A DNA stretch of 64,000 nucleotides, from contig NZ_QREV01000008.1 in assembly GCF_003363715.1 (NCBI RefSeq), positions 45,463 to 109,462 of the forward strand, written 5' to 3'. This document shows positions 1-64,000 of the stretch, piece by piece. The position numbers and the translations under genes were made by a program. Under the pieces are notes generated by a model. The model was not told the origin of the DNA. It saw only the letters and a list, made by a program, of their open reading frames with translations, and searched no databases. The stretch's first letter is position 1, and every line of letters begins with the position of its first letter. This stretch comes from Parabacteroides acidifaciens. GTDB lineage: Bacteria > Bacteroidota > Bacteroidia > Bacteroidales > Tannerellaceae.

Positions 1-125
1 AAAGACGGTCCTCTTTTCAATTACGACCGTGCAAATCGCCATTACGACCGTCCTAATCTTCGCGAGGTGCCGAGTGCACTACACATTAGCACGGTCGTAA
101 TGGCAAAGAGGACGGTCGTAATGGC
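1..125. repeat. Iterated ATTACGACCGT repeat array, two direct and two inverted copies
   Basis: ATTACGACCGT occurs at 20-30 and 41-51, and its reverse complement at 91-101 and 112-122. The copies form two longer perfect inverted pairs: 38-53 with 110-125 (16 bases, GCCATTACGACCGTCC) and 20-32 with 89-101 (13 bases). The pairs cross each other, so they cannot all form one simple hairpin. A CCTCTTT at 10-16 also matches AAAGAGG at 105-111. It could be a protein-binding array or an intergenic repeat. The window begins inside it, so its true extent is unknown. Confidence 0.8.
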
Positions 126-393
126 TGGGAACGCTCAAAAAAGCGGAAAAAGTCCCTTTTTGAGGTCAAAAAAAGCCATTAACATTTGTTTTGTTTCGGA
201 TGCCTTTCGAGCCTGAAAAATGCGTTTTATACAATAAGCTACTCTTTGGGGGAGTTGAAAGTTTAGAGTTGATTCCTCTCTGTCTGATATTGTAATAATT
301 TTTTTTTGTAACTTTTAATAGTCAGTAATACGGAAGACTTATATATTTGTCACCGCCTATTGATAATTATTTTGTGAGAAAATTATTATAAAA

Positions 394-1539
394 ATGCGAA
401 CTAATCATCTTAATTTACTACTTGTACTCGTACTTGTATTATTTGTGATGAGTACACGCGCAAATGGCGCAGAGAAAAACGTGATGTTGTACACTCCCTA
501 CACTCAGATTGCGGTTCCGCCGGGAGAGTCTATCAATTACAGTGTTGACGTCATTAATAACAGTGACGAAGTGAAGAATGCTTCTATCCTTGTGGAAGGA
601 ATGCCGCGAGGGTGGAAATATGAGATGAAGGCCGGCGGCTGGACGGTGAGCCAGATATCTGTTCTGCCAGGTGAAAAAAAGAATTTCTCGTTGAAAGTCG
701 ATGTCCCGTTTAAGGTCAATAAGGGAACATATCATTTTACCGTGACTGCTCCCGGAGTGGTCGAACTGCCGTTGACGGTGACCGTCTCCGAGCAGGGTAC
801 TTACCAGACGGACTTTACGACAAAGCAGCCCAATATGCAGGGCAATTCAAAATCAACCTTTAATTTCAGCGCCACGCTGAAGAACCAGACAGCCGACCAG
901 CAACTTTATGCGCTGATGGCGGAAGCTCCGCGAGGATGGAACGTGACGTTCCGGGTGGGTGGCAAGCAGGCCACTTCTGCGCAGGTGGAAGCCAATGCGA
1001 CGGAAAATATCAGTATCGACATAACTCCGTCTGCAACCGTACAGGCCGGCAGTTATAAAATACCGATTCATGCGACAACCAGTTCGACTTCAGCCGATAT
1101 AGAGCTGGAGGTCGTTATCACCGGTTCTTATGATATAGAACTGACCACCCCACGCGGTTTGTTGAGTACGGATATTACGGCGGGGGATACGAAGCGCATC
1201 GATCTGGTGGTGCGTAATAACGGATCTGCCGAGTTGAAGGATGTACAGTTGTCTGCCAGCAAGCCGGTCGATTGGGAAGTGACTTTCGAACCTTCTAAAA
1301 TAGAGAAAATGACTGCCGGCAGTACAACTAATGTGACGGCGACGATAAAAGCTTCTAAAAAAGCCCTCCCGGGCGATTATGTAACCAAGATGACCGCGAA
1401 GACGCCGGAAGTGAATACGACTGCCGAGTTCCGAATCTCTGTCCGTACGCCGATGATTTATGGATGGTTAGGAGTTCTGATTATTGTGATCGTACTGGGT
1501 GGCGTTTATTATCTGTTCCGTAAATATGGAAGGAGGTAA
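394..1539 (+). CDS. NEW3-domain exported, membrane-anchored protein (ABC-exporter partner)
   Basis: 381 residues. An N-terminal signal peptide (hydrophobic LLLVLVLVLFVM, cleavage near ANGA) is followed by repeated immunoglobulin-like beta domains of the NEW3/alpha-galactosidase-associated type (COG1470-like), seen in 'PPGESINYSVDVINNSDE'-style segments repeated about every 115 residues. A single C-terminal helix near residues 350-375 and a basic tail (FRKYGRR) anchor it in the inner membrane with the bulk in the periplasm. The stop lies three bases before the ATPase start, so the three genes form an operon. The partner role in export is inferred from context; no substrate can be named. Confidence 0.75.
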   Translation: MRTNHLNLLLVLVLVLFVMSTRANGAEKNVMLYTPYTQIAVPPGESINYSVDVINNSDEVKNASILVEGMPRGWKYEMKAGGWTVSQISVLPGEKKNFSLKVDVPFKVNKGTYHFTVTAPGVVELPLTVTVSEQGTYQTDFTTKQPNMQGNSKSTFNFSATLKNQTADQQLYALMAEAPRGWNVTFRVGGKQATSAQVEANATENISIDITPSATVQAGSYKIPIHATTSSTSADIELEVVITGSYDIELTTPRGLLSTDITAGDTKRIDLVVRNNGSAELKDVQLSASKPVDWEVTFEPSKIEKMTAGSTTNVTATIKASKKALPGDYVTKMTAKTPEVNTTAEFRISVRTPMIYGWLGVLIIVIVLGGVYYLFRKYGRR

Positions 1540-1542
1540 GCG

Positions 1543-2283
1543 ATGTGCCAGTATGTGATCGAACTTACCGGTTTGACGAAGAAATACGGGAACTTTACTG
1601 CTGTGAACGACTTGAACCTGAATATCCGCAAAGGTGAAATATTCGGGTTGCTGGGACCTAACGGGGCGGGAAAGTCGACGACTATCCTGATGATGTTAGG
1701 ACTGACGGAGCCGACTTCGGGTTCAGTCAATGTGTGTGGCATCAACTCGACAACTCATCCGGTCGATGTCAAGCGGAAAGTCGGCTACCTGCCCGAAGAC
1801 GTTGGCTTTTATGAGGATATGACAGGCATCGAGAATCTTCTTTATACCGCAGCTTTGAACGGGATCGGTAAGAAGGAGGGACGTGCCAAGGCCGAACAGC
1901 TGCTCGAACGGGTTGGTCTGGCAAAAGAGGCGGACAAGAAGGCGGGTAAATATTCCAAAGGGATGCGGCAACGCCTCGGGCTGGCCGATGTGCTGATCAA
2001 GAGTCCGGAAGTAATCATCCTGGACGAACCGACTTCGGGTATCGATCCGGCCGGCGTACAGGAGTTTATGGATCTGATCTTGCAACTGAGCCGGGAAGAG
2101 GGATTGACCGTACTGTTTTCATCCCATCATCTGAACCAGGTGCAGCAGGTGTGCGACCGCGTCGGGTTGTTTGGCGGTGGCCGGTTATTGGCGGAAGTCG
2201 AGTTGACCGATTTGCACAAGACCGAGCATGGGCTTGACGATATCTATAACCAGTATTTCGGAGGAGGACATGGCCATGAGTAA
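1543..2283 (+). CDS. ABC transporter ATP-binding protein
   Basis: 246 residues, one complete nucleotide-binding domain of the CcmA/NatA type. Walker A GPNGAGKST lies near residues 38-46, signature YSKGMRQRLGLADVL near 138, Walker B VIILDEPTSGIDP near 155, and the switch histidine in LFSSHHL. An AGGAGG site at 1531-1536 supports the ATG at 1543. The closely coupled permease and NEW3 protein indicate an export-type ABC system; related three-gene sets occur across Bacteroidetes, with substrates mostly unknown. Confidence 0.92.
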   Translation: MCQYVIELTGLTKKYGNFTAVNDLNLNIRKGEIFGLLGPNGAGKSTTILMMLGLTEPTSGSVNVCGINSTTHPVDVKRKVGYLPEDVGFYEDMTGIENLLYTAALNGIGKKEGRAKAEQLLERVGLAKEADKKAGKYSKGMRQRLGLADVLIKSPEVIILDEPTSGIDPAGVQEFMDLILQLSREEGLTVLFSSHHLNQVQQVCDRVGLFGGGRLLAEVELTDLHKTEHGLDDIYNQYFGGGHGHE

Positions 2284-3232
2284 TACGAATCATCCTTTTT
2301 GGGTTATTGTCAATAAGGAAATAGCCGATTATGTGAGAAGTTGGCGCTTTATCATCCTGATTGTTATCATTGCGCTGACTTGCATGGGGTCTTTATATAC
2401 AGCTCTTACAAATATCCGCGAGGCGATAAAGCCGAATGATCCGGACGGGGCTTTCCTGTTCCTGAAACTGTTCACGGTATCGGATGGGACGCTGCCTTCG
2501 TTTGTCGTGTTTATCAGCTTCTTAGGGCCTTTGTTGGGTATCTCGTTAGGGTTCGATGCTATCAACTCGGAACAGAACAAGGGGACGTTGAGCCGTATCC
2601 TGTCCCAGCCTATCCACCGGGATTACCTGATTAATGCCAAGTTTGTGGCAGCTCTGATCGTGATTGGCATTATGCTGTTTGTACTGGGTTTCCTGGTGAT
2701 GGGGTTCGGGTTGATTGCAATCGGGATTCCGCCTACGGCTGAAGAGTTTATGCGGGTTGTCTTCTTCCTGATCGTGAGTCTTTTTTATGTGGCGTTCTGG
2801 TTGAACCTGTCAATCTTCTTTTCAATCCGTTTCAAGCAGGCGGCTACCTCGGCGCTGGCATGTGTGGCGATATGGCTGTTTTTCAGTGTTTTCTATAATA
2901 TGATCGTGAATCTGGTAGGGAAGGCGTTGAGCCCTTCGGCTTGGGCTTCCGACTATCAGGTGATTGCCTACCAGCGGTTTATGCTGAATCTGCTGCGTTT
3001 TGCCCCGAGCGAATTGTTCAATGAGGCGACCATGACGTTGCTGATGCCTTCGGTGCGCAGCCTTGGTCCGCTGACGATGGAGCAGGTACATGGTGCAATC
3101 CCCAGTCCGCTGCCTTTGGGACAGAGCCTTTTAGTTGTCTGGCCTCAGTTGACGGGGCTGATTGCTGCAACGGTTGTCTGCTTCGGCTTGTCGTATGTCT
3201 CATTTATGAGGAAAGAGGTACGATCCAGGTAA
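2276..3232 (+). CDS. ABC-2 type permease subunit
   Basis: About 318 residues with six or so hydrophobic segments (e.g. FIILIVIIALTCMG, VVFISFLGPLLGISLGF, ALIVIGIMLFVLGFLVMGFG, and LIAATVVCFGLSY at the C-terminus), the layout of ABC-2/NosY-type export permeases. The EQNKGTLSRILSQPI stretch between helices is typical of the family. A GGAGGAGG sequence at 2260-2267 is eight bases before ATG 2276, so I prefer this start to the longer frame from 2228; it overlaps the ATPase stop by 8 bases (translational coupling). Confidence 0.88.
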   Translation: MSNTNHPFWVIVNKEIADYVRSWRFIILIVIIALTCMGSLYTALTNIREAIKPNDPDGAFLFLKLFTVSDGTLPSFVVFISFLGPLLGISLGFDAINSEQNKGTLSRILSQPIHRDYLINAKFVAALIVIGIMLFVLGFLVMGFGLIAIGIPPTAEEFMRVVFFLIVSLFYVAFWLNLSIFFSIRFKQAATSALACVAIWLFFSVFYNMIVNLVGKALSPSAWASDYQVIAYQRFMLNLLRFAPSELFNEATMTLLMPSVRSLGPLTMEQVHGAIPSPLPLGQSLLVVWPQLTGLIAATVVCFGLSYVSFMRKEVRSR

Positions 3233-3235
3233 ATA

Positions 3236-3290
3236 ATGTGCCAATATGCCAATGAACAGGAAATTTCCCTCAATTGGCATATTGGCACAT
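3236..3290. terminator. 18-bp perfect hairpin between convergent genes
   Basis: 3236-3253 (ATGTGCCAATATGCCAAT) is exactly complementary to 3273-3290, with a 19-base loop; a third partial copy (CATATTGGCATATTA) follows near 3294-3308. It sits between the ends of the permease and the AlaX gene, so it probably stops transcription both ways, though no strong T-run follows. Confidence 0.6.
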
Positions 3291-3310
3291 TAACATATTG
3301 GCATATTATT

Positions 3311-3787
3311 TCATTCTGTCAATTTGAAACGCATACGCAACCGTCCGTCGGCATAGTCGTAGGTGAGCATCTTGAAATGCCCGATTTCGGATGTGTTGCC
3401 GACATGTGTACCGATACAGGCACAAACGTCGTAATCGCCGATCCGGACGATACGCAATGTTTCGCTTGCATCTTCCGGCAATTTACTTAGATCGACAAGG
3501 GCTCCTGCCTCTGCTTTGGGCATAAACTCTATGGTAACAGGCAGATGCCGGTCGATCACTTCGTTAATACGACGTTCCACCTCTGCCATCATTTCTGCAG
3601 TCGGTTCTTCCGCCAACTCATAATCACATTTACTCTTTTTCCTCTCGATATGACTATTCTTCGAGCGCGGACAACCAAACATACGCACCATTGTCTGATT
3701 CAAAATATGCTCGGCTGTGTGCATTGGAGCGATTGACACATCCTGGAACTTGGGAGCTGGTTTATTTATTTCTATATTTGTCTCCAT
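3311..3787 (-). CDS. AlaX-type alanyl-tRNA editing / Thr-Ala tRNA synthetase second additional domain protein
   Basis: 158 residues. Zinc-site motifs of the tRNA synthetase editing (SAD) domain are present: HTAEH near residues 23-27 and CACIGTHV near 127-133 (Cys...His). Free-standing AlaX proteins hydrolyse mischarged Ser- or Gly-tRNA(Ala) in the cytoplasm. The size fits a short (AlaX-S-like) form. A TATCTTTG -7 box at 3816-3823 gives a leader of about 22 bases. Its upstream neighbour, only 43 bases away and divergent, is the large serine recombinase, which probably displaced the normal -33 region. Confidence 0.82.
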   Translation of the reverse strand: METNIEINKPAPKFQDVSIAPMHTAEHILNQTMVRMFGCPRSKNSHIERKKSKCDYELAEEPTAEMMAEVERRINEVIDRHLPVTIEFMPKAEAGALVDLSKLPEDASETLRIVRIGDYDVCACIGTHVGNTSEIGHFKMLTYDYADGRLRMRFKLTE

Positions 3788-3815
3788 ATAACTTGATATT
3801 GATTTAATTACTCAA

Positions 3816-3823
3816 CAAAGATA
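3816..3823 (-). promoter_or_regulatory. Putative -7 box (TATCTTTG) of the AlaX gene
   Basis: The top strand reads CAAAGATA, i.e. TATCTTTG on the AlaX strand, matching the Bacteroidetes -7 consensus TANNTTTG. No TTTG is seen at the expected 19-20 base spacing, where the recombinase coding sequence already begins at 3831. Confidence 0.5.
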
Positions 3824-3830
3824 ATAATTT

Positions 3831-5852
3831 ATGGAAAGAAAAGTTGCAATTTATTGTCGTGTAAGTACTCAACAACAGACAACCGATAGACAAAAAGAAG
3901 AGTTGTTGAGGTTTGTTTCTGATAACCAATGGAATGTTGAAGAGGAAAATATTTTTGTTGATGTAATAAGTGGTTTTAAAAAGGGAGAAGTAAGACCGTG
4001 CTATAGTAGAATGATTGAACAAGTAGAACAGGGTAACATAGATACAATTCTATTTTCTGAATTTTCTCGATTGGCAAGGAATGCAACAGACTTGCTGAAT
4101 CAAGTGACTTTTTTTAAAGAATATGGAGTTGAGATGTATTTTCAGAAACAAAATTTGTGGTTGAAACATGATGGTTCTGACTTGGGTAGTACTATAATGC
4201 TTCATGTACTTGCTGTAATGTCAAGTTATGAGATTGAGCTATTTTCGGAGCGTTCATTAAGTGGGAAAATAACTAAAGTACAAAATGGGCATGGTGGAGG
4301 AGATGAGCGTGCTTTCGGGTATATGAATGATAATAAAAAAATTGTAATTAATCCAGATGAGCGAGATATAGTGAAGCGTGCTTTTGAAATGTATGCAGAT
4401 GGATATTCTTCTATTGATATTTGTGAAGTGTTCAATTCGGAAAATATACCGTCCCCTTATGTTAATCGTCTTAACTCCTTTATAGAGATGAGAAAGAGAA
4501 AAGGGTTAGATGTAAAACAATATAAGTTTGATATAGGTAATTTGAAATGGAGACCTTCCTCTTTAAATCGTATGTTTCACAATGAATTATATGTAGGTAG
4601 ACGAAAAATCGTTTATTATAAACCAGATCCAACAAATCCTGTTCCTGTAGATAAGAGAACGAATAGGGAGATAATATATGAGTATTCGGAACATGTTGAG
4701 GCTTTACGTATAATTTCAGATGAATTGTATCAAAGGGTACAAAATAAATTAAGCAATGCGCATTATAATAAAAATAATGCAGTGAAACATGATAACTTAT
4801 TGAAACATTTGATGAAATGCGGAGAATGTAGTAGTAACTTTTCTGTAGGTAAGAGTGTCGATACAGCTAAAAATTATGTGGGAGGAGAACGTACTTATAA
4901 GTGTTATGGTAGGGTTAATCGTAAAGATAAGCCTCAAACATGTAAAAATGGAGCAGAGGTGAGGCAGTGGAAAATGGATGGGTTGGTATTACAATTGTCT
5001 TTACAGATGTTTGCACAAATTGATATAGAAAGTTCAAATAGCCAGCGAATAGAAAAATTGAATACTGAAATATCGGAGAAAGAGTGTATAGTTCAGTCCA
5101 AAAGGGATATTTTGCAAAATGCGGAAGGTGAATATAGGAAAGCCTTGAAACGCTTATCTCGTATTGATGATGAAATAGCTGATGAGTTGATTCTTGCAGC
5201 AAAAACAGAATATGATGAAGTGAAAAGAAAATTGAATGATGAGATTGTTAATTTGTCGCGTGAGATAATTTCAAATAAAGTGATTATAAATAATTTGGAA
5301 AAACTGAATGCAAACCCATTACTCAAAGATAGGATGAATGAAATTCGAGATGACAAGTTGTTGGTAAAGACAATGATAAATGAGTATGTAGAGACTGTAT
5401 ATGTTTATCGGATACATAAGTATTGGCTATTGGTAATAGTTTGCTATAAAGGAGGAGAAGAGATGTGGGGAACGATAAAGAGTGCTCGTTATAAGAAAGA
5501 TGAAATGTTTTTTGACCCTTTATTGTGTAAGTATGGTGTAGAGTTTCAAGCATGGCTGTTGAATAATACAGAGAAATGTTTTTCTTATGATAAGGAAACT
5601 CATACAATTTCATACAATGGGAATAGTGAAATATATCTGGAGTTTCAGAAAGGGACTTATGATTATACAGCATTTGATGAGATGGTAAAGCGGACTGAAT
5701 GGATAGGTTCTTTTCCTTTTTTTGATTTTGAAAAAGAAGGAGAAAAAAAGAATTTTTCTAAGAATATGGATATACAGCCTATAAATAATGAAATAAATTG
5801 GCAAAGACATAATGATTTACTTTTGGAGAGACTAACAAGAGGAAAACATTAG
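3831..5852 (+). CDS. Large serine recombinase
   Basis: 673 residues. The N-terminal resolvase domain opens with YCRVSTQQQTTDRQ (catalytic Ser in CRVS) and contains FSEFSRLARN and an E-helix-like segment to about residue 150. The Recombinase domain follows (FGYMNDNKKIVINPDE...), then a zinc ribbon (LMKCGECSSNFSVG ... YKCYGR...TCKNG), then a coiled coil (about 400-500). The family catalyses unidirectional att-site integration and excision. The gene is clearly AT-richer than the tra genes and the chromosome. It starts beside the AlaX promoter and ends 66 bases before the ICE end repeat. It may belong to a separate element that the ICE entered, or be a late addition; see findings. Confidence 0.9.
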   Translation: MERKVAIYCRVSTQQQTTDRQKEELLRFVSDNQWNVEEENIFVDVISGFKKGEVRPCYSRMIEQVEQGNIDTILFSEFSRLARNATDLLNQVTFFKEYGVEMYFQKQNLWLKHDGSDLGSTIMLHVLAVMSSYEIELFSERSLSGKITKVQNGHGGGDERAFGYMNDNKKIVINPDERDIVKRAFEMYADGYSSIDICEVFNSENIPSPYVNRLNSFIEMRKRKGLDVKQYKFDIGNLKWRPSSLNRMFHNELYVGRRKIVYYKPDPTNPVPVDKRTNREIIYEYSEHVEALRIISDELYQRVQNKLSNAHYNKNNAVKHDNLLKHLMKCGECSSNFSVGKSVDTAKNYVGGERTYKCYGRVNRKDKPQTCKNGAEVRQWKMDGLVLQLSLQMFAQIDIESSNSQRIEKLNTEISEKECIVQSKRDILQNAEGEYRKALKRLSRIDDEIADELILAAKTEYDEVKRKLNDEIVNLSREIISNKVIINNLEKLNANPLLKDRMNEIRDDKLLVKTMINEYVETVYVYRIHKYWLLVIVCYKGGEEMWGTIKSARYKKDEMFFDPLLCKYGVEFQAWLLNNTEKCFSYDKETHTISYNGNSEIYLEFQKGTYDYTAFDEMVKRTEWIGSFPFFDFEKEGEKKNFSKNMDIQPINNEINWQRHNDLLLERLTRGKH

Positions 5853-5874
5853 TTTAATTGTATTCAAAATCTGT

Positions 5875-5912
5875 GTGTATTCAAATTAATCTGCAAAAGT
5901 TGATGAATACAC
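5875..5912. repeat. Inverted repeat GTGTATTC/GAATACAC at recombinase-ICE junction
   Basis: GTGTATTC at 5875-5882 pairs with GAATACAC at 5905-5912. TATTCAAA is also repeated twice close by. It lies between the serine recombinase stop and the ICE end, and could be a terminator or part of a recombination site. Confidence 0.45.
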
Positions 5913-5917
5913 TTTAA

Positions 5918-5924
5918 TTTGCAT
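5918..5924 (+). other. Candidate left end of the ICE (TTTGCAT core)
   Basis: TTTGCAT here is repeated at 49338-49344, just beyond the integrase. CTnDOT-family integrases join at GTANNTTTGC-like sites with a shared TTTGC. The copy here (TTTAATTTGCAT) departs from GTANN, as expected for the junction made with host or coupling sequence. It is six bases from the traP stop. A 7-base match alone is weak evidence. Confidence 0.45.
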
Positions 5925-5929
5925 TCAAT

Positions 5930-6829
5930 TTAATCTTTGATTTTTAGATTGTTGTTCTTTTGTTGTTTTCTTGATACTTGTTGCAGGTACTCGTTCAAGT
6001 CCTTGCAGCCTTGATAGATGCCGGAACGGTCTGTCACCTTTCCTCCGTAGCGTGTCCGCAGGGCTTCCATTGCCCTGCGTCCGGCTTCGTCTCGGTCGAG
6101 GTAACAGTCGATGCGCTCGTACCCGTCCAGATGTTTCAAAGCCTTTTCCACGTTGGCGACGGAGTTCAGCACAAGGCAGTCACCCGTTGCCAAACCGAGC
6201 GTGACGGCGGACAGGAAGTCCATAAAGCCCTCGAACACGCTGCACACGTCCGCCGGGATGTCCCCCGCCTTGACCAGCGACACGTCCTTTGGTGGTACGC
6301 AACCCTTGAAACGGCGGCTTCGGGTTTCATAGCCGCCCGACACGTTCGGAAAGCCGACGGCAAAGTACCGCTTACCACGCACGCCGTAGTTCAGGCGGCA
6401 GCAGTGGCGGGATGCAACGGCATAAGGGATGCCTCTTTCCTTCAAATACTCCGTCAGCGGAGAGCGGAGCAGCGGGACGGCTTCCACTCCCTCAAAGGCA
6501 GGTTCGGACGGTTCCGGCAGGTACAACGGCTTTTCTGCTGCGGCAAGCGGCATACGGGCGGTTTCCGCTATGAATCTCGCCTGCGCCATGAAATCCCCGC
6601 TTCGGGTAAACTCCCCGACAAGCGTGAAGATGTCGCCGCCCTTGCCCAAGCCGAAGTCGTACCAGAGCTGTTTCGCCACGTTCACACGGAAGGAGGGCGT
6701 GCGTTCACTGCGGTATGGCGCACGATACCACAGCTCGTTTCCGCTCCTTCGGACAGGCTCATGTCCCAGCCGTGCGAGAAAGTCCGCAATGGGTATCTGC
6801 CTCATATTCTCAATGTCCGTCCGTTCCAT
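5930..6829 (-). CDS. traP: TraP, DNA primase-like protein
   Basis: 299 residues from ATG 6829, nine bases after the traO stop; a longer frame to 6904 would overlap traO. The N-terminus has the CHC2 primase fold pattern (YRAPYRSERTPSFRV ... DFGLGKGGDIF) but lacks the zinc cysteines. A Toprim core follows, with EGFMDFLSA near 215 and DCYLDRDEAGRRA near 255. In CTnDOT-type elements this is the second-last tra gene and probably primes the complementary strand in the recipient. The usual last gene, the lysozyme-like traQ, is absent here. Confidence 0.85.
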   Translation of the reverse strand: MERTDIENMRQIPIADFLARLGHEPVRRSGNELWYRAPYRSERTPSFRVNVAKQLWYDFGLGKGGDIFTLVGEFTRSGDFMAQARFIAETARMPLAAAEKPLYLPEPSEPAFEGVEAVPLLRSPLTEYLKERGIPYAVASRHCCRLNYGVRGKRYFAVGFPNVSGGYETRSRRFKGCVPPKDVSLVKAGDIPADVCSVFEGFMDFLSAVTLGLATGDCLVLNSVANVEKALKHLDGYERIDCYLDRDEAGRRAMEALRTRYGGKVTDRSGIYQGCKDLNEYLQQVSRKQQKNNNLKIKD

Positions 6830-6837
6830 GCGACGTG

Positions 6838-7413
6838 TCAGTTGATGATTATCTTGACGCCCGCCCCGAACTGCGTATGGAACTTCCGTGTGTCGCCACC
6901 CCACAGCAGGCGCTCCCGGAGGTTGGCGAGCAGGGCGATACGGTCAGCCACGTAAAACTCCACATCGAGCGTCAGCGCACCGCCGTAGATGAAGGCGTCC
7001 CGGTCATGGAGCGTGGAGCCGTCATGCAGCACTTTCTCGCCCCAATTCACCGACTCATATCCGGCGAGAGCCGAAGCCCCCGCATAGACGAACACTATTT
7101 TACGGGCGTCGGAGAGTATCTTGAAATAATAACCGCCCTCCGCCGTGAACTGCGCCACAGGTATGGCGGTATCCTTGTACGGGTTGTTCTTCAAGAGGTA
7201 TTCGCCACCGAACACCCACTTGTTACCGTTCTTCGTGTAGGTGGAGAGAGCCGCCCCGAAACTGTAACCGCCATTGTTGCCACTTAAACGCATACCGTCC
7301 ACAAGGTTAGCTCTCAATTCGATGCCCTGCATCTTCGGCAGGCATCGCTGGGCGTGCGCCTGCCCCGTGAACAGGGCAAGCGACACGATGATTATTGCGA
7401 TGTACTTTCTCAT
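6838..7413 (-). CDS. traO: TraO, conjugal transfer protein
   Basis: 191 residues with a signal peptide (MRKYIAIIIVSLALFTGQAHAQ). The rest alternates short beta-like strands (GGYSFGAALSTYTKNG, WVFGGEYLL, FVYAGASALAGYE) and ends NLRERLLWGG...FGAGVKIIIN, resembling a small outer-membrane barrel. It is the TraO of CTnDOT-type tra operons by position and size, and probably part of the outer-membrane portion of the mating apparatus. It is two bases downstream of traN. Confidence 0.85.
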   Translation of the reverse strand: MRKYIAIIIVSLALFTGQAHAQRCLPKMQGIELRANLVDGMRLSGNNGGYSFGAALSTYTKNGNKWVFGGEYLLKNNPYKDTAIPVAQFTAEGGYYFKILSDARKIVFVYAGASALAGYESVNWGEKVLHDGSTLHDRDAFIYGGALTLDVEFYVADRIALLANLRERLLWGGDTRKFHTQFGAGVKIIIN

Positions 7414-7415
7414 GG

Positions 7416-8474
7416 TCAGCGCACTTGAAGTTCGTTGATGGTATTGGCACGTACCAAGTCCTCGTTTTCAATCACGAAAGACTGGTGACGCCCCCCGTTC
7501 TTCTCGTTGAGTTCCACCACGAGGCATTTGTCGTCGGGAATGGTGAACTTCGCCATCGTGAATACCGTGCGCTCGCTCTTCTTGCCCGGCACGAGTGTGG
7601 CGTAATTCTGCGCACGGAGCGGCAGGATAATCTGCTCCTGCACGGCGGTACGCTTCGCCACCTTCTTGTCCACGATTTTCCATGTGATGTAGTCCACATC
7701 GAAAGGCACGTTGCTCTGGTTCTTTATCTCCGTGTGGAAATAGAGTAACCCATTATGCGTGTAGATACCTTTCAGCAGGTACTGGATGCCGAATCGCTTG
7801 CAGCCGATGTGCTTCACCTCACGCTTGTTCTGCTTGTGGATGGACTTCATGATAAGGCGCACCAGCATCGGGCTTTCGCTGCCCAGTTCCTTCAGGTAGA
7901 TTTCCTGCGCGTTGTTCGGGCGGTTCACCTTCTCGCCGTCATGGATGAAGTCGCACATCTCCACGTTGAGAAGCAGCGGTTCGGAGGCGTACTTCACGTT
8001 AAAAGTATAGAAACTCCCGTCCTCCGTGATTACCGACATATTGGTTTCGTTCGGGAAGTTACGCACGGTAGCTTTCACGCGGATGACGTTCTCCGCTCCG
8101 TCGGCTTTACCCGCAATCAGGTCGGGCGAGCCTAAATCGACGTAGCGCACCTCCGAGGGGAAAATGACGTGGACGGTCTTGTCGTAGGTCACTTCCAATC
8201 CGTGCGGGGGAACCATGCGGTCGAAGGTCAGCTTCTTTGTCAGCCCGTGATACAGATCGCCGTCCGCCTCCTTCTGCGGATAGACCTCCTTTGTCAAGGT
8301 CGGTTGTTGGCTTTGCCTTCCTCCTCCTTGCGAGGCATAGTCAAGCGAGCTTGTCTCTGCTCTCGCTTCGTTCGTCGGTTCACTTCCGTTGTTCTCTCCA
8401 ACGGTTACGTTCTCCTGCGCGTTGGCAGTTATGATGCCCATAGCGAGGGCAAACATGATGATTACTTTTTTCAT
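7416..8474 (-). CDS. traN: TraN, DUF4138 conjugal transfer protein
   Basis: 352 residues with a signal peptide (MKKVIIMFALAMGIITANAQ). The core has VHVIFPSEVRYVDLGSPDL and FNVKYASEPLLLNVEM, the DUF4138 pattern; the family is regarded as a functional VirB9-like periplasmic/outer-membrane channel component. The ATG at 8474 follows the recurrent CCACTAAAATCCAAAGTA box by two bases, so translation, and perhaps transcription, may restart here after traM (69-base gap). Confidence 0.87.
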   Translation of the reverse strand: MKKVIIMFALAMGIITANAQENVTVGENNGSEPTNEARAETSSLDYASQGGGRQSQQPTLTKEVYPQKEADGDLYHGLTKKLTFDRMVPPHGLEVTYDKTVHVIFPSEVRYVDLGSPDLIAGKADGAENVIRVKATVRNFPNETNMSVITEDGSFYTFNVKYASEPLLLNVEMCDFIHDGEKVNRPNNAQEIYLKELGSESPMLVRLIMKSIHKQNKREVKHIGCKRFGIQYLLKGIYTHNGLLYFHTEIKNQSNVPFDVDYITWKIVDKKVAKRTAVQEQIILPLRAQNYATLVPGKKSERTVFTMAKFTIPDDKCLVVELNEKNGGRHQSFVIENEDLVRANTINELQVR

Positions 8475-8476
8475 TC

Positions 8477-8494
8477 TACTTTGGATTTTAGTGG
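8477..8494 (-). promoter_or_regulatory. Start-codon box, copy 1 (traN)
   Basis: On the tra strand this reads CCACTAAAATCCAAAGTA, two bases before the traN ATG. Near-identical copies precede traI, mobA, the DUF1896 gene and others, listed separately. Function unknown: a translation-initiation element or an sRNA target are possibilities. Confidence 0.7.
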
Positions 8495-8543
8495 TAAATA
8501 AAAATTTGGTTGTTGTTTTTTTAGTCGTTGATTGTTATTGTTT

Positions 8544-9899
8544 TCAATCTCTGTCCTGATATAGCATGACCTTGTATCCGGATTTCAGATGCACCTTGAC
8601 GGTACGCATCTTCTTGGCGATATACTGGCTCGTGCCTTGTATCAGCCCCTTGCCCAAGTCGGAGGCGAGCTGCGCCCCTGCGTTGGTGGAGATATTAATG
8701 CTGCTGCCCAGCGAGCCGCCCATGTTGGCGGCAACCTCCCTGACGGCGTTCATCTCCATCGAGTTTGGAATGAAGATGCCGGGCTGTCCGTCCGTGTCAT
8801 ACACCGCCAGTTCTACCGGGATAATCGTACCTGCGTACTCCAGCGAAGTAATTTCAATATCGAGTCGTTCGCCCTGAATCTTTGCCGTGCCTACCACCAC
8901 TGCATTGCGGGGTATGATTTTGTCCGCCACTGCCATCGGCTCCAGCAGCCGTAATCTTACCGCCTGCCCGTCAGTCACACTCTGCGCCCCATAGACACAC
9001 GCCGATATGGTGTTCCTGTCCGATACAGTCGTGACACCCACCGCCGTATTGAAACTGCGGTTGCGCTCCTGCGAGAAGGAGGCGACAAACTCAGCGTTGC
9101 TCATCGGCTGTGAGAGCGAAGATACCACCTGATGCGTTACCTGCCTGACAGGTGCAGCCGTGTTCTTTCCGGCTTTCTGCACGGGGTAAGGCTCTGCCGC
9201 CTGTCCGACAGGTGGCTGTGTGCCGTTCTGCCCGCCCATGTACTTCGCCGCCAGTTCATAGGACTTCTCCATGAGTGCCACTTGGTCATCCATAGCGGAT
9301 GCCTTGCCTTTCTCGGTTTCCAGTTCCGATTCCAGCGAGGCGATACGCTCTAACAGTTCGTCCATTTCCGCGTTGTCGTTCTTCGGCTGCTCATAGAAGT
9401 TGCCGAGCGTGGTATTGAGGTCGCGGTAGGCAGCTGCGGAGGATTGGATGGTTTTCGGAGCGGATGATTTTGCTGTTGCATCTTCCGCATTTCCGGGATT
9501 AGCAAGGTCGAAGTCCCTGCCGCCGTCCGTTTCCGCCACCTCGCGGTCGAACATATCGCCCAGTTCCTGCATGGCGCGGCTGCGGTTCTCCTGCCGTTCC
9601 TCCATTGCTCCCTGTTCGTAGGCTTTCGCCTTGTCGCCGATGATCTGGCGGTTCGCCTTGTCAGCGTCGGGCATTTCGATGTTGTAACCACCCGTTCCCG
9701 GTTGCTGCTCCTTGTCGGAAGACGGGGCGAATATCAGCCACATAGCACCGATGAATACCAGCACTATAGCGGGCAGCACTATCATTTTCTGACGTTTCAG
9801 CCTTTGGGCTTCGGTCAGCGGCTTGCGCTCCTTCTTCGGTTTCCCGTTGTCGGGAGCCGCCTTGTTCTCGTTTTTAGGTTCATTCTTCGTCTGTTCCAT
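8544..9899 (-). CDS. traM: TraM, VirB10-like conjugal transfer protein
   Basis: 451 residues. A basic, proline-rich cytoplasmic head precedes one membrane helix (about residues 40-58, IVLPAIVLVFIGAMWLIF). A coiled coil follows (about 175-220, MDELLERIASLESELETEK). The C-terminal half carries the beta domain (NTISACVYGAQSVTDGQ ... RLLEPMAV ... IIPRNAVVVGTAKI), arranged as in VirB10/TraM proteins that span the periplasm and energise the channel. It overlaps traL by 20 bases. Confidence 0.88.
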   Translation of the reverse strand: MEQTKNEPKNENKAAPDNGKPKKERKPLTEAQRLKRQKMIVLPAIVLVFIGAMWLIFAPSSDKEQQPGTGGYNIEMPDADKANRQIIGDKAKAYEQGAMEERQENRSRAMQELGDMFDREVAETDGGRDFDLANPGNAEDATAKSSAPKTIQSSAAAYRDLNTTLGNFYEQPKNDNAEMDELLERIASLESELETEKGKASAMDDQVALMEKSYELAAKYMGGQNGTQPPVGQAAEPYPVQKAGKNTAAPVRQVTHQVVSSLSQPMSNAEFVASFSQERNRSFNTAVGVTTVSDRNTISACVYGAQSVTDGQAVRLRLLEPMAVADKIIPRNAVVVGTAKIQGERLDIEITSLEYAGTIIPVELAVYDTDGQPGIFIPNSMEMNAVREVAANMGGSLGSSINISTNAGAQLASDLGKGLIQGTSQYIAKKMRTVKVHLKSGYKVMLYQDRD

Positions 9900-10188
9900 A
9901 TAAATAAGGTATTACATTATGATTGTTGTCCGGCTTTATGGACAGTTCCACCTGTCCGGCATGGTCTGTTACCATCCGGCTGCCGTCATTCCTGCCGATT
10001 TCATAGACGGCTTTGCCGAAGGTGTAGAGGGCAAGCACCGCAAAGGCGGCGAGCATCGCCAGCACGATGCGCCTGCGTGTCTTCGGGGGCAAACCGTCCA
10101 GATAGCCTTTGAGCCTTGCCACCAGCATTTTCTTTTTGTCGTGGAGCTTCCAGTACGCACGCCAAAATGATTTTTTGATTTTCTTCAT
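9880..10188 (-). CDS. traL: TraL, DUF3989 conjugal transfer protein
   Basis: 102 residues. A basic N-terminus (KKIKKSFWRAYWKLHDKKK) precedes one membrane helix near residues 40-62 (RIVLAMLAAFAVLALYTFG). Position between traK and traM and size match TraL (DUF3989) of Bacteroides conjugative transposons. It lies six bases downstream of traK and overlaps traM. The exact role in the inner-membrane complex is not established. Confidence 0.82.
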   Translation of the reverse strand: MKKIKKSFWRAYWKLHDKKKMLVARLKGYLDGLPPKTRRRIVLAMLAAFAVLALYTFGKAVYEIGRNDGSRMVTDHAGQVELSIKPDNNHNVIPYLYGTDEE

Positions 10189-10194
10189 GTCCGT

Positions 10195-10818
10195 TTACCT
10201 TTTGATGGTTTGTAAATCCTTGTTCTCGATGATGGTGAATCCCTCGATGGTGAAACCGTTGGGATTGTCGTCCGAACGGGACGAGTTCAAGAGGCGGCAC
10301 GTAGTCACGAGGCTGCGCTCGGTGACGTTGCTCTGCCGGATGATCTTCTGCGTGGCGTAGGTCACGGCACGGTAGGGATAGCCGTTGAAATCGCACACCA
10401 CGCTGTCCACCTTCAACACCTGATTGATGTTCCCGGCGATGATGCGGTTGTAGTACCCCTTCTCGGCAAAGTCCGAATAGTAGTTGTACACGCTTTTGTC
10501 CGCTAATAGCAGGGCGCGTTTCACGTTATGCTCTATCGCGCTCTTTTCGGGTGAGAGCGTGAAGAACAGCTCGTGGAAACGGCGCACGTGTTCCCTCGCT
10601 TCTGCCGGACGGTTCTGCGACAAGTCTTGCGAGAGAGCCAGCATCAGCGACTTGCCGTTGTCCAGCACGTAAATCTTTTCCCGTTGCCGCTCCGCGAAGC
10701 GGTAGGAACTCCACACGCTCCATACCGTTATTACGGCACACAACGAGAGGAAGACGATACCGAACAGGCGTATCTGCCTGAACGATGATTCGATGTTTTT
10801 AAGTGACTTAAATTCCAT
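10195..10818 (-). CDS. traK: TraK, VirB8-like conjugal transfer protein
   Basis: 207 residues with a single N-terminal helix (about 17-40, LFGIVFLSLCAVITVWSVWSSY) and a periplasmic domain, the topology of VirB8/TrbF scaffold proteins. TraK is among the best conserved proteins of CTnDOT-type tra operons. The start MEFKSLKNIESSFRQIR fits the family. It is 31 bases downstream of traJ. Confidence 0.87.
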   Translation of the reverse strand: MEFKSLKNIESSFRQIRLFGIVFLSLCAVITVWSVWSSYRFAERQREKIYVLDNGKSLMLALSQDLSQNRPAEAREHVRRFHELFFTLSPEKSAIEHNVKRALLLADKSVYNYYSDFAEKGYYNRIIAGNINQVLKVDSVVCDFNGYPYRAVTYATQKIIRQSNVTERSLVTTCRLLNSSRSDDNPNGFTIEGFTIIENKDLQTIKR

Positions 10819-10849
10819 TGTTGTTTATTCGTTTTTAATTGTCAGTTGA

Positions 10850-11854
10850 TTATTTCAGCAGCTTCCCGACACGTCCGACCACGTTTCCTGCGGCTGCGCC
10901 CGCCACGCTGCCCGCCATACTTCCGGCTCGTCCTGCCGTCTGGTTCACGTTGCGACCGTAGCTTCCCATGCCTCCGGCTTGGATAATCCAGCCTGCTACC
11001 GTGGGGATGGTGAAGTAACCAATGATGCCGATTATCATGAAGACGATGTACACCCCGTCGCTCGAATCCAGCGAGAAGTTCGGGTCAGCCTGCATCCGTT
11101 CGATGTCGCTTTGCAGCATCAGCACTTGTATCTTCGCCAGTATGGTGCTGAACATATCCGACACGGGCAGCCACAGATAGACCTGTATGTAGCGGCATAT
11201 CCACTGTGTAAGCGTGCTTTGGAAGCCGTCCCACACCGATATGGCGAAGGCTATCGGACCGAGTATCGCCAGCACCACGAGGAAGAACGTGCGGATGGTG
11301 TCTATCACGAGGGCGGCGGCTTGGAACATCAGTTCCAGTATCTCGCGGAAGAAGTCGCGGATGCCCTTCTTCATGTTGTACATCCCGCGCTCGATGTACA
11401 TCCCCGCCATCGTCACCATGTCGCCGGGCGACCAGCCCAGTTCTTCCAGTTGTTTGTCAAACTCCTCATTTGACACGAGGTAGGCGGTTTCGGGATTGCG
11501 CATCATCGCTTCGTACTCCAGTTTGTCCTTCTGCTCACGGTATCGGTTCATGTCCAGCGTTTCCGCCTCCAGCATCTTTGCCGTACCCTGCACGACGGGC
11601 GACATGATGCTGTTTATCGTACCCAGTACCACCGTCGGAAAGAACATGATGCACAGACCGATAGCGAACGGGCGGAGCATAGGGAACACGTCTATCGGTT
11701 CGGCTCTCGCCAGCGACTGCCATACCCGGTAGGCCACATAAAAGAGTGCGCCCAGCCCGGCGATGCCTTTCGCCACGCCCGCCATGTCCCCGCATAGCGG
11801 CATCATCTGTTCGTAGAGCGAGCGCAGAATTTGGTGAAGGTTGTCGAAATTCAT
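10850..11854 (-). CDS. traJ: TraJ, VirB6-like polytopic membrane protein
   Basis: 334 residues with at least five hydrophobic segments (e.g. LRPFAIGLCIMFFPTVVLGTI, FFLVVLAILGPIAFAISV, GVYIVFMIIGIIGYFTIPTVAG) and a glycine/alanine-rich C-terminus (GSMAGSVAGAAAGNVVG). This is the VirB6/TrbL-type layout of the inner-membrane channel. The start at 11854 is three bases after the traI stop, indicating tight coupling. Confidence 0.87.
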   Translation of the reverse strand: MNFDNLHQILRSLYEQMMPLCGDMAGVAKGIAGLGALFYVAYRVWQSLARAEPIDVFPMLRPFAIGLCIMFFPTVVLGTINSIMSPVVQGTAKMLEAETLDMNRYREQKDKLEYEAMMRNPETAYLVSNEEFDKQLEELGWSPGDMVTMAGMYIERGMYNMKKGIRDFFREILELMFQAAALVIDTIRTFFLVVLAILGPIAFAISVWDGFQSTLTQWICRYIQVYLWLPVSDMFSTILAKIQVLMLQSDIERMQADPNFSLDSSDGVYIVFMIIGIIGYFTIPTVAGWIIQAGGMGSYGRNVNQTAGRAGSMAGSVAGAAAGNVVGRVGKLLK

Positions 11855-11857
11855 AGG

Positions 11858-12487
11858 CTACCAATATCTTTCGTTCATGTTCCCGTACAGCCCCATGATG
11901 CGGTCAAGGTCGTTTTTCTTCTTCGCACGCAGGTAACTCACGCTAATGTTCTTGTTGGTGTAGTAGCTCACGAGGTTGCGGTAACGCTTCATTTTGGAGT
12001 AGCAGCGTTCCACCACGTCCATGCGCTCCTTGTCCGTCATGGAGAGCGTGGTGATATTCACCACATTCTTCAGTTCCGTCAGCACATCGTTGGATTCCTC
12101 CAATAACTTGGTGTAGCCAAAGGCGATGGCTCCCAGTTCCTCCACCGTGAAGTTGTCGTCACGCATCATCTTCTGGAAACTGGTCACATAGGTGTCGGTG
12201 ATGTCACCCACCATCAGAATGGTCTGCTGCACCTTCCGGGCGTCCTTTACCAGATTGTTCACGGATTTGAGTGCGTCGTAATACTTCTTGCCCTGTTCGT
12301 AAATCTTCACGGTCTCTTGAAAATTTTTTATCATATTCTGGGCGGTCGTGGAAGTGTGTACCACGTTCTTCGAGGTGTTCACGATGCTCTGCGCGATGTT
12401 GGACGGGTCTATCACCGCCCACTGTGCGCTTGCCCTGCCGACTGCAAACAGGCACAGGCAGATAATAAGTGTTATTCTTGTTCTCAT
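11858..12487 (-). CDS. traI: TraI, DUF4141 conjugal transfer protein
   Basis: About 209 residues from ATG 12487, giving a clean signal peptide (MRTRITLIICLCLFAVGRASAQ). The open frame extends upstream to 12514, but the start box at 12490-12507 lies two bases before ATG 12487, which decides the start. The mature part is mostly helical and contains repeated heptad-like stretches (NIAQSIVNTSKNVVHTSTTA; TELKNVVNITTLSMTDKER), like VirB5-type exported proteins. Confidence 0.86.
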   Translation of the reverse strand: MRTRITLIICLCLFAVGRASAQWAVIDPSNIAQSIVNTSKNVVHTSTTAQNMIKNFQETVKIYEQGKKYYDALKSVNNLVKDARKVQQTILMVGDITDTYVTSFQKMMRDDNFTVEELGAIAFGYTKLLEESNDVLTELKNVVNITTLSMTDKERMDVVERCYSKMKRYRNLVSYYTNKNISVSYLRAKKKNDLDRIMGLYGNMNERYW

Positions 12488-12489
12488 GT

Positions 12490-12507
12490 TACTTTGGATT
12501 TTAGTGG
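12490..12507 (-). promoter_or_regulatory. Start-codon box, copy 2 (traI)
   Basis: CCACTAAAATCCAAAGTA on the tra strand, identical over 18 bases to the traN copy and two bases from ATG 12487. Confidence 0.7.
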
Positions 12508-12517
12508 ATTTCATTAT

Positions 12518-12907
12518 TTATTGCTCGCCTATCGGATGGTCCGGTTTCGGGTTCACACGCACGTAGTCCCCGTTCGGCGAGAAGGTCAGGATGTCCGTCG
12601 CCTCGTTGTAGGACACGTCGATGCGGAATCCGGTGTTCATGAACAGATTGCCGTTCTCCTCCTGCAAGAGATAGGTTTCCGGCTTCAGCTTGCGGCGGAT
12701 GCCGCTCCGCTTGAATACCGTCACCTTATAGGCTTCGCCCTCCTTGTAGATAAGCACGTCGGGCTTGCCCTCCACACTCTCCCAGTTTCCGCAAAGCAGG
12801 TCGCGTCGGTTGTCCGTTATGTCGCAGGATTGCAGCACCATGACCGCCAGCCCGATTAAACACTTGCTGACTTGCAGCATTTTCGTTCTTGATATACTCA
12901 TACGCAT
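12518..12907 (-). CDS. DUF3876-type lipoprotein (TraH position)
   Basis: 129 residues. The N-terminus (MLQVSKCLIGLAVMVLQSC) has a lipobox ending in Cys, so it should be an outer-membrane lipoprotein. The rest (CGNWESVEGKPDVLIYKEGEAYKV ... YDVS-like strands) resembles a small lipocalin-like DUF3876 barrel. It lies between traG and traI, where CTnDOT has traH. No enzymatic motif is seen. Confidence 0.7.
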   Translation of the reverse strand: MRMSISRTKMLQVSKCLIGLAVMVLQSCDITDNRRDLLCGNWESVEGKPDVLIYKEGEAYKVTVFKRSGIRRKLKPETYLLQEENGNLFMNTGFRIDVSYNEATDILTFSPNGDYVRVNPKPDHPIGEQ

Positions 12908-12938
12908 TTTCTTTTTTAGTTGATGAATCTGTTTCTAT

Positions 12939-15443
12939 TTATTCCTTTTTTCTCCGCCTTTCGGCAAGCTGCCGGATGACGGCTTCAATGTCGCCGCCCA
13001 ACTGTTCCGCCAGACGGTAAACCTCTACTTTTTCCGTTTCTTCGGTGGTGTACGCCAGATACTCTTCAGCACTAACTTCGGTGGCATAGACTGCCGACTG
13101 CGTGCCGCCCAGTCCTATCCACACTTCCTTGTAGAGCCTTGACGGGTTGTTCGCCATGTTGATGGAGAGTATCTGCGACTTCTCTTTCTCCGTCAGACCC
13201 AACAGGGACTGTATGGCATCAAACTTGTTCATGTACTTCCGCTGGTCAAGGAGTATCTTGCAGTCGGAGTTGTTGATGATGCTCTCCTTGACGACGGGCG
13301 AGGAAATGATGTCGTCCACCTCCTGCGTCACCACGATTGCCTCCCCGTAATACTTGCGCACGGTCTTGTACATATAGCGCAGGTACTCAGCCATGTTCGC
13401 CGAAGATAGAGCCTTCCAAGCCTCTTCCACTATCAACTGTTTCCTTACGCCTTTCAATCGGCGCATCTTGTTGATGAAGGCTTCCATGATGATGATGGTC
13501 ACCACAGGGAAAAGCTCGCGATTTTCCTTTATACTGTCAATCTCGAAGACGATGAACCGCTTGCCGAGCAGGTCGATGTTCTCCGTGGAGTTGAGCAGGA
13601 AGTCGTAGCGTCCGTCCCGGTAATACTGCCGCATGGTGGTGAGCATATTGTCGATGTTGAAGTCGGACTTCTCCACCTTTATCTCACGTTCCGCCAGTTC
13701 GCGGCGGTAGTCGTCGCGCATATACTCGTAGAAGGTGTTGAACGAGGGGACGATGCTCCGGTCAGCCCTGATACGCTCGATATAGGCGTTCACCGCACTG
13801 CCCAGTTCGCCGCTCTCCGTCTTCGTCACTTTGTCGTCCTCCGACTTCCAGAGCGTCAGCAGCAATGTCTTGATGCTGTCCTTTTTCTCCACGTCGAACA
13901 CGTAATCATCGGTGTAGAACGGGTTGAACGAAATCGGTTTCTCCTCCGTGTAGGTGAAGTACACGCCGTCCGCCCCGTTTGTCTTGCACCGGATCATCTC
14001 GCACAAGCCCTGATAGGAGTTTCCCGTGTCCACCAGCACCACGTGCGTACCCTGCTCGTAGTATTGCCTCACGAGGTGGTTCATAAAAAAGGATTTGCCG
14101 CTGCCCGAAGGACCCAACACGAACTTGTTGCGGTTGGTCGTGATACCCCGCTTCATCGGCAGGTCGCTGATGTCGAGGTGCAACGGTTTTCCCGTAAGCC
14201 TGTCCACCATCTTGATGCCGAAGGGCGAGAGCGAACTGCGGTAGTTGGTTTCCTCCGTGAAGAGGCACACCGCCTGCTCGATGAATGTATGGAAACTCTC
14301 TTCCGCCGGGAAGTCCGCCGCGTTGCCGGGCATCGCCGCCCAGTAGAGCGTCGGGCAGTCGATGGTATTGTGGTGCGGCACGCACTCCATGCTTGCCAGC
14401 TGGCTGCCCACATCGTTCTTGATATGCTTCAGTTCCTCCGCGTCATCGCTCCACGCCATGACGTTGAAGTGCGCCCGTACCGAGGTCAGCCCGTAGGAAT
14501 GGGCTTCGTTCAGGTACTGGTCTATCCACTCGCGGTTGATGCTGTTGCTCCGGCTGTATCGGGATAGCGACTGCATATTCCTTGCGGACTTCTCGAACTT
14601 CTGCAAATTTTCCTCGCTGTTGTCGATAATCACATACTGGTTATAGATGTGGTTGCAGGAAAGCAGCAGCCCCACGGGGGAGGCGAAGGAGAGGCGACAG
14701 TCCGAGCGGTCGGTGGAGAGTTTCTCGTAGCGGATGTCGGTAGCCACCTTTCCTGGCATATCCTCCGCGTCGGAGAGGGTGTGCAGGCACAGGCGGTTGT
14801 CACCGATACGCATTTCTTTTGCCGAGAGGTCGATGTCCTGCAAGGTCGTGTCGCCTTCGGGCATGAGCGAGAAGTAACGCTCTATCAGCCCGGCGGACTT
14901 CTCCGTCCCGACAATCTCGTCGGTGGAGAGGCGGCGCAGCCTCACAAAGCCGCTGTCGTTCATGATGCGCTCGAACTGTTCGGCGGCCTCCATGAACTTC
15001 CCGGCGGTTTCCTTGTCCAGCTCCTTCGGGATGATATGTCCCCGGCACAGCGTACTGAAGTTGCTCTGCATACGGTTACGTTCTTTCGTCGTCTTGGTCA
15101 AGTAGAGATAGCAGGAGTGTTTCAGGTACGGACGCTCGTTGAAGTGGCGTTCAAAGGAACGGCTCAAGAAACTCATGTCGTCCTTCTGTAACTCCGGCAT
15201 ATATTTCTCCTTGATGAACCAATCCTGCTTATGCACGACGCAGAAGTACGGCAGCACCTTGATAGCCTTGCACCAGCAGCCGTGTATCGCCTCGTACTCT
15301 GCGCCCGTCACGGTGTAAAGCTCCGGCAGTTCCACCTCAAAAGCCACCGTGATGTCGGCGTCTTTGGAGATGATGCAGCCATGCTCCACCGCCAGCAGGG
15401 GGAACTTGTTTTCCAGTGTTGTCATTTTGGATGTATTTCTCAT
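12939..15443 (-). CDS. traG: TraG, VirB4-type conjugation ATPase
   Basis: 834 residues from ATG 15443; the longer frame to 15629 only shadows traF. Walker A GPSGSGKS lies near residue 445 and Walker B LIVEEAWKAL near 670, followed by VVTQEVDDI. The N-terminal half carries the VirB4/CagE domain. It powers pilus and channel assembly at the inner membrane. ATGA overlap with the traF stop indicates coupling. The C-terminus ends in a basic RRRKKE tail. Confidence 0.93.
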   Translation of the reverse strand: MRNTSKMTTLENKFPLLAVEHGCIISKDADITVAFEVELPELYTVTGAEYEAIHGCWCKAIKVLPYFCVVHKQDWFIKEKYMPELQKDDMSFLSRSFERHFNERPYLKHSCYLYLTKTTKERNRMQSNFSTLCRGHIIPKELDKETAGKFMEAAEQFERIMNDSGFVRLRRLSTDEIVGTEKSAGLIERYFSLMPEGDTTLQDIDLSAKEMRIGDNRLCLHTLSDAEDMPGKVATDIRYEKLSTDRSDCRLSFASPVGLLLSCNHIYNQYVIIDNSEENLQKFEKSARNMQSLSRYSRSNSINREWIDQYLNEAHSYGLTSVRAHFNVMAWSDDAEELKHIKNDVGSQLASMECVPHHNTIDCPTLYWAAMPGNAADFPAEESFHTFIEQAVCLFTEETNYRSSLSPFGIKMVDRLTGKPLHLDISDLPMKRGITTNRNKFVLGPSGSGKSFFMNHLVRQYYEQGTHVVLVDTGNSYQGLCEMIRCKTNGADGVYFTYTEEKPISFNPFYTDDYVFDVEKKDSIKTLLLTLWKSEDDKVTKTESGELGSAVNAYIERIRADRSIVPSFNTFYEYMRDDYRRELAEREIKVEKSDFNIDNMLTTMRQYYRDGRYDFLLNSTENIDLLGKRFIVFEIDSIKENRELFPVVTIIIMEAFINKMRRLKGVRKQLIVEEAWKALSSANMAEYLRYMYKTVRKYYGEAIVVTQEVDDIISSPVVKESIINNSDCKILLDQRKYMNKFDAIQSLLGLTEKEKSQILSINMANNPSRLYKEVWIGLGGTQSAVYATEVSAEEYLAYTTEETEKVEVYRLAEQLGGDIEAVIRQLAERRRKKE

Positions 15444-15772
15444 GTCGTTTCTTCCTTTCGTTGCCGTTTGAGTAATCGGGTGATCCGCCGTCGGTTGATA
15501 AGGTATCGGGGATGGCTCCTTGCCGCTCCCAATTTCATCAGCCCGTGTTCGCCGTACCGGGCGTTCAGCGCGAAGGTCTGCCATACGAGGACGGAAGACG
15601 ATGCCGCGCCGAAGCCGATACATATCCACTGGTCGATGCCGACCATATAGAGGATGACGAACAGGACGAAGAGAGCCAGCAGACCTCCGCAGAAGATGAA
15701 GAGGTACTGAGCCTTCAAACCCTTGAACTCGACCGGACGGCCGATACCCTTGTTTATCGGGTATTCAGCCAT
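15440..15772 (-). CDS. traF: TraF, DUF4133 conjugal transfer protein
   Basis: 110 residues from ATG 15772 (MAEYPINKGIGRPVEFKGLK); the longer frame overlaps traE. Two adjacent hydrophobic segments (YLFIFCGGLLALFVLFVILYM and WICIGFGAASSSVLVW) and a basic C-terminus match DUF4133, considered a VirB3-like inner-membrane partner of the VirB4 ATPase. Its stop overlaps the traG start by four bases. Confidence 0.87.
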   Translation of the reverse strand: MAEYPINKGIGRPVEFKGLKAQYLFIFCGGLLALFVLFVILYMVGIDQWICIGFGAASSSVLVWQTFALNARYGEHGLMKLGAARSHPRYLINRRRITRLLKRQRKEETT

Positions 15773-15782
15773 ACATTGTTTA

Positions 15783-16094
15783 TTAAAGGAAGAATGAGCG
15801 CAGGATAGTGGCGGCGACAATCAAGAAGATACAAGCCCCGAACCACGAGGCGGCGGTCTTCGAGGTGTCCGGGTCTCCGGACGAGAATTTTCCGTACACT
15901 TTCACGCCACCGATAAGCCCGACTACCGCGCCGATGGCGTAGATTAATTTCGTGCCGGGGTCGAAATACGAACTCACCATAGAGGTGGCTTCGTTGATGC
16001 CAGCCAGACCGTTTCCCTGTGCGAAAGCGGAGGCGGTTGCGGCAATCATAAGTGCCGCAGCGATGATTAACTTTTGTCTGATGTTCTTGTTCAT
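15783..16094 (-). CDS. traE: TraE, DUF4134 conjugal transfer protein
   Basis: 103 residues. A signal-like N-terminus (LIIAAALMIAATASAFAQ) is followed by two hydrophobic helices (LIYAIGAVVGLIGGVKVYG and SWFGACIFLIVAATILRSFF). This is the VirB2/pilin-like layout of DUF4134 proteins. It is ten bases ahead of traF. A start-box variant lies 70 bases upstream at 16164-16180. Confidence 0.87.
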   Translation of the reverse strand: MNKNIRQKLIIAAALMIAATASAFAQGNGLAGINEATSMVSSYFDPGTKLIYAIGAVVGLIGGVKVYGKFSSGDPDTSKTAASWFGACIFLIVAATILRSFFL

Positions 16095-16163
16095 AAACTG
16101 TTCTTTTTTGTGCCGTCCAAAGGGTGGATAGTCCTTTTTCGGGCGGTTGATACTTGATTACTT

Positions 16164-16180
16164 TACTTTGGTTTTAGTGG
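16164..16180 (-). promoter_or_regulatory. Start-codon box variant, copy 3 (traE leader)
   Basis: CCACTAAAACCAAAGTA on the tra strand: one base shorter than the consensus copies, and about 70 bases from the traE ATG rather than adjacent to it. Confidence 0.55.
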
Positions 16181-16295
16181 TTGCCCGTTTGTTTCTACGG
16201 ACTTGGGGCTGTCCGTTGCGGGTTGGCTGTACCTTGTACCGCCGTGCGCGTGGGTGTCGTCATTTTACGTTTTCATTTCCATTCTTTTTTAGTTG

Positions 16296-17036
16296 TTATA
16301 CATAGTTTCGGAAGTCGAACTCCTCGATGTTGTCGGGAATCACGAACACCTTTTCCTTTTGTTGTGTCACGGTCATGTTCACCGTGTCCACGAAAACTGC
16401 CATCGCCTTTGCAATCCTCTCGCTCATTGCTTCATCGGTCAGGCGTTCCGTTATTCTTGTGAAAAGCTCTGTCCCGTCCAGTTCCGTCATGACCTTTCCG
16501 GCGTGTCGCATTTCCTCATCGGATGGTGATTCCTTCCGTATGGTGTGTACTGCCATGTCAATATCCTCGAAGCTACTTCCCGAAGCCTGCTTTTTGTCTG
16601 GTTCTTCATCCTCCGGTTCATCTTCTCCGTACTCCAGTTCCGAGGGCGGGATGCTCGTGAAGGTTTCATCGAGTTTGTCCTCCGGTACTTGTGTCGGGCG
16701 TGAGACGGTTTCCGTGTTTCCGTCGTCAAAAGTAGCCTCTTCCTCCGACAGCTCAATGCCTTTTTCCGAAGTGGCGGCTTCTTGCGTCGGTATGGCAGCG
16801 GTTGTCCGGGTCGATGCCATCTTGAAACGGCTCTTGCCAATGATGTCCGAGGTGTCTGCGTGAGGTATTTCCTTATCCTTTCCTTGCTCTGCCACCGTAC
16901 TGTCCAATGACCGCCACAGCCCGGCAATATGTCTGAAGAAACGGATGAGCTTCATGTCCATGATGCGGTCATAGAACAGCAGAAACAGAAACCACACGTT
17001 GCAAGCAACCGATACGATTAAAAACGCCTTTGTCAT
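16296..17036 (-). CDS. traD: TraD-position conjugal transfer protein
   Basis: 246 residues. An N-terminal membrane helix (AFLIVSVACNVWFLFLLFYD) is followed by a long, acidic, low-complexity region (SELEYGEDEPEDEEPDKKQ) and a short helical C-terminus (ITERLTDEAMSERIAKAMAVF). It has no catalytic motif; the name rests on its place between traC and traE. It overlaps traC by four bases. A cytoplasmic accessory role for the ATPases is possible but only inferred. Confidence 0.75.
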   Translation of the reverse strand: MTKAFLIVSVACNVWFLFLLFYDRIMDMKLIRFFRHIAGLWRSLDSTVAEQGKDKEIPHADTSDIIGKSRFKMASTRTTAAIPTQEAATSEKGIELSEEEATFDDGNTETVSRPTQVPEDKLDETFTSIPPSELEYGEDEPEDEEPDKKQASGSSFEDIDMAVHTIRKESPSDEEMRHAGKVMTELDGTELFTRITERLTDEAMSERIAKAMAVFVDTVNMTVTQQKEKVFVIPDNIEEFDFRNYV

Positions 17037-17395
17037 AATCTTACTTTTTGGGCGTTTTCAATCTGTTCCATGTACTGCTGCCCGTATTGTCGGAAATGGT
17101 CGCGGAGGATGTTATCCACAAACTTGCCGATGCTCAAACCGTTTCCCATCCGACTGGTAACGATAGCGACTTTCTCATGAATTTCTCGGCTGATGTATAT
17201 ACATTGCCGCGTTTTGATTTCCGATGCTTGCAGGAAAGTCGAGAGCGGTTTGTCTCTGCCTTTATCCTTGCGGAAGTCAACGTCGGTATTTTCATGCCCG
17301 TAGTCGGTTACACACTTTGCTGCACGGACAGCGGTTCTTTCACTCTTTCCTGTTTGCAGATACTCAGCCTGACGGTTCTTATTTGTTCTTTTCAT
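17033..17395 (-). CDS. traC: TraC, DUF3408 ribbon-helix-helix-like protein
   Basis: 120 residues. The C-terminal half (CIYISREIHEKVAIVTSRMGN...SIGKFVDNILRDHF) is the DUF3408 module, with the strand-helix-helix pattern of ParB/Arc-type DNA-binding proteins. TraB just upstream has the same module. Both probably act with the ParA-like TraA. Confidence 0.83.
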   Translation of the reverse strand: MKRTNKNRQAEYLQTGKSERTAVRAAKCVTDYGHENTDVDFRKDKGRDKPLSTFLQASEIKTRQCIYISREIHEKVAIVTSRMGNGLSIGKFVDNILRDHFRQYGQQYMEQIENAQKVRL

Positions 17396-17418
17396 ACTTC
17401 TTTGTTGTTTTTGAGTGT

Positions 17419-17868
17419 TTATAAATTATAGGATTCCATGTGCCGTTTGAACGATTCGGCTATCTCGTCTTGGAACAGCGTGAAATGGTGTGTCAGCACG
17501 TTGTCAAGAAATGCCGCGATAGTCACTTCGTTGCCTCCGATTACATGAAGCATCTTCTGTATGCGGTCGTGGTACTCCTTGCGGATATAGACCTGCTTGC
17601 CGAGCCTTGCCGTGATATTGGAACCGCATATGAATACTGTGTCATAATCCAATTTTTCCGGCTTGCTGTTCCTGCGCCTGCGTTCCGGCTCCTCTTTGGA
17701 GTGCGAGGCGGGTGGAGAAACGGCTTCTTGTATCGCTTCTTTCGGAGGTGGGACAGGAGCGTTCCCGTCCGTGCTTCTCGCTTCCGGCGGAATGCTTGTA
17801 TCGTCCAGTCGAAATGAGTTGATTACGGCTTCGCTGTCGATGTCCTCGATTCTTGTTTTCTTTGCCAT
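17419..17868 (-). CDS. traB: TraB, DUF3408 ribbon-helix-helix-like protein
   Basis: 149 residues. A charged linker (SKEEPERRRRNSKPEKLDY) precedes the DUF3408 module (VYIRKEYHDRIQKMLHVIGGNEVTIAAFLDNVLTHHF), paralogous to TraC. Five bases separate it from traA. The TraA-TraB-TraC arrangement resembles a ParA/ParB-like cassette at the head of the tra operon. Confidence 0.84.
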   Translation of the reverse strand: MAKKTRIEDIDSEAVINSFRLDDTSIPPEARSTDGNAPVPPPKEAIQEAVSPPASHSKEEPERRRRNSKPEKLDYDTVFICGSNITARLGKQVYIRKEYHDRIQKMLHVIGGNEVTIAAFLDNVLTHHFTLFQDEIAESFKRHMESYNL

Positions 17869-17873
17869 GCCGT

Positions 17874-18629
17874 TCAGTTTTTGATGATGCCGAGAATCTC
17901 ATCGACGAGTTTGTCGAGGTTGCTGCCGCGTACCAGTATTTTGTCCGCCGGAAACGCCGTGGAGCGGAATACCGCCTTGCGTTCTGCCGCCGTCTCCTTG
18001 CGGAAGCGCTTACTGTCCGGTAGATGTGTTTCCAGAATGGGCAGGGCGAACTCGGCACAGACCTTGTCGTATGCCTTGTAAAGTTCAGTCTTTTCGCGTC
18101 CGTCCACCATGTTCCACACGAGGTAAATCCCTTTGATGCCGGACTTGCCCGTGCTTATCATCTGTTCGTTGATGACAGTGGCGAACTTGATGGAACTCTC
18201 CATCACCACACGGTCGGCGATGATGGGCGTGAAGATATAGTCCATTTGGGAAATGGTCTGCACCACATCGGCATTGTTGATTGTTCCCGGCAGGTCGAAG
18301 AACACGAAATCGAGGTCGGGCTGCGCTGCCACCAGATTTTCGGCGGTCTTTACCGCATCTTCCGCACGGCTGCATCTGATGGTGTACGGGTTCTTCTTCA
18401 GTCGTTTGAGCTGCTCATACGCCAGCACCTTGTAATGCCCGTCCTCCATGACGGCTTTCATGTCACGCTTGCGCATGTCATGGATACTGTACTGCGGGAA
18501 ATCGCAGTCCACCACGGCTACGTTGTAGCCTTTCACATAGTGCAGATAGCTTGCTACAAGCACTGTCAGGGTTGTCTTACCCGCTCCACCTTTCTGCGTG
18601 GAGATTGCCACATAAGTTGCTTCTTTCAT
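17874..18629 (-). CDS. traA: TraA, ParA/MinD-like ATPase
   Basis: 251 residues. The deviant Walker A KGGAGKTTL lies near residues 14-22, the partner motif is VVDCDFPQ near 40, and Walker B FVFFDLPGTINNAD near 108, all typical of ParA. First gene of the leftward tra operon; its upstream region is shared with the divergent mob operon. It may position the transfer machinery or the element DNA. Confidence 0.9.
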   Translation of the reverse strand: MKEATYVAISTQKGGAGKTTLTVLVASYLHYVKGYNVAVVDCDFPQYSIHDMRKRDMKAVMEDGHYKVLAYEQLKRLKKNPYTIRCSRAEDAVKTAENLVAAQPDLDFVFFDLPGTINNADVVQTISQMDYIFTPIIADRVVMESSIKFATVINEQMISTGKSGIKGIYLVWNMVDGREKTELYKAYDKVCAEFALPILETHLPDSKRFRKETAAERKAVFRSTAFPADKILVRGSNLDKLVDEILGIIKN

Positions 18630-19038
18630 TTTTTTGATAATTTATTTGGTTATACATCTGTCCGGTGGCGGTAGCGTATTGTCATTAGTACGTACGCACG
18701 CACTCCCATTCATTTATTTATTCACTCCTTAATCCGGCTGTGCCTGCGGGTATTCATCGGTTTGTCCAACCGTCCATGCTTTTATCCGTCCGCACGGACG
18801 TGTGCTTGGAAAACTATCTGAATACATACACCTGTTTTCAACCGTTTGGATTGATGCCCGGATTGCTGTCCGAACATCCGGCGGAAGGAGTGTATTTTCA
18901 GTCCCACATCCGAATCACACTGCAAATAAACAAGGATATTTTGGAACTTGTATCACTTCTCCGGCAAGTGGCAGCACGTTGCGCCGGTTGGCACTGATTG
19001 TCCGGGTCAAGCCTCTGTCGGACATCGCCTTAAGGGCG

Positions 19039-19046
19039 TAACTTTG
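19039..19046 (+). promoter_or_regulatory. Putative mob operon -7 box (TAACTTTG)
   Basis: TAACTTTG matches TANNTTTG; no clear TTTG lies at -33. A start near 19053 would leave a leader of about 255 bases before mobA, containing the hairpins described separately. Confidence 0.45.
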
Positions 19047-19107
19047 CACCCGAACGGCAGGGTACGCCGCAGGTAGCGCAGCCCGGAGTTTGAAAGGAAT
19101 CATCCCC

Positions 19108-19126
19108 AATCCGTCCCCGACGGATT
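19108..19126 (+). terminator. Leader hairpin with T-run upstream of mobA
   Basis: AATCCGTC (19108-19115), loop CCC, GACGGATT (19119-19126), followed directly by TTT. This is an intrinsic terminator shape lying inside the putative mob leader, so it may work as an attenuator. Confidence 0.6.
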
Positions 19127-19165
19127 TTTATGTTCACCTGAACATAGCAAGATGTCTTTTCAGCC

Positions 19166-19183
19166 GCTCAAAATATTTTGAGC
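19166..19183. repeat. 18-bp perfect palindrome in mob leader
   Basis: GCTCAAAATATTTTGAGC is self-complementary; CTTTTC and GAAAAG flank it symmetrically (about 19157 and 19190). It could be an operator or the relaxosome/oriT structure. Confidence 0.6.
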
Positions 19184-19291
19184 AGCCACGAAAAGCACTT
19201 GCCCTTGCAGGGGGCGGGCTTTCCCTCCGAAGTCGGGAAGCCTTTCAGAACTGCGGTGCTGTAATCCGAAGCGGCGGCTTATGCCGTCAAT

Positions 19292-19308
19292 CCGCTAAAT
19301 CCAAAGTA
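19292..19308 (+). promoter_or_regulatory. Start-codon box, copy 4 (mobA)
   Basis: CCGCTAAATCCAAAGTA, two bases before the mobA ATG, and identical to the copy before the DUF1896 gene. Confidence 0.7.
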
Positions 19309-19310
19309 AT

Positions 19311-19739
19311 ATGAAAGAGAAAAGGAAAAGCAAATCAGGGAGAAATCCCAAACTTGATCCGGCGGTGTACCGGTACACCGTCCGTTTCAACGAGGAGGAA
19401 CACAACCGTTTCCTCGCCATGTTCGGAAAATCGGGTGTCTATGCACGGTCTGTTTTCCTCAAAGCGCACTTCTTCGGGCAACCGTTCAAGGTGCTGAAGG
19501 TGGACAAGACGTTGGTGGACTATTACACCAAACTGTCGGATTTTCATGCACAATTCCGTGCCGTGGGTACGAATTACAACCAAGTCGTGAAGGAACTGAG
19601 GCTGCATTTTTCAGAGAAAAAGGCGATGGCGTTGCTCTACAAATTAGAGCAACACACCGTCGAACTCGTGAAACTGAGCCGCCGGATTGTGGAACTTTCA
19701 AGGGAAATGGAGGCAAAATGGTCGCAAAAATCAGTGTAG
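19311..19739 (+). CDS. mobA: MobA, relaxosome accessory protein
   Basis: 142 residues. A basic N-terminus (MKEKRKSKSGRNPKLDP) precedes a strand-helix-helix segment (VYRYTVRFNEEEHNRFLAMFGKSG...ARSVFLKAHFFG) and a helical C-terminus with NYNQVVKEL. This is the MobA/MobC-type accessory family that helps the relaxase open oriT. It overlaps mobB by 22 bases and starts beside a recurrent start box. Confidence 0.85.
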   Translation: MKEKRKSKSGRNPKLDPAVYRYTVRFNEEEHNRFLAMFGKSGVYARSVFLKAHFFGQPFKVLKVDKTLVDYYTKLSDFHAQFRAVGTNYNQVVKELRLHFSEKKAMALLYKLEQHTVELVKLSRRIVELSREMEAKWSQKSV

Positions 19740-20965
19740 GAAGTTCGTTGTACGGCGCGATTGCCTACAACGGGGAGAAGATTAACGAGGCGCAGGGGCG
19801 GCTTCTCACCACCAACCGCATCTACAATGACGGTTCGGGAACGGTGGACATAGGCAAGGCGATGGAGGGTTTTCTCACCTTCCTGCCACCGCAGATGAAG
19901 ATCGAGAAGCCGGTGGTGCATATCTCTCTCAACCCGCACCCGGAGGATGTGCTGACCGATATTGAGTTGCAGAATATCGCCCGCGAGTATCTGGAAAAAC
20001 TCGGTTTCGGAAACCAGCCTTATCTTGTATTCAAGCACGAGGACATCGACCGCCACCACCTGCACATCGTGACGGTCAACGTGGACGAGAACGGGAAAAG
20101 GCTCAACCGGGATTTTCTCTACCGCCGCAGCGACCGTATCCGCAGGGAACTGGAACAGAAGTACGGATTGCATCCGGCAGAACGTAAAAATCAGAGATTG
20201 GATAATCCGTTGCGCAAGGTGGCCGCATCGGCAGGTGATGTGAAGAAGCAGGTAGGCAACACCGTGAAGGCTCTGAATGGGCAGTACCGTTTCCAGACGA
20301 TGGGCGAATACCGTGCGCTCCTTTCCTTATATAATATGACGGTGGAGGAAGCGAGGGGCAACGTGCGCGGACGGGAGTATCACGGGCTGGTCTATTCCGT
20401 CACGGACGACAAGGGTAACAAGGTGGGCAACCCGTTCAAATCCTCGCTTTTCGGGAAGTCCGCAGGCTATGAAGCCGTACAGAAGAAGTTTGTCCGTTCC
20501 AAATCGGAAATCAAGGATAGGAAACTGGCAGACATGACGAAACGCACCGTCCTTTCCGTGCTGCAAGGCACTTATGACAAGGACAAATTTGTATCCCAAC
20601 TCAAAGAGAAGGGCATCGACACCGTACTGCGCTACACAGAGGAAGGGCGCATCTATGGGGCTACCTTCATCGACCACCGCACGGGATGCGTGCTGAACGG
20701 TTCGCGCATGGGTAAGGAGCTTTCGGCGAATGCCTTGCAGGAACACTTCACCCTGCCATACGCCGGACAACCGCCGATACCGCTATCCATCCCTGTGGAT
20801 GCTGCGGACAAGGCACACGGGCAGACCGCCTACGACAGTGAAGATATATCGGGCGGTATGGGCTTGCTCACTCCCGAAGGTCCGGCGGTAGATGCCGAGG
20901 AAGAGGCTTTCATCCGGGCGATGAAGCGCAAAAAGAAGAAAAAACGCAAGGGCTTGGGTATGTAA
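19718..20965 (+). CDS. mobB: MobB, relaxase
   Basis: 415 residues. The relaxase motifs are visible: N-terminal VGSSLYGAIAYNGEK, VVHISLNPHPED near residue 67, and the metal-binding HxHLHIV element in HEDIDRHHLHIVTVNVDENGKR near 108. It nicks and covalently holds the transferred strand at oriT. The C-terminus is lysine-rich (KRKKKKKRKGLGM). It belongs to the MOBP-like relaxases of Bacteroides CTns (subclass inferred). mobC follows after 30 bases. Confidence 0.92.
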   Translation: MVAKISVGSSLYGAIAYNGEKINEAQGRLLTTNRIYNDGSGTVDIGKAMEGFLTFLPPQMKIEKPVVHISLNPHPEDVLTDIELQNIAREYLEKLGFGNQPYLVFKHEDIDRHHLHIVTVNVDENGKRLNRDFLYRRSDRIRRELEQKYGLHPAERKNQRLDNPLRKVAASAGDVKKQVGNTVKALNGQYRFQTMGEYRALLSLYNMTVEEARGNVRGREYHGLVYSVTDDKGNKVGNPFKSSLFGKSAGYEAVQKKFVRSKSEIKDRKLADMTKRTVLSVLQGTYDKDKFVSQLKEKGIDTVLRYTEEGRIYGATFIDHRTGCVLNGSRMGKELSANALQEHFTLPYAGQPPIPLSIPVDAADKAHGQTAYDSEDISGGMGLLTPEGPAVDAEEEAFIRAMKRKKKKKRKGLGM

Positions 20966-20995
20966 TCAGAGTATCAACAATTAAAAAATCAATGT

Positions 20996-23014
20996 ATGTC
21001 ACAACAAGAAGACGATTTGAGGGCATTGGCGAAAATCATGGATTTTCTGCGTGCCGTGAGTATCATTTTAGTGGTCATGAACGTGTACTGGTTCTGCTAC
21101 GAAGCCATCCGGCTGTGGGGCGTGAACATCGGCGTGGTGGACAAAATCCTTCTGAACTTCGACCGCACGGCGGGGCTGTTCCATTCCATTCTCTACACGA
21201 AGCTGTTTTCCGTCCTTTTGCTTGCCTTGTCCTGTCTGGGTACGAAGGGTGTCAAGGGTGAGAAAATCACTTGGGGGAGAATCTGGACAGCATTTGCCGT
21301 CGGGTTCGTGCTGTTTTTCCTGAACTGGTGGTTGCTGCCCCTGCCGCTGCCGCTTGAAGCGGTGACGGGACTGTATGTCCTTACCATTGGAACGGGCTAT
21401 GTCTGCCTGTTGATGGGTGGTCTGTGGATGAGCCGCCTGTTGAAACACAATTTGATGGAGGATGTTTTCAACAACGAGAACGAGAGTTTCATGCAGGAAA
21501 CGAGGCTTATCGAAAGCGAGTATTCGGTCAATCTGCCGACACGTTTCTATTACAGGAAACGCTGGAACAACGGTTGGATCAATGTAGTTAATCCCTTCCG
21601 TGCGTCCATCGTGTTGGGTACGCCGGGCAGCGGCAAGTCCTATGCCGTGGTAAACAATTTTATCAAGCAACAGATTGAAAAGGGCTTTAGTCAATACATC
21701 TACGATTTCAAGTATCCCGACCTATCTACTATTGCCTACAACCATTTGCTGAACCACCCGGACGGCTACAAGGTAAAGCCGAAGTTCTATGTGATCAACT
21801 TCGACGACCCGCGACGCTCTCATCGGTGCAATCCCATTCACCCGGATTTTATGGAAGATATTACGGATGCCTATGAGAGTGCCTACACAATAATGCTCAA
21901 CCTCAATAAAACGTGGGTGCAAAAGCAGGGCGACTTCTTCGTGGAGTCACCTATCATTCTGTTTGCCAGTATTATCTGGTATCTCAAAATCTATCAGAAC
22001 GGGAAGTTTTGCACGTTTCCCCATGCTATCGAGTTTCTGAACCGCCGTTACGAGGATATATTTCCGATACTGACCTCTTATCCGGAGCTGGAGAACTACC
22101 TTTCGCCGTTCATGGATGCGTGGCTTGGAGGGGCTGCGGAGCAGCTCATGGGTCAGATAGCGTCGGCAAAAATCCCGCTTTCGAGGATGATTTCACCGCA
22201 GCTCTACTGGGTGATGTCAGACAGCGAGTTTACGCTGGACATCAACAATCCCGAAGAGCCGAAAATCCTCTGCGTGGGTAACAATCCCGACCGTCAGAAT
22301 ATCTACGGTGCGGCACTCGGTCTGTATAATTCCCGTATCGTGAAGCTCATCAACAAGAAGGGGATGCTGAAGTCATCGGTCATCATCGACGAGTTGCCCA
22401 CAATATACTTCAAAGGGTTGGACAATCTTATAGCTACCGCCCGAAGCAACAAGGTTGCCGTGTGTCTGGGCTTTCAGGATTTCAGCCAGTTAGTGCGTGA
22501 CTACGGGGACAAAGAGGCGAAAGTGGTGATGAACACTGTCGGCAATATTTTCTCCGGTCAGGTGGTGGGGGAAACAGCCAAGACGCTCTCCGAGCGGTTC
22601 GGTAAGGTGTTGCAGAAACGGCAGTCCATCTCCATCAACCGGCAGGATGTTTCCACCTCCATCAACACGCAGATGGACGCGCTCATTCCACCGAGTAAGA
22701 TTTCCGGGCTTACGCAGGGAATGTTTGTCGGTTCTGTATCCGACAACTTCAACGAGCGTATCGAGCAGAAGATTTTTCATTGCGAGATTGTGGTGGATGC
22801 CGAAAAGGTGAAACGGGAAGAAAGTGCCTACAAGAAAATTCCCGTCATTACAAACTTCACGGACGAGGACGGCAACGACCGCATGAAGGAAACGGTGCAG
22901 GCGAACTACCGGCGCATCAAGGAAGAGGTGAAGCAGATTGTGCAGGAGGAACTGGAGCGTATCAAAAACGATCCGGTGCTGTGTAAACTGCTACCAGATA
23001 ATGAGACTGTCTAA
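20996..23014 (+). CDS. mobC: MobC, VirD4/TraG-type coupling protein
   Basis: 672 residues. N-terminal membrane helices (about 25-45, 65-85, 100-150) precede the ATPase, with Walker A LGTPGSGKSYAV near 208 and Walker B SVIIDELPTIYF near 460, plus VCLGFQDFSQLVRDYG. The protein feeds the relaxase-DNA complex to the mating channel. The last codons lie within the left arm of the GTCTAACAAGTCC inverted repeat, suggesting that the 3' end was involved in the neighbouring insertion. Confidence 0.92.
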   Translation: MSQQEDDLRALAKIMDFLRAVSIILVVMNVYWFCYEAIRLWGVNIGVVDKILLNFDRTAGLFHSILYTKLFSVLLLALSCLGTKGVKGEKITWGRIWTAFAVGFVLFFLNWWLLPLPLPLEAVTGLYVLTIGTGYVCLLMGGLWMSRLLKHNLMEDVFNNENESFMQETRLIESEYSVNLPTRFYYRKRWNNGWINVVNPFRASIVLGTPGSGKSYAVVNNFIKQQIEKGFSQYIYDFKYPDLSTIAYNHLLNHPDGYKVKPKFYVINFDDPRRSHRCNPIHPDFMEDITDAYESAYTIMLNLNKTWVQKQGDFFVESPIILFASIIWYLKIYQNGKFCTFPHAIEFLNRRYEDIFPILTSYPELENYLSPFMDAWLGGAAEQLMGQIASAKIPLSRMISPQLYWVMSDSEFTLDINNPEEPKILCVGNNPDRQNIYGAALGLYNSRIVKLINKKGMLKSSVIIDELPTIYFKGLDNLIATARSNKVAVCLGFQDFSQLVRDYGDKEAKVVMNTVGNIFSGQVVGETAKTLSERFGKVLQKRQSISINRQDVSTSINTQMDALIPPSKISGLTQGMFVGSVSDNFNERIEQKIFHCEIVVDAEKVKREESAYKKIPVITNFTDEDGNDRMKETVQANYRRIKEEVKQIVQEELERIKNDPVLCKLLPDNETV

Positions 23015-23139
23015 CAAGTCCCCAAAATTGAAAATTATCCCTATCGAAGTTTGAAGTGACCCCCAAAAGTTGGATACAATTTTTTTGGGGGGCACTTCAG
23101 TTCTGACGGGTAAAATCGTAAAATTCGGACTTGTTAGAC
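23009..23139. mobile_element. Inverted-repeat scar resembling joined IS3-family ends
   Basis: Outer arms GTCTAACAAGTCC (23009-23021) and its complement (23127-23139) are perfect over 13 bases. Inside, GAAGTGACCCCCAAAA (23053-23068) pairs with 23083-23098 with one mismatch. GAAGTG(A/C)CCCCCAAAAGT is like the terminal repeats of IS3-family elements; here two ends face each other with no transposase. The hairpin may also act as a two-way terminator between mobC and the KAP gene. IS assignment is from memory of the family, not a search. Confidence 0.6.
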
Positions 23140-23145
23140 AAATAC

Positions 23146-26100
23146 TTACGCGGTTTCAACCTCAGGTACTGAATCTATCGAATTGACAAATTTAACCAAT
23201 TGCGGATCTGAATCTTTTTGTATGAGGTTTCGGAGACTCTTTTTCAATTCATAAGCATCATCCCCTGCTGTATTTATTAAATCCATATAAAAATCTTTGT
23301 TTTGCAGAATCAATGAACGGCATGCCCCATCGGAAATTACAGGTTTCACTATTTTATCAATAACGTCTCCAGCTTGACTTTTCAAATTACCATGCGATCT
23401 AAGCCATGTTTCGAAAAATTGAAACTTTATTGCATTGATAGTCTTTTTACCGATGCAGAAATCATTTCTTATATCGGTAACTGTCGATTTAATTTTTCGT
23501 TTATCCAATCTTTCAACTATATTCTTGAAACAATTAGGGAAAGGATTCAAACTTTGAGTTCCAGAAGCAATATCCATCAGAATCTTTTTGCCAAATTCAG
23601 TCAAGTTATCTGGCAAGGATTTGATTTTAGCCAGTAAATGTTTTATTGCGACAAACCAATAATATGATGTATGTGCTGTTCTTTGGGCGTATAATGTATC
23701 AACACTTATTTCAGACAACGCTTCGAACGCTATTTTATTGATATGATCGGTCAGGACATTGCTTATTTTAGTGGTCAAATCGTAAAAAGATGCGTCAGGA
23801 ATTACATCTTTAATATTGTTCTTAGTGATATACTTATCCAAATCGGTATTCCACTCTGCTAAATGCTCGATAAATACCTCATCCGTTACACCTATTCTGT
23901 TCTTAATATCTTCAAATTGGGGCAATATGTCTGAGAGCAATAATTTATAGCCAAGTTTATGATTTACCATGTATTGTAGTGTTTCATTTAATAGCGGTAT
24001 ATTCCATCCCACACTATTTACTAATAAGTCTCCATGATCCACATAATAGTCCATGAGTTCTGCAACATATTTTATATCTCCACCCTCTATTAAGGAAACG
24101 GAATGACCATGTGCCAATTGCATGGCGACTAAATCGTAATATCCAGACTCTTTAATGTTTCGGCCATCAGTTTCTAATTCAGAATGCAACTGATTTATGT
24201 AGGTTGAATCTAACGTTACAGGTAAAGGTCTTTCTTCGTCAGATGCCAATAAACGATAGGTTGTAAATATAGCCCCTATATTATCTTTATTTACATTCTG
24301 TTCATCAATGCAATTCGTGATCGCTTGCAAAAGCGTTGGAAACGTATAGGTAGAATTATCTTTTAACGTTTTTACAATATCTGCATGGTCGAAATTATCG
24401 GGTAGTAAGTTTGCCAAATAATTATCGAGCGCCTCCGAATTTGTTGCTACTTGATAATATTTATATGCTTTAGTTGTCGCGTTATCCCGATAGGCAGCAT
24501 CTGTTGCATTTGCAGCTTGAATATAATCGATAAATGTATTTGGCTTGACTGTTTTTGCTTCAATCAATGACGTAAAATCGCACGCCAACTTATTTTGCGC
24601 AATAAACCTGTCTATTGCATCTAACGTTTTGAAATAGTCGCCGCCATTGAAGTCATTGAACCGAACTATCTTCTTATATAATTGAGCAATCACATGGTTT
24701 TGGCTTTCCGTGTCTAAATGCAACAGCAGTTCTTGGTATTCGACAGGGAACACCTGCTTCTCTATGGATTCTTTTAATTTCAATTGTGCTATTCTTTGCC
24801 ATACACGCAGAATAACATCGCTCTTTCGAGTTAATTTATGCAAACAATGTATAATCTTATCGATAAGCGCATTGTCCATACATTGTATAACTTCTTCTAA
24901 TACAGTGTCAAATTGTTTATTAGTCTCTGCATATTGATTTATGTCGTGGTCTTCTTCTCCGTTGATGCAGCCTTCAATATATTTTTTCAATGGAATTTGT
25001 CGAGCATCTTCAACATCGACACCATATACCAAAGCTGCAATTTCGCGTTGTGTTTGCAGATCATTGTTAATTATTGTTTGAATGCCATTCAGATAGTCGC
25101 CGGACAATATTTGTTCTACTGGATTTGCCAGAATATCCGTCTTCTTCAAACAGAACAATGCTATGTTTATCATCAAAATTTCGTTACACCACTCTTGTTT
25201 AAGAGCGACCATCTCATTGATATATGATATAATTTCCCTAACATTGGCATTAGGATTTACCAATCTGAATATCCGATTTATAGTTTCTTTCGCTTCATTT
25301 TCTGTTTCTCCAAATGCTTCAACAAACAGTTTGTTGAATATACTTCGATAGTCGGTAATAACAGGAGGAGCAACACGATAAACAATAGGGAAAGTTTTAT
25401 TGATAAAATACTTGGTCAGTTGTTTCGTTTGTTCGTCGGTCTCATCTCCGAATGCACAAGCTAAATGTGTTTCATCGAAAGGAATAACAGCCCAAACATT
25501 TTCAAAACCGCTATCGGCGAAGAACGTATGGATAGAAGACCATAATTCTTTTACTTTTTCAGCGGGGAGACGATCCATGTTGTCAAAAACAAGGACTAAT
25601 TTACGTTGTCCTTTTTCCTTGATAAAATCAGAAATGTCTTGCATCCATGTTTTGAACTCGTAAACCGTTGGTTCGTCTTCGCTCAAAGTCTCATAGCAAA
25701 CGTCCTTTTCGACTTTATCTTGATAAATAGCTAACATATAACTCCATCCATATTTATGATCTTTGCTATATGCCCATTTCCAAACGCACAATGCAATAAG
25801 AACTGGCAGTGCAGCTATGATAATAGACAATAAAGAAAACCACCATGTTGTGGGTGTAGGTTTTACTGCATACGCAATAAATGTAAATATCGGAGTTAAA
25901 ACTGCAACCAAAAATGCCGCAACCATACCATTACTGATAAGGGGATATTTTTCGGTTACGGTCTCCGTTTTACGGGCTAATAAATATTTCAGCTTTTCAG
26001 ACCATGATACGGTTTTCGTACCTCCACCTTTGACTTTTATTGTTGCATTTCCAGATAGGATACCATCATCAATAAGTTTGCTTGTAAGCAATTCCAATAT

Positions 26101-26400
26101 AGAGCGGCGTTGCAAGTCCTCTTGATGTCCCCATGCGTCATACTCAAAAAAGTAATAGTCGTCTGATAATTCACGTTCCAACATTTTAACCACGTTGGAT
26201 TTTCCAGATCCCCAAATACCTTCGATGCCGATAATTCGAGGTAAAGTACATTCCTCATCCAATGAATCATTCTGACAAAAATGGCGAGCAATAGTTTTTG
26301 CCAACCTTTCTTGCGAACCTCCATCGAATTTGTCAATACCACACGGTTTATTTTGGATAAACCGCGGATATTGCTGTTTGGATTGTAGTTTTGTTTCCAT
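23146..26400 (-). CDS. KAP-family P-loop NTPase
   Basis: 1084 residues. Walker A GIWGSGKSN near residues 63-70; two membrane helices (about 165-215, GMVAAFLVAVLTPIFTFIAY and FSLLSIIIAALPVLIALCVW) inserted in the ATPase domain; Walker B KLVLVFDNMDRLP near 270. This is the KAP layout (Kidins220/ARMS-PifA). The long helical C-terminus has no recognised motif. PifA-like KAP proteins act in phage exclusion, so a defence or exclusion role is plausible but unproven. It is AT-rich compared with mob/tra, and 16 bases downstream of the AAA gene; the two look like one cargo cassette. Confidence 0.85.
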   Translation of the reverse strand: METKLQSKQQYPRFIQNKPCGIDKFDGGSQERLAKTIARHFCQNDSLDEECTLPRIIGIEGIWGSGKSNVVKMLERELSDDYYFFEYDAWGHQEDLQRRSILELLTSKLIDDGILSGNATIKVKGGGTKTVSWSEKLKYLLARKTETVTEKYPLISNGMVAAFLVAVLTPIFTFIAYAVKPTPTTWWFSLLSIIIAALPVLIALCVWKWAYSKDHKYGWSYMLAIYQDKVEKDVCYETLSEDEPTVYEFKTWMQDISDFIKEKGQRKLVLVFDNMDRLPAEKVKELWSSIHTFFADSGFENVWAVIPFDETHLACAFGDETDEQTKQLTKYFINKTFPIVYRVAPPVITDYRSIFNKLFVEAFGETENEAKETINRIFRLVNPNANVREIISYINEMVALKQEWCNEILMINIALFCLKKTDILANPVEQILSGDYLNGIQTIINNDLQTQREIAALVYGVDVEDARQIPLKKYIEGCINGEEDHDINQYAETNKQFDTVLEEVIQCMDNALIDKIIHCLHKLTRKSDVILRVWQRIAQLKLKESIEKQVFPVEYQELLLHLDTESQNHVIAQLYKKIVRFNDFNGGDYFKTLDAIDRFIAQNKLACDFTSLIEAKTVKPNTFIDYIQAANATDAAYRDNATTKAYKYYQVATNSEALDNYLANLLPDNFDHADIVKTLKDNSTYTFPTLLQAITNCIDEQNVNKDNIGAIFTTYRLLASDEERPLPVTLDSTYINQLHSELETDGRNIKESGYYDLVAMQLAHGHSVSLIEGGDIKYVAELMDYYVDHGDLLVNSVGWNIPLLNETLQYMVNHKLGYKLLLSDILPQFEDIKNRIGVTDEVFIEHLAEWNTDLDKYITKNNIKDVIPDASFYDLTTKISNVLTDHINKIAFEALSEISVDTLYAQRTAHTSYYWFVAIKHLLAKIKSLPDNLTEFGKKILMDIASGTQSLNPFPNCFKNIVERLDKRKIKSTVTDIRNDFCIGKKTINAIKFQFFETWLRSHGNLKSQAGDVIDKIVKPVISDGACRSLILQNKDFYMDLINTAGDDAYELKKSLRNLIQKDSDPQLVKFVNSIDSVPEVETA

Positions 26401-26416
26401 ATACGTAATTTATTGA

Positions 26417-27547
26417 TTATACGAACTCCAAATAATTCTCCCGATTTACCACATGAAACTCGGCATAGGGATAGGCTTCTTGGAAGGCTTTCGGTGCGGC
26501 CGGCATTTTATTTCCCCACTTGAACTCCAAGGCGGTAAGACTGTCGGCACTCTCCTCAATCAGGTCGATTTCCTGTTTGTCGTAGGTGCGCCAGAAATAG
26601 AACTCCCTGTGCAGTCCCTCATTGAAGTTCGCTTTGCGCCGCTCTCCGATGATGTAGTTCTCCCACAGCGCACCGACATCCTGCCGAATGGCCAGCGGTG
26701 AGAAAGCCCCGATAATGGCATTGCGAATGCCGTTGTCGTAGAAGTACCACTTGCCAGCTTTTGTAACCTCCTTGCGTAGGTTACGCGAATAAGCCCCCAG
26801 ACGATAGATAACGAAGACCTTTTCCAATAGGTCGAGGTATTTTTCAACGGTCGTCTTGCTCATGCCGAGTTGTTTACCTAACTCTTCGTAAGAAACTTCG
26901 CTGCCCAACTGAAAAGCTATCAATCGCAGTAGATCGCGCATCTTGCTCGAATTTTTTAAGCCGTCAATTGCTAAGATATCTTTAAGCAGGTATGCACCGA
27001 CAATATCACGTAGGTAGTCTGTTTTACGTTCATAGTTCTCCATCATTACTACTTCGGGATAGGAACCGTAAATCAAGCGCGCTTCGAGGTTCTGGCGGGT
27101 TTCAAGTGCCGTTTCCGTCTGTGCGATTTCCCGTTGCGAGAATGGTGTAAGGAGAAATTGCGTACTGCGGCCGACCAACGGTTCACCAGTCTTATTCAGC
27201 AAATCGAATGACGAAGAACCACTTGCCAAGACACTTATTCCCGGTATTTCATCAACTATCAACTTCAGAATACTACCGATTTGTGGTATGTTCTGTGCCT
27301 CATCAATAGCCAGCAAATCAATACCATCCAATAAATGCCGATAATTGGCTATTGAGCGATTCTCCAATAGTGCTAATGTGTCGTAGTCTTCGCCGTTGAG
27401 CATCATCGTCCTACCTGAATAGTTGTCCACAATTTTACGCATCATTACCGTTTTACCAACACGGCGAGCACCAAAAATCAGTACTGCTTTATTGGGCGCG
27501 ATTCGTGCTGTAATCTTCTCTTGAAGTATTCTATTTACTGTTTCCAT
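26417..27547 (-). CDS. AAA_14/DUF4143 ATPase
   Basis: 376 residues. Walker A FGARRVGKTV near residues 25-34, Walker B LLAIDEAQNIP near 79, sensor SGSSSFDL near 111, then a winged-helix segment (YEELGKQLGMSKTTVEKYLDLLEKV) and the DUF4143 nuclease-like C-terminus (REFYFWRTYDKQEIDLIEE...ALEFKWG). These proteins are common in Bacteroidetes with unknown cellular role. A TATCTTTG box 18 bases upstream gives a short leader; the gene leads the two-gene unit with the KAP ATPase. Confidence 0.87.
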   Translation of the reverse strand: METVNRILQEKITARIAPNKAVLIFGARRVGKTVMMRKIVDNYSGRTMMLNGEDYDTLALLENRSIANYRHLLDGIDLLAIDEAQNIPQIGSILKLIVDEIPGISVLASGSSSFDLLNKTGEPLVGRSTQFLLTPFSQREIAQTETALETRQNLEARLIYGSYPEVVMMENYERKTDYLRDIVGAYLLKDILAIDGLKNSSKMRDLLRLIAFQLGSEVSYEELGKQLGMSKTTVEKYLDLLEKVFVIYRLGAYSRNLRKEVTKAGKWYFYDNGIRNAIIGAFSPLAIRQDVGALWENYIIGERRKANFNEGLHREFYFWRTYDKQEIDLIEESADSLTALEFKWGNKMPAAPKAFQEAYPYAEFHVVNRENYLEFV

Positions 27548-27565
27548 ACCTTATAAAATATAATG

Positions 27566-27596
27566 CAAAGATAATCATATTTTTTTAATTGGCGAA
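27566..27596 (-). promoter_or_regulatory. Promoter of the AAA-KAP unit
   Basis: TATCTTTG (27566-27573 on the minus strand) with TTCG 19 bases upstream, close to TTTG-N19-TANNTTTG. Predicted start about 27559, 12 bases before ATG 27547. The remainder of 27548-27848 is AT-rich with no gene seen; the small RNA RteR, which lies just after rteC in CTnDOT, would be sought here. Confidence 0.55.
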
Positions 27597-27799
27597 TTTT
27601 ACAAAAAAAACGGGCTATTAAATGGCGATTTTTACAACCACAATCTTATGGAAGTTGTTTCATTGTTTTTAGTAATGATATATGTTCATACTATGATGAC
27701 TCAATAATTTACCAGACATACGTTTCTGAAATTTGTCCTTATAGGAATGAAAAACTCACATATATTGTGCTAATTAATATATAATTAAATGAAAATAAA

Positions 27800-27826
27800 A
27801 AGACAGGATACGAGTATTCCTGTCTT
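27800..27826 (-). terminator. Terminator after rteC
   Basis: AAGACAGGA (27800-27808) pairs with TCCTGTCTT (27818-27826); on the rteC strand a U-rich TTTTATTTTC follows. It is 22 bases beyond the rteC stop. Confidence 0.7.
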
Positions 27827-27848
27827 CTCATATGTAATGGATATTTTT

Positions 27849-28454
27849 TTATTTTCTCATCCGCTCCAACTCCTCATCACGCAACATTCTCTCGTTCAGT
27901 TTTTCCTGCATCCTGTCAATGAAATAGGTGCGGCTTTCGTTCTTCCGGCGTTTGATATCAGTGTAGAAGCGGTAGCAGTCTTTAGAATCAACCCCGAATA
28001 TCTTATAGAGAAGTGGGGCGAGCTGTTTGAGCGGCATATTGCCGTTGTTGATGCAGCCCATCACGTCTATGCCGTAGATAAGTTCCACGAGGTCGATGGC
28101 ATTGCCCGTCCATTGAAGAAGGCTGGCGGTGGTTTCTGTTGCGTTGTTGGCGGATATTAGTGGTGGCACTTGGGGCGTGGCAAGGAATTTCTGCATCTTT
28201 CTTACGAAAGACAGAGCCTTGCTGACGTAGGCGGCAATCTCTCTTTTTTCTTCTGACAGATTACGTACGGGATGGTGCTGCAACTCGATTTCGATGTAGG
28301 CAAGCGCGATGACGGTAAGGTTCATGTCCATGCCGCCGTTGCACAGTTCGATCACTTGGGTGGCGAAAGCCGTGTATGCCGTTTCCATATTGCAGTCGCC
28401 GGCTTCGTTTATCAGGCGGAAAAAGTCGGTTTCCGCCAGCAAGAAATAATTCAT
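27849..28454 (-). CDS. rteC: RteC, activator of excision
   Basis: 201 residues from ATG 28454 (MNYFLLAETDFFRLINEAG); the open frame to 28517 has a weaker start. Helical N-terminus and a C-terminal winged-helix-like region (PLKQLAPLLYKIFGVDSKDCYRFYTDIKRRKN...RTYFIDRMQEKLNERM) typical of RteC. In CTnDOT it is itself activated by RteB and binds upstream of the xis2c-xis2d-orf3-exc operon. The RibD-like gene separates it from rteB here. Confidence 0.87.
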   Translation of the reverse strand: MNYFLLAETDFFRLINEAGDCNMETAYTAFATQVIELCNGGMDMNLTVIALAYIEIELQHHPVRNLSEEKREIAAYVSKALSFVRKMQKFLATPQVPPLISANNATETTASLLQWTGNAIDLVELIYGIDVMGCINNGNMPLKQLAPLLYKIFGVDSKDCYRFYTDIKRRKNESRTYFIDRMQEKLNERMLRDEELERMRK

Positions 28455-28537
28455 GGTTCTGTCAATTTTGAAAATTACACTTTGTTTTCTGCGTGCGCAC
28501 ATGAATATAATTGGCAAAAAACGCGGCAGAAAATAAA

Positions 28538-28572
28538 AAATCCAACACTCAATTTTACAAAGTGCTGGATTT
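28538..28572 (-). terminator. Terminator after the RibD-like gene
   Basis: 28538-28549 and 28561-28572 form a 12-bp stem on the minus strand (one G-U), followed by TTTTTTATTTTC. The 238-base gap between the RibD-like stop and rteC holds this and no gene. Confidence 0.75.
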
Positions 28573-28692
28573 CAGAGGTATAAAATTCAGTATTTTTTCA
28601 CAAGGACAAATTATCTCCGACTTAAATTGTTTGTAATCGGAACATTTATTCTATTCCTGAAAATAGAAATGTATGCTTGCCGCACATTTTGG

Positions 28693-29115
28693 CTATCTTG
28701 CTTTTTTATCAAGGATATAGATAATGCGACATACACCGTTGGGATAGCTTTTCAAAGAGGAAAGCGTCCAGTGTTGCTCTGGCAGAGCCGACTTAAAAAA
28801 ATGTCGTCCGCTTCCGGATATGAAAGGAACGGTGTATAGTATGATTTCATCCACAGCGTGCATCCGCAGCAGTCCGTTTATATAGTCTGCCGTGTCCGGT
28901 GTGGCTTCCGCGAGGTAACGGATGTTTGTGCAGTCTTTTCTCCATTCGTGCAGCATTGAAATGGAATAGTCCGGTGTCACACGGTAAAAGGCTTTCTTCC
29001 TGATTTCATCAAGACCGCAACGGTCAAGGCACAAATCCTGATGTGCTTTATCATATAACTCTGAAGAAAGACATCCGTCCATCGTCAGTACGGCGAGAAT
29101 CTGAACTTTACCCAT
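28693..29115 (-). CDS. RibD C-terminal / dihydrofolate-reductase-like protein
   Basis: 140 residues. It starts MGKVQILAVLTMDGCLSSE, like the first strand and loop of RibD-C/DHFR folds; DEIILYTVPFISGSGRHFF is the conserved C-terminal segment of that family. It is shorter than full DHFR (about 160-180). Substrate unknown; a reductase or resistance role is possible but not shown. AAAGGA precedes ATG 29115. It has its own promoter, long structured leader and terminator, so it is a separate unit from rteB. Confidence 0.72.
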   Translation of the reverse strand: MGKVQILAVLTMDGCLSSELYDKAHQDLCLDRCGLDEIRKKAFYRVTPDYSISMLHEWRKDCTNIRYLAEATPDTADYINGLLRMHAVDEIILYTVPFISGSGRHFFKSALPEQHWTLSSLKSYPNGVCRIIYILDKKAR

Positions 29116-29358
29116 AATCGTTTCCTTTCGTTAGGCAAGGGTAAAAAAGTAGCGTGCAATTCACACTACCTTCAAGCGATGGCTCTGGTAAAGCCTTTAC
29201 GGAGAGTACGTGAATGCACGCTATGCGTAAGCATAGCATAAGCATCACGCAATCGTCTCCGTAGTTCCAATTTACCAGATTTTCGCTTGAAACGCCTTGC
29301 GGTCTTATCCTATATGTTGGCGGCGAAAAGCTCCTGCCAATCGCCGTTTTTCTCAAAT
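29116..29358 (-). ncRNA. Long structured leader ahead of the RibD-like gene
   Basis: A single elongated hairpin spans 29171-29291: stems 29171-29179/29283-29291 (9 bp), 29184-29192/29271-29279 (9 bp), 29198-29205/29256-29263 (8 bp), 29209-29217/29242-29249 (8 bp with one bulge) and 29220-29226/29231-29237 (7 bp, four-base loop). It is followed by a terminator hairpin at 29149-29169 with a six-base U-run, then the start codon. This is the architecture of a riboswitch or attenuator. I do not recognise the class. Confidence 0.7.
29149..29169 (-). terminator. Leader terminator of the RibD-like gene
   Basis: GTAGCGTG (29149-29156) and CACACTAC (29162-29169) form an 8-bp stem (one G-U) with a five-base loop; on the minus strand TTTTTT follows (29148-29143). 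It lies 34 bases before the start codon, so it can turn the gene off. Confidence 0.75.
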
Positions 29359-29364
29359 GTTATG

Positions 29365-29372
29365 CAAAGATA
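29365..29372 (-). promoter_or_regulatory. Putative -7 box of the RibD-like unit
   Basis: TATCTTTG on the minus strand, 22 bases beyond the rteB stop; predicted start about 29358, giving a leader of about 243 bases. No matching -33 box is clear. Confidence 0.5.
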
Positions 29373-29394
29373 GCCAAATTCAGTGAATTACGGG

Positions 29395-30717
29395 CTATGA
29401 TTGCTTGAATTTATATTTAAGTCCATACTCTTCAAGTTTGCTGTATAGTGTTGTCCTGCCTATGCCGAGCAGTTCTGCGGCGACACTCCGGTTGCCGTTT
29501 GCCTGTTTCAACGCACGCAATATCCGCTCCTTATCCTCCGCGTCATTGCGCAAGGCGAAGCTGACAGTAGAGGTCGGTTTCGTCACGGCAAGTTCCAGAT
29601 GCTCTTTCATGACAACACCTTCCTGCGCCTGCAATACAGCACCCATAACTTTCTGCCGAAGTTCCCGCACGTTGCCCGGCCATGCGTGTGTCAGCAACGC
29701 TTTACGTGCTTCGGAACTGAACCCGCTCACGCTACACTCCAGCTCTCTGTTTGCCATATCACGGAAGAACTCTGCCAGCGGCATAATGTCTTCTTGACAG
29801 TCACGCAACGGAGGAACGGTTATCCCGAAGTCGTGCAGGCGGTACAGAAGATCCTGCCGAAAACGCTTTTCATTCACCGATACCTCCAAATCTTCATTGG
29901 TAGCAGCGATGATGCGGACATTGAAATTCCGGTCTGCCTTGTCTCCGACCGGGCGATACCGCCTCTCCTGTATGGCACGGAGCAACATCTGTTGGGTTTC
30001 CAACGCGAGGTTTCCTACCTCGTCCAGAAACAACGTGCCGCCTTCCGCCTCATGGAAATATCCTTTCTTGGCATTGTCCGCACCTGTAAATGCACCTTTG
30101 ACGTGTCCGAAGAAAGCCGACGGTGCAAGCTCTTTGGAGAGTGAACCGCAGTCCACCGCCACAAATGGCTTGCCTGCACGTTTGCTCTTGTCATGCAACA
30201 GGTGGGCAATATGCTCCTTGCCCGTGCCGTTCTCACCAAATATCATCACGCTCATATCGGTGGCGGCTACCAGCCTTATGCGGTGCATGATTTTCTGAAA
30301 GGCGGAACCTTCACGGGCGAATATAGGCATACGGCGTTGTCCTGCCTGACGTTCTTTCAGTATGGAACGGATCAGGGGGACAAGTTTATCCTCCACAAGC
30401 TGTTTGGGAATATAGTCTATCGAGCCGAGTTTCATGCTTTCCACGGCGGTATTAACTTCGGCGTAGTCGGTCATAATGATGAAGGGCTGCATCTTTCCCT
30501 CCTTTCGCATCCAGCACAAAAGGTCTATGCCACTGCCGTCAGGCAGACGCAGGTCGGCAACCACGATATCATTATCTGTTGCCTGTTGCAGATGTTTCTT
30601 CGCGGTTGAGAGGTGGTAAGCCTTCATATTGCGGTAGCCCTCCCGTGACAGCATATTGCAGACATATTCGCAATACACGATGTTGTCTTCCACCACAATT
30701 ATTTTTGTCTTATTCAT
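29395..30717 (-). CDS. rteB: RteB, sigma-54-type response regulator
   Basis: 440 residues. Receiver domain with phospho-acceptor Asp in VVADLRLPDGSG near residue 56; AAA domain with Walker A GENGTGKEH near 162, GAFTGA loop, and EGGTLFLDEVGNL; Fis-type HTH at the C-terminus (GNRSVAAELLGIGRTTLYSKLEEYG). It is the response regulator partner of RteA and activates rteC. It overlaps rteA by eight bases. A sigma-54-type activator in Bacteroides is characteristic of this locus. Confidence 0.93.
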   Translation of the reverse strand: MNKTKIIVVEDNIVYCEYVCNMLSREGYRNMKAYHLSTAKKHLQQATDNDIVVADLRLPDGSGIDLLCWMRKEGKMQPFIIMTDYAEVNTAVESMKLGSIDYIPKQLVEDKLVPLIRSILKERQAGQRRMPIFAREGSAFQKIMHRIRLVAATDMSVMIFGENGTGKEHIAHLLHDKSKRAGKPFVAVDCGSLSKELAPSAFFGHVKGAFTGADNAKKGYFHEAEGGTLFLDEVGNLALETQQMLLRAIQERRYRPVGDKADRNFNVRIIAATNEDLEVSVNEKRFRQDLLYRLHDFGITVPPLRDCQEDIMPLAEFFRDMANRELECSVSGFSSEARKALLTHAWPGNVRELRQKVMGAVLQAQEGVVMKEHLELAVTKPTSTVSFALRNDAEDKERILRALKQANGNRSVAAELLGIGRTTLYSKLEEYGLKYKFKQS

Positions 30718-33028
30718 CTTCGTATTTTCTCCTTTCCTCTTCTGCCAACCGTATTATTTCCACTCCCTTATCCAGCACGGCAGTCACGGCATGGCTTAAC
30801 GCTTCACCATCCGGGAGAGCATCGCCACGAAGCAATCCGTAAAGTACATTCAGCGGTTGGTCGGCACGGAGCACCTCCCACGAACTGCGCAGGTGGTGGA
30901 TCAGGGAATCCAGCTTTTGCAGGTCTTTTTCTTTTGCTGCATCCCGTACCGCCTGCATTTCCTTTTCTGTTTCAGTTATCAACTTTTCCAGCATGACGGC
31001 TTCATTGCCATAGGACAATAAGGCGGAAAAGTCCGGTTTCCCGTCCGGTGTCGCTTTTATGGCACACCTGTCGGAAACCTCCATCAGTTCCGATATGGAG
31101 AACGGTTTGAACAGGCATCCGGCAAAGCCTTTTGCCAATAGTTCCCCTTTGTTACAACTGCCCGAAGCGGTTGCCACAACCACCGGGATTGTTGGTGAAT
31201 TGCCCACGTTGGACGAACGCAACAGTTCCAGCAATTCGAAACCGTTTATATCGGGCATATTCAAGTCTGTCAGCAACAGGCTGTATTCTTTCTGGCGTAT
31301 CATTTCCATCAGTGCCGCAGCATCGGTGCAAGTGTCGCAGTGTATTCCTTCTTGGGAATACATCTCTTTCAGCATCAGAAGTAATACCTCATCATTGTCA
31401 ATGGCGACAACATCATGGAATTTATTGTTATGATAAACAGGTGTATTGCTTGTATATCCAAGCTGTTCTTCAGCTTCCTGCATAGAAATTTCAACTGTGA
31501 AACGACTGCCTTTCCCTTTCTTGCTGTCTAAACGGATTGTTCCGCCAAGCATCGACACAATATTACGCATTATGGCAAGCCCAAGCCCGAAACCCTCCTT
31601 TGCGGCGGCATTTGATAGACGTTCAAACGCACCGAACGCTTGTTTCTGTTCCTCTTCTGTCATGCCTGTACCTGTATCTTCAACGACCAGTGTCAGAACT
31701 CCATTATCATATTCAGTAATCAAAGAAACACCGCCTTCTTCTGTGAACTTGACAGCGTTTGACAGCAGGTTATTCCCGATTTGTATTATTCGCTCTTTGT
31801 CGGTCAATACAATGGCATCGTGTCCAGTCTTCACGGACAAGGACAGCCCTTTGTTCACGGCAACAGGCATGAACTCCGTTTCAAGTGTGTGCGTGATTGC
31901 TGAAATCCGGCAGGGTGACAGACGGGGCTGTTCCTTGCCGTTGTCCAGGCGGAAGAAGTCAAGCAAAGTGTTAAGCATATCCCGCATACGGTCGGAGGAT
32001 TGCAGTATGTTTTGGATATACTGCCCGGACTTATCCTCACACTGTTCTTTCCGTATCAGTCCGGCATAGCCTGTTATTGCTGTCAGCGGTGTGCGCAGTT
32101 CATGGGTGATAGTATGTACCGCCTTCTTCCTTGACGTTATCAGTGCCTCGTTCCGTTGTACGGATTGTTCCAGTTGCCTTATCAAATCAGTTGTCTTGTG
32201 CTTGTATTGTTTAATGCTTTTTGCATCACGATGTATGATGATGTAGGAAATTAACAACAATAGAAGAACGAATCCCATTAAACCGCCTACTTGCATAAAT
32301 GACTTTTCACGCATGGCAACTATTTCGTTTTCCCGGCTTTGCAGTTCGGTTTGTACCTTTTCTTCTATTTGGCAAATCAATTCTTGCAGTTGTCTGTTAA
32401 GTTCTGCATTACGAGCTGCAAGGCTGTCGGCTTGTTCCGACAATTGGCGATCCTGCACTTTCTGTTCGCTGATTACGTTTCTATTGACCGAATGAAGGAT
32501 AGTGGTTGATACTGCTGGAGTTACTTCCTTTTTTTTGCCGAATATGCCTAAGAAACCTTTTCGTTTTGGCTTTTTGGACTGTTCCTGCACACTTTTCTGT
32601 ACAATAACCGGAATTTGATTGGCTATCTTCTTGTTAATAGATTGTTGTTCATCCATTAACCGGACTATCTGGAACATCTGTCGTTCCTTATCCTCTAAAA
32701 GACTGCGCACACTATCGATGCGCTCTGCTGGATAGGTGGCCTTGAAACGGCAGAGCATACTGTCCATTGCCATACGCCGTGCATGGTAATGCTCGATATC
32801 TTTATCGTTCCATTCCAGTATTGTTTCACCCAATAGAGAAAATTTTATCATTTGAATATTGATATTGTTTATTTCTTTTCGGAGCTCGTCTATTTTTTTA
32901 TTGCCAAGTTCTAATGCTTCTATCTCCTGCCATTCATAGAGGCTATTATATGCCATACATCCGATAAGAATGGAGATAAGTATATATCCCAACCGTATTG
33001 CCTTATAGAAATTTCCTGACCGCTCCAT
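30710..33028 (-). CDS. rteA: RteA, hybrid sensor histidine kinase
   Basis: 772 residues. Two membrane helices (about 10-28 and 250-265) flank a periplasmic coiled-coil sensor. HisKA box THELRTPLTAITGY near 309, then NLLSNAVKF, DTGTGM and GFGLGLAI of the ATPase domain. A receiver domain (LLLTDLNMPDINGF, Asp near 588) and a C-terminal HPt domain (LIHHLRSSW, His near 711) complete a four-step phosphorelay to RteB. Its ATG overlaps the tetQ stop (TAATG), so tetracycline induction of tetQ raises rteA and rteB. Confidence 0.93.
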   Translation of the reverse strand: MERSGNFYKAIRLGYILISILIGCMAYNSLYEWQEIEALELGNKKIDELRKEINNINIQMIKFSLLGETILEWNDKDIEHYHARRMAMDSMLCRFKATYPAERIDSVRSLLEDKERQMFQIVRLMDEQQSINKKIANQIPVIVQKSVQEQSKKPKRKGFLGIFGKKKEVTPAVSTTILHSVNRNVISEQKVQDRQLSEQADSLAARNAELNRQLQELICQIEEKVQTELQSRENEIVAMREKSFMQVGGLMGFVLLLLLISYIIIHRDAKSIKQYKHKTTDLIRQLEQSVQRNEALITSRKKAVHTITHELRTPLTAITGYAGLIRKEQCEDKSGQYIQNILQSSDRMRDMLNTLLDFFRLDNGKEQPRLSPCRISAITHTLETEFMPVAVNKGLSLSVKTGHDAIVLTDKERIIQIGNNLLSNAVKFTEEGGVSLITEYDNGVLTLVVEDTGTGMTEEEQKQAFGAFERLSNAAAKEGFGLGLAIMRNIVSMLGGTIRLDSKKGKGSRFTVEISMQEAEEQLGYTSNTPVYHNNKFHDVVAIDNDEVLLLMLKEMYSQEGIHCDTCTDAAALMEMIRQKEYSLLLTDLNMPDINGFELLELLRSSNVGNSPTIPVVVATASGSCNKGELLAKGFAGCLFKPFSISELMEVSDRCAIKATPDGKPDFSALLSYGNEAVMLEKLITETEKEMQAVRDAAKEKDLQKLDSLIHHLRSSWEVLRADQPLNVLYGLLRGDALPDGEALSHAVTAVLDKGVEIIRLAEEERRKYEDE

Positions 33029-34953
33029 TATTTTAATGACATTGATTTTTGGAACATGAATAAAAGTTTATCTTTTTCGTTCATGCGGATATTATCAGAA
33101 TAACCGTCTTTTGTTATTTGATACCCACATGGCTTAACCATAAAAATGCCTAAGCCCTTAGTGTACGAACTTACTTCTGAGGCATAGTCTTTACTTGTAT
33201 TTAATGGAACTTTCCCTTTAATATGACACCACTCATTATTACAACTGATGTCTTCAATCTCAGACATCAGTTTTTGCAAATCTGTAATAGCTTTGGAACT
33301 CGCTACTTGGGGTATCTGCAACTCAAAACAGAGCATCGGTTCGAGAATGTCCACACCTGACTGTTGCAAAGCCAGCCTGAAGACATAAGGGGTCAGCTGT
33401 CTGAAATCAGCAGGTGTACTTACCGGGCTATAATACTCGGCTTGAGTAAAAGTTACTTTCAGATCTGTCACTTCCCATCCATGTAAACCAGATTGGCAAG
33501 ACATACGAATCCCTTCAAAAACGGCATTTTGAAAAGAATGGTTCAGATAACCATAGGAGATGTCACTTTCGATTTGCAACCCTGCCCCTAACGGTAAGGG
33601 TTCAAGAGTCAGCCCTATTGTGGCCCAGTAAGGGTTGGGTGGTACTTCGATCTGAATAATCTTATTGACCTTTTTTATAGGTCGTTCTTTGTAGATAGTC
33701 TTGATCTCATCAAAATGGACCTTTACGGAAAATCGTTCTTCCAGCAATGTCTGTATGATTTCCTTTTGGGTCAAACCATATAACGAGATTTCCAATTCAT
33801 CACTATATGAGTTTATGGAAAAGGACAAAGACGGGTCTTCAATCCACAATGTATTCAGAGCGGATATCACCTTGCTTCTCTCTTCGGGCTTATTTGGCCG
33901 GACGGAGGATTTGAGAGCGGGATGCTGATGAGATAATCCTTGAATCAAACAAGGTTTAGCACCTAAATAATCTCCGATTCGAAAATCTTCTATATCTTCT
34001 ACAATCGCGATATCATTGGCACCCACTTCATCAACATTTATCTCTCTGCCCTGATAAATAGTCTTTAGATTTTTAATCTTGATGAATTTTTCCGAATCGT
34101 TGATTCTTACAACGTCTCGAAGTCTCAGACTTCCGTCAATTATTTTAAGAAAACTTCTTTTATGCCCTTTGGGGTCATGCTCTATCTTATAGAGATAAGC
34201 TGAAAGTCTGTTTGAGACTGATGCCGGAGGAAGTATAAAAGAAGAAATGGCGTCCAACAACTCATTGATACCGATATTGAACATTGCTGATCCATGTAGC
34301 ACCGGATAGACTTTGGCTTTTGCCACAAGAGCGATTATCGTATTCCAATAATCAGCCGGTGAAATTTCGCTATCCGCCAAATATCGTTCTAATATATCGT
34401 CGTCATGGTTGCATACAAATTCTTTGTATTCTTCCTTTATATATGTTTGGGAGCAAACCGGATAAACCGATCCATCGACAACAGTTTGCATAAACAGGAC
34501 ATCTTGCGACAGATTTGTTTTTATATCCATATACAAACGCTCCAAATTCACACCGGCACGGTCAATCTTATTGATAAATATAATTGTCGGGATTTGCAGC
34601 TTTTGTAAAGTACTGAACAGCAACTTTGTCTGCGCTTGTATGCCTTCCTTTGCGGATAAGATGAGGACTGCTCCATCAAGCATTTTGAATGTCCGCTCCA
34701 CTTCCGCAATAAAATCCATGTGTCCCGGAGTGTCAATGATATTGCATTTCACTCCATTCCAGATAATAGATGTCGTAGAAGCCCGGACAGTAATTCCTCT
34801 ACGTTTCTCTATATCCATAGAGTCCGTTATGGTGTCACCATTATCCACACGGCCGCACTTTTCCGTTGCTCCACTGGCAAACAGCAGATTCTCGGTTACG
34901 GAAGTTTTTCCTGCATCAATGTGAGCAAGAATTCCTAAATTTATAATATTCAT
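33028..34953 (-). CDS. tetQ: TetQ, ribosomal protection tetracycline-resistance protein
   Basis: 641 residues from ATG 34953 ([18 protein letters not shown]), the usual TetQ start. GTPase motifs [22 protein letters not shown] and INKID are all present, followed by EF-G-like domains. TetQ displaces tetracycline from the ribosome. A GTG at 35001 in frame would add 16 residues and has AGGAGG nine bases upstream, so an alternative start or leader translation is possible. It is the first gene of tetQ-rteA-rteB. Confidence 0.97.
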
Positions 34954-35082
34954 TTGGATTAAGCAATAATATACTACAGTAGATGCATTGTCGAAACGCA
35001 CCTTTTAATACCTCCTCGTAGCATATGAGAACTACAGGATTACTAACTCGTATTAATATGTATATTATTACTGCCGCATAAC
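34954..35082 (-). promoter_or_regulatory. tetQ leader (translational attenuator)
   Basis: About 130 bases between the predicted transcript start and the tetQ ATG. It includes AGGAGG near 35013-35018, the in-frame GTG 35001, and several short complementary stretches. In CTnDOT the equivalent leader mediates tetracycline-induced translation of tetQ; I did not derive the pairing scheme here. Confidence 0.6.
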
Positions 35083-35087
35083 GATTA

Positions 35088-35118
35088 CAAAATTACACAA
35101 AAAAATATATCTAACAAA
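35088..35118 (-). promoter_or_regulatory. tetQ-rteA-rteB promoter
   Basis: TTTG at 35118-35115 and TAATTTTG at 35095-35088 on the minus strand, with 19 bases between them: an exact Bacteroidetes -33/-7 promoter. The start is predicted near 35082. Confidence 0.8.
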
Positions 35119-35459
35119 AGTGGGAGGATTTTTTAACTTTTTACCATAGACATTTTATTAGGGAAGCGTAGGTTCAACTGGCAAGTACAAATAAGTAGAA
35201 ATGTTTGAACAACACCGTTTTAGGAAGTTGAAAAATCAAGTTTCTCTCTCGGTATAGCGTTTATTTTGGCCAATATCTTCTTTAGTTTAGCATTTGTGTA
35301 TTTCCCATTCGTGTTCTATTTAGCTCCTTATTATGAGTATGTAGCAAGTTACTTATCAAATTCAGCCTCTTTGAGGGTCAAATATGGTTTTGCAAATGGT
35401 GACTGACAAGACATAAACAAGGTCAGCAGGAATTTTTTACATAAATGGACATGAATGTA

Positions 35460-35615
35460 TATAACCTAAAATAAGAATAAATTTTAATAAGGGCTGCCCA
35501 AAAAGAAAAAAATGCAGTTGCCATCCTATAGATACTTGCAGAAAGGATAAAATTTACTTTTAGACCTTTTGGGATAGCCCTTATTAATACTTCAGATAAA
35601 ATTCCTTAGGTTATA
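35460..35615. repeat. MITE-like nested inverted repeat
   Basis: 35484-35503 and 35567-35587 are terminal inverted repeats sharing TTAATAAGGGCT and CCCAAAA with a two-base difference between them (GC versus AT). They enclose about 63 bases with no gene. Outside lie TATAACCTAA (35460-35469) and TTAGGTTATA (35606-35615). The GGGCTxxCCCAAAA ends resemble IS-type termini. The remainder of 35119-35459 is AT-rich with no gene seen. Confidence 0.65.
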
Positions 35616-38600
35616 TTTTCAATCCTTTGGACCGGGTTTCCTCCTTGGCATACAGTCCCGGACGCCCGATTATGACATGGTTGGCAACGATACTATCCGC
35701 CGGACTGCGTATCTGCGGCGGTGCATTTTCGGGATATTGCGCCTGCCTGTTCCTCACATCTTCCGCTTCCGGCTTGAGCTGTTGCCCTTCATTCTCCTTT
35801 TCTGCGACTTCGGGCGTGGGTGGCGCAAGCTCCAGCTGAATTTTTCGGTCAAGGGCGGCAAGTTCGGACTTCAACTGCTTCAGCTCGTCCTCCTTCTTCC
35901 ACACCTTACCCGCTATCTCCTGTAACTGCGGTATCTCCATCTCCAGCACCTCGTTCTTCGCCTTGTACTGGTCGATGATGGAGGGTATCCTCTCCATCGC
36001 GTTGAGGAAGTTGCGGGCGGCGGCCAACGGGTCAGCCATCGCCAGATGCCCGTTGTTGTAGGTGTACTTGTAGTTCCCCTCGACCACGAAGCGGTTGTCG
36101 GTGAACTCCAATCCCTCTTTGAGTATCCTTTCGCTCACCACCTTTATCGGAAAACCGTAAAGTTCACCGACCTGCGTGTACAACCCTCCGGTCGTGGCAT
36201 TCTTGGCTATCTCCTGCAAACGCTTTCCGATGACCTTCTCATCGGCGGAATCCACTCCGTCCACCTTTATTATATTAAGGCGGTTGCCCTCCTTGTCGGT
36301 CTGCACCACCGACAGGAAGCGGTTCCAGTCCTCCGTCATGGCATCTATGAAAGCCGTGTTGTTGCGCAACTCGCCGGTCTTTGACTCCAGCTTGAACTCC
36401 GAATCACGCTTGCCCTTGTTGAACGACTTGCGTTCCCCTTCGAGCGATGCGATCCGCTTTTCCAGTTTCGCCTTGTCCAACAGGTCGGTATTGCCGGAGA
36501 GCAACGCCATGTATTCCGAGAAATTCATGCCCGATTTTTCGTCCATTGCCCCCTCGTCGATGGTACGCGCACCCATCGCACCGCTTTTGAGCTGGCTTAT
36601 GAAAGTCTGCTTGCAGTGCAGGAGGTTGAACTTGTAGCTGTCCAGTGACTTCTCCACCGCGTAGATGATTACATCCACGTTGTTCCCGGCGAAATGTTTG
36701 GCAATCTCATTACCTGCCCTAACTCCGCGTCCGTCACGCTGTTGCAAGTCGGACGGTCGCCACGGCGTATCGAGATGATGGATAGCCACACACCGTTTCT
36801 GGGCGTTCACACCCGTTCCGAGCATAGAGGTAGAGCCGAACAGCACACGCACCGTCCCGGCGTTCATGGCGTCTATCACCGCCTTCCGCGCCTTGTCGGT
36901 CTTGCACTCCTGAATGAAGCGCACCTCGCTTGGCGGTATACCGTAGTCCTCCGTCAGTTTGCGCTTGATTTCCGAATAGACGTTCCACCCGTCGCCCGGC
37001 TGGTATGTCCCCAAATCAGAGAAAACGAACTGCGTGCCTTTCTGGGCGTCGTATTTTTGATAATACTCCGCGATCATCTTGGCACAGTGACTCGCTTTGT
37101 TGTCGGGATGATCTTCGTAATTCGGGTCTATCATGCGCATGTCGAGTGCCATTTTCCGGGCATAGTCCGTGGCGATGAGCATCTTCGCCTTTTCTTCCGT
37201 TTCCGAAAGCGGCAGCCTGCCCAACAAGGTGGCATCGCCCGTCTTGGCGAACTGCATCAGTTTCTGTATGAAGTCCTCCTGTTCCGGCGTGGGCGGTATA
37301 TGGTGCAGTATCTCGTTCTTGGCAGGACGGTCAACGCCCACATCCTCCGCCGTGCGGTAGTCCGTGATTTCATTATAGAAGGCGGCAAGCTCCGGCACTT
37401 TGATGAAGTAGCGGAAACGCTCCTTCTGGACCACATTGTTCGTCACGTTAAATTCAAAATCCGTCGTCTTCTTGGCAAATATCGCCGCCCAAGCGTCGAA
37501 ACACCTTATGTCCTGCCGTTCCAGCTCCTTCGGGCGCAGGTACTTGAACAGCAGGTACAATTCAGTCAGTGAGTTGCTGATAGTCGTGCCGGAGAGGAAG
37601 GTCGCACCCAAGTCTTTTCCTGTGCGCTCCTGTATGGTGCGTATGGCAAAGAGCATGTTAAGTGCCTTCTGGCTTCCCTCGCTGTTTCCCAATCCCGCCA
37701 CACGGTCGTGGCGCGTGTTGAAAGTCAGATTCTTGAACTGGTGGCTCTCATCTATGAAGATGTGGTCGATGCCCATCTGCTTGAAATCCACCACGTCGTC
37801 CGTGCGTGACTTTATGGCGTGTTCCACCTTCTCCAGCTTCGCTTCAAGGTTGTGCTTGCGCTTCTCCAATCCTTTCAGCATCGCCCGCGACACGTTCTTT
37901 CCCTGCTGCCGTAGCACTTCGAGGTTTTCCTCCACCGTGTCAAGCTCTGCTTGCAGGATGCGCTGCTGCAATTCCGGCGACTGCGGTATCTTGCCGAACT
38001 GGTCGTGCGACATGATGACGCAATCGTAGTCGTTGTTCTTTATATTATTGAAGAAGCGCACACGGTTGGCGGTCGAAAAGTCCTTCTCCGAAGCGTACAG
38101 AATACGTGCGTTGGGATATGCCGCCTGATAGGTGGCTGCAATCTCCGCAACGTTGGCTTTCAGCCCGATAATCATCGGCTTGTGTGCCAAATTCAGACGC
38201 TTCATCTCATGCGCGGCGATGCACATTATCAGCGTCTTACCGGTTCCCACCTCGTGGTCGCAAATTCCGCCGCCGTTCTGTTTCAACATCCAGACGCAAT
38301 CCATCTGTGAGGGATAGACGCTCTTGATACCCCGGCTTGCCAGCCCTTTCAGGTTGAGGTCGGGAAAGGTCTGATGGGAGCCGTCGTAGCGCGGGCGCAC
38401 GAAACAGTTGAACTTGCGGTTATACATCGTCACAAGCCGCTCCTTGAACTGCGGCGACTGCTCTTCGAGCCATTCGGAGAAGCCGTTTCGTATCTCGTCA
38501 ATCTTGGCGTTGGCGAGTTGTATTCCCTCGCTGTCGCGCATCTTGATGTCGTTGCCATGCTCGTCCTTGCCGATGGACTTCATCATGTCAGGGCAGGTGT

Positions 38601-41427
38601 TGTGCAGGGCGTGTTTTAGGAGGTGCATACCGTCATAGTTCCGGTAATACCCCTTCACCAGAAACTCGTCCGTGATTTTCATGGTGCGGTAGCCGCACAC
38701 CACCGAAAACTCGTCCATGCTTGCGGAATAGGCGATTTTCACCTCCGTGTCGAACAGCCGGCTCATGTAGGCGGCATAGACACCCGTCGGAATCCAGCGT
38801 TCCCCGAAATTGAAGTCCAGATCCTCGAAGGCGATGCGCTGCGGCTCGGCATCTTTCAGAGCCTCCAACGCCTGCTTCACCTCCGGCATACGCTCATTTT
38901 CGGGATTGTCACCCATCCATGCCTCTATGCGTTCCGCTTTCTCTATGACATTTCCGGCGATGAAACGGTCTTTGATTTCGTAACCGGTCACGAGCGGATT
39001 GTAGTAGATGCGCCCTTGCAGGGCAGTGAGCAAATCCTCCGCCGTGCTGTCGGTTATCTCCCGCATATAGTCGAGATTGACCGTACCATATTTGTTGAGC
39101 GACGCAGACAGGGCTTCTTCGGGAGAGCCTACGTTGGCATGGCTCTCCACCGCGAAGGAAACAGGATGCTCGAAGATGTCCGCCTTGACGAACTTTCCGT
39201 TTTCCATCCGTTCCAGCGAAAGGATGTCGCGCCCGCCCGCATCCATCATCACTAACTTCACGTTCTGCTTGGCGTTGAGGTTGCCGTAGCGCATGACAAA
39301 CTCATCGTAACAGGTATTCAGATGCTCTCGCCACGGAACATTTGCCTCGCGCCGGAGCGATTCATAACGGTACAGACGCTCGTAGGCGTCACGCAGCGAC
39401 ACATACAACAACGCCTTTTCCTTCTGGTATCCTTTCAGGTCGAGCGGCTGGAATGTCGCCCCGTATGGCGTGATGTCTTTCAGGTAGCCGATGTTATGAC
39501 GCCCCCGGTCAGCCACCAGCGACCCTTCGCGCAGGTGCATCTCCGGCGTGCGGTGGTAGGCACGCGGAGAAAGGTCCACGACTTCCTCCTTCGGCTTTTC
39601 CGCTTCGATGTCGGGGAAAAGGAAAGTCCCCACCGCTTCCGATGGGGTATCTGTAACGGCAGGTGCGGCGACTGCCTCCGGCTGTGTTTCCTCCTGTCGT
39701 GGCTGCTCACGGGAAGTTTCCGGCACGGCTTTCACTTCCGTCTTTTCCGCCACTTGTTTCTCGTTATGCTGCCTTGCCAGTTCCCGAAGTTCTTTCCTAC
39801 GCTCCGGCGTCAAACCCATCATCATTTCATAGAAACCGTTGATGGGAGGATTGGTATCCCAGTCCAGTGTGGCATAGATGTCGTCCGGGTCGGCAGGCTT
39901 GGCGGTGTTCTCCGCTTTCACCTCCTTATTCTCCATTGCGGGTTTTGCAGTTGGAGCTGTCGGTGTAACCGTGACTTTCGGTTTGGGCGGAGTGGACTTT
40001 GCCGTAACTGCCTTTTTCACCGTCTTTTTCTTTTTGGAGGTTTTCGGTTGGCTGACCTCTTCCGTCATCCCCCAGAGGTCAAGCAGGGTGAGCTGCACGC
40101 CTGCGGAATATTGCGGGCGCGGTTCTATCTCCGGCTTTTCATCTGCGGGTTGCGGCTTTTCTGTCGGAGTTTCCACCGTCTGCGCCGAGGATACTGTTTC
40201 CAATTTTATGGCAGGACGCTCTACTTTATTTTGAACGGCAACTTTTTCTTCCGTTCCTGCCTGCCGGATTGAACCCGAATACAAGCGCATGGCAAGCCTG
40301 TAATGGAAATCCTCGTCGAGCATACGGCGCAAATCCCCGGCGATGCCTGCTGCCTTGCCCTCGTGCAGATAAACCATAGCGGGCTTCCCGTAGGGGTCTG
40401 TGTCAAGTTTCGCCATCGTATGCACGATGCGTTCCGGGTGGTGGATGAAATAGGCGTTGTCGGTCAGGGCGGTTTTCGTGTCCGTCTGTATCACGGTCAT
40501 CAGCCGCTCGTCCTGCGACATTTCCTTCTTGCTGAGGTTCTTTTGCAGGACAATCAGGTCACTGCCCACCTCCGTGCCCGCGTTGTCCGTGAACAGGTTG
40601 TTGGGCAGGCGTATCGCGGATACCAGATTGGCCTGACTGAACAGCTCGTTACGCACGGAGGTCTTGGTGCTATTCAATACCCCTTGCGAGGTGATGAACG
40701 CCACGATACCGCCGTCACGCACGGCATCCAGTCCTTTGAGAAAGAAATAGTTGTGGATGGTTTTCTGGGCGGAGCGTCTGCCGAAAGAGTCGCTCCGCTG
40801 AAACTCCGCGTCGAACACGGCAATGTCACCGAACGGAATGTTGGACACCGCCAAGTCGAAATAATTGTTGAACGGTCTTTCGATTTTCTCAAAACCGCAG
40901 GTGCGCATTTTCTGGTCGGGATAGAGATGCCTCAAGATTGTACCCGTGAGCAGATCCTTCTCGAAAGCCATCACATCCGCATTGGGGCTGTGCCGCAGCA
41001 TGGAATCCACGAACACGCCGACACCTGCCGACGGTTCGAGCATACGGGCGGGGCGGACGCTGTAATCTGCCAGCACGTCCGCGATGGTGTCGGTTATCTC
41101 TTTGGGGGTGTAGAAAGCGGTCAGCACGGACGCTTTCAGCGAATCCACAAACCGCTTGTACTCTGTTTCGTCCTTGCTGTTCTCACGGATAAGCCTGTGC
41201 AGCTCCACCGTCGGGGCGAACAGTTCGAGGTCGGATTTCGCCCACCGGACGGCATCCGTCAGTTCCTTTGCAGGGTTGAGGATACATTTCAGACCGCCGA
41301 AACCGCAGTACCTTTGAAGTATGGCACGCTCTTCGGTTGTCGCTGTCCTATTTTCCCTGTCAAGGATGAATGCCGTCCGTATCGCCTCGATGTTGTCCCG
41401 CAGTTTCTGTTTGCGGTTAAACGCCAT
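35611..41427 (-). CDS. Giant N6-adenine methylase plus SNF2-type helicase
   Basis: 1938 residues. Methylase region: TAFYTPKEI near 115, [10 protein letters not shown] (SAM site) near 138, and SNIPFGD (NPPY-type motif) near 194. A low-complexity proline/lysine-rich linker follows (about 420-560). Helicase region: Walker [12 protein letters not shown] near 1059, DEAH-like IFIDESHQF near 1224, [11 protein letters not shown] and the arginine motif [11 protein letters not shown] near 1560. The C-terminus is coiled coil. Such fused proteins are standard CTnDOT-family cargo, possibly protecting incoming DNA from restriction (inference). It overlaps DUF1896 by 11 bases. Confidence 0.9.
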
Positions 41428-41869
41428 ATTCGTCTAAGTAAAGGACGGTTGCTCCCGTCAGCTCCGTGTAGAGCAGGTCGTAATCGGAAGACAGGGCGAA
41501 ATTGTCATCCGAGAGGTCATAGACGGAGAACACGTTGCCGACAAGCGGCAGCAGTTTCAGGACAAAGGCTTCACGCTTCTCTTCCGGCACTTCATCGGCA
41601 AACTCGTTTTCCACGACTTCGCGGAGGATGGCGTAACGGGAATAATGCAGCCCGCGCAGCAGCGTGTCCATCGCCAGTTCCTGCGCACCATCGGCGGGAT
41701 AGCCTTCAAGCCGTGCCCTCTCATACGTTTCGGCGGCACGGTCGGCCCGTTCCCGTATGAAAGCGGTGTCGTCAGCCTGTTCAAACTTGTTCGTGCGGAG
41801 ATAGTCCAGCAGGTACAGACCGTAATAGGAAAAGTCGGTCTGACCCTCGTTTTTCTTCTTGTTGTTCAT
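41417..41869 (-). CDS. DUF1896 protein
   Basis: 150 residues from ATG 41869 ([24 protein letters not shown]), directly after the start box; the frame to 42016 would run through a terminator hairpin. It is acidic and helical, with [23 protein letters not shown] and [15 protein letters not shown]. It always accompanies the methylase-helicase in these elements. Function unknown; coupling by an 11-base overlap suggests a partner of that protein. Confidence 0.82.
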
Positions 41870-41886
41870 TACTTTGGATTTAGCGG
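41870..41886 (-). promoter_or_regulatory. Start-codon box, copy 5 (DUF1896 gene)
   Basis: CCGCTAAATCCAAAGTA immediately before ATG 41869, identical to the mobA copy. Confidence 0.7.
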
Positions 41887-41929
41887 ATTGATAATTAACG
41901 GGATAATCGGTTGGAAAAAGGAAGAAAAA

Positions 41930-41954
41930 GGCACTCGGTATCCCTCCGAGTGCC
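41930..41954 (-). terminator. Leader terminator hairpin before the DUF1896 gene
   Basis: GGCACTCGG (41930-41938) pairs perfectly with CCGAGTGCC (41946-41954); on the minus strand CTTTTTCTTCCTTTTTCC follows. It may end exc/topB transcription, or, because a promoter-like sequence lies at 42021-42051, attenuate the DUF1896-methylase unit. Confidence 0.7.
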
Positions 41955-41955
41955 A

Positions 41956-41972
41956 CCACTAAATCCAAAGTA
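41956..41972 (+). promoter_or_regulatory. Start-codon box, copy 6, opposite orientation
   Basis: CCACTAAATCCAAAGTA on the plus strand, overlapping an ATG at 41972 that opens a 25-codon frame (41972-42049). With copy 5 it makes an inverted pair around the terminator hairpin. The small frame has no recognised product. Confidence 0.55.
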
Positions 41973-42020
41973 TGAGTGTAATCCGGTATCGAAGAACAAT
42001 TCATTACTCTGAACAAGTGG

Positions 42021-42051
42021 CAAAGTTAATACTATTTCTTCCGTCCTGAAA
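42021..42051 (-). promoter_or_regulatory. Putative promoter of the DUF1896-methylase unit
   Basis: TAACTTTG (42021-42028, minus strand) with TTTC 19 bases upstream, one base off TTTG. It straddles the exc/topB stop codon and would give a leader of about 145 bases holding the hairpin and start box. Confidence 0.5.
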
Positions 42052-44119
42052 ATTTCTTGTCCTTTTTAGCCTCCGGGAACACAAAAGTCGTGTTATATTC
42101 CCCGTCAAAGGCGACAACAGCATCGAAACTCTTGCCCTGTTTGCTCTTGAACCCTTTGAGCAGCTTGGTATGCCCTTCGGTGAGCAGGTCTTTGATTTCA
42201 TCGTCGGACAGGGTGCGTCCCGCTTTCAGCCGGAACACGGGCAGTCCGCACTCCGTGTTGTCGCAGCGTACCACCTTGCCGTAGAACCGCATCCTGCCCG
42301 TGCCACACTTGGGACACGCGCAGCCGGAGTCACGGCTGCCGAAGAGCTTGTCGCACGAGATCAGTTCGGAGGTTATCTCACGTGTGTACGCCTCTATCTC
42401 CTTGCGGAAGGTGTCGTCGGACAGTTCCCCGCGCTCGATACGCGCCAGCTCCTTTTCCCATTCGCCCGTCATGGCAACATCGGCGATGCGCATCGTCTTG
42501 ACGACGGAATTGAGGGCAAGTCCTTTTTCGGTGGGAACAAGCGACTTCTTGCAGCGTTCCATGTAACCGCGCTTGAAAAGCGTTTCGATGATGGAGGCGC
42601 GTGTGGCGGGAGTACCGATGCCACAGTCCTTCATCGCCTGCCGCAGTGCGTCGTCCTCAATTTCCTTGCCCGCCGTTTCCATTGCCGAGAGCAGGGTGGC
42701 TTCGGTATGCAGCGGCTTGGGTTTGGTCTTTCCTTCGGTAATGGACGAGCCTTTCGGTGTCAGCGTGTCGCCTTCCTGCCAGCCGGGGATGGTAATTTCC
42801 TCTTTTTCCTCGCCATAGACGGCACGCCATCCGGTTTGCTTCACGACGCTGCCTTTTACGGTAAACTCCACTCCGGCACATTCCGCCGTGACAGTGGTCA
42901 CATCCTTGACGCATTTCTCAGAGAATGCCTCGACCATGCGCCCGGCAATCATCTGATAGATGGTATTGTCCTCTTTGGAGAGGAAGAGCGGTTTCTCACC
43001 CGTGACGAGCAGGGCATGGTGGTCTGTCACCTTGCCGTCGTCCACGCTGCGGCGTGTCGGGGCGGCTTTTGCCCGCACCTTGTCTTTCCATTCGGGCTGT
43101 GTGCCGATGAAAGCGAGCAGTTTGGGAATTTCGGCAAACACGTCTTCGGGGATGTAGCGGCTTCCCGTTCTCGGATAGGTTATCAACTTCTTTTCGTAGA
43201 GTTTCTGCGCGATTTCAAGCGTCTGTTCCGCCGTGAAGCCGTGCTTGGCGTTGGCTTCTTTCTGGAGCGTGGTCAGGTCGTAGAGCAAGGGAGTTTCCTC
43301 CGTCTTCTCCTTGCGCTCGGCTTTCGTGACAGTGGCGCAACCTGCCGCCTTTACCTTATTATATAGTTCCATCGCCGGTTCTTTCTCTTTCCATTTCTCG
43401 GAGGATGAGAATTTCACGACTTCGCCGTCGCAACCGTCCGTTGCGATATGGAGCTGCCAGAATGCTTCGGACGTAAAGCGGCGGTTCTCCCAGTAGCGTT
43501 CACATACCATAGCCAACGTTGGTGTCTGCACCCGCCCCACGGAATACGTGCCGTGTCCGGCGGCGATGGATAACGCCTGTGTGCCGTTGATGCCCACGAG
43601 CCAGTCGGATTCGCTCCGCGCTTTGGCGGCGAGGTAGAGGTTGTCGTATTTGCTGCCGTCTTCGAGTTTCCGCAGTCCCTCGCGGATAGCTTTGTCGGTG
43701 AGAGAGCTGATCCACAGGCGCACGAAAGGAGTGGTGCAACCCGTATAGTGGTAGAGGTAGCGGAAGATAAGCTCTCCCTCGCGTCCGGCATCGGTCGCCA
43801 CGATGATATGTTCGCTTGTGTCGAACAGTCTTTTGATGACTTTTATCTGCGACACCACGCCGCTGTCGGGCTTGTAACCTTTCTCCGTCCTGACCTGACG
43901 GGGGACGAGCGTGAATGTGTCGGGAATAATCGGGAGGTTGTCACGGACAAATCCGCGCACGCCGTAGCCGTCGGGCATGGCAAGCTGAACGAGGTGTCCG
44001 AATGCCCATGTCACGGCATAACCGCCTCCCTCGAAATATCCTTCCTCTCTCTTTGTCGCGCCCACGATGCGGGCGATTTCACGTGCCACGGAGGGCTTTT
44101 CTGCAATGATTGTCTTCAT
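42032..44119 (-). CDS. topB: Exc, type IA DNA topoisomerase III
   Basis: 695 residues, close to CTnDOT Exc. Toprim motif EKPSVAREIA at the N-terminus and ATDAGREGELIFRYLY near 95-108; catalytic Tyr region TYPRTGSRYIPED near 318; C-terminal zinc ribbon CPKCGTGRM...CDNTECG near 610. In CTnDOT this is exc, last gene of the RteC-controlled excision operon; the protein has topoisomerase activity. Part of a doubled start box lies 20 bases upstream. Confidence 0.93.
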   Translation of the reverse strand: MKTIIAEKPSVAREIARIVGATKREEGYFEGGGYAVTWAFGHLVQLAMPDGYGVRGFVRDNLPIIPDTFTLVPRQVRTEKGYKPDSGVVSQIKVIKRLFDTSEHIIVATDAGREGELIFRYLYHYTGCTTPFVRLWISSLTDKAIREGLRKLEDGSKYDNLYLAAKARSESDWLVGINGTQALSIAAGHGTYSVGRVQTPTLAMVCERYWENRRFTSEAFWQLHIATDGCDGEVVKFSSSEKWKEKEPAMELYNKVKAAGCATVTKAERKEKTEETPLLYDLTTLQKEANAKHGFTAEQTLEIAQKLYEKKLITYPRTGSRYIPEDVFAEIPKLLAFIGTQPEWKDKVRAKAAPTRRSVDDGKVTDHHALLVTGEKPLFLSKEDNTIYQMIAGRMVEAFSEKCVKDVTTVTAECAGVEFTVKGSVVKQTGWRAVYGEEKEEITIPGWQEGDTLTPKGSSITEGKTKPKPLHTEATLLSAMETAGKEIEDDALRQAMKDCGIGTPATRASIIETLFKRGYMERCKKSLVPTEKGLALNSVVKTMRIADVAMTGEWEKELARIERGELSDDTFRKEIEAYTREITSELISCDKLFGSRDSGCACPKCGTGRMRFYGKVVRCDNTECGLPVFRLKAGRTLSDDEIKDLLTEGHTKLLKGFKSKQGKSFDAVVAFDGEYNTTFVFPEAKKDKKFSGRKK

Positions 44120-44139
44120 GTCTTCTTCTTTTTTGTTGA

Positions 44140-44169
44140 TACTTTGGATTTTATTTTGGATTCAGTGGC
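44140..44169 (-). promoter_or_regulatory. Start-codon box, duplicated copy 7 (exc)
   Basis: On the minus strand CCACTGAATCCAAAA is followed directly by TAAAATCCAAAGTA, i.e. two overlapping box versions, about 20 bases before the exc/topB ATG. Confidence 0.55.
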
Positions 44170-44179
44170 GGACACGGGA

Positions 44180-45751
44180 TTACATTTTCATGCCCTTGCC
44201 CGTTTTCTTCTGCGGCTTCTCCTGCTGCTGTTGCTGGCGGGCGTCCTTCGGGTTGGTCTGACCTTTCTGCAACGGCTCTCTCAGATTCTTTGTAGCCTCG
44301 TTGGTCTTGCCATCGTTGTTCACCGCCACCTGCGTGCGGCTCTCGTTGGACGGAGCAACCTGCTGTGCATTGTCAGGGTTCGTGTCGTAGCGGTACGGGC
44401 GTCCCTTCTCCGGGTTGAACTTGATATACATCGTGGCATGGAAGCCCTGCTTGTCGGTCACGTTCTCCAGCTTCACGGCTTTACCCGCCACATAGTCGGC
44501 TTTCTGCTGGTCGGTGAAGCTCACGCCGCTCCATTTGCTGATGGGGCGGATGCTGCCGTCCTCGTTCGTCCACGTGTTGCGGCGTTGCTCCTTCTTGGTC
44601 TGTGCGGCATTTTCCCCGCCCTGCGCCTGACTTTTCGATGTGTCGCCTTTGGTTTCCTGTGTCTGTGCGGTACGGGGCGACTTGCCGGTTCCCGGCACGA
44701 ACTCCACGCCGCGCTGCTCCACGTTCACTTGCAGGGTGGTGACGAACTTTCTGCCGTCGTTGCGCTCGATGAGCTTGTCGCGTACGGGCAGTCCGGCGCG
44801 GAGCATGTCCCGCTCCTGCGTGGTGATTTCCGTCTTGCCGATGCGCTCCGGGATGCGCACCCTGCTTGCCGGAATGTCCGTGATTTCATTCGTCTTGCGG
44901 TCGATGCTGATGTAGGAGGGGATGATCTCGCCCGTTTCCCTGTCCACAATGTCCACGACCCTACCGAGATTGCCCGTTTCGCGGAGGTTCTTCCGGTCAT
45001 TGTCGGAGAATTTGTGTTCCTTGTACTCATCCAGCTTCTGCTCCTTGCGGATGAAGTGCGGCACGAGGCTGATGTTTCCCTCACCGTCCTTCTTGAAGGA
45101 GAGGCGGGCGTCCAGCTCGAATGATTCGCCGCCGAAGGTCGGTTTGACCTTTACCAAGTCGGACTTGCCATAGTTGAGCATCTTCGTAAGGTCGCCGGAC
45201 TTTTCAAGGTTGTCCCGCTTTACGCCCCATCTGTCCTCCAGCTCCTGCCAGTTGATTTTACTCTCGTCGATGGGCTGGTAGCCACGTTTGCCCTGCATCT
45301 GTTCGGATTTGTCCTGTTGCTGTTCTTTCCGTTGTTCCATGTTCTCCTGTTTTTGAGGTTCTTGTTTCTCTGTCTGTTGTGCTGCCATCTCTTCCTGCAC
45401 CTTCTTCTCATAGTCGGAGGTGTCCACCTTGTGAGGGGCGAGCAGCTCCTTGTTCGCTTCGGGGTCTTTCAGCAGTTGCTTCATCACCTCTAAGAGATTT
45501 TCAGCTTGGTCTGCCGCAATGCGGTAGAAACCGAAGCGGCTGGGTTCCTTGCACTGCCGGAAGAAGTTCTTGAAGAAGTTGTCCAGCACGTCGCCATGTC
45601 GGTCGAATTGCAGGAAACTCTGCGCGTTCTCCGCTTTTGCGGGGGTGCGCTTGGGTGTGCCGTCCGCGTTCAGCCCGGCTACCACGCTGATCTCGCCTGT
45701 CTTCTCGTCACGGACTACCAGCACGTCCTTTTCGTCTTTTTTCTTTGCCAT
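44180..45751 (-). CDS. Orf3 of the excision operon, DUF3945/DUF4099-type protein
   Basis: 523 residues. The N-terminal part (VAGLNADGTPKRTPAKAENAQSFLQFDRHGDVLDNFFKNFFRQ) is DUF4099-like; after a glutamine-rich linker (about 140-170) come repeated DUF3945 units (e.g. LPVRDKLIERNDGRKFVTTLQ and FTDQQKADYVAGKAVKLENVTD). It ends in a Q-rich stretch. Position between xis2d and exc matches CTnDOT orf3, whose product was reported as dispensable for excision (established knowledge, recalled). Confidence 0.82.
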   Translation of the reverse strand: MAKKKDEKDVLVVRDEKTGEISVVAGLNADGTPKRTPAKAENAQSFLQFDRHGDVLDNFFKNFFRQCKEPSRFGFYRIAADQAENLLEVMKQLLKDPEANKELLAPHKVDTSDYEKKVQEEMAAQQTEKQEPQKQENMEQRKEQQQDKSEQMQGKRGYQPIDESKINWQELEDRWGVKRDNLEKSGDLTKMLNYGKSDLVKVKPTFGGESFELDARLSFKKDGEGNISLVPHFIRKEQKLDEYKEHKFSDNDRKNLRETGNLGRVVDIVDRETGEIIPSYISIDRKTNEITDIPASRVRIPERIGKTEITTQERDMLRAGLPVRDKLIERNDGRKFVTTLQVNVEQRGVEFVPGTGKSPRTAQTQETKGDTSKSQAQGGENAAQTKKEQRRNTWTNEDGSIRPISKWSGVSFTDQQKADYVAGKAVKLENVTDKQGFHATMYIKFNPEKGRPYRYDTNPDNAQQVAPSNESRTQVAVNNDGKTNEATKNLREPLQKGQTNPKDARQQQQQEKPQKKTGKGMKM

Positions 45752-45771
45752 CTGAAAAATGTTTTAATGGG

Positions 45772-46122
45772 TTATTTATGAAAGAAATTATGGATACGAG
45801 CCTTGTAGAAGGCTATATCTTCCTTTTTGAAGTCCTTGATATGGTTGGAAAGGAATGTCAGCACGTCCTCCTCGCTGTAATAGGTCTTCTTGCCCAGCGT
45901 CTTGTAGGGCAATGCGCCTACGCTGCGGTAGCGTTGGAGGGTGCGTTTGCTTATCTGGAGCAACATGCACAAATCCTGATTGTCGAAAAGGCGGATGCTT
46001 TCCGTGATAGTGGGCTGTTTCCCCTCAGCCTTCATCGCCAGCAGCAGTTCGTCCTGACGGTCGAGCCGTTCCATCAGCTTCTGCATCCAGCCCTCGAAGT
46101 TGTTTCGTGTGAGCAGTTCCAT
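45772..46122 (-). CDS. xis2d: Xis2d-like excisionase
   Basis: 116 residues. A MerR/Xis-type HTH is visible (SIRLFDNQDLCMLLQISKRTLQRYRSVGALPYKTLGKKTYYSEEDVLTFL). Second small gene of the excision operon, three bases after xis2c. In CTnDOT Xis2c and Xis2d bind attR and also activate the tra promoter. The symbol rests on order and size. Confidence 0.8.
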   Translation of the reverse strand: MELLTRNNFEGWMQKLMERLDRQDELLLAMKAEGKQPTITESIRLFDNQDLCMLLQISKRTLQRYRSVGALPYKTLGKKTYYSEEDVLTFLSNHIKDFKKEDIAFYKARIHNFFHK

Positions 46123-46125
46123 GAC

Positions 46126-46488
46126 CTATGTCCTCCTTCCTTTTGGTTTGCCGCCCGTGCGCAGCGTGTGGTTGTGGAACAGGGTGTCTATTGTCCCTTC
46201 CTCGTTCCTTACTGTGTTGTCCTCCAATAGCCGCAGTATCTCGGAAAGGCGGTAGCGGCAGCTTCCGCGTACCACCACATACTCGATACGGTGGTCGGTG
46301 CGCATACGCTGCATGGTGCGCTTGCTCACGTTGAGCATCTTCGCCGCCTGTGCCGTGTCAAGCAGCTTGTCTTCGGTTTCCCGCTTCCGTTTCTTCTCGT
46401 CCCTTGCCTCGCGGATGTACCCTGCGATGTTCGCAATCTGCGCCATCATCTCCTTGTAGGCGGAACTTTCCATTGTTATCACTTTCAT
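46126..46488 (-). CDS. xis2c: Xis2c-like excisionase
   Basis: 120 residues from ATG 46488 (MKVITMESSAYKEMM), preceded by AAAGGAC at the usual spacing; the open frame to 46551 is not supported. A basic helix (REARDEKKRKRETEDK) leads into an HTH (LLDTAQAAKMLNVSKRTMQRMRTDHRIEYVVVRGSCRYRLSEILRLL). First gene of the RteC-activated excision operon. Confidence 0.82.
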   Translation of the reverse strand: MKVITMESSAYKEMMAQIANIAGYIREARDEKKRKRETEDKLLDTAQAAKMLNVSKRTMQRMRTDHRIEYVVVRGSCRYRLSEILRLLEDNTVRNEEGTIDTLFHNHTLRTGGKPKGRRT

Positions 46489-46663
46489 GTTCAGTCCTTT
46501 CTTTTTGTTTCTGCGACAAAATTCGGCAATAAACAAAAGGGGCTTTAACAACTCACTACGTGACTCACGTAAGATTTTTGCGGAAGATGGCTCCGTAACC
46601 CGGTCAAACGGCGCAACAGGCAGCCTTTCAGCGGAAAACGATACGTCTTGTATGCCGTTTCGT

Positions 46664-46671
46664 TACCTTTG
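46664..46671 (+). promoter_or_regulatory. -7 box (TACCTTTG) of the rightward regulator pair
   Basis: TACCTTTG fits TANNTTTG and lies 18 bases before ATG 46690. It argues that earlier start codons at about 46648 are not used. Confidence 0.55.
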
Positions 46672-46689
46672 CGGCAAACTCTAAATGAC

Positions 46690-46989
46690 ATGAATATGGA
46701 AATAGTATCTATCGAGAAAAAGACTTTCGAGATGATGGTGGCGGCATTCGGCGCACTCTCGGAGAAGGTCGCCGCCCTGAGGCGCAAAAGCGACACGGGG
46801 CGCATGGAAAGATGGCTCACGGGCGAGGAGGTCTGCGGGCAGTTGAGAATAAGCCCGCGCACGTTGCAGACGCTGCGTGACAGGCGGCTTATCGGCTACT
46901 CGCAGATAAACCGCAGGTTCTATTACAAGCCAGAGGAGGTGAAGCGGCTGATACCGCTTGTCGGCACGCTCTATCCGCACGGCAGATGA
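46690..46989 (+). CDS. Small HTH regulator 1
   Basis: 99 residues from ATG 46690 (MNMEIVSIEKKTFEMMVAAFGAL). A helical start precedes a MerR/Xis-like HTH (WLTGEEVCGQLRISPRTLQTLRDRRLIGYSQINRRFYYKPEEVKRLI). It is transcribed away from the excision operon. The same fold as xis2c/xis2d suggests a further recombination directionality factor or a regulator. Confidence 0.78.
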   Translation: MNMEIVSIEKKTFEMMVAAFGALSEKVAALRRKSDTGRMERWLTGEEVCGQLRISPRTLQTLRDRRLIGYSQINRRFYYKPEEVKRLIPLVGTLYPHGR

Positions 46990-47003
46990 TTTGATTTATT
47001 CAC

Positions 47004-47020
47004 CCACTGAATCCGAAGTT
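47004..47020 (+). promoter_or_regulatory. Start-codon box, copy 8 (HTH regulator 2)
   Basis: CCACTGAATCCGAAGTT immediately before ATG 47021; three differences from CCACTAAATCCAAAGTA. Confidence 0.5.
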
Positions 47021-47326
47021 ATGATGAACGAGAACAACGATGTTTTTACGATGGAAGACGAGCCGATAGCCTCTGTGGTGCAGGATATGCGCAAAGGCTC
47101 GAAATGGCTGTCCGCATTTCTGGAAAGCTACCGTCCTCCGCTGGACGGGGAACGTTACCTGACGGACGGCGAGGTGTCGGAACTGCTCCGTGTGAGCCGG
47201 CGCACCTTGCAGGAATACCGCAACAACCGCGTGTTGCCCTTCATACTTTTGGGAGGGAAGGTGCTTTACCCGGAAACGGGGCTGCGCGGGGTACTGGAAG
47301 CGAACTACCGCAAGCCGCTGGAGTGA
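47021..47326 (+). CDS. Small HTH regulator 2
   Basis: 101 residues from ATG 47021 (MMNENNDVFTMEDEPIASVVQDM); the frame extends back over regulator 1, but the start box fixes this start. HTH: YLTDGEVSELLRVSRRTLQEYRNNRVLPFILLGGKVLYPE. It is paralogous to regulator 1 and downstream in the same unit, and is followed by a strong hairpin terminator. Confidence 0.78.
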   Translation: MMNENNDVFTMEDEPIASVVQDMRKGSKWLSAFLESYRPPLDGERYLTDGEVSELLRVSRRTLQEYRNNRVLPFILLGGKVLYPETGLRGVLEANYRKPLE

Positions 47327-47341
47327 GGCGGTTTCATGAAA

Positions 47342-47383
47342 AAGTAAACGGGTGACACCTTTTGTGGTGCTACCCGTTTACTT
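47342..47383. terminator. Perfect 12-bp hairpin terminator
   Basis: AAGTAAACGGGT (47342-47353) and its exact complement (47372-47383), with a small inner CACC/GGTG stem. It lies between regulator 2 and the convergent RhuM-like gene and probably serves both. Confidence 0.75.
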
Positions 47384-47403
47384 GTCTTATGGGGTATGTG
47401 CAA

Positions 47404-47766
47404 TCAGCAATACCCGGCTTTTCCGTTCTGTATGAACATCACGTATGTCTGCCGTTTCTCTTGTGAGAGTGCCTTTCCCACCAGCCATGTGCGGAACAGG
47501 TGGGTGTTGTAGGTATTCACCCTGAAAGCGACCGGGATGATGATTTCAAGGGCGTACACGTCCGCGTGCAGCCCGTTTTCAAGCTGCATGTAGCGGCACA
47601 CCTCGTAGTCGTTCAGCACGTCCGACTTGCGGACGGCTCTGATGGCGGCGTTCACTGCCGGGACGGTCGTATGGAACAATCCGGCTATTTCGGTGGCGGT
47701 CATCCACACGTCGTTACCGGTTACGCTGACTGCCTTGTCCTCGATGATGATTGTGTCACGTTTCAT
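47404..47766 (-). CDS. Short RhuM-N-terminal-like DNA-binding protein
   Basis: 120 residues from ATG 47766; the frame back to 48042 only shadows the integrase. The order VWMTATEIAGLFHTTVPAVNAAIRA ... EIIIPVAFRVNTYNTHLFRTWLVGKAL parallels the N-terminal half of RhuM proteins, as in the Fic fusion at 53.3-54.4 kb (VWLTQAQMGDLFQ ... VIISVGYRVKSKRGTQFRIWANKIL). No toxin domain is attached. It is 11 bases after int and probably co-transcribed with it. Confidence 0.65.
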   Translation of the reverse strand: MKRDTIIIEDKAVSVTGNDVWMTATEIAGLFHTTVPAVNAAIRAVRKSDVLNDYEVCRYMQLENGLHADVYALEIIIPVAFRVNTYNTHLFRTWLVGKALSQEKRQTYVMFIQNGKAGYC

Positions 47767-47777
47767 GGCTTTTCTTT

Positions 47778-49013
47778 TTAGATGGTGCAACCTGCAAATT
47801 CCTCGACGCCGTTCAATCTTGCGGCAAGGTTCTCCATGTCCTGATTGAGCTTCTCTTTGGTTATCTTTGCGTAAATCTGCGTCGTCTTTATGCTCTTGTG
47901 TCCGAGCATGGAGCTGACCGTTTCGATGGGAACACCGTTGGAGAGGAATATCGTCGTGGCTGCCGTGTGGCGGCTCTGATGCCACGTGATATGCTTGGTG
48001 ATGCCGCAACGCTTGGCGACGGCACGGATACCGGCAAGGCACGTGTTATAATGCGGAACGGGAAATATCCTGCCGTCCCCGCACAGTCCCCGGTATTTGC
48101 CGATTATGCGGTTGGCGATGTCGAGCAGGCGGATGTTGGACACCACGCCCGTTTTCTGGCGGTTGATGTTTATCCACTCGTGTTCGTCGAAGTAGGTGCG
48201 GATATTCTCTTCCGTAAGGTTGCGCATATCCGCGAACGACAGCCCCGTGAAGGCGCAGAACAGGTAGAGGTCGCGGTACAATTCCTGTTTGGCGTTTTTC
48301 AGTTTCCCCTCCATCAGCAGGCGGATCTCATCTTTGGTCAGGAAACTGCGTGTTGTTTCCTCCTTCTTGATTTCATACTCGCGGAACGGGTCGCGCGTCA
48401 GCCACTCGTTGTTGATGGCGATGAATACCATCGTCCGTAACGGGCAGACGTACAGCCACACGGTATTGGTGCAGCAGTGCTTGTCCGTGCGCAGGAACAT
48501 CTCGAAGTCGGAGATGAAAGCCGGGGTAAGCTCTTTTAGGGCGATGTCCTTCACATGGTAGCGGATGTCGAGGAACTCTTGCATGTGCTTGTAAACGGTG
48601 CGGTACTTCAGCAGCGTGCCTTTGGCTTTCATGCCTGCCTCCACCTGCTTCTCGTAGTCCTCGTTGTGCTGGCGGAACACCTGCATCAGCGTGTGGTAGC
48701 GGTGTTCCAGTCCGAGAAAGGCGTTCTTCACCTTCTCCGCCGTGACGAAGTTGTCACGCTCCATGATTTCCTGATAATGCCTGTTGATGCGTACCCGCAT
48801 CTTGTCAAGCATACGGTTCGTTTCGAGTGCCGCCGTGCTTCTGCCCGTGACACGTCCACCTTTGGTGTCCCACAGTTTCGGATCGACAGTCAGTTTGCAG
48901 CTGAACTGTGTCTGGCTGCCGTCCACCGTGATGCGTCCCATGACGGGAACTGTCCCGTCCTTTTTCACTACCTGACGCTTGAGGTAGTAGATTACTGAAA
49001 ATGTACTCTTCAT
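47778..49013 (-). CDS. int: IntDOT-type tyrosine integrase
   Basis: 411 residues from ATG 49013 (MKSTFSVIYYLKRQVVKKDG), the same length as IntDOT; the longer frame to 49091 is unsupported. Arm-binding N-terminus, SAM-like core-binding domain, then the catalytic domain. The normal Arg I position reads FTGLSFADMR (Ser instead of Arg), the known IntDOT peculiarity; HQSRHTAATTIF gives His-X-X-Arg near 340, and GHKSIKTTQIYAKI the His and the nucleophilic Tyr near 380. It carries out integration and, with Exc and Xis proteins, excision. A TAATTTTG box lies at 49034-49041. Confidence 0.94.
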   Translation of the reverse strand: MKSTFSVIYYLKRQVVKKDGTVPVMGRITVDGSQTQFSCKLTVDPKLWDTKGGRVTGRSTAALETNRMLDKMRVRINRHYQEIMERDNFVTAEKVKNAFLGLEHRYHTLMQVFRQHNEDYEKQVEAGMKAKGTLLKYRTVYKHMQEFLDIRYHVKDIALKELTPAFISDFEMFLRTDKHCCTNTVWLYVCPLRTMVFIAINNEWLTRDPFREYEIKKEETTRSFLTKDEIRLLMEGKLKNAKQELYRDLYLFCAFTGLSFADMRNLTEENIRTYFDEHEWININRQKTGVVSNIRLLDIANRIIGKYRGLCGDGRIFPVPHYNTCLAGIRAVAKRCGITKHITWHQSRHTAATTIFLSNGVPIETVSSMLGHKSIKTTQIYAKITKEKLNQDMENLAARLNGVEEFAGCTI

Positions 49014-49332
49014 TGTCCTTAATTTTTGGGTTTCAAAATTAGTTGGTGAAGAGTCCGGTGTTGGTACGCAAAACGGGGAGGAACGGCGCAATCTTTTTCC
49101 GTAACCTGATTTTTCGCATGAGTTATGGATAACTCACTATTCCTTAGAGCCTTGTTTCGCTATTCGTACCCGTTTGTCGCATTTTCGGGCATGGTTACGA
49201 ACAAGTAACGTAGCGGCGTCAGGATTTGGCTTCGGCAGGGATTGTAATGGCTTCACGGATTATCGCCACTTCAACCAAAACCCTTGTAACTCAATTCTAT
49301 CACTATATCTTTCCGCATTTCACTTTTTTGTA

Positions 49333-49342
49333 GTAACTTTGC
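49333..49342 (+). other. Candidate right end of the ICE: GTAACTTTGC
   Basis: GTAACTTTGC fits the IntDOT target form GTANNTTTGC and lies about 320 bases beyond the integrase start, as in CTnDOT attL/attR. TTTGCAT (49338-49344) repeats at 5918-5924. The same bases read as a -7 box (TAACTTTG) for the serine recombinase that starts at 49356-49365, so they may serve both roles. Confidence 0.55.
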
Positions 49343-49364
49343 ATCATAAAAAATAATGTTTTTT

Positions 49365-49997
49365 ATGAAAACAGCGGTAATATATGCACGGGTATCAAGT
49401 GTAACAGACAGGCAGAGTACAGAGCGTCAAGTAAATGACTTAAAAAAGTATGCGGAATTTGCAGAACTTCAAATAACAAATATCTTTGAAGAGAAAGTTA
49501 GTGGGGCTAAACGAAATGAAGAACGTCCTGTCTTAACCGAATGTTTAGATTTCTGTATTGCTAACAAAGTTGATATACTTTTAACTAGTGAACTATCACG
49601 TTTAGGGCGCAATTCATTTGAAGTACTTGAGACTGTTAAAAGACTGATTGATGCCAAGGTGAATCTATACATACAAAAAGAACAATTTTTATTATTGGAT
49701 AATGAAGGGAAACCATCAACCTTTGCTCCAGTAATGATTGCTACACTTTCAACCTGTGCAGAACTTGAAAGAGAAAATATAAAATTTCGTCTCAACTCTG
49801 GAAGAGCACAATATATAGAGCATGGCGGCAAACTCGGAAGAAAAGCAGGTTCCTTCAAGACAATGGAACAGAAAAAAGAAGAGTATAAAAAAGTGATAAG
49901 TAACTTGAGAGCTGGAAAATCAATACGGGATGTTGCAAAACTAAATGATGTTAGCGTTAGTACAGTTCAAAGACTAAAAAAAGAATTTAACTTATAA
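49365..49997 (+). CDS. Small serine recombinase (resolvase/invertase type)
   Basis: About 210 residues (ATG 49365; ATG 49356 is also possible). Resolvase domain: VIYARVSSVTDRQSTERQ with the catalytic Ser in ARVSS, ELSRLGRNSFEVLE, and AELERENIKFRLNSGRAQ; then a short C-terminal HTH (SIRDVAKLNDVSVSTVQRLKKEFNL). It resembles DNA invertases and resolvases rather than integrases. AT-rich, outside the ICE end, and followed by a clean terminator. Confidence 0.88.
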   Translation: MKTAVIYARVSSVTDRQSTERQVNDLKKYAEFAELQITNIFEEKVSGAKRNEERPVLTECLDFCIANKVDILLTSELSRLGRNSFEVLETVKRLIDAKVNLYIQKEQFLLLDNEGKPSTFAPVMIATLSTCAELERENIKFRLNSGRAQYIEHGGKLGRKAGSFKTMEQKKEEYKKVISNLRAGKSIRDVAKLNDVSVSTVQRLKKEFNL

Positions 49998-50018
49998 GCC
50001 TCATTTTGAGGCTTTTTC
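49998..50018 (+). terminator. Terminator of the small serine recombinase
   Basis: GCCTC, loop ATTTT, GAGGC, followed by TTTTTCTTT, directly after the stop codon. The stretch 50019-50275 has no gene; it is AT-rich and could hold an origin for the initiator-like gene downstream. Confidence 0.75.
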
Positions 50019-50275
50019 TTTATCTATTAGCCACGTTTGATTCCTTTTTCGCAATTAAGCCTCAACCTTACATACAAAATATTACAGATCAACCTATTAC
50101 ATAGAACCTCGCACTCCTATATTTAAGAAAAAATGACGTATAGTAAGCGTAAGACACGGCTTGGCATGCAAAATTTATGCTGCAAAACATATAAAATTAC
50201 ATTAAACTATTCTTTCTTTTCTATCTTCTGCGACTATTTATATATATAATAAAAGATTAAAATATATAAATTACA

Positions 50276-50470
50276 ATGAGAACTGTTAGAAATTTAAGCC
50301 CAATGACAAAGGGTAAAATCAGCAATGCCATGAAAAGCAAAACGAAAAGCGAAGAAACACGTCAAAAAATCAGCACAGCCATGAAGAAATATTGGTCAAC
50401 TATTCCAACAGCAAATCCAGAAATTAAACAAAAGAATAATAAGCCTTCAACAGAAATTCCAACACTATGA
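50276..50470 (+). CDS. 64-residue NUMOD3-like DNA-binding peptide
   Basis: The stretch MTKGKISNAMKSKTKSEE and ETRQKISTAMKKYWSTIP carries two tandem copies of the NUMOD3-type motif (S.ETR.KIS.AMK) usually found next to homing endonuclease domains. There is no nuclease domain here. The stop overlaps the next start (ATGA). Likely an accessory DNA-binding protein of the replication initiator; low-complexity lysine content makes the assignment moderate. Confidence 0.6.
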   Translation: MRTVRNLSPMTKGKISNAMKSKTKSEETRQKISTAMKKYWSTIPTANPEIKQKNNKPSTEIPTL

Positions 50471-51342
50471 GACCATTTTACAACATAGGTATAGATAAAT
50501 TGACATTATGCTATACCATTGAGGAAAACTCAATACTGCATGACATTAACAATGAAGATCAAGAGATTGATATGGGGGATTTTAAGCTTAAAAGGATAGA
50601 GAGCGGACACTTTAAAAATTCCTTTTTAATACTGTCGCTATGGGATGCTCCCGATGGGAATGGTTTAACATGGCAAGTTTATGGTACTCTAAAATTTAAC
50701 CGTTTTACCGACAAAGACGAAAAATGCAAATTAGCGTGGTTATATTTTGACAATCACACGTTGTACAAACAGGTTTATCCAAATGTTAGCTCGATAATAT
50801 ATGGGGAATACATATCCGTCCTCCTTGGCTTAGAGCTCCATAATATTACGGAGATAGAGATTTATATAGATACAAGTAGTAATGCCCCAAGGACCATCAA
50901 AAAAATGATACGCAACAATAGCATAGAAACCATTTTTAATGGTAATGTGTTGGAACGCAAAGAGAAACAACCAAAATTAGGATATTACCACACGGGAAAC
51001 CTTAATAGATATACAGATCTAACCATATACATAAAACAGCAAGACAAAGAAGGTTTTATGATGAAAGCGTACGATAAATTAACAGAAATTCAAGAAGATA
51101 GCCACAAAAACTACATTTTAACATGGCATAGAAGAAATACTAATCAACCTTTGTTTCGTGTTGAATTAAGTTTGAAGCATCGTCATTTAAAAGACTACAT
51201 CAATTCAAATAGCATAGAACTATCTCACAACCTATTCACGGTTAAAGAGTTCTTGTTTAATTGTTTTTTGCATTTCGCCGATCGCTTAATTCGATTTCGA
51301 GAGCAAAACGGGAAAGTACATTCTGCTCTTGAATTTATTTAA
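50467..51342 (+). CDS. Putative rolling-circle/filamentous-phage-type replication initiator
   Basis: 291 residues. No exact family is certain. The order IGIDKLTLCYTI (start), ITEIEIYIDTSSNAP, TDLTIYIKQ, FMMKAYDKLTEIQ, then FRVELSLKHRHLKDYIN...HNLF resembles Rep_trans and filamentous-phage gene II (Phage_CRI) initiators, where a Tyr in a basic-aromatic segment and an RxE(L/A)xxK strand are conserved. Coupled to the NUMOD3 peptide. The neighbouring recombinase suggests a small integrated replicon. It could instead be a domesticated gene. Confidence 0.5.
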   Translation: MRPFYNIGIDKLTLCYTIEENSILHDINNEDQEIDMGDFKLKRIESGHFKNSFLILSLWDAPDGNGLTWQVYGTLKFNRFTDKDEKCKLAWLYFDNHTLYKQVYPNVSSIIYGEYISVLLGLELHNITEIEIYIDTSSNAPRTIKKMIRNNSIETIFNGNVLERKEKQPKLGYYHTGNLNRYTDLTIYIKQQDKEGFMMKAYDKLTEIQEDSHKNYILTWHRRNTNQPLFRVELSLKHRHLKDYINSNSIELSHNLFTVKEFLFNCFLHFADRLIRFREQNGKVHSALEFI

Positions 51343-51349
51343 ACTCACT

Positions 51350-51390
51350 TCTGAGAACCCCTATAACAAAGGGGGTTCCCAGAGGCTTTT
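51350..51390 (+). terminator. Terminator after the initiator-like gene
   Basis: TCTGAGAACCCC (51350-51361) pairs with 51372-51383 with one mismatch; GGCTTTTTT follows. It is eight bases past the stop codon. Confidence 0.75.
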
Positions 51391-51442
51391 TTATTAGATA
51401 ACACATTGTTTCACAAGTAGAAAGCACGAATAAAAAGCTACT

Positions 51443-51589
51443 CTATTTTTTAACCTTTCTCAATACTATAAAATAACAATGTCGTTTTCTTGCATGAATA
51501 GTTGATTTATAAGTATTTACAAGCATATTTTTTGAAAGGCAAATAAAAATGTCCTCAACATTGACCCCCAGTCGTATTGCCTCATCCAT
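51443..51589 (-). CDS. Possible 48-residue reading frame
   Basis: ATG 51589 opens MDEAIRLGVNVEDIFICL...TIHARKRHCYFIVLRKVKK. The same frame is open without a start back to about 51671 (VKIRDSNYAGKQIWVHKYI), so it may be the tail of a longer decayed gene, perhaps continuing the HTH remnant upstream. Product unknown. Confidence 0.3.
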   Translation of the reverse strand: MDEAIRLGVNVEDIFICLSKNMLVNTYKSTIHARKRHCYFIVLRKVKK

Positions 51590-51665
51590 GATGTACTTAT
51601 GTACCCAAATTTGCTTTCCAGCATAATTGCTATCCCGTATCTTTACTATACATATCGCTTTATGT

Positions 51666-51817
51666 TTAGTATTTTATCTTCTCAACGATAGAGGCTTTAC
51701 GAGCCTTAGAAGCGCTTACATTGAGCTTTTTTAGATGTGCCTTAATAGAAGAAACAGAACATTCATTTTTTTTGCGTTTTCTTCCAAGGCTAAACCTTTG
51801 TAATACCTTATAGCCAT
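51666..51817 (-). pseudogene. Frameshifted HTH regulator remnant
   Basis: ATG 51817 reads MAIRYYKGLALEENAKKMN, then shifts at a run of eight A residues on the coding strand. The following frame gives CSVSSIKAHLKKLNVSASK and KARKASIVEKIKY before the stop. Joined, they form a LuxR/sigma-like HTH (GLALEENA...VSVSSIKAHLKKL). The upstream frame LRNLRTLHN also fits. A one-base slip in the A-run is the simplest explanation; a programmed shift or sequencing error is possible. Confidence 0.6.
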
Positions 51818-51828
51818 ATTATGCAGGG

Positions 51829-51867
51829 TGCGTAAATTACGCAGGGTTAATCAGTGCCGATTAACCC
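51829..51867. repeat. Two adjacent palindromes upstream of the HTH remnant
   Basis: TGCGTAAATTACGCA (51829-51843) is a near-perfect palindrome. GGGTTAATC (51844-51852) pairs with GATTAACCC (51859-51867) across a six-base loop. The second could end transcription of the lipoprotein gene; the first may be an operator. Confidence 0.6.
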
Positions 51868-51886
51868 CACTATATATACAAAAAAT

Positions 51887-52324
51887 TTAATTAACTCTTT
51901 TGTATGTTTCTTTTAGCACACATGGGACAAGTTCCCAATTCCCATTTAAATATTCAGCTTCTTGACTAATTATCAATGTGTTATCTTTCAATTCAATCGT
52001 AGCTTTTAGCGGAATAGGCAATATATCGGACGTTATTGTTAAGGCAATCCCAGATAACTTCCACTTACCGCCACCTATATCACTAACTCCACACGGGCGA
52101 TGATCCGAATATGTTCCATTTGATTCAAATTCCACATACCCTTCAAACTCGCATTTCTCATAATCTTCTGCCATTTCTTTTGGCGAAACGCTTGTTAATT
52201 GCCATTTTCCTACGATTGAAGAATCCCCTGTATTATTCCCTTCATCATCATCACCACAGCTAAGTAGTGAAAAGGAACTAATAAAACATGCAAGAATGAA
52301 ATAAAGGTTAAGATACTTTTTCAT
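51887..52324 (-). CDS. Lipocalin-like lipoprotein
   Basis: 145 residues. Lipobox in FISSFSLLSC, then GDDDEGNNTGDSSIVGKWQLTSV, the usual opening of Bacteroidetes lipocalin-like (DUF5004-type) lipoproteins, followed by beta strands (GYVEFESNGTYSDHR ... LKDNTLIISQEAEYLNGNWELV). Expected at the outer membrane; no ligand known. It is 11 bases downstream of the barrel gene, probably one operon. Confidence 0.75.
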   Translation of the reverse strand: MKKYLNLYFILACFISSFSLLSCGDDDEGNNTGDSSIVGKWQLTSVSPKEMAEDYEKCEFEGYVEFESNGTYSDHRPCGVSDIGGGKWKLSGIALTITSDILPIPLKATIELKDNTLIISQEAEYLNGNWELVPCVLKETYKRVN

Positions 52325-52335
52325 ATTATTATAAT

Positions 52336-52896
52336 TTAGAATTTATATGCAGCATTAACACCAAATACAACTTGATCAAAATCAGAGACAAATTGATATT
52401 TTAGCTCAAACCCTAAATCTAAGTTAGGTAAAACAGGATATTGAATACCTGCACCTAAGTTCGCTCCAAATTTAGTCATATTACCAGAGTCACCTTCCAT
52501 ATCATCCAACTCTTTGTCATAATCAGGGTAATAATTACTCCAATCATCATCTATATCAACATCTCCACTTCCTGCACCTGTTGATCCTAATAATGTTAGA
52601 CCAACAAGAGGATAAATCTTTAGCCCTTCAACACTTTTAATGTCAAATAGATAATGTCCATTTACATTAGCACTCCATAATCCAACGCCATCTCTTTTAA
52701 GGAAATAGTCGAAACCAGGTGCAATTCTAATAGCATCCGTAACGTTGTACTTAAACTCTGCTCCAATTTTGAAAGCTTTATGAAAGCTTCCAGAGCCATA
52801 ACCCAAATTTACACTTGCTGCCTTTTCTCCTTTCTGAGCAAAGGCAGAACTAAAAGCCATTAGTACAGCAAATAGCATTAAAGTACATCTTTTCAT
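52336..52896 (-). CDS. Outer-membrane beta-barrel protein
   Basis: 186 residues from ATG 52896: signal peptide MKRCTLMLFAVLMAFSSAFAQ, then alternating strands (AASVNLGYGSGS, FKIGAEFKYNVTDAIRIAPGFDYFL, FGANLGAGIQYPVLPNLDLGFELKYQ) ending in ...FGVNAAYKF with a terminal Phe, the barrel-assembly signal. An OmpX/opacity-like eight-stranded barrel is likely. The frame to 53007 is not used: the promoter lies at 52931-52962. Confidence 0.82.
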   Translation of the reverse strand: MKRCTLMLFAVLMAFSSAFAQKGEKAASVNLGYGSGSFHKAFKIGAEFKYNVTDAIRIAPGFDYFLKRDGVGLWSANVNGHYLFDIKSVEGLKIYPLVGLTLLGSTGAGSGDVDIDDDWSNYYPDYDKELDDMEGDSGNMTKFGANLGAGIQYPVLPNLDLGFELKYQFVSDFDQVVFGVNAAYKF

Positions 52897-52930
52897 ATCA
52901 TATAACTTTTTAAAAATTAATATTTCGCTG

Positions 52931-52962
52931 CAAAGATAAACACTCACGGATACGTGGGCAAA
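52931..52962 (-). promoter_or_regulatory. Promoter of the barrel-lipoprotein operon
   Basis: TATCTTTG (52931-52938) and TTTG (52959-52962) on the minus strand, 20 bases apart. Predicted start about 52924. Confidence 0.7.
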
Positions 52963-52997
52963 TAAATCGTATATAAATCTTTGTTTTGTAACAAAAA

Positions 52998-53228
52998 ATG
53001 AAAACAAAGATAGAACAGTATGTTATAGATAGAGTAAAAGCTAAGCGGATGGAACAACATATTAGTCAAGTTGTTTTAGCCGATAGCATTAATGTTAGTA
53101 AAGGGTTTGTAGGAAATGTAGAGGTCCCTACGAATGATTACAAGTATAATATAAATCATCTCAACGAAATAGCAAAAGTGTTAAAGTGTTCTATAAAAGA
53201 TTTTTTTCCAGATGAACCATTAGAATGA
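52998..53228 (+). CDS. XRE-family HTH regulator
   Basis: 76 residues, essentially one Cro/C1-type HTH domain (VKAKRMEQHISQVVLADSI, NVSKGFVGNVEVP, HLNEIAKVLKCSIKDFFPDE). Transcribed divergently from the barrel operon, 101 bases apart start to start, so it may control that promoter. It ends convergent to the RhuM-Fic gene. Confidence 0.8.
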   Translation: MKTKIEQYVIDRVKAKRMEQHISQVVLADSINVSKGFVGNVEVPTNDYKYNINHLNEIAKVLKCSIKDFFPDEPLE

Positions 53229-53294
53229 TTTTTTTATGTTAAAGTGCTGATTTATTGTGCTTTAAATTAGGAGTGTGTTAAAATCGGCTGTGTG

Positions 53295-53351
53295 CATGGG
53301 TGGATACTCCGCTTTGTTGTGTTCGTTTAATTGGATTTCTGGTTCCATATT
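53295..53351. repeat. 57-bp direct repeat, copy 1 (downstream of the Fic gene)
   Basis: Identical to 54349-54405 over 57 bases (offset 1054). On the gene strand it encodes MEPEIQLNEHNKAEYPPM, the fusion gene's own N-terminus, starting two bases after its stop codon and followed by HTADFNTLLI and a stop. Confidence 0.9.
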
Positions 53352-54402
53352 AATTATTTTGATTGATTAAATTGACTACTACTTTGACTATGATATCTTT
53401 TTCTTCTGTACGGCTTTCGGCTATCATCAAAGTGAGAGCTACCAATGTATTATCAGCAATCCGTTTTTCTCCATTTTCACGATAGAGTATGCCGTTATTT
53501 TCCATGAACCAAAGAAACAGCATAGCAGCAATACGCTTATTTCCATCGCTGAACGAATGATTCTTGGTAACGAGGTATAACAACATAGCAGCCTTCTCTT
53601 CAATGCTTGGATAGAGTTCTTTACCTCCAAAAGTCTGATAGATAGTGGAGATGGAACTTTTAAATGACTGGTCTTTCTCATGGGCAAATAGTTTGCTTCC
53701 TCCAAACTTTCCTTTTAGACTCATAATGGCTTTCATTGCATTTTCGTAAGTAGCATGGAATTGATTGCTTTGGGTAGTTTGTTCGATAGTGAGTTGCTGA
53801 TAGTCATATTTATCAAGTGTATCGAGAGCATAAACATAGTCAGTTACTACTGCTAATAGTCCTTTGGATTGTTCGGAAGTTAGTTGTTCTTGGTTCTTAA
53901 TTGTGTTACTGAGAATATGAATCATGCCTTTCAGCTCATCATACTGTTCTAATTTTATCTTTTGGTTAATGGCATATCCTTTAATAAGATAGTCTTTCAA
54001 TATCTTGTTCGCCCAAATGCGGAATTGGGTGCCACGTTTAGATTTTACTCGATAACCAACAGATATAATAACATCCAGATTGTAAAGAGCGGCTTCATAC
54101 TTTTGGTCACCTTCAGAACCCATATGTGCAAATTTTGCACATGTGATATGTTTTTCTAATTCTCCTTCTTTATATATATTATTGATGTGTCGTCCAATGA
54201 CTGTTCTGTCTTTTTGGAACAAATCTCCCATCTGTGCCTGTGTCAGCCACACAGTGTCTGCTTCCATTTTTACATCTAATTGGATTTTACCATCTTCTGC
54301 TTGGTAGATAATAATATTATTTGAAGCTGTGTTTAATTCATCTATATACATGGGTGGATACTCCGCTTTGTTGTGTTCGTTTAATTGGATTTCTGGTTCC
54401 AT
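53350..54402 (-). CDS. RhuM-Fic/Doc fusion protein
   Basis: 350 residues. RhuM domain: VWLTQAQMGDLFQKDRTVIGRHINNI near residues 50-75 and NLDVIISVGYRVKSKRGTQF near 110-130. C-terminal Fic/Doc domain: HSFSDGNKRIAAMLFLWFM near 280, the Doc-like variant (HxFxDGNKR) of the HPFxxGNGR motif, which suggests a kinase-like or AMPylation activity on a translation target. An anti-toxin is not obvious next door. The first 18 codons form one copy of a 57-base direct repeat. Confidence 0.87.
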   Translation of the reverse strand: MEPEIQLNEHNKAEYPPMYIDELNTASNNIIIYQAEDGKIQLDVKMEADTVWLTQAQMGDLFQKDRTVIGRHINNIYKEGELEKHITCAKFAHMGSEGDQKYEAALYNLDVIISVGYRVKSKRGTQFRIWANKILKDYLIKGYAINQKIKLEQYDELKGMIHILSNTIKNQEQLTSEQSKGLLAVVTDYVYALDTLDKYDYQQLTIEQTTQSNQFHATYENAMKAIMSLKGKFGGSKLFAHEKDQSFKSSISTIYQTFGGKELYPSIEEKAAMLLYLVTKNHSFSDGNKRIAAMLFLWFMENNGILYRENGEKRIADNTLVALTLMIAESRTEEKDIIVKVVVNLINQNN

Positions 54403-54405
54403 ATT
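54349..54405. repeat. 57-bp direct repeat, copy 2 (start of the Fic gene)
   Basis: Second copy of the repeat at 53295-53351. Recombination between copies would delete or circularise 1054 bases, i.e. the whole RhuM-Fic gene. Confidence 0.9.
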
Positions 54406-55070
54406 TATTGTAGTTGTTGTAAATGACGAAAAGATATGCTTATGTCGAAAAATATTTTTGTTTTTCCGGTTGGAAGTTTGACGTTGAATACGTCATATTT
54501 ATTTTCGAGGGTGGCTTGTTGTTGAATGGATTTTGCTTGAAGCGGTTTAAAAATGATTTCATATTCATCCGATACGCATATCACTTTGTATGCTGTTTCT
54601 GTACTGGCGCCATTACCTGTTGCTAAAATCGCTTGGATGATTTGTTGATAACGCAGAGAAGTGTTCTCGAGAAATGATTGCAAATCGGGATCTTTCAGTG
54701 CTATGCTACATGTCATTGCTTTAATAAGCAGGCTTAAAGAAAGCGGATTCCTTTTGAGTTCTTGCTTAATCAAAGGAAGTGCCGTTGCAAAATCATTTTT
54801 TGAGTAGGCTTTATCTATATTCATGTAAAGTGCGAAACTGTTATATTCATCAGTAAAAGGAAATCCATAATAGATTTGGGCTACTTCTTCCTTGGAAAGA
54901 GTGGGATCTCCTTGCTCAAAGCGTGTGAGTAAAAGATCGTATTCGATACGTTCATCTTTGACAAATCGCTCCATTTCAGCATAATCGATTTGCATAAATT
55001 CATTTTGAGCAAAAGCAGTAAAAGTGTTGGTAATAAAGAATAGTATTACTCCCATTAAAATTCTTGCCAT
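54405..55070 (-). CDS. DUF4919 exported protein
   Basis: 221 residues with a signal peptide (MARILMGVILFFITNTFTAFAQ). MQIDYAEMERFVKD and the QIYYGFPFTDEYNSF segment are DUF4919 features; a helical middle (AYSKNDFATALPLIKQELKRNPLSLSLLIKA) resembles a TPR pair. Periplasmic, function unknown. It lies four bases downstream of the acetyltransferase and two before the RhuM-Fic start. Confidence 0.8.
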   Translation of the reverse strand: MARILMGVILFFITNTFTAFAQNEFMQIDYAEMERFVKDERIEYDLLLTRFEQGDPTLSKEEVAQIYYGFPFTDEYNSFALYMNIDKAYSKNDFATALPLIKQELKRNPLSLSLLIKAMTCSIALKDPDLQSFLENTSLRYQQIIQAILATGNGASTETAYKVICVSDEYEIIFKPLQAKSIQQQATLENKYDVFNVKLPTGKTKIFFDISISFRHLQQLQ

Positions 55071-55074
55071 GACC

Positions 55075-56145
55075 TTATTGTTTAAAATCGTTTTTCAGTA
55101 AACTGTATATATTGATATCCGTATATTCTCCCGACAGCAGCAATTCCCCTTCCCGTTCCGTTCCTTCAAGGGTAAATCCTAAGCGTTTAGGGATAGCGTT
55201 GCTTGGGTGGTTACCGACAGCACAGCGGATTTGGATGCGATTAATATTTCGCTCATGAAAAGCCCACTGGCAGAGGTAGCGGACTGCGTTTGTTACAATT
55301 CCTTTACCACGATAGGCGGGAAGCAGCCAATAACCGATTTCGGTGCGGTGATTAGATGGATCGGAGAAATGGAAACCTGCTAATCCGCAGATATCTGTAT
55401 CATGCTCCAAGATAAATACCGGATCACGTTTTTCATAAGGGGTCGCCAGTATAGGATGCAGAAATTGCTGTTCATCGGCTACGCTCTGAAGACTGTCCAC
55501 AAACGGGAGCCAAGTGCGAAGATCATCCCGATTCTTGTCGATCGCCTCGAAAATGATGCCGGCATCTTCATAAGTCGCTTCCCGGATTGTGTAGCCGGGA
55601 ACTCCGATCGGGTTGGAATGGGGACGGAGTGTTTTCTCGAAAGCTTTTCGGGCACTGTTGTTCCGGTAATACACTTCCCCACAATAGTTGAAATCCAGTG
55701 AGTCAATCAACCGGAGCATATAAGCATTGTCATATTTCGTATCGACACGGAAATTGTAGATCCCTTTTCGGCGGCTGACTTCTTCGGCCTGCAACATGAA
55801 CTGTTTCGCCATGCCTTGCCGTTTCATCTCGTCGGCGACGGCAAGCCGGTGAACGATGAGATACGGCAAATCATTCGACCATTGATCTTTTATCTGCTCG
55901 TACACAGGTTCGCCGTCAAAAGATACGACACCATAAGCTACAACCCGGTTTTCCCGGCAGATCACATATCCGTTTCCGTCCCGGATATCTTGCCGGATAT
56001 TTTCGATGGACGGGTAATTTTCATCCCATTGCTGGCTGCCGAGCCGGCGCATTTGCGCTTTCGCCTGTTCGATGATTTGCCATATCCGTTCTGTATCTGT
56101 TTCTTCTGCTTTACGAAAGATGTCGGGGTTGTCTGAGTATTCCAT
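55075..56145 (-). CDS. Double GNAT acetyltransferase
   Basis: 356 residues with two GNAT domains. The first (about 1-170) contains HRLAVADEMKRQGMAKQFMLQAEE, a canonical acetyl-CoA loop (RxxGxA). The second (about 180-350) has RimJ/RimL features (IGYWLLPAYRGKGIVTNAVRYLC, and NRIQIRCAVGNHPSNAIPKRLGF). Fused GNAT pairs occur in Bacteroidetes; acceptors are unknown, with protein N-terminal or small amine acetylation possible. The promoter box TATCTTTG at 56177-56184 is about 32 bases upstream. Confidence 0.87.
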   Translation of the reverse strand: MEYSDNPDIFRKAEETDTERIWQIIEQAKAQMRRLGSQQWDENYPSIENIRQDIRDGNGYVICRENRVVAYGVVSFDGEPVYEQIKDQWSNDLPYLIVHRLAVADEMKRQGMAKQFMLQAEEVSRRKGIYNFRVDTKYDNAYMLRLIDSLDFNYCGEVYYRNNSARKAFEKTLRPHSNPIGVPGYTIREATYEDAGIIFEAIDKNRDDLRTWLPFVDSLQSVADEQQFLHPILATPYEKRDPVFILEHDTDICGLAGFHFSDPSNHRTEIGYWLLPAYRGKGIVTNAVRYLCQWAFHERNINRIQIRCAVGNHPSNAIPKRLGFTLEGTEREGELLLSGEYTDINIYSLLKNDFKQ

Positions 56146-56176
56146 TAAGTCTCTGATTTTTGTTCTTTATGAACAT

Positions 56177-56184
56177 CAAAGATA
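56177..56184 (-). promoter_or_regulatory. -7 box of the acetyltransferase unit
   Basis: TATCTTTG on the minus strand, predicted start near 56170, 25 bases before the ATG. The remainder of 56185-56354 is AT-rich and must hold the decarboxylase promoter. Confidence 0.55.
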
Positions 56185-56354
56185 CTCTTATTTTTCTTTT
56201 TCTCAATACCTTTTGTCAATATGTTAAAATGAGAAATAGAATTCAGTTTTTATAAACATTTGCTATTCTTAACCCGGAAATTGGAATCAAAACAGTTTAA
56301 TTTTTGTTATAAAGATAAATTTAAGTCTGAAACGGTCTAAACAATTTATTAGGT

Positions 56355-57941
56355 ATGATACGAAAACTATTGATTCGGGATCTGACTCTTCGGGATGGTC
56401 AGCAATCTGCTTTTGCGACGCGGATGTCACAGGAGCAAATAGACAGAGTGCTTCCTTTTTATCGGAAAGCCGGTTTTTATGCGATGGAAGTGTGGGGAGG
56501 CGCAGTGCCTGATTCTGTTATGCGTTATTTGGGAGAAGATCCTTGGGAACGGTTGGAGAAAATAAAAGCGGCCGTCGGTAATGCCTCTAAGTTGGCAGCT
56601 CTTTCACGTGGGCGTAACTTGTTTGGTTATGATCCTTATCCGGATAAGATAATCAAAGGGTTTTGCCGTAACTCCATTGAGTCCGGATTGGATATTATGC
56701 GTATATTTGATGCTCTGAATGATGTGGAAAACATCAAGTCGACAGTAAAATATGTAAAGCGTTTTGGAGGGATCGCCGATTGTGCTGTTTGCTACACGAT
56801 CGATCCGCATCATTCGGCTGTCGAAAGGATCAAGGCTGCTTTGCATGGACATGCTCTGCACAAGCCGGTTTTCACGAATGAATATTTCCTCGACAAGGCA
56901 CTTCAGATGGAGGCTTTAGGGGCAGATATGATTACGATCAAGGATATGAGCGGTCTGCTTCCTCCCGAGAGAAGTGCGGAGATCGTGCGGTTATTTAAAA
57001 AACACCTGAAAGTTCCGGTTGATTTCCATACTCACTGTACGCCCGGTTATGGCCTGGCCTCCGTTCTGGCGGCTATCGTCAACGGGGTGGATATTGTCGA
57101 TACCAATATCTGGTATTTTGCCGGCGGAACGGCAGCTCCGGCTGTTGAACTGGTATATGTGTTCTGTAAGAAAATGGGGATTGAACTGGATATTAATATG
57201 GAAGTGATTACGAAGATTAACGCCCATTTGCTGGATATCCGCAAGGAACTGTCTTCTTTCGATATGGCAAAACAATTGCCGAAACCGTTTAATCCGTTGA
57301 CGGATAAAATTCCGACGGAAGTAGACCGTTTCTTTAATGATGCGATCGAGGCGGCGCGGAAGGATAAAGAGGACGATTTGCTTATATTCTGCCATGCGAT
57401 AGAAGAATATTTCGGTTTCCCCGAGCCGAATGAATTGGTGAAGAAAGCCCAGATACCGGGAGGGATGTACACGAATATGATCGCCCAATTGAAACAGCTG
57501 GGTCAGTTGGATTTATTGGAAAAAGCAATGTCATTGATCCCCCAGGTGCGTATGGATGCCGGTTTGCCGCCTTTGGTGACACCGACCAGCCAAATTATCG
57601 CGGCACAAGCTGTTTCATGTGCACAGGACCTGTTAAATGGGCGTCCGTTGTATAGCCACCCTTCCAATCAGTTTATTGCCTTAGTCAAAGGGGAATATGG
57701 AAAGACGCCTGTTCCTGTCGATCCGGAGTTCCGGTTGATGATTACAGGGTCGAGAGACGAGGTTCCTTATGATCCTTCGGATTATGAGATGCAGGAGAAT
57801 CCTGTGATAGAAGAAATCGGTGTCCAGTTGGCGGAAAATGAAAAAGAGGTTTTGCTTTTGGAACTTTTCCCGATGATGGCACATCACTTTCTGGCAAAAA
57901 AGAAACAGAAACGGGCGCATACTACTTTTCCTCCGGTCTGA
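56355..57941 (+). CDS. Oxaloacetate decarboxylase alpha / pyruvate carboxylase subunit B-type carboxyltransferase
   Basis: 528 residues. HMGL-like TIM barrel: IRDLTLRDGQQSAFATRM (metal and substrate site) at the start, GADMITIKDMSGLLPP near 195 (with the carrier Lys), and DFHTHCTPGYG near 225 (His metal ligands); then the PYC_OADA conserved domain to about 470. No biotinyl domain, so the biotin carrier must be a separate protein. It would transfer CO2 between oxaloacetate/pyruvate and biotin. Nearby genes give no partner subunits. Confidence 0.88.
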   Translation: MIRKLLIRDLTLRDGQQSAFATRMSQEQIDRVLPFYRKAGFYAMEVWGGAVPDSVMRYLGEDPWERLEKIKAAVGNASKLAALSRGRNLFGYDPYPDKIIKGFCRNSIESGLDIMRIFDALNDVENIKSTVKYVKRFGGIADCAVCYTIDPHHSAVERIKAALHGHALHKPVFTNEYFLDKALQMEALGADMITIKDMSGLLPPERSAEIVRLFKKHLKVPVDFHTHCTPGYGLASVLAAIVNGVDIVDTNIWYFAGGTAAPAVELVYVFCKKMGIELDINMEVITKINAHLLDIRKELSSFDMAKQLPKPFNPLTDKIPTEVDRFFNDAIEAARKDKEDDLLIFCHAIEEYFGFPEPNELVKKAQIPGGMYTNMIAQLKQLGQLDLLEKAMSLIPQVRMDAGLPPLVTPTSQIIAAQAVSCAQDLLNGRPLYSHPSNQFIALVKGEYGKTPVPVDPEFRLMITGSRDEVPYDPSDYEMQENPVIEEIGVQLAENEKEVLLLELFPMMAHHFLAKKKQKRAHTTFPPV

Positions 57942-58000
57942 TGACCGGGGAAAACTTTTTTTGTCTTACATTTGTCTGCCGGATGTAAGCCCGATAGGAT

Positions 58001-59644
58001 ATGAGAGAGAGGTGGAGGATAATTTTGTTTTTACTTTTTACTGCAAATATAGCTTTTGCGGACAATAACCTCGACTCAATATTGATCCGTCTGGATCAGA
58101 CAATCCTCCGGCATGAGATATATAAGAACGCAAGGGAAGCCCGTATCCGTGTCCTGAAGGAAAAAGCAGTAAATGCCGAGCCTGTCTCTCTTGCCGCTTA
58201 TCAGTTGAATGATAGTATTTTCCGGGAGTATAAATCCTATATGTGTGATTCTGCGGTTCATTATCTGAATAAAAACGTCGAGATTGCCCGTAAGCTTCAT
58301 GACCGTGAACGGGAATATAAAAGTATATTTCTTTTATCTTCATTGCTTGCTACTGCCGGCATGTATCAGGAAGCTGTCGATATGTTGGGAGATATCCGGC
58401 GAGAGCAGTTACCCTCCTCCCTTATTCAGGATTATTACGTTTGTAAGGAACATGTTTACAGGGAAATATCGGGGAACTCCCGTGAACCGAAAAGTAAACG
58501 CCGTTATGGGGATTTGTCTCTGGCTTACCGCGATTCGTTATTAAGGATACTGCCGGAAGGTGTAGACAAGCGGATTGAGTTGCAGGAACTTGTCTTACGA
58601 GCAGACGGACGTATGGAGGATGCTTGCCGGATAAACGATGCCAGGCTGGCAAGAGTGCCTTTCGGCTCTCCGGAGTATGCACTGACCTCTTATCAACGTG
58701 CCATGATCTACCGTCAGGAGGGGAATCGGGAGAAAGAGAAACTCTATTTGGCTCTGTCATCTCTGTCAGACGTGCAATCTGCCATCACGGATCATGCTTC
58801 TCTGTGGATGCTGGCCGATTTATTGCTCAAGGATGGCGATATAGAACGTGCTTATCACTATATCCGTTTTTCCTGGGATGAGACAAACCGGTTCCGGGCC
58901 CGTTCGAGAAGTTGGCAGAGCGCTGATATCCTTTCGCTGATCGACAAGAACTATCAGGCAACGATCGAGAAAAAGAACCGAATGCTGGTGACCTACCTGG
59001 CTCTGATCAGCTTGCTGACCTTGTTACTGATATCTGCCGTTATTTATATCTACCGACAGATGAAACGCCTGGCGGAAGCCCGGAATCATTTGCAGGAAAC
59101 AAATGGGCAGTTAAAGGTTTTGAATGGGGAGCTGCATCAGATGAACGCACGTTTGCAGTCGGCCAACCGGCAACTTTCCGAATCCAACCAGATTAAAGAG
59201 GAATATATCGGACGTTTCATAAAGCTATGTTCTACTTATATCGATAAGCTGGATGGTTACCGCCGTATGGTCAACAAGAAAGTCTGTGCCGGACAGATAG
59301 AGGAGCTGGCCAAAATTACCCGTTCTTCTAATGCGCTGAACGCGGAATTGGATGAATTGTATAAGAATTTTGATACGGCATTCCTTCATTTGTTCCCTAA
59401 CTTTGTGGCGCAGTTTAATGCGCTTTTGCAGGAAGACGAACAGATCGTATTGAAGAGGGATGAGTTGTTGAACACGGAACTCCGTATTTTTGCTTTGATT
59501 CGCTTAGGCATTAATGATAGTTCCCAGATTGCAGAATTTCTTCGTTATTCGGTTAACACGATCTACAACTATAGGGCGAAGGTAAAAAACAAAGCCTGTG
59601 TTTCCCGGGATGATTTTGAGAATTTGGTGCGTGAAATACATTAA
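58001..59644 (+). CDS. DUF6377-type membrane-anchored transcriptional regulator
   Basis: 547 residues. Signal peptide (RWRIILFLLFTANIAFA), a TPR-like helical periplasmic region to about 320, one membrane helix (MLVTYLALISLLTLLLISAVIYIY, about 328-350), a coiled coil (about 355-400), and a cytoplasmic C-terminal LuxR-like HTH (DSSQIAEFLRYSVNTIYNYRAKVKNKACV). This is a one-component trans-membrane regulator typical of Bacteroidetes. Target genes not visible; the small membrane peptide downstream may be one. Confidence 0.85.
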   Translation: MRERWRIILFLLFTANIAFADNNLDSILIRLDQTILRHEIYKNAREARIRVLKEKAVNAEPVSLAAYQLNDSIFREYKSYMCDSAVHYLNKNVEIARKLHDREREYKSIFLLSSLLATAGMYQEAVDMLGDIRREQLPSSLIQDYYVCKEHVYREISGNSREPKSKRRYGDLSLAYRDSLLRILPEGVDKRIELQELVLRADGRMEDACRINDARLARVPFGSPEYALTSYQRAMIYRQEGNREKEKLYLALSSLSDVQSAITDHASLWMLADLLLKDGDIERAYHYIRFSWDETNRFRARSRSWQSADILSLIDKNYQATIEKKNRMLVTYLALISLLTLLLISAVIYIYRQMKRLAEARNHLQETNGQLKVLNGELHQMNARLQSANRQLSESNQIKEEYIGRFIKLCSTYIDKLDGYRRMVNKKVCAGQIEELAKITRSSNALNAELDELYKNFDTAFLHLFPNFVAQFNALLQEDEQIVLKRDELLNTELRIFALIRLGINDSSQIAEFLRYSVNTIYNYRAKVKNKACVSRDDFENLVREIH

Positions 59645-59801
59645 TCCTTTCACTGCTAATCCACTTTTTTAGTAACATTGTTTTGAGTTATTATGCTGTA
59701 ATATAGTGTATTAATATTTTTGTTTGTCCACTTATTTGTTCACTGATCCTGTTTTGTCTTTTCTTTCTGCTTAATTTTGAATCACACAAAAAGTAATACG
59801 C

Positions 59802-59951
59802 ATGGAGAAGAACATAGGGGAGTTTCTATCCCGCAAAAGTACGGAGATAATCGCTATAATTGCCTGTATCGGTTTAGTTGTTACTCTGATTCTTGCTGCC
59901 GGAACGATTCGAATTGAGCAGGAGAAGGCGTGTATTGTGTCGCATAAATAA
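59802..59951 (+). CDS. 49-residue single-helix membrane peptide
   Basis: ATG 59802 to TAA 59951. MEKNIGEFLSRKSTE, then a strongly hydrophobic helix (IIAIIACIGLVVTLILAAGTI, residues 16-36), then a short polar tail (RIEQEKACIVSHK). AAGTAATACGC precedes it without a clear SD. Product unknown; the clean frame, membrane-helix composition and following terminator support a real gene. Confidence 0.55.
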   Translation: MEKNIGEFLSRKSTEIIAIIACIGLVVTLILAAGTIRIEQEKACIVSHK

Positions 59952-60022
59952 AGAAAGTGTTTTTGGTATTCTCTTATATATAAATACCCGGTTTAATGTT
60001 TTTAGGGTACGCTGTTTGTGAT

Positions 60023-60067
60023 AATCCCCGAACTTTCTAAAATGAAAGTGGCGGGGATTCTTTTTTT
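60023..60067 (+). terminator. Terminator before the riboswitch
   Basis: AATCCCCG/CGGGGATT (60023-60030/60052-60059) and inner ACTTTC/GAAAGT, followed by CTTTTTTT. It separates the small peptide from the importer operon. Confidence 0.8.
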
Positions 60068-60085
60068 CTTATTACTTTTGCCGTT

Positions 60086-60190
60086 GAAACAGGTTTCGTT
60101 ATCCTTTTCAGGATAAGGATTAAAAGGGAACCGGGTGGGAATCCCGGACAGACCACGCGTTCCCGTGGGGTAGGATAAGACTTGTCGGCA
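60086..60190 (+). promoter_or_regulatory. Cobalamin riboswitch
   Basis: Core elements are recognisable: GGTTTC near 60092, TTAAAAGGGAA near 60119-60129, CCGGGTGGGAATCCCGG near 60130-60146, CAGACCACGC, then GGGTAGGATAAGACTTGTC, which replaces the usual B12 box. Compact, like Bacteroidetes variants. A TACTTTTG -7 box at 60073-60080 sets the transcript start near 60086. It should repress the importer when cobalamin is high. Subclass and edges uncertain. Confidence 0.8.
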
Positions 60191-60210
60191 AGAAATAAAA
60201 TAAATTGAAT

Positions 60211-61374
60211 ATGAAAAAGTGTCTGGTAGGATGTTGCCTGCTTCTGTCGTTATTGGTTGTATCATCGTGCACAACCAATAACAACCGGCAGACTGAAAAG
60301 GAAGAAGTAGCCGAACAAAATGCGTATTCTGCTACCGTCCGTATTGTGCCGGAATATGCCTGTGGTTTTAGTGTATCTTACAATGACGGATATGTTTTGT
60401 TGGATATTCAGGACCCGCAGAATGAGGAAAGTACGACTTTCCATTATGCACTTGTCAAGAGAGGGACTAAGCCGGCGGGTATCCCTGAATCATATACGGT
60501 GATCGAGACGCCTATCCGGAGTGTTATTTGTATGACATCCCTTCAACTATCCAACTTTATTAAAATGGATGCCTTAGATAAAGTTGTGGGAATTACCAGC
60601 ACGCGGCATCTGTTTAACAAAAAAATGAATGAACGGTTGGAGAGCGGGAAGACTGCTAAGATCGGTATAGAAGGAAATTTCGACAATGAAGTGATCATGA
60701 GCATGAATCCGGACTTGATTCTCGTTTCACCTTTTAAGCGGGGTGGATATGAAACCTTGAAAGACGTCGGTATTCCACTGATTCCCCACTTGGGATATAA
60801 GGAGATGACGCCGTTAGGACAGGCGGAATGGGTGAAGTTCGTAGGTTTATTGTTGGGTGAAGAACAGAAGGCGAATGAAACCTTCTCGACCATAGCAATG
60901 CGGTATAATGAATTGAAAGTATTGACGGCGGAAGGAAAGGTAAAGAGACGTCCGGTCGTTCTGAGCGGTGAGATGAGAGGGGGAAACTGGTATGCCGTGG
61001 GAGGCGAAAGTTTCCTGGCACAGCTTTTTAAGGATGCCGGAGCCGATTATTTCCTGAAGGACGACAAACGATCGGGCGGTGTGATACTCGACTTCGAGAC
61101 TGTCTATAACCAGGGTGACGAGGCCGACTATTGGCGCATCGTGAACAGCTATCCAGGTACATTCAGCTATAAAGCCCTGCAAGACCAGGACCCGCGTTAT
61201 GCAGATTTCCGGGCTTTCAAGGAAAAAGGCATCATCTATTGCAATATGAAAGATACTCCTTTTTACGAAAGCATGCCGACCGAGCCGGAAGTTGTATTGG
61301 CCGACCTGCTGCATATCTTCCATCCGGACCTGTTGCCCGGCCATACGCCTGTTTATTACGCACTATTAAAATAA
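60211..61374 (+). CDS. btuF: BtuF-like cobalamin-binding lipoprotein
   Basis: 387 residues from ATG 60211 (TTG at 60205 also open). Lipoprotein signal (CLLLSLLVVSSC with Cys near 22). Periplasmic binding fold of the FecB/BtuF class: RSVICMTSLQLSNFIKMDALDKVVGIT and NPDLILVSPFKRGGYETLKDVGIPLIP. Behind a cobalamin riboswitch and before BtuC/BtuD, so corrinoid uptake is the natural reading; haem or siderophore binding is excluded only by the riboswitch. Confidence 0.82.
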   Translation: MKKCLVGCCLLLSLLVVSSCTTNNNRQTEKEEVAEQNAYSATVRIVPEYACGFSVSYNDGYVLLDIQDPQNEESTTFHYALVKRGTKPAGIPESYTVIETPIRSVICMTSLQLSNFIKMDALDKVVGITSTRHLFNKKMNERLESGKTAKIGIEGNFDNEVIMSMNPDLILVSPFKRGGYETLKDVGIPLIPHLGYKEMTPLGQAEWVKFVGLLLGEEQKANETFSTIAMRYNELKVLTAEGKVKRRPVVLSGEMRGGNWYAVGGESFLAQLFKDAGADYFLKDDKRSGGVILDFETVYNQGDEADYWRIVNSYPGTFSYKALQDQDPRYADFRAFKEKGIIYCNMKDTPFYESMPTEPEVVLADLLHIFHPDLLPGHTPVYYALLK

Positions 61375-61383
61375 GCTACGTTG

Positions 61384-62421
61384 ATGAGACACTCTACTAC
61401 TTTTCTGATGTTGCTGATCGTGGCGTCTATCCTTGTTTTGATGTTCCTCAATCTGGTGTTGGGATCGGTATCTATTCCGTTGAAGTCTGTCTGGAATATC
61501 GTATGCGGAATAGGAGAGGAACCGGTGACCTGGCAGAATATCGTCTGGAAATCCCGTCTTCCGCAAGCCTTGACGGCATTGGTGGCAGGAGCCGGTCTGG
61601 CGATAAGCGGTTTGCAGATGCAGACGGTTTTCCGGAATCCGCTGGCTGGACCGTCCGTTTTAGGCATCAGTTCCGGTGCCAGTATGGGGGTCGCCTTTGT
61701 GGTGCTGTTGAGCGGAAGCCTGGGCGGTGTGGCGCTTAGCAAATTGGGGTTTATGGGAGAGATTGCCCTTTCTATTGCGGCGGTGATCGGTTCGTTGTCG
61801 GTGATGGCGTTGATTGTCTATGTTTCGCAAAAGGTAAAAGGGAATGTGACGTTATTGATTATCGGTGTGATGATCGGATATGTGGCGAATGCGGTGATCG
61901 GCGTGCTGAAGTTTTTCAGTGTGGAGGAGGATATCCGTGCTTATGTGATCTGGGGGTTGGGTAGCTTCTCCCGTGTATCCGGCAATCAGATGATGCTGTT
62001 TGTCGCGATCATGTTGGTTCTGATCCCGCTATCTTTCCTTTTGATAAAGACGTTGAACCTGATGCTGTTAGGAGACGGGTATGCCCGCAACTTAGGCTTG
62101 AATATCAAGCGGGCGCGCTTGTTGGTGATCACTTCGGCCGGTGTGCTGACGGCTATCGTAACAGCTTATTGCGGTCCTATCATCTTTTTAGGGTTGGCGG
62201 TTCCGCATCTTTGTCGGGCGATATTTCAGACATCCGACCACCGGATACTGATGCCTGCCGTATTGTTTGCCGGGGCTGCATTGGCGCTGGTTTGTAACCT
62301 GATTGCCCGTATGCCGGGATTCGAGGGAGCTTTGCCGGTCAATTCGGTGACGGCTCTGGTCGGTGCTCCGGTGATCGCTTCCGTACTATTCAGCAAACGT
62401 AAGAACGAACTGAACGAATGA
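61384..62421 (+). CDS. btuC: BtuC-like FecCD-family permease
   Basis: 345 residues, about nine to ten membrane segments. Family signatures: RLPQALTALVAGAGLAISGLQMQTVFRNPLAGPSVLGISSGA near 60-105 and AYCGPIIFLGLAVPHLCRAIF near 260-280. ATG 61384 follows the btuF stop by ten bases; the end overlaps btuD (ATGATGA). Confidence 0.9.
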   Translation: MRHSTTFLMLLIVASILVLMFLNLVLGSVSIPLKSVWNIVCGIGEEPVTWQNIVWKSRLPQALTALVAGAGLAISGLQMQTVFRNPLAGPSVLGISSGASMGVAFVVLLSGSLGGVALSKLGFMGEIALSIAAVIGSLSVMALIVYVSQKVKGNVTLLIIGVMIGYVANAVIGVLKFFSVEEDIRAYVIWGLGSFSRVSGNQMMLFVAIMLVLIPLSFLLIKTLNLMLLGDGYARNLGLNIKRARLLVITSAGVLTAIVTAYCGPIIFLGLAVPHLCRAIFQTSDHRILMPAVLFAGAALALVCNLIARMPGFEGALPVNSVTALVGAPVIASVLFSKRKNELNE

Positions 62422-63428
62422 TGAAACAAGATACAATCCATATAGATAACCTCTCTATCGGCTATCAGTCGAAGAATGATACAAAACTGGTTGCAAGCCA
62501 TATACAGGCCCGCATCTACAGTGGTGAATTGACGTGCCTGTTAGGAGCGAACGGGGTGGGGAAGTCGACGTTGTTGCGCACCCTGTCCGCTTTCCAACCA
62601 AAGATAGAAGGGGTAATTTCTGTCTTAGGACGCGACGTCGACAGCTATTCGGATAAGGAACTGAGTACGACTGTCGGCGTTGTGCTGACCGAGAAATGCG
62701 ATATCCGGAATATGTCCGTGCATGAACTGGTCGGGATGGGACGCAGCCCTTATACCGGTTTCTGGGGGCGGTTAAGCAAGGAAGACAAACGGATTGTGGA
62801 AGAGTCGATCGCCTTGGTGAAAATTGAAAACCTCACCTCCCGGATGGTACATACCTTGTCTGATGGAGAACGGCAGAAGGTGATGATCGCGAAAGCACTT
62901 GCCCAGGAAACGCCTGTAATCTTTCTGGATGAACCGACTGCCTTCCTTGACTTTCCGAGCAAGGTGGAAATCATGCAACTACTCCACCATTTGACAAGAA
63001 GCACGAACAAGACGATCTTCCTGTCTACGCACGACCTGGAACTGGCCTTACAGATTGCTGATAAAATCTGGCTGATGGATAAGGCTAACGGTATTACGAC
63101 CGGAACCCCCGAAGACTTGGCTTTAAGCGGTCACTTGAGCGGTTTCTTTGCCCGCAAGGGAATTGTGTTCGACACCGAGACCGGCCTGTTCCGCATCGAT
63201 AACCAATATTCGACGGAAATACGCCTGAACGGGCACGGGCAGAAATACGCAATGGTTCGCAAAGCCCTCCAACGAAACGGCATACGTGCCGACCGTCGTG
63301 TGGAATCGTCCGCTTGGATAGAGACGACGGGAGAAACCTCTACATTTATTGTTCATTTGCCAGACGGACAAGTCCGCAATGCCGGGACTATAGAGGAGCT
63401 CTTACAGATTATATCTACCCATCTTTAA
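62418..63428 (+). CDS. btuD: BtuD-like ABC ATPase
   Basis: 336 residues. Walker A GANGVGKSTLL near 45, signature LSDGERQKVMIAKAL near 143, Walker B TPVIFLDEPTAFLDF near 163, switch His in LSTHDLE. The C-terminal ~80 residues beyond the core fold (STEIRLNGHGQKYAMVRKALQ...) are an extra domain often seen in Bacteroidetes. Completes the corrinoid importer. Confidence 0.9.
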   Translation: MMKQDTIHIDNLSIGYQSKNDTKLVASHIQARIYSGELTCLLGANGVGKSTLLRTLSAFQPKIEGVISVLGRDVDSYSDKELSTTVGVVLTEKCDIRNMSVHELVGMGRSPYTGFWGRLSKEDKRIVEESIALVKIENLTSRMVHTLSDGERQKVMIAKALAQETPVIFLDEPTAFLDFPSKVEIMQLLHHLTRSTNKTIFLSTHDLELALQIADKIWLMDKANGITTGTPEDLALSGHLSGFFARKGIVFDTETGLFRIDNQYSTEIRLNGHGQKYAMVRKALQRNGIRADRRVESSAWIETTGETSTFIVHLPDGQVRNAGTIEELLQIISTHL

Positions 63429-63490
63429 CAAACTTCCCTTTCCGTTTGTTATCAGTAGACAGATTGTCAAACGCTGAAAAACTAAACGAT

Positions 63491-64000
63491 ATGAAAAGGT
63501 ATTTTCTTTATGTTTCCCTGCTGTTTGCGGGTGTGCTTACCTCTTGCGGAGATGATGCTCCGAACGAGATCGATCCGTCGGTCCCTTTCTACCAGAATCT
63601 GGGTGTCGAATACAATATTACGCAGAATCATACGCATATAGGTGCAAACTTCAACAAGTATAACAGCGAAGGTGTGAGTCTGAGGCTGCCGGATAAAGAC
63701 ATCCTGTTCAATGGGAAGGAACCGGATTTCTTAGGACAGGGTACTTATATGTATATGCTCTCGGAACCCGGACTGGATCCGGTTACCTTTACTTTCACCC
63801 GTTGGAAAGGTCAGGTGTACACGAATAAGGTCTCTATCGAAGATGTCGATCCGATAGCCATTCCCGAATCATTTACGACTATCAAGGGAAGCGGAAGTAC
63901 GGTTATCACTTGGGAAGGTAATCCGATCGGGAAAGACGAATATGTCCAAGCGCATCTCACCTATAGCGGAGGCGTTTATGACCTCAACAATACGCAGGAG
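63491..64000 (+). CDS. Lipoprotein with DUF1735/4361-like N-terminal fold, cut by window end
   Basis: 170 codons visible. Lipobox LLFAGVLTSCGDD; then beta-rich sequence (QNLGVEYNITQNHTHIGANFNKYNSEGVSLRLPD; PVTFTFTRWKGQVYTNKVSIEDV). A surface-exposed lipoprotein; being 62 bases downstream of btuD, it may share the riboswitch-controlled transcript and act in corrinoid capture (inference). Family uncertain. Confidence 0.6.
   Translation, partial: MKRYFLYVSLLFAGVLTSCGDDAPNEIDPSVPFYQNLGVEYNITQNHTHIGANFNKYNSEGVSLRLPDKDILFNGKEPDFLGQGTYMYMLSEPGLDPVTFTFTRWKGQVYTNKVSIEDVDPIAIPESFTTIKGSGSTVITWEGNPIGKDEYVQAHLTYSGGVYDLNNTQE

Follow-up and report, generated by a model that had tools for sequence, protein, structure and literature searches.

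A structured leader RNA ahead of a RibD-like gene in a CTnDOT-type element: a candidate strand-exchange attenuator from a Bacteroidota-wide class

We describe an element which is probably the 5' mRNA leader of its downstream gene and part of a Bacteroidota-wide class of cis-regulatory RNAs absent from Rfam that would act as a strand-exchange transcription attenuator. The assignment as a leader RNA and as a member of a class is well supported by the comparison of related sequences, and the attenuator function is an inference of moderate strength. RNA-based gene control in Bacteroidota is poorly mapped. Coordinates below refer to the window, i.e., the whole stretch of 64,000 nucleotides that was analysed.

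The leader and its genomic context

All described parts are located on the minus strand, and their coordinates were checked letter by letter (Table 1). In the direction of transcription, the leader follows genes for a tetQ-like GTPase, an rteA-like kinase and an rteB-like regulator and precedes a RibD_C-like and an rteC-like gene. The region from tetQ to rteC is the central regulatory region of a CTnDOT-type conjugative element. The RibD-like gene is annotated as "dihydrofolate reductase family protein" in plasmid records, and its match to the RibD_C domain is borderline (24.3 bits at a cut-off of 24.1). Because this gene has its own terminator before rteC, expression of rteC need not depend on the leader. 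Further downstream of rteC, a KAP-family P-loop NTPase of 1084 aa (23146-26400, minus strand) is encoded beside an AAA_14/DUF4143 protein.

The leader starts behind a promoter box that we take to be the -7 box of the Bacteroidota type. If transcription begins near 29358, as the position of this box suggests, the leader would comprise approximately 216 nt up to the U-tract. The perfect palindrome upstream of the box is identical in L015 and L008 and imperfect in L007 and L009; it is possibly a regulator site, only partly kept in the relatives. The main structural domain is a rod of five helical segments, P1 (8 bp), P2 (9 bp), P3 (8 bp), P4 (about 8 bp with a bulge) and P5 (9 bp), separated by internal loops with the conserved by-eye consensus GAAAnCUGGnAAnUUU / GGGnnUnCCAGnnCCUC. 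Its minimum free energy is -58.2 kcal/mol (z = -9.28), and none of 200 shuffled sequences folded equally well; the z-score of the whole leader is -7.17. Between the stem of the local terminator and the ATG there are 33 nt.

A sequence-only reading of this DNA had named a promoter box, a five-segment hairpin of 121 bases with internal loops, a separate terminator 34 bases before the start codon, and a reductase-like gene with its own terminator. We recover each of these parts, the spacing being one base shorter. A simple consensus scan flagged neither of the two minus-strand terminators nor the leader promoter, which may be explained by its loop limit and its sigma-70 model.

Table 1. Features of the leader and of the neighbouring genes in the window
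Feature	Position	Strand	Remarks
tetQ-like GTPase	33028-35001	-	tet(Q) is the annotation in plasmid records
rteA-like kinase	30710-33028	-	named by order and domains
rteB-like response regulator	29395..30717	-	Pfam domains; named by order and domains
Palindrome AATTCACTGAATT	29377..29389	-	perfect, just upstream of the -7 box; letters checked
-7 promoter box TATCTTTG	29372-29365	-	letters checked
5' hairpin H0	29321..29346	-	sequence varies among relatives
H1, short hairpin region with GCAA	29293..29304	-	CGCAA (29301-29297) can pair with TTGCG (29252-29248)
Rod P1-P5, 121 nt	29291-29171	-	fold z-score, covariation
Apical 3' strand TAGCGTGCA	29215..29223	-	perfectly complementary to the tail
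Local intrinsic terminator, stem GTAGTGTG-loop-CACGCTAC	29169-29149 (whole 29143..29169)	-	TTTTTT at 29148-29143
Tail TGCACGCTA	29150..29158	-	3' arm directly before the U-tract; complementary to the apical 3' strand
RibD_C/DHFR-like gene, 140 aa	28693..29115	-	ATG at 29115; Pfam PF01872, plasmid-record annotation
Terminator behind the RibD-like gene, before rteC	28573-28537	-	-17.3 kcal/mol, z = -4.78
rteC-like gene	27849..28517	-	Pfam RteC, 91 bits

Covariation, distribution and relation to known RNAs

The sequence-only reading had asked for a search for covariation, and the homologous leaders indeed carry abundant compensatory changes in the rod. Among nine sequences, both sides were changed in 17 of 49 pairs. 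With 36 sequences this number rose to 41 of 49, and 95.3% of the cells were paired; 351 double-change cells were counted, against 88.6 after shuffling, and slid controls reached 29-46%. This set represents 36 of 46 sources; seven near-identical, cut-off or odd-length matches were left out. In 101 sequences, 92.5% of the pair cells remained paired, and double changes numbered 1344 (387 after shuffling). A larger collection used 142 loci and omitted near-duplicates together with some further loci (such as L105, L106, L108, L112, L114 and L117). In addition, 60 stretches were picked by hand from match lists and are not a random sample. The clade of the window alone, with 42 distinct sequences from named genomes, gave 94.6% paired cells and 249 double changes (64.5 shuffled), its apical helix being invariant since the loci had been chosen by it. 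All alignments were fitted to the model and thus favour its pairs, yet with slid partners the values drop to 28-48%.

Within P1-P5, the ratio of G-U to A-C cells was 154:11 in the 36 sequences (alignment A4) and 167:30, 389:54 and 135:31 in alignments A9, A5 and A6. Such an excess of G-U is expected for an RNA of the transcribed strand, and together with the double changes it shows a covarying secondary structure on this strand. It also bears on the idea of a palindromic DNA element, be it a mobile repeat, a recombination site or a binding site. Such an element would suit the long inverted repeat, its many copies per genome and its location on a mobile element, but it does not fit G-U cells so far above the A-C mismatches (154 against 11), nor a promoter and a gene that both give the element a direction. 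We consider it hardly credible.

The leader was found by DNA search in 13 of 393 Bacteroidales genomes, at identities down to 74% except for two short matches of 41 bits, one of which (L014) is a real relative; the other (L013) was left out. A covariance model, R1, built from nine leader sequences, gave matches (E <= 0.01) in 62 of these 393 genomes and in 25 of the 38 genomes of the window's genus, tallies which include low-scoring matches (about 26-45 bits); our conclusions never rest on these alone. As a near-palindrome, the RNA also gives a score on its own reverse strand, 22.7 bits with a second model, R2. Some rows of the R1 tallies are reverse-strand matches, and the reverse match of L007 was removed by a tighter E-value. 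At E <= 1e-4, 47 of 345 Bacteroidota genomes have R2 matches, and 12 of these 47 do not belong to the taxonomic class of the window. As a background, 754 kb of viral DNA (80 loci) yielded two R2 matches at E <= 1, both at the 15-base motif that had been used to select the loci.

A single genome holds up to 20 matches (among 16 genomes chosen for having matches), and members of the class stand before genes for TonB receptors, sigma factors and surface proteins as well as before genes of mobile elements. The class would thus be among the larger regulatory RNA classes of the phylum, and since it is absent from Rfam, annotation based on Rfam misses it. Among the matches listed, the clade of the window occurs in Bacteroides, Phocaeicola, Parabacteroides (including Parabacteroides chinchillae, L270), Prevotella, Muribaculaceae, Alistipes, Riemerella columbina and others. 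The genome of the window carries two more copies, G000:C115:20679-20899 (L018) and G000:C112:106216-106436 (L019), each of 221 nt with a longer apex. Both are located 95 nt before a protein starting with MIMNKRFSTLL (at least 468 aa, the frames being cut by the locus ends), and the two proteins are near-identical over the first 90 residues compared.

Several observations accompany this distribution. Pairs similar to L018 and L019 are present in further genomes of the window's genus (L117, L129, L136 and L139). RNAs of the window's clade were also seen, among the matches listed, on contigs binned as Sporosarcina, Clostridia, Lachnospiraceae and Gastranaerophilales (L218, L221, L268 and L274), which would reflect either misbinning or transfer between phyla. 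The apical pattern of the clade is present on three viral contigs, and possible weak members were found on contigs of a viral collection at L335:10121-10253 (44.2 bits) and L407:4239-4385 (41.3 bits).

Comparison of the window with Rfam 15 at the gathering thresholds returned a Cobalamin riboswitch alone (60080-60203, plus strand, 39.7 bits) and nothing at the leader. In a permissive comparison the leader region had no match up to E = 5, and for 36 other loci no match at or above threshold overlapped the RNA; overlaps far below threshold were Six3os1_3 in L037 (21.6 bits, threshold 40) and, on the other strand, EGFOA-assoc-1 in L060 (19.8 bits, threshold 224.5). The Rfam comparisons at both settings rule out a known riboswitch or sRNA, and the earlier impression that the leader fits no familiar riboswitch class is borne out. 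At L109:1441-1476 (minus strand), a match to the DUF805b RNA (37.1 bits, gathering threshold 35.6) is located about 25 nt behind the leader and before the next gene.

Five families listed with Rfam numbers in the part of PMC2864571 considered here, 6S-Flavo, Bacteroidales-1, Bacteroides-1, Flavo-1 and Bacteroid-trp, are likewise structured RNAs of Bacteroidetes. They differ in that none of them matches the leader of the window (up to E = 5) or the 36 other loci. Bacteroides-2 and GUCCY-hairpin have no Rfam number in the table of the same paper and hence lie outside the Rfam comparison. In the open literature on rteC/CTnDOT leaders or sRNAs, on structured RNAs of Bacteroidetes and on orphan riboswitches, the class is not described in the portions covered. 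A description is absent from the portions considered of PMC1976400, PMC8040213, PMC2864571, PMC7366714 and PMC6429828, and term searches of PMC11109978 and PMC8632094 matched no term. Fremin and Bhatt 2021 (PMC8040213), in the portion considered, report the palindromic Bacteroidetes candidates HMP2_4205 and HMP2_1032, which resemble the leaders, by description only, in being structured RNAs of Bacteroidetes with predicted terminators, one of them near TonB. On this description, it is possible that the class was listed before without a name. RteR of CTnDOT is also an RNA regulator on the same kind of element. According to the portion of PMC7366714 considered, it is a trans-encoded sRNA of 90 nt acting on the tra operon; this description sets it apart from the leader, which would have approximately 216 nt up to the U-tract, is located between rteB and the RibD-like gene and apparently acts in cis.

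Downstream genes and promoter

The context was evaluated for 139 distinct members, 136 of which have at least 1.2 kb of downstream sequence. In 126 of 135 cases, the first gene downstream is co-directional with the RNA, at a median distance of 74.5 nt; in nine it is opposite, and one locus has no gene. On the upstream side, 69 of 128 genes are co-directional and 59 opposite. This conserved position before a co-directional gene marks a cis-acting leader RNA. In the 90-nt stretch upstream, 106 of 137 members have the motif TA..TTTG; when the same stretch is read as its reverse complement, the motif is present in 9 of 137.

An own promoter and a U-tract could also belong to a structured small RNA that mainly stands alone and has its 3' end at the U-tract, its downstream genes being incidental or reached only by readthrough. 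L010, where the downstream gene is convergent, and L012, where the next gene is 354 nt off, would agree with this. The short distance and the orientation bias on the downstream side only speak against it, and in at least two of the nine opposite cases the ORF caller was wrong, since a RibD-like frame starts at the RNA end in L014 and right behind the RNA in L076. We therefore regard a small RNA as unlikely. The ORF caller skips frames that overlap the RNA, and RibD was missed in this way in L009, L014 and L076; the tblastn count for the window's clade given below is free of this fault.

The downstream genes are of many kinds. Pfam domains were assigned to 108 of 120 downstream proteins and comprise RibD_C (22), TonB plug (15), sigma-70 regions (6) and DHFR_1 (6), the remainder of the 67 families (25 of them shown in the tally) having smaller counts; surface proteins and genes of mobile elements are found as well. 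The clade of the window was counted with 81 matches in 80 named loci. Of these matches, 75 either show a RibD-like gene behind them or have 700 nt or more of downstream sequence, and in 68 of the 75 the gene is present; the six remaining matches are cut. Likewise, 77 either show an rteB-like gene or extend 600 nt or more upstream, and 68 of the 77 have this gene directly before the leader, the four remaining ones being cut. L010 and L012, as well as five leaders from this count, follow an RteB-like gene and have no RibD behind them.

The sequence-only reading had seen a structured leader that controls a RibD/DHFR-like gene. The leader and a terminator before such a gene stand; specificity for RibD does not, as TonB receptors, sigma factors and surface proteins follow in other members. 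A RibD-specific sensor is ruled out by the varied gene contexts and by leaders such as L010 and L012. The same reading had suggested an attenuator that senses a ligand or an antibiotic; downstream genes as varied as these speak against a sensor specific for folates or antibiotics. For a riboswitch, the contexts are too varied to point at a ligand. Conversely, 30 RibD-like loci split into 15 with a leader (E <= 0.01) and 15 where it is absent, in a ranking biased by a profile made from leader-linked proteins; thus the RNA marks one clade of RibD-like genes. The proteins occur in a short form of about 138 aa, which lacks the middle part and was seen behind RteB-like regulators, and in a long form of about 176 aa.

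In L077, L081, L093, L145, L154 and similar loci, the RNA is located about 200-310 nt ahead of proteins with the common start MNxFSFYKxGKALYCLF. These proteins are probably among the TonB-plug matches, and the long gap may hold another element.

Alternative pairings and the proposed strand exchange

The 3' strand of the apical stem is complementary to the tail before the U-tract, and this relation is retained while the letters change: the window pairs TAGCGTGCA with TGCACGCTA, L010 and L012 have ...GCT/AGC... and L014 has ...GG/CC.... For 134 distinct members (143 rows minus four without a U-tract and five identical ones), the duplex of the two strands has an energy of -14.14 kcal/mol with the own partner and -11.21 kcal/mol with permuted partners; none of 2000 permutations was as good, in a test that ignores relatedness among the members. 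Four control pairings gave null results in the permutation test: apical 5' strand with tail, H1 with tail, the strand 5' of the apex with tail, and H1 with the apical 3' strand. In non-overlapping pairs of close relatives, the tail pairing was better in 17, worse in 4 and tied in 16 at 75% identity or more, and 32, 10 and 19 at 60% or more. The close-pair test is noisy, because the control H1 with apical 3' strand gave 12 to 4 at the higher level (20 to 19 at the lower); the other controls were even or opposite. These data show a mutually exclusive alternative pairing that covaries, more weakly than the rod.

In the window, an intrinsic terminator is present between the structure and the gene; across the class, only the U-tract is general. 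At least six T in eight positions follow the tail in 124 of 136 members, the U-tract being missing by pattern in 3 of 139 distinct members. The local hairpin attains -3 kcal/mol or better in 52 of 136 and stays weaker in the other 84, and the duplex of tail and apical strand lies below -8 kcal/mol in 129 of 136. The helix of tail and apical strand abuts the U-tract and most members, for example those of the L077 type, are without a useful local hairpin; we therefore take this helix as the putative terminator stem in the majority of members. The exchange would proceed between two states, one in which the apical stem retains its own 3' strand and one in which this strand is bound by the tail. 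Loops of this length are unusual for a terminator, and the architecture raises the question whether the apex of a distant hairpin can provide a terminator stem.

The clade of the window has added a strong local terminator. For its RNA, the minimum free energy state comprises the rod and the local terminator (-87.9 kcal/mol); forcing the tail pairing without pseudoknots gives -67.3 kcal/mol, a cost of about 21 kcal/mol. Because of this cost, the exchanged state must be kinetic, pseudoknotted or helped. Since the minimum free energy state contains the local terminator, the default would probably be a stop before RibD, and readthrough would require that the tail is bound elsewhere. The signal, which may be a small molecule, a protein or an RNA, would be recognised by binding to the conserved internal loops. 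Transcription-attenuating riboswitches and other leaders with intrinsic terminators share with the class the promoter, the structured 5' leader, mutually exclusive pairings, the U-tract and a gene close behind. The class differs from such riboswitches in that no ligand is assigned and that the terminator stem of most members would come from the apex of the structured domain, not from a local hairpin.

Two further readings have to be weighed against this attenuator. The most common trait of the class is a stable rod close to the 5' end; with such varied downstream genes it might simply be a constitutive stabiliser or translation enhancer of the mRNA that does not switch. A stabiliser has no need of a conserved U-tract right behind a covarying alternative pairing, which makes this quite improbable in our view. 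Attenuation by a translated leader peptide, e.g., in response to ribosome-targeting antibiotics, would draw on the adjoining tetQ-like gene, rteA and rteB and on the existence of mutually exclusive pairings. The tetQ leader of CTnDOT, from the same operon region, likewise exerts leader-based control, by translational attenuation with a leader peptide. Unlike it, the class has no excess of short ORFs: frames of at least five codons occur in 103 of 139 leaders, where 118.7 are expected from shuffles (presence was counted, not sequence conservation). This count rules out an antibiotic leader peptide as the general mechanism, relatives precede genes unrelated to antibiotics, and we give peptide-mediated control very little credence, even less than a stabiliser.

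Returning to strand exchange, H1 probably pairs with the strand 5' of the apical stem, with weaker signals than the tail pairing. The energy is -8.70 kcal/mol against -6.44 kcal/mol for permuted partners (0 of 2000 as good). A helix of at least five pairs forms in 135 of 139 members, where 124.3 are expected from permuted partners; the signal thus lies in the helix score (15.47 against 13.05) and in the position, since in 64 of 139 members the start of the pairing falls within three neighbouring positions, against 29 with shifted partners. Close pairs were better in 8, worse in 8 and tied in 21 at 75% identity or more, which gives the pairing no support, and 24, 12 and 23 at 60% or more, a moderate support. 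From this, a broader picture may be drawn tentatively, and we hold it with less than even confidence: a phylum-wide, multi-copy switch with a non-local terminator stem, in which the tail takes one apical strand and H1 can take the opposite one, the two flanks of P1 thus competing for the strands of the apex, and which conjugative elements would have captured for the RibD-like gene, adding the local terminator. In L155, L061 and L129, the complementarity of H1 extends to 14, 12 and 11 pairs (with G-U counted) and may continue into the 5' strand of P4, suggesting a second point of switching.
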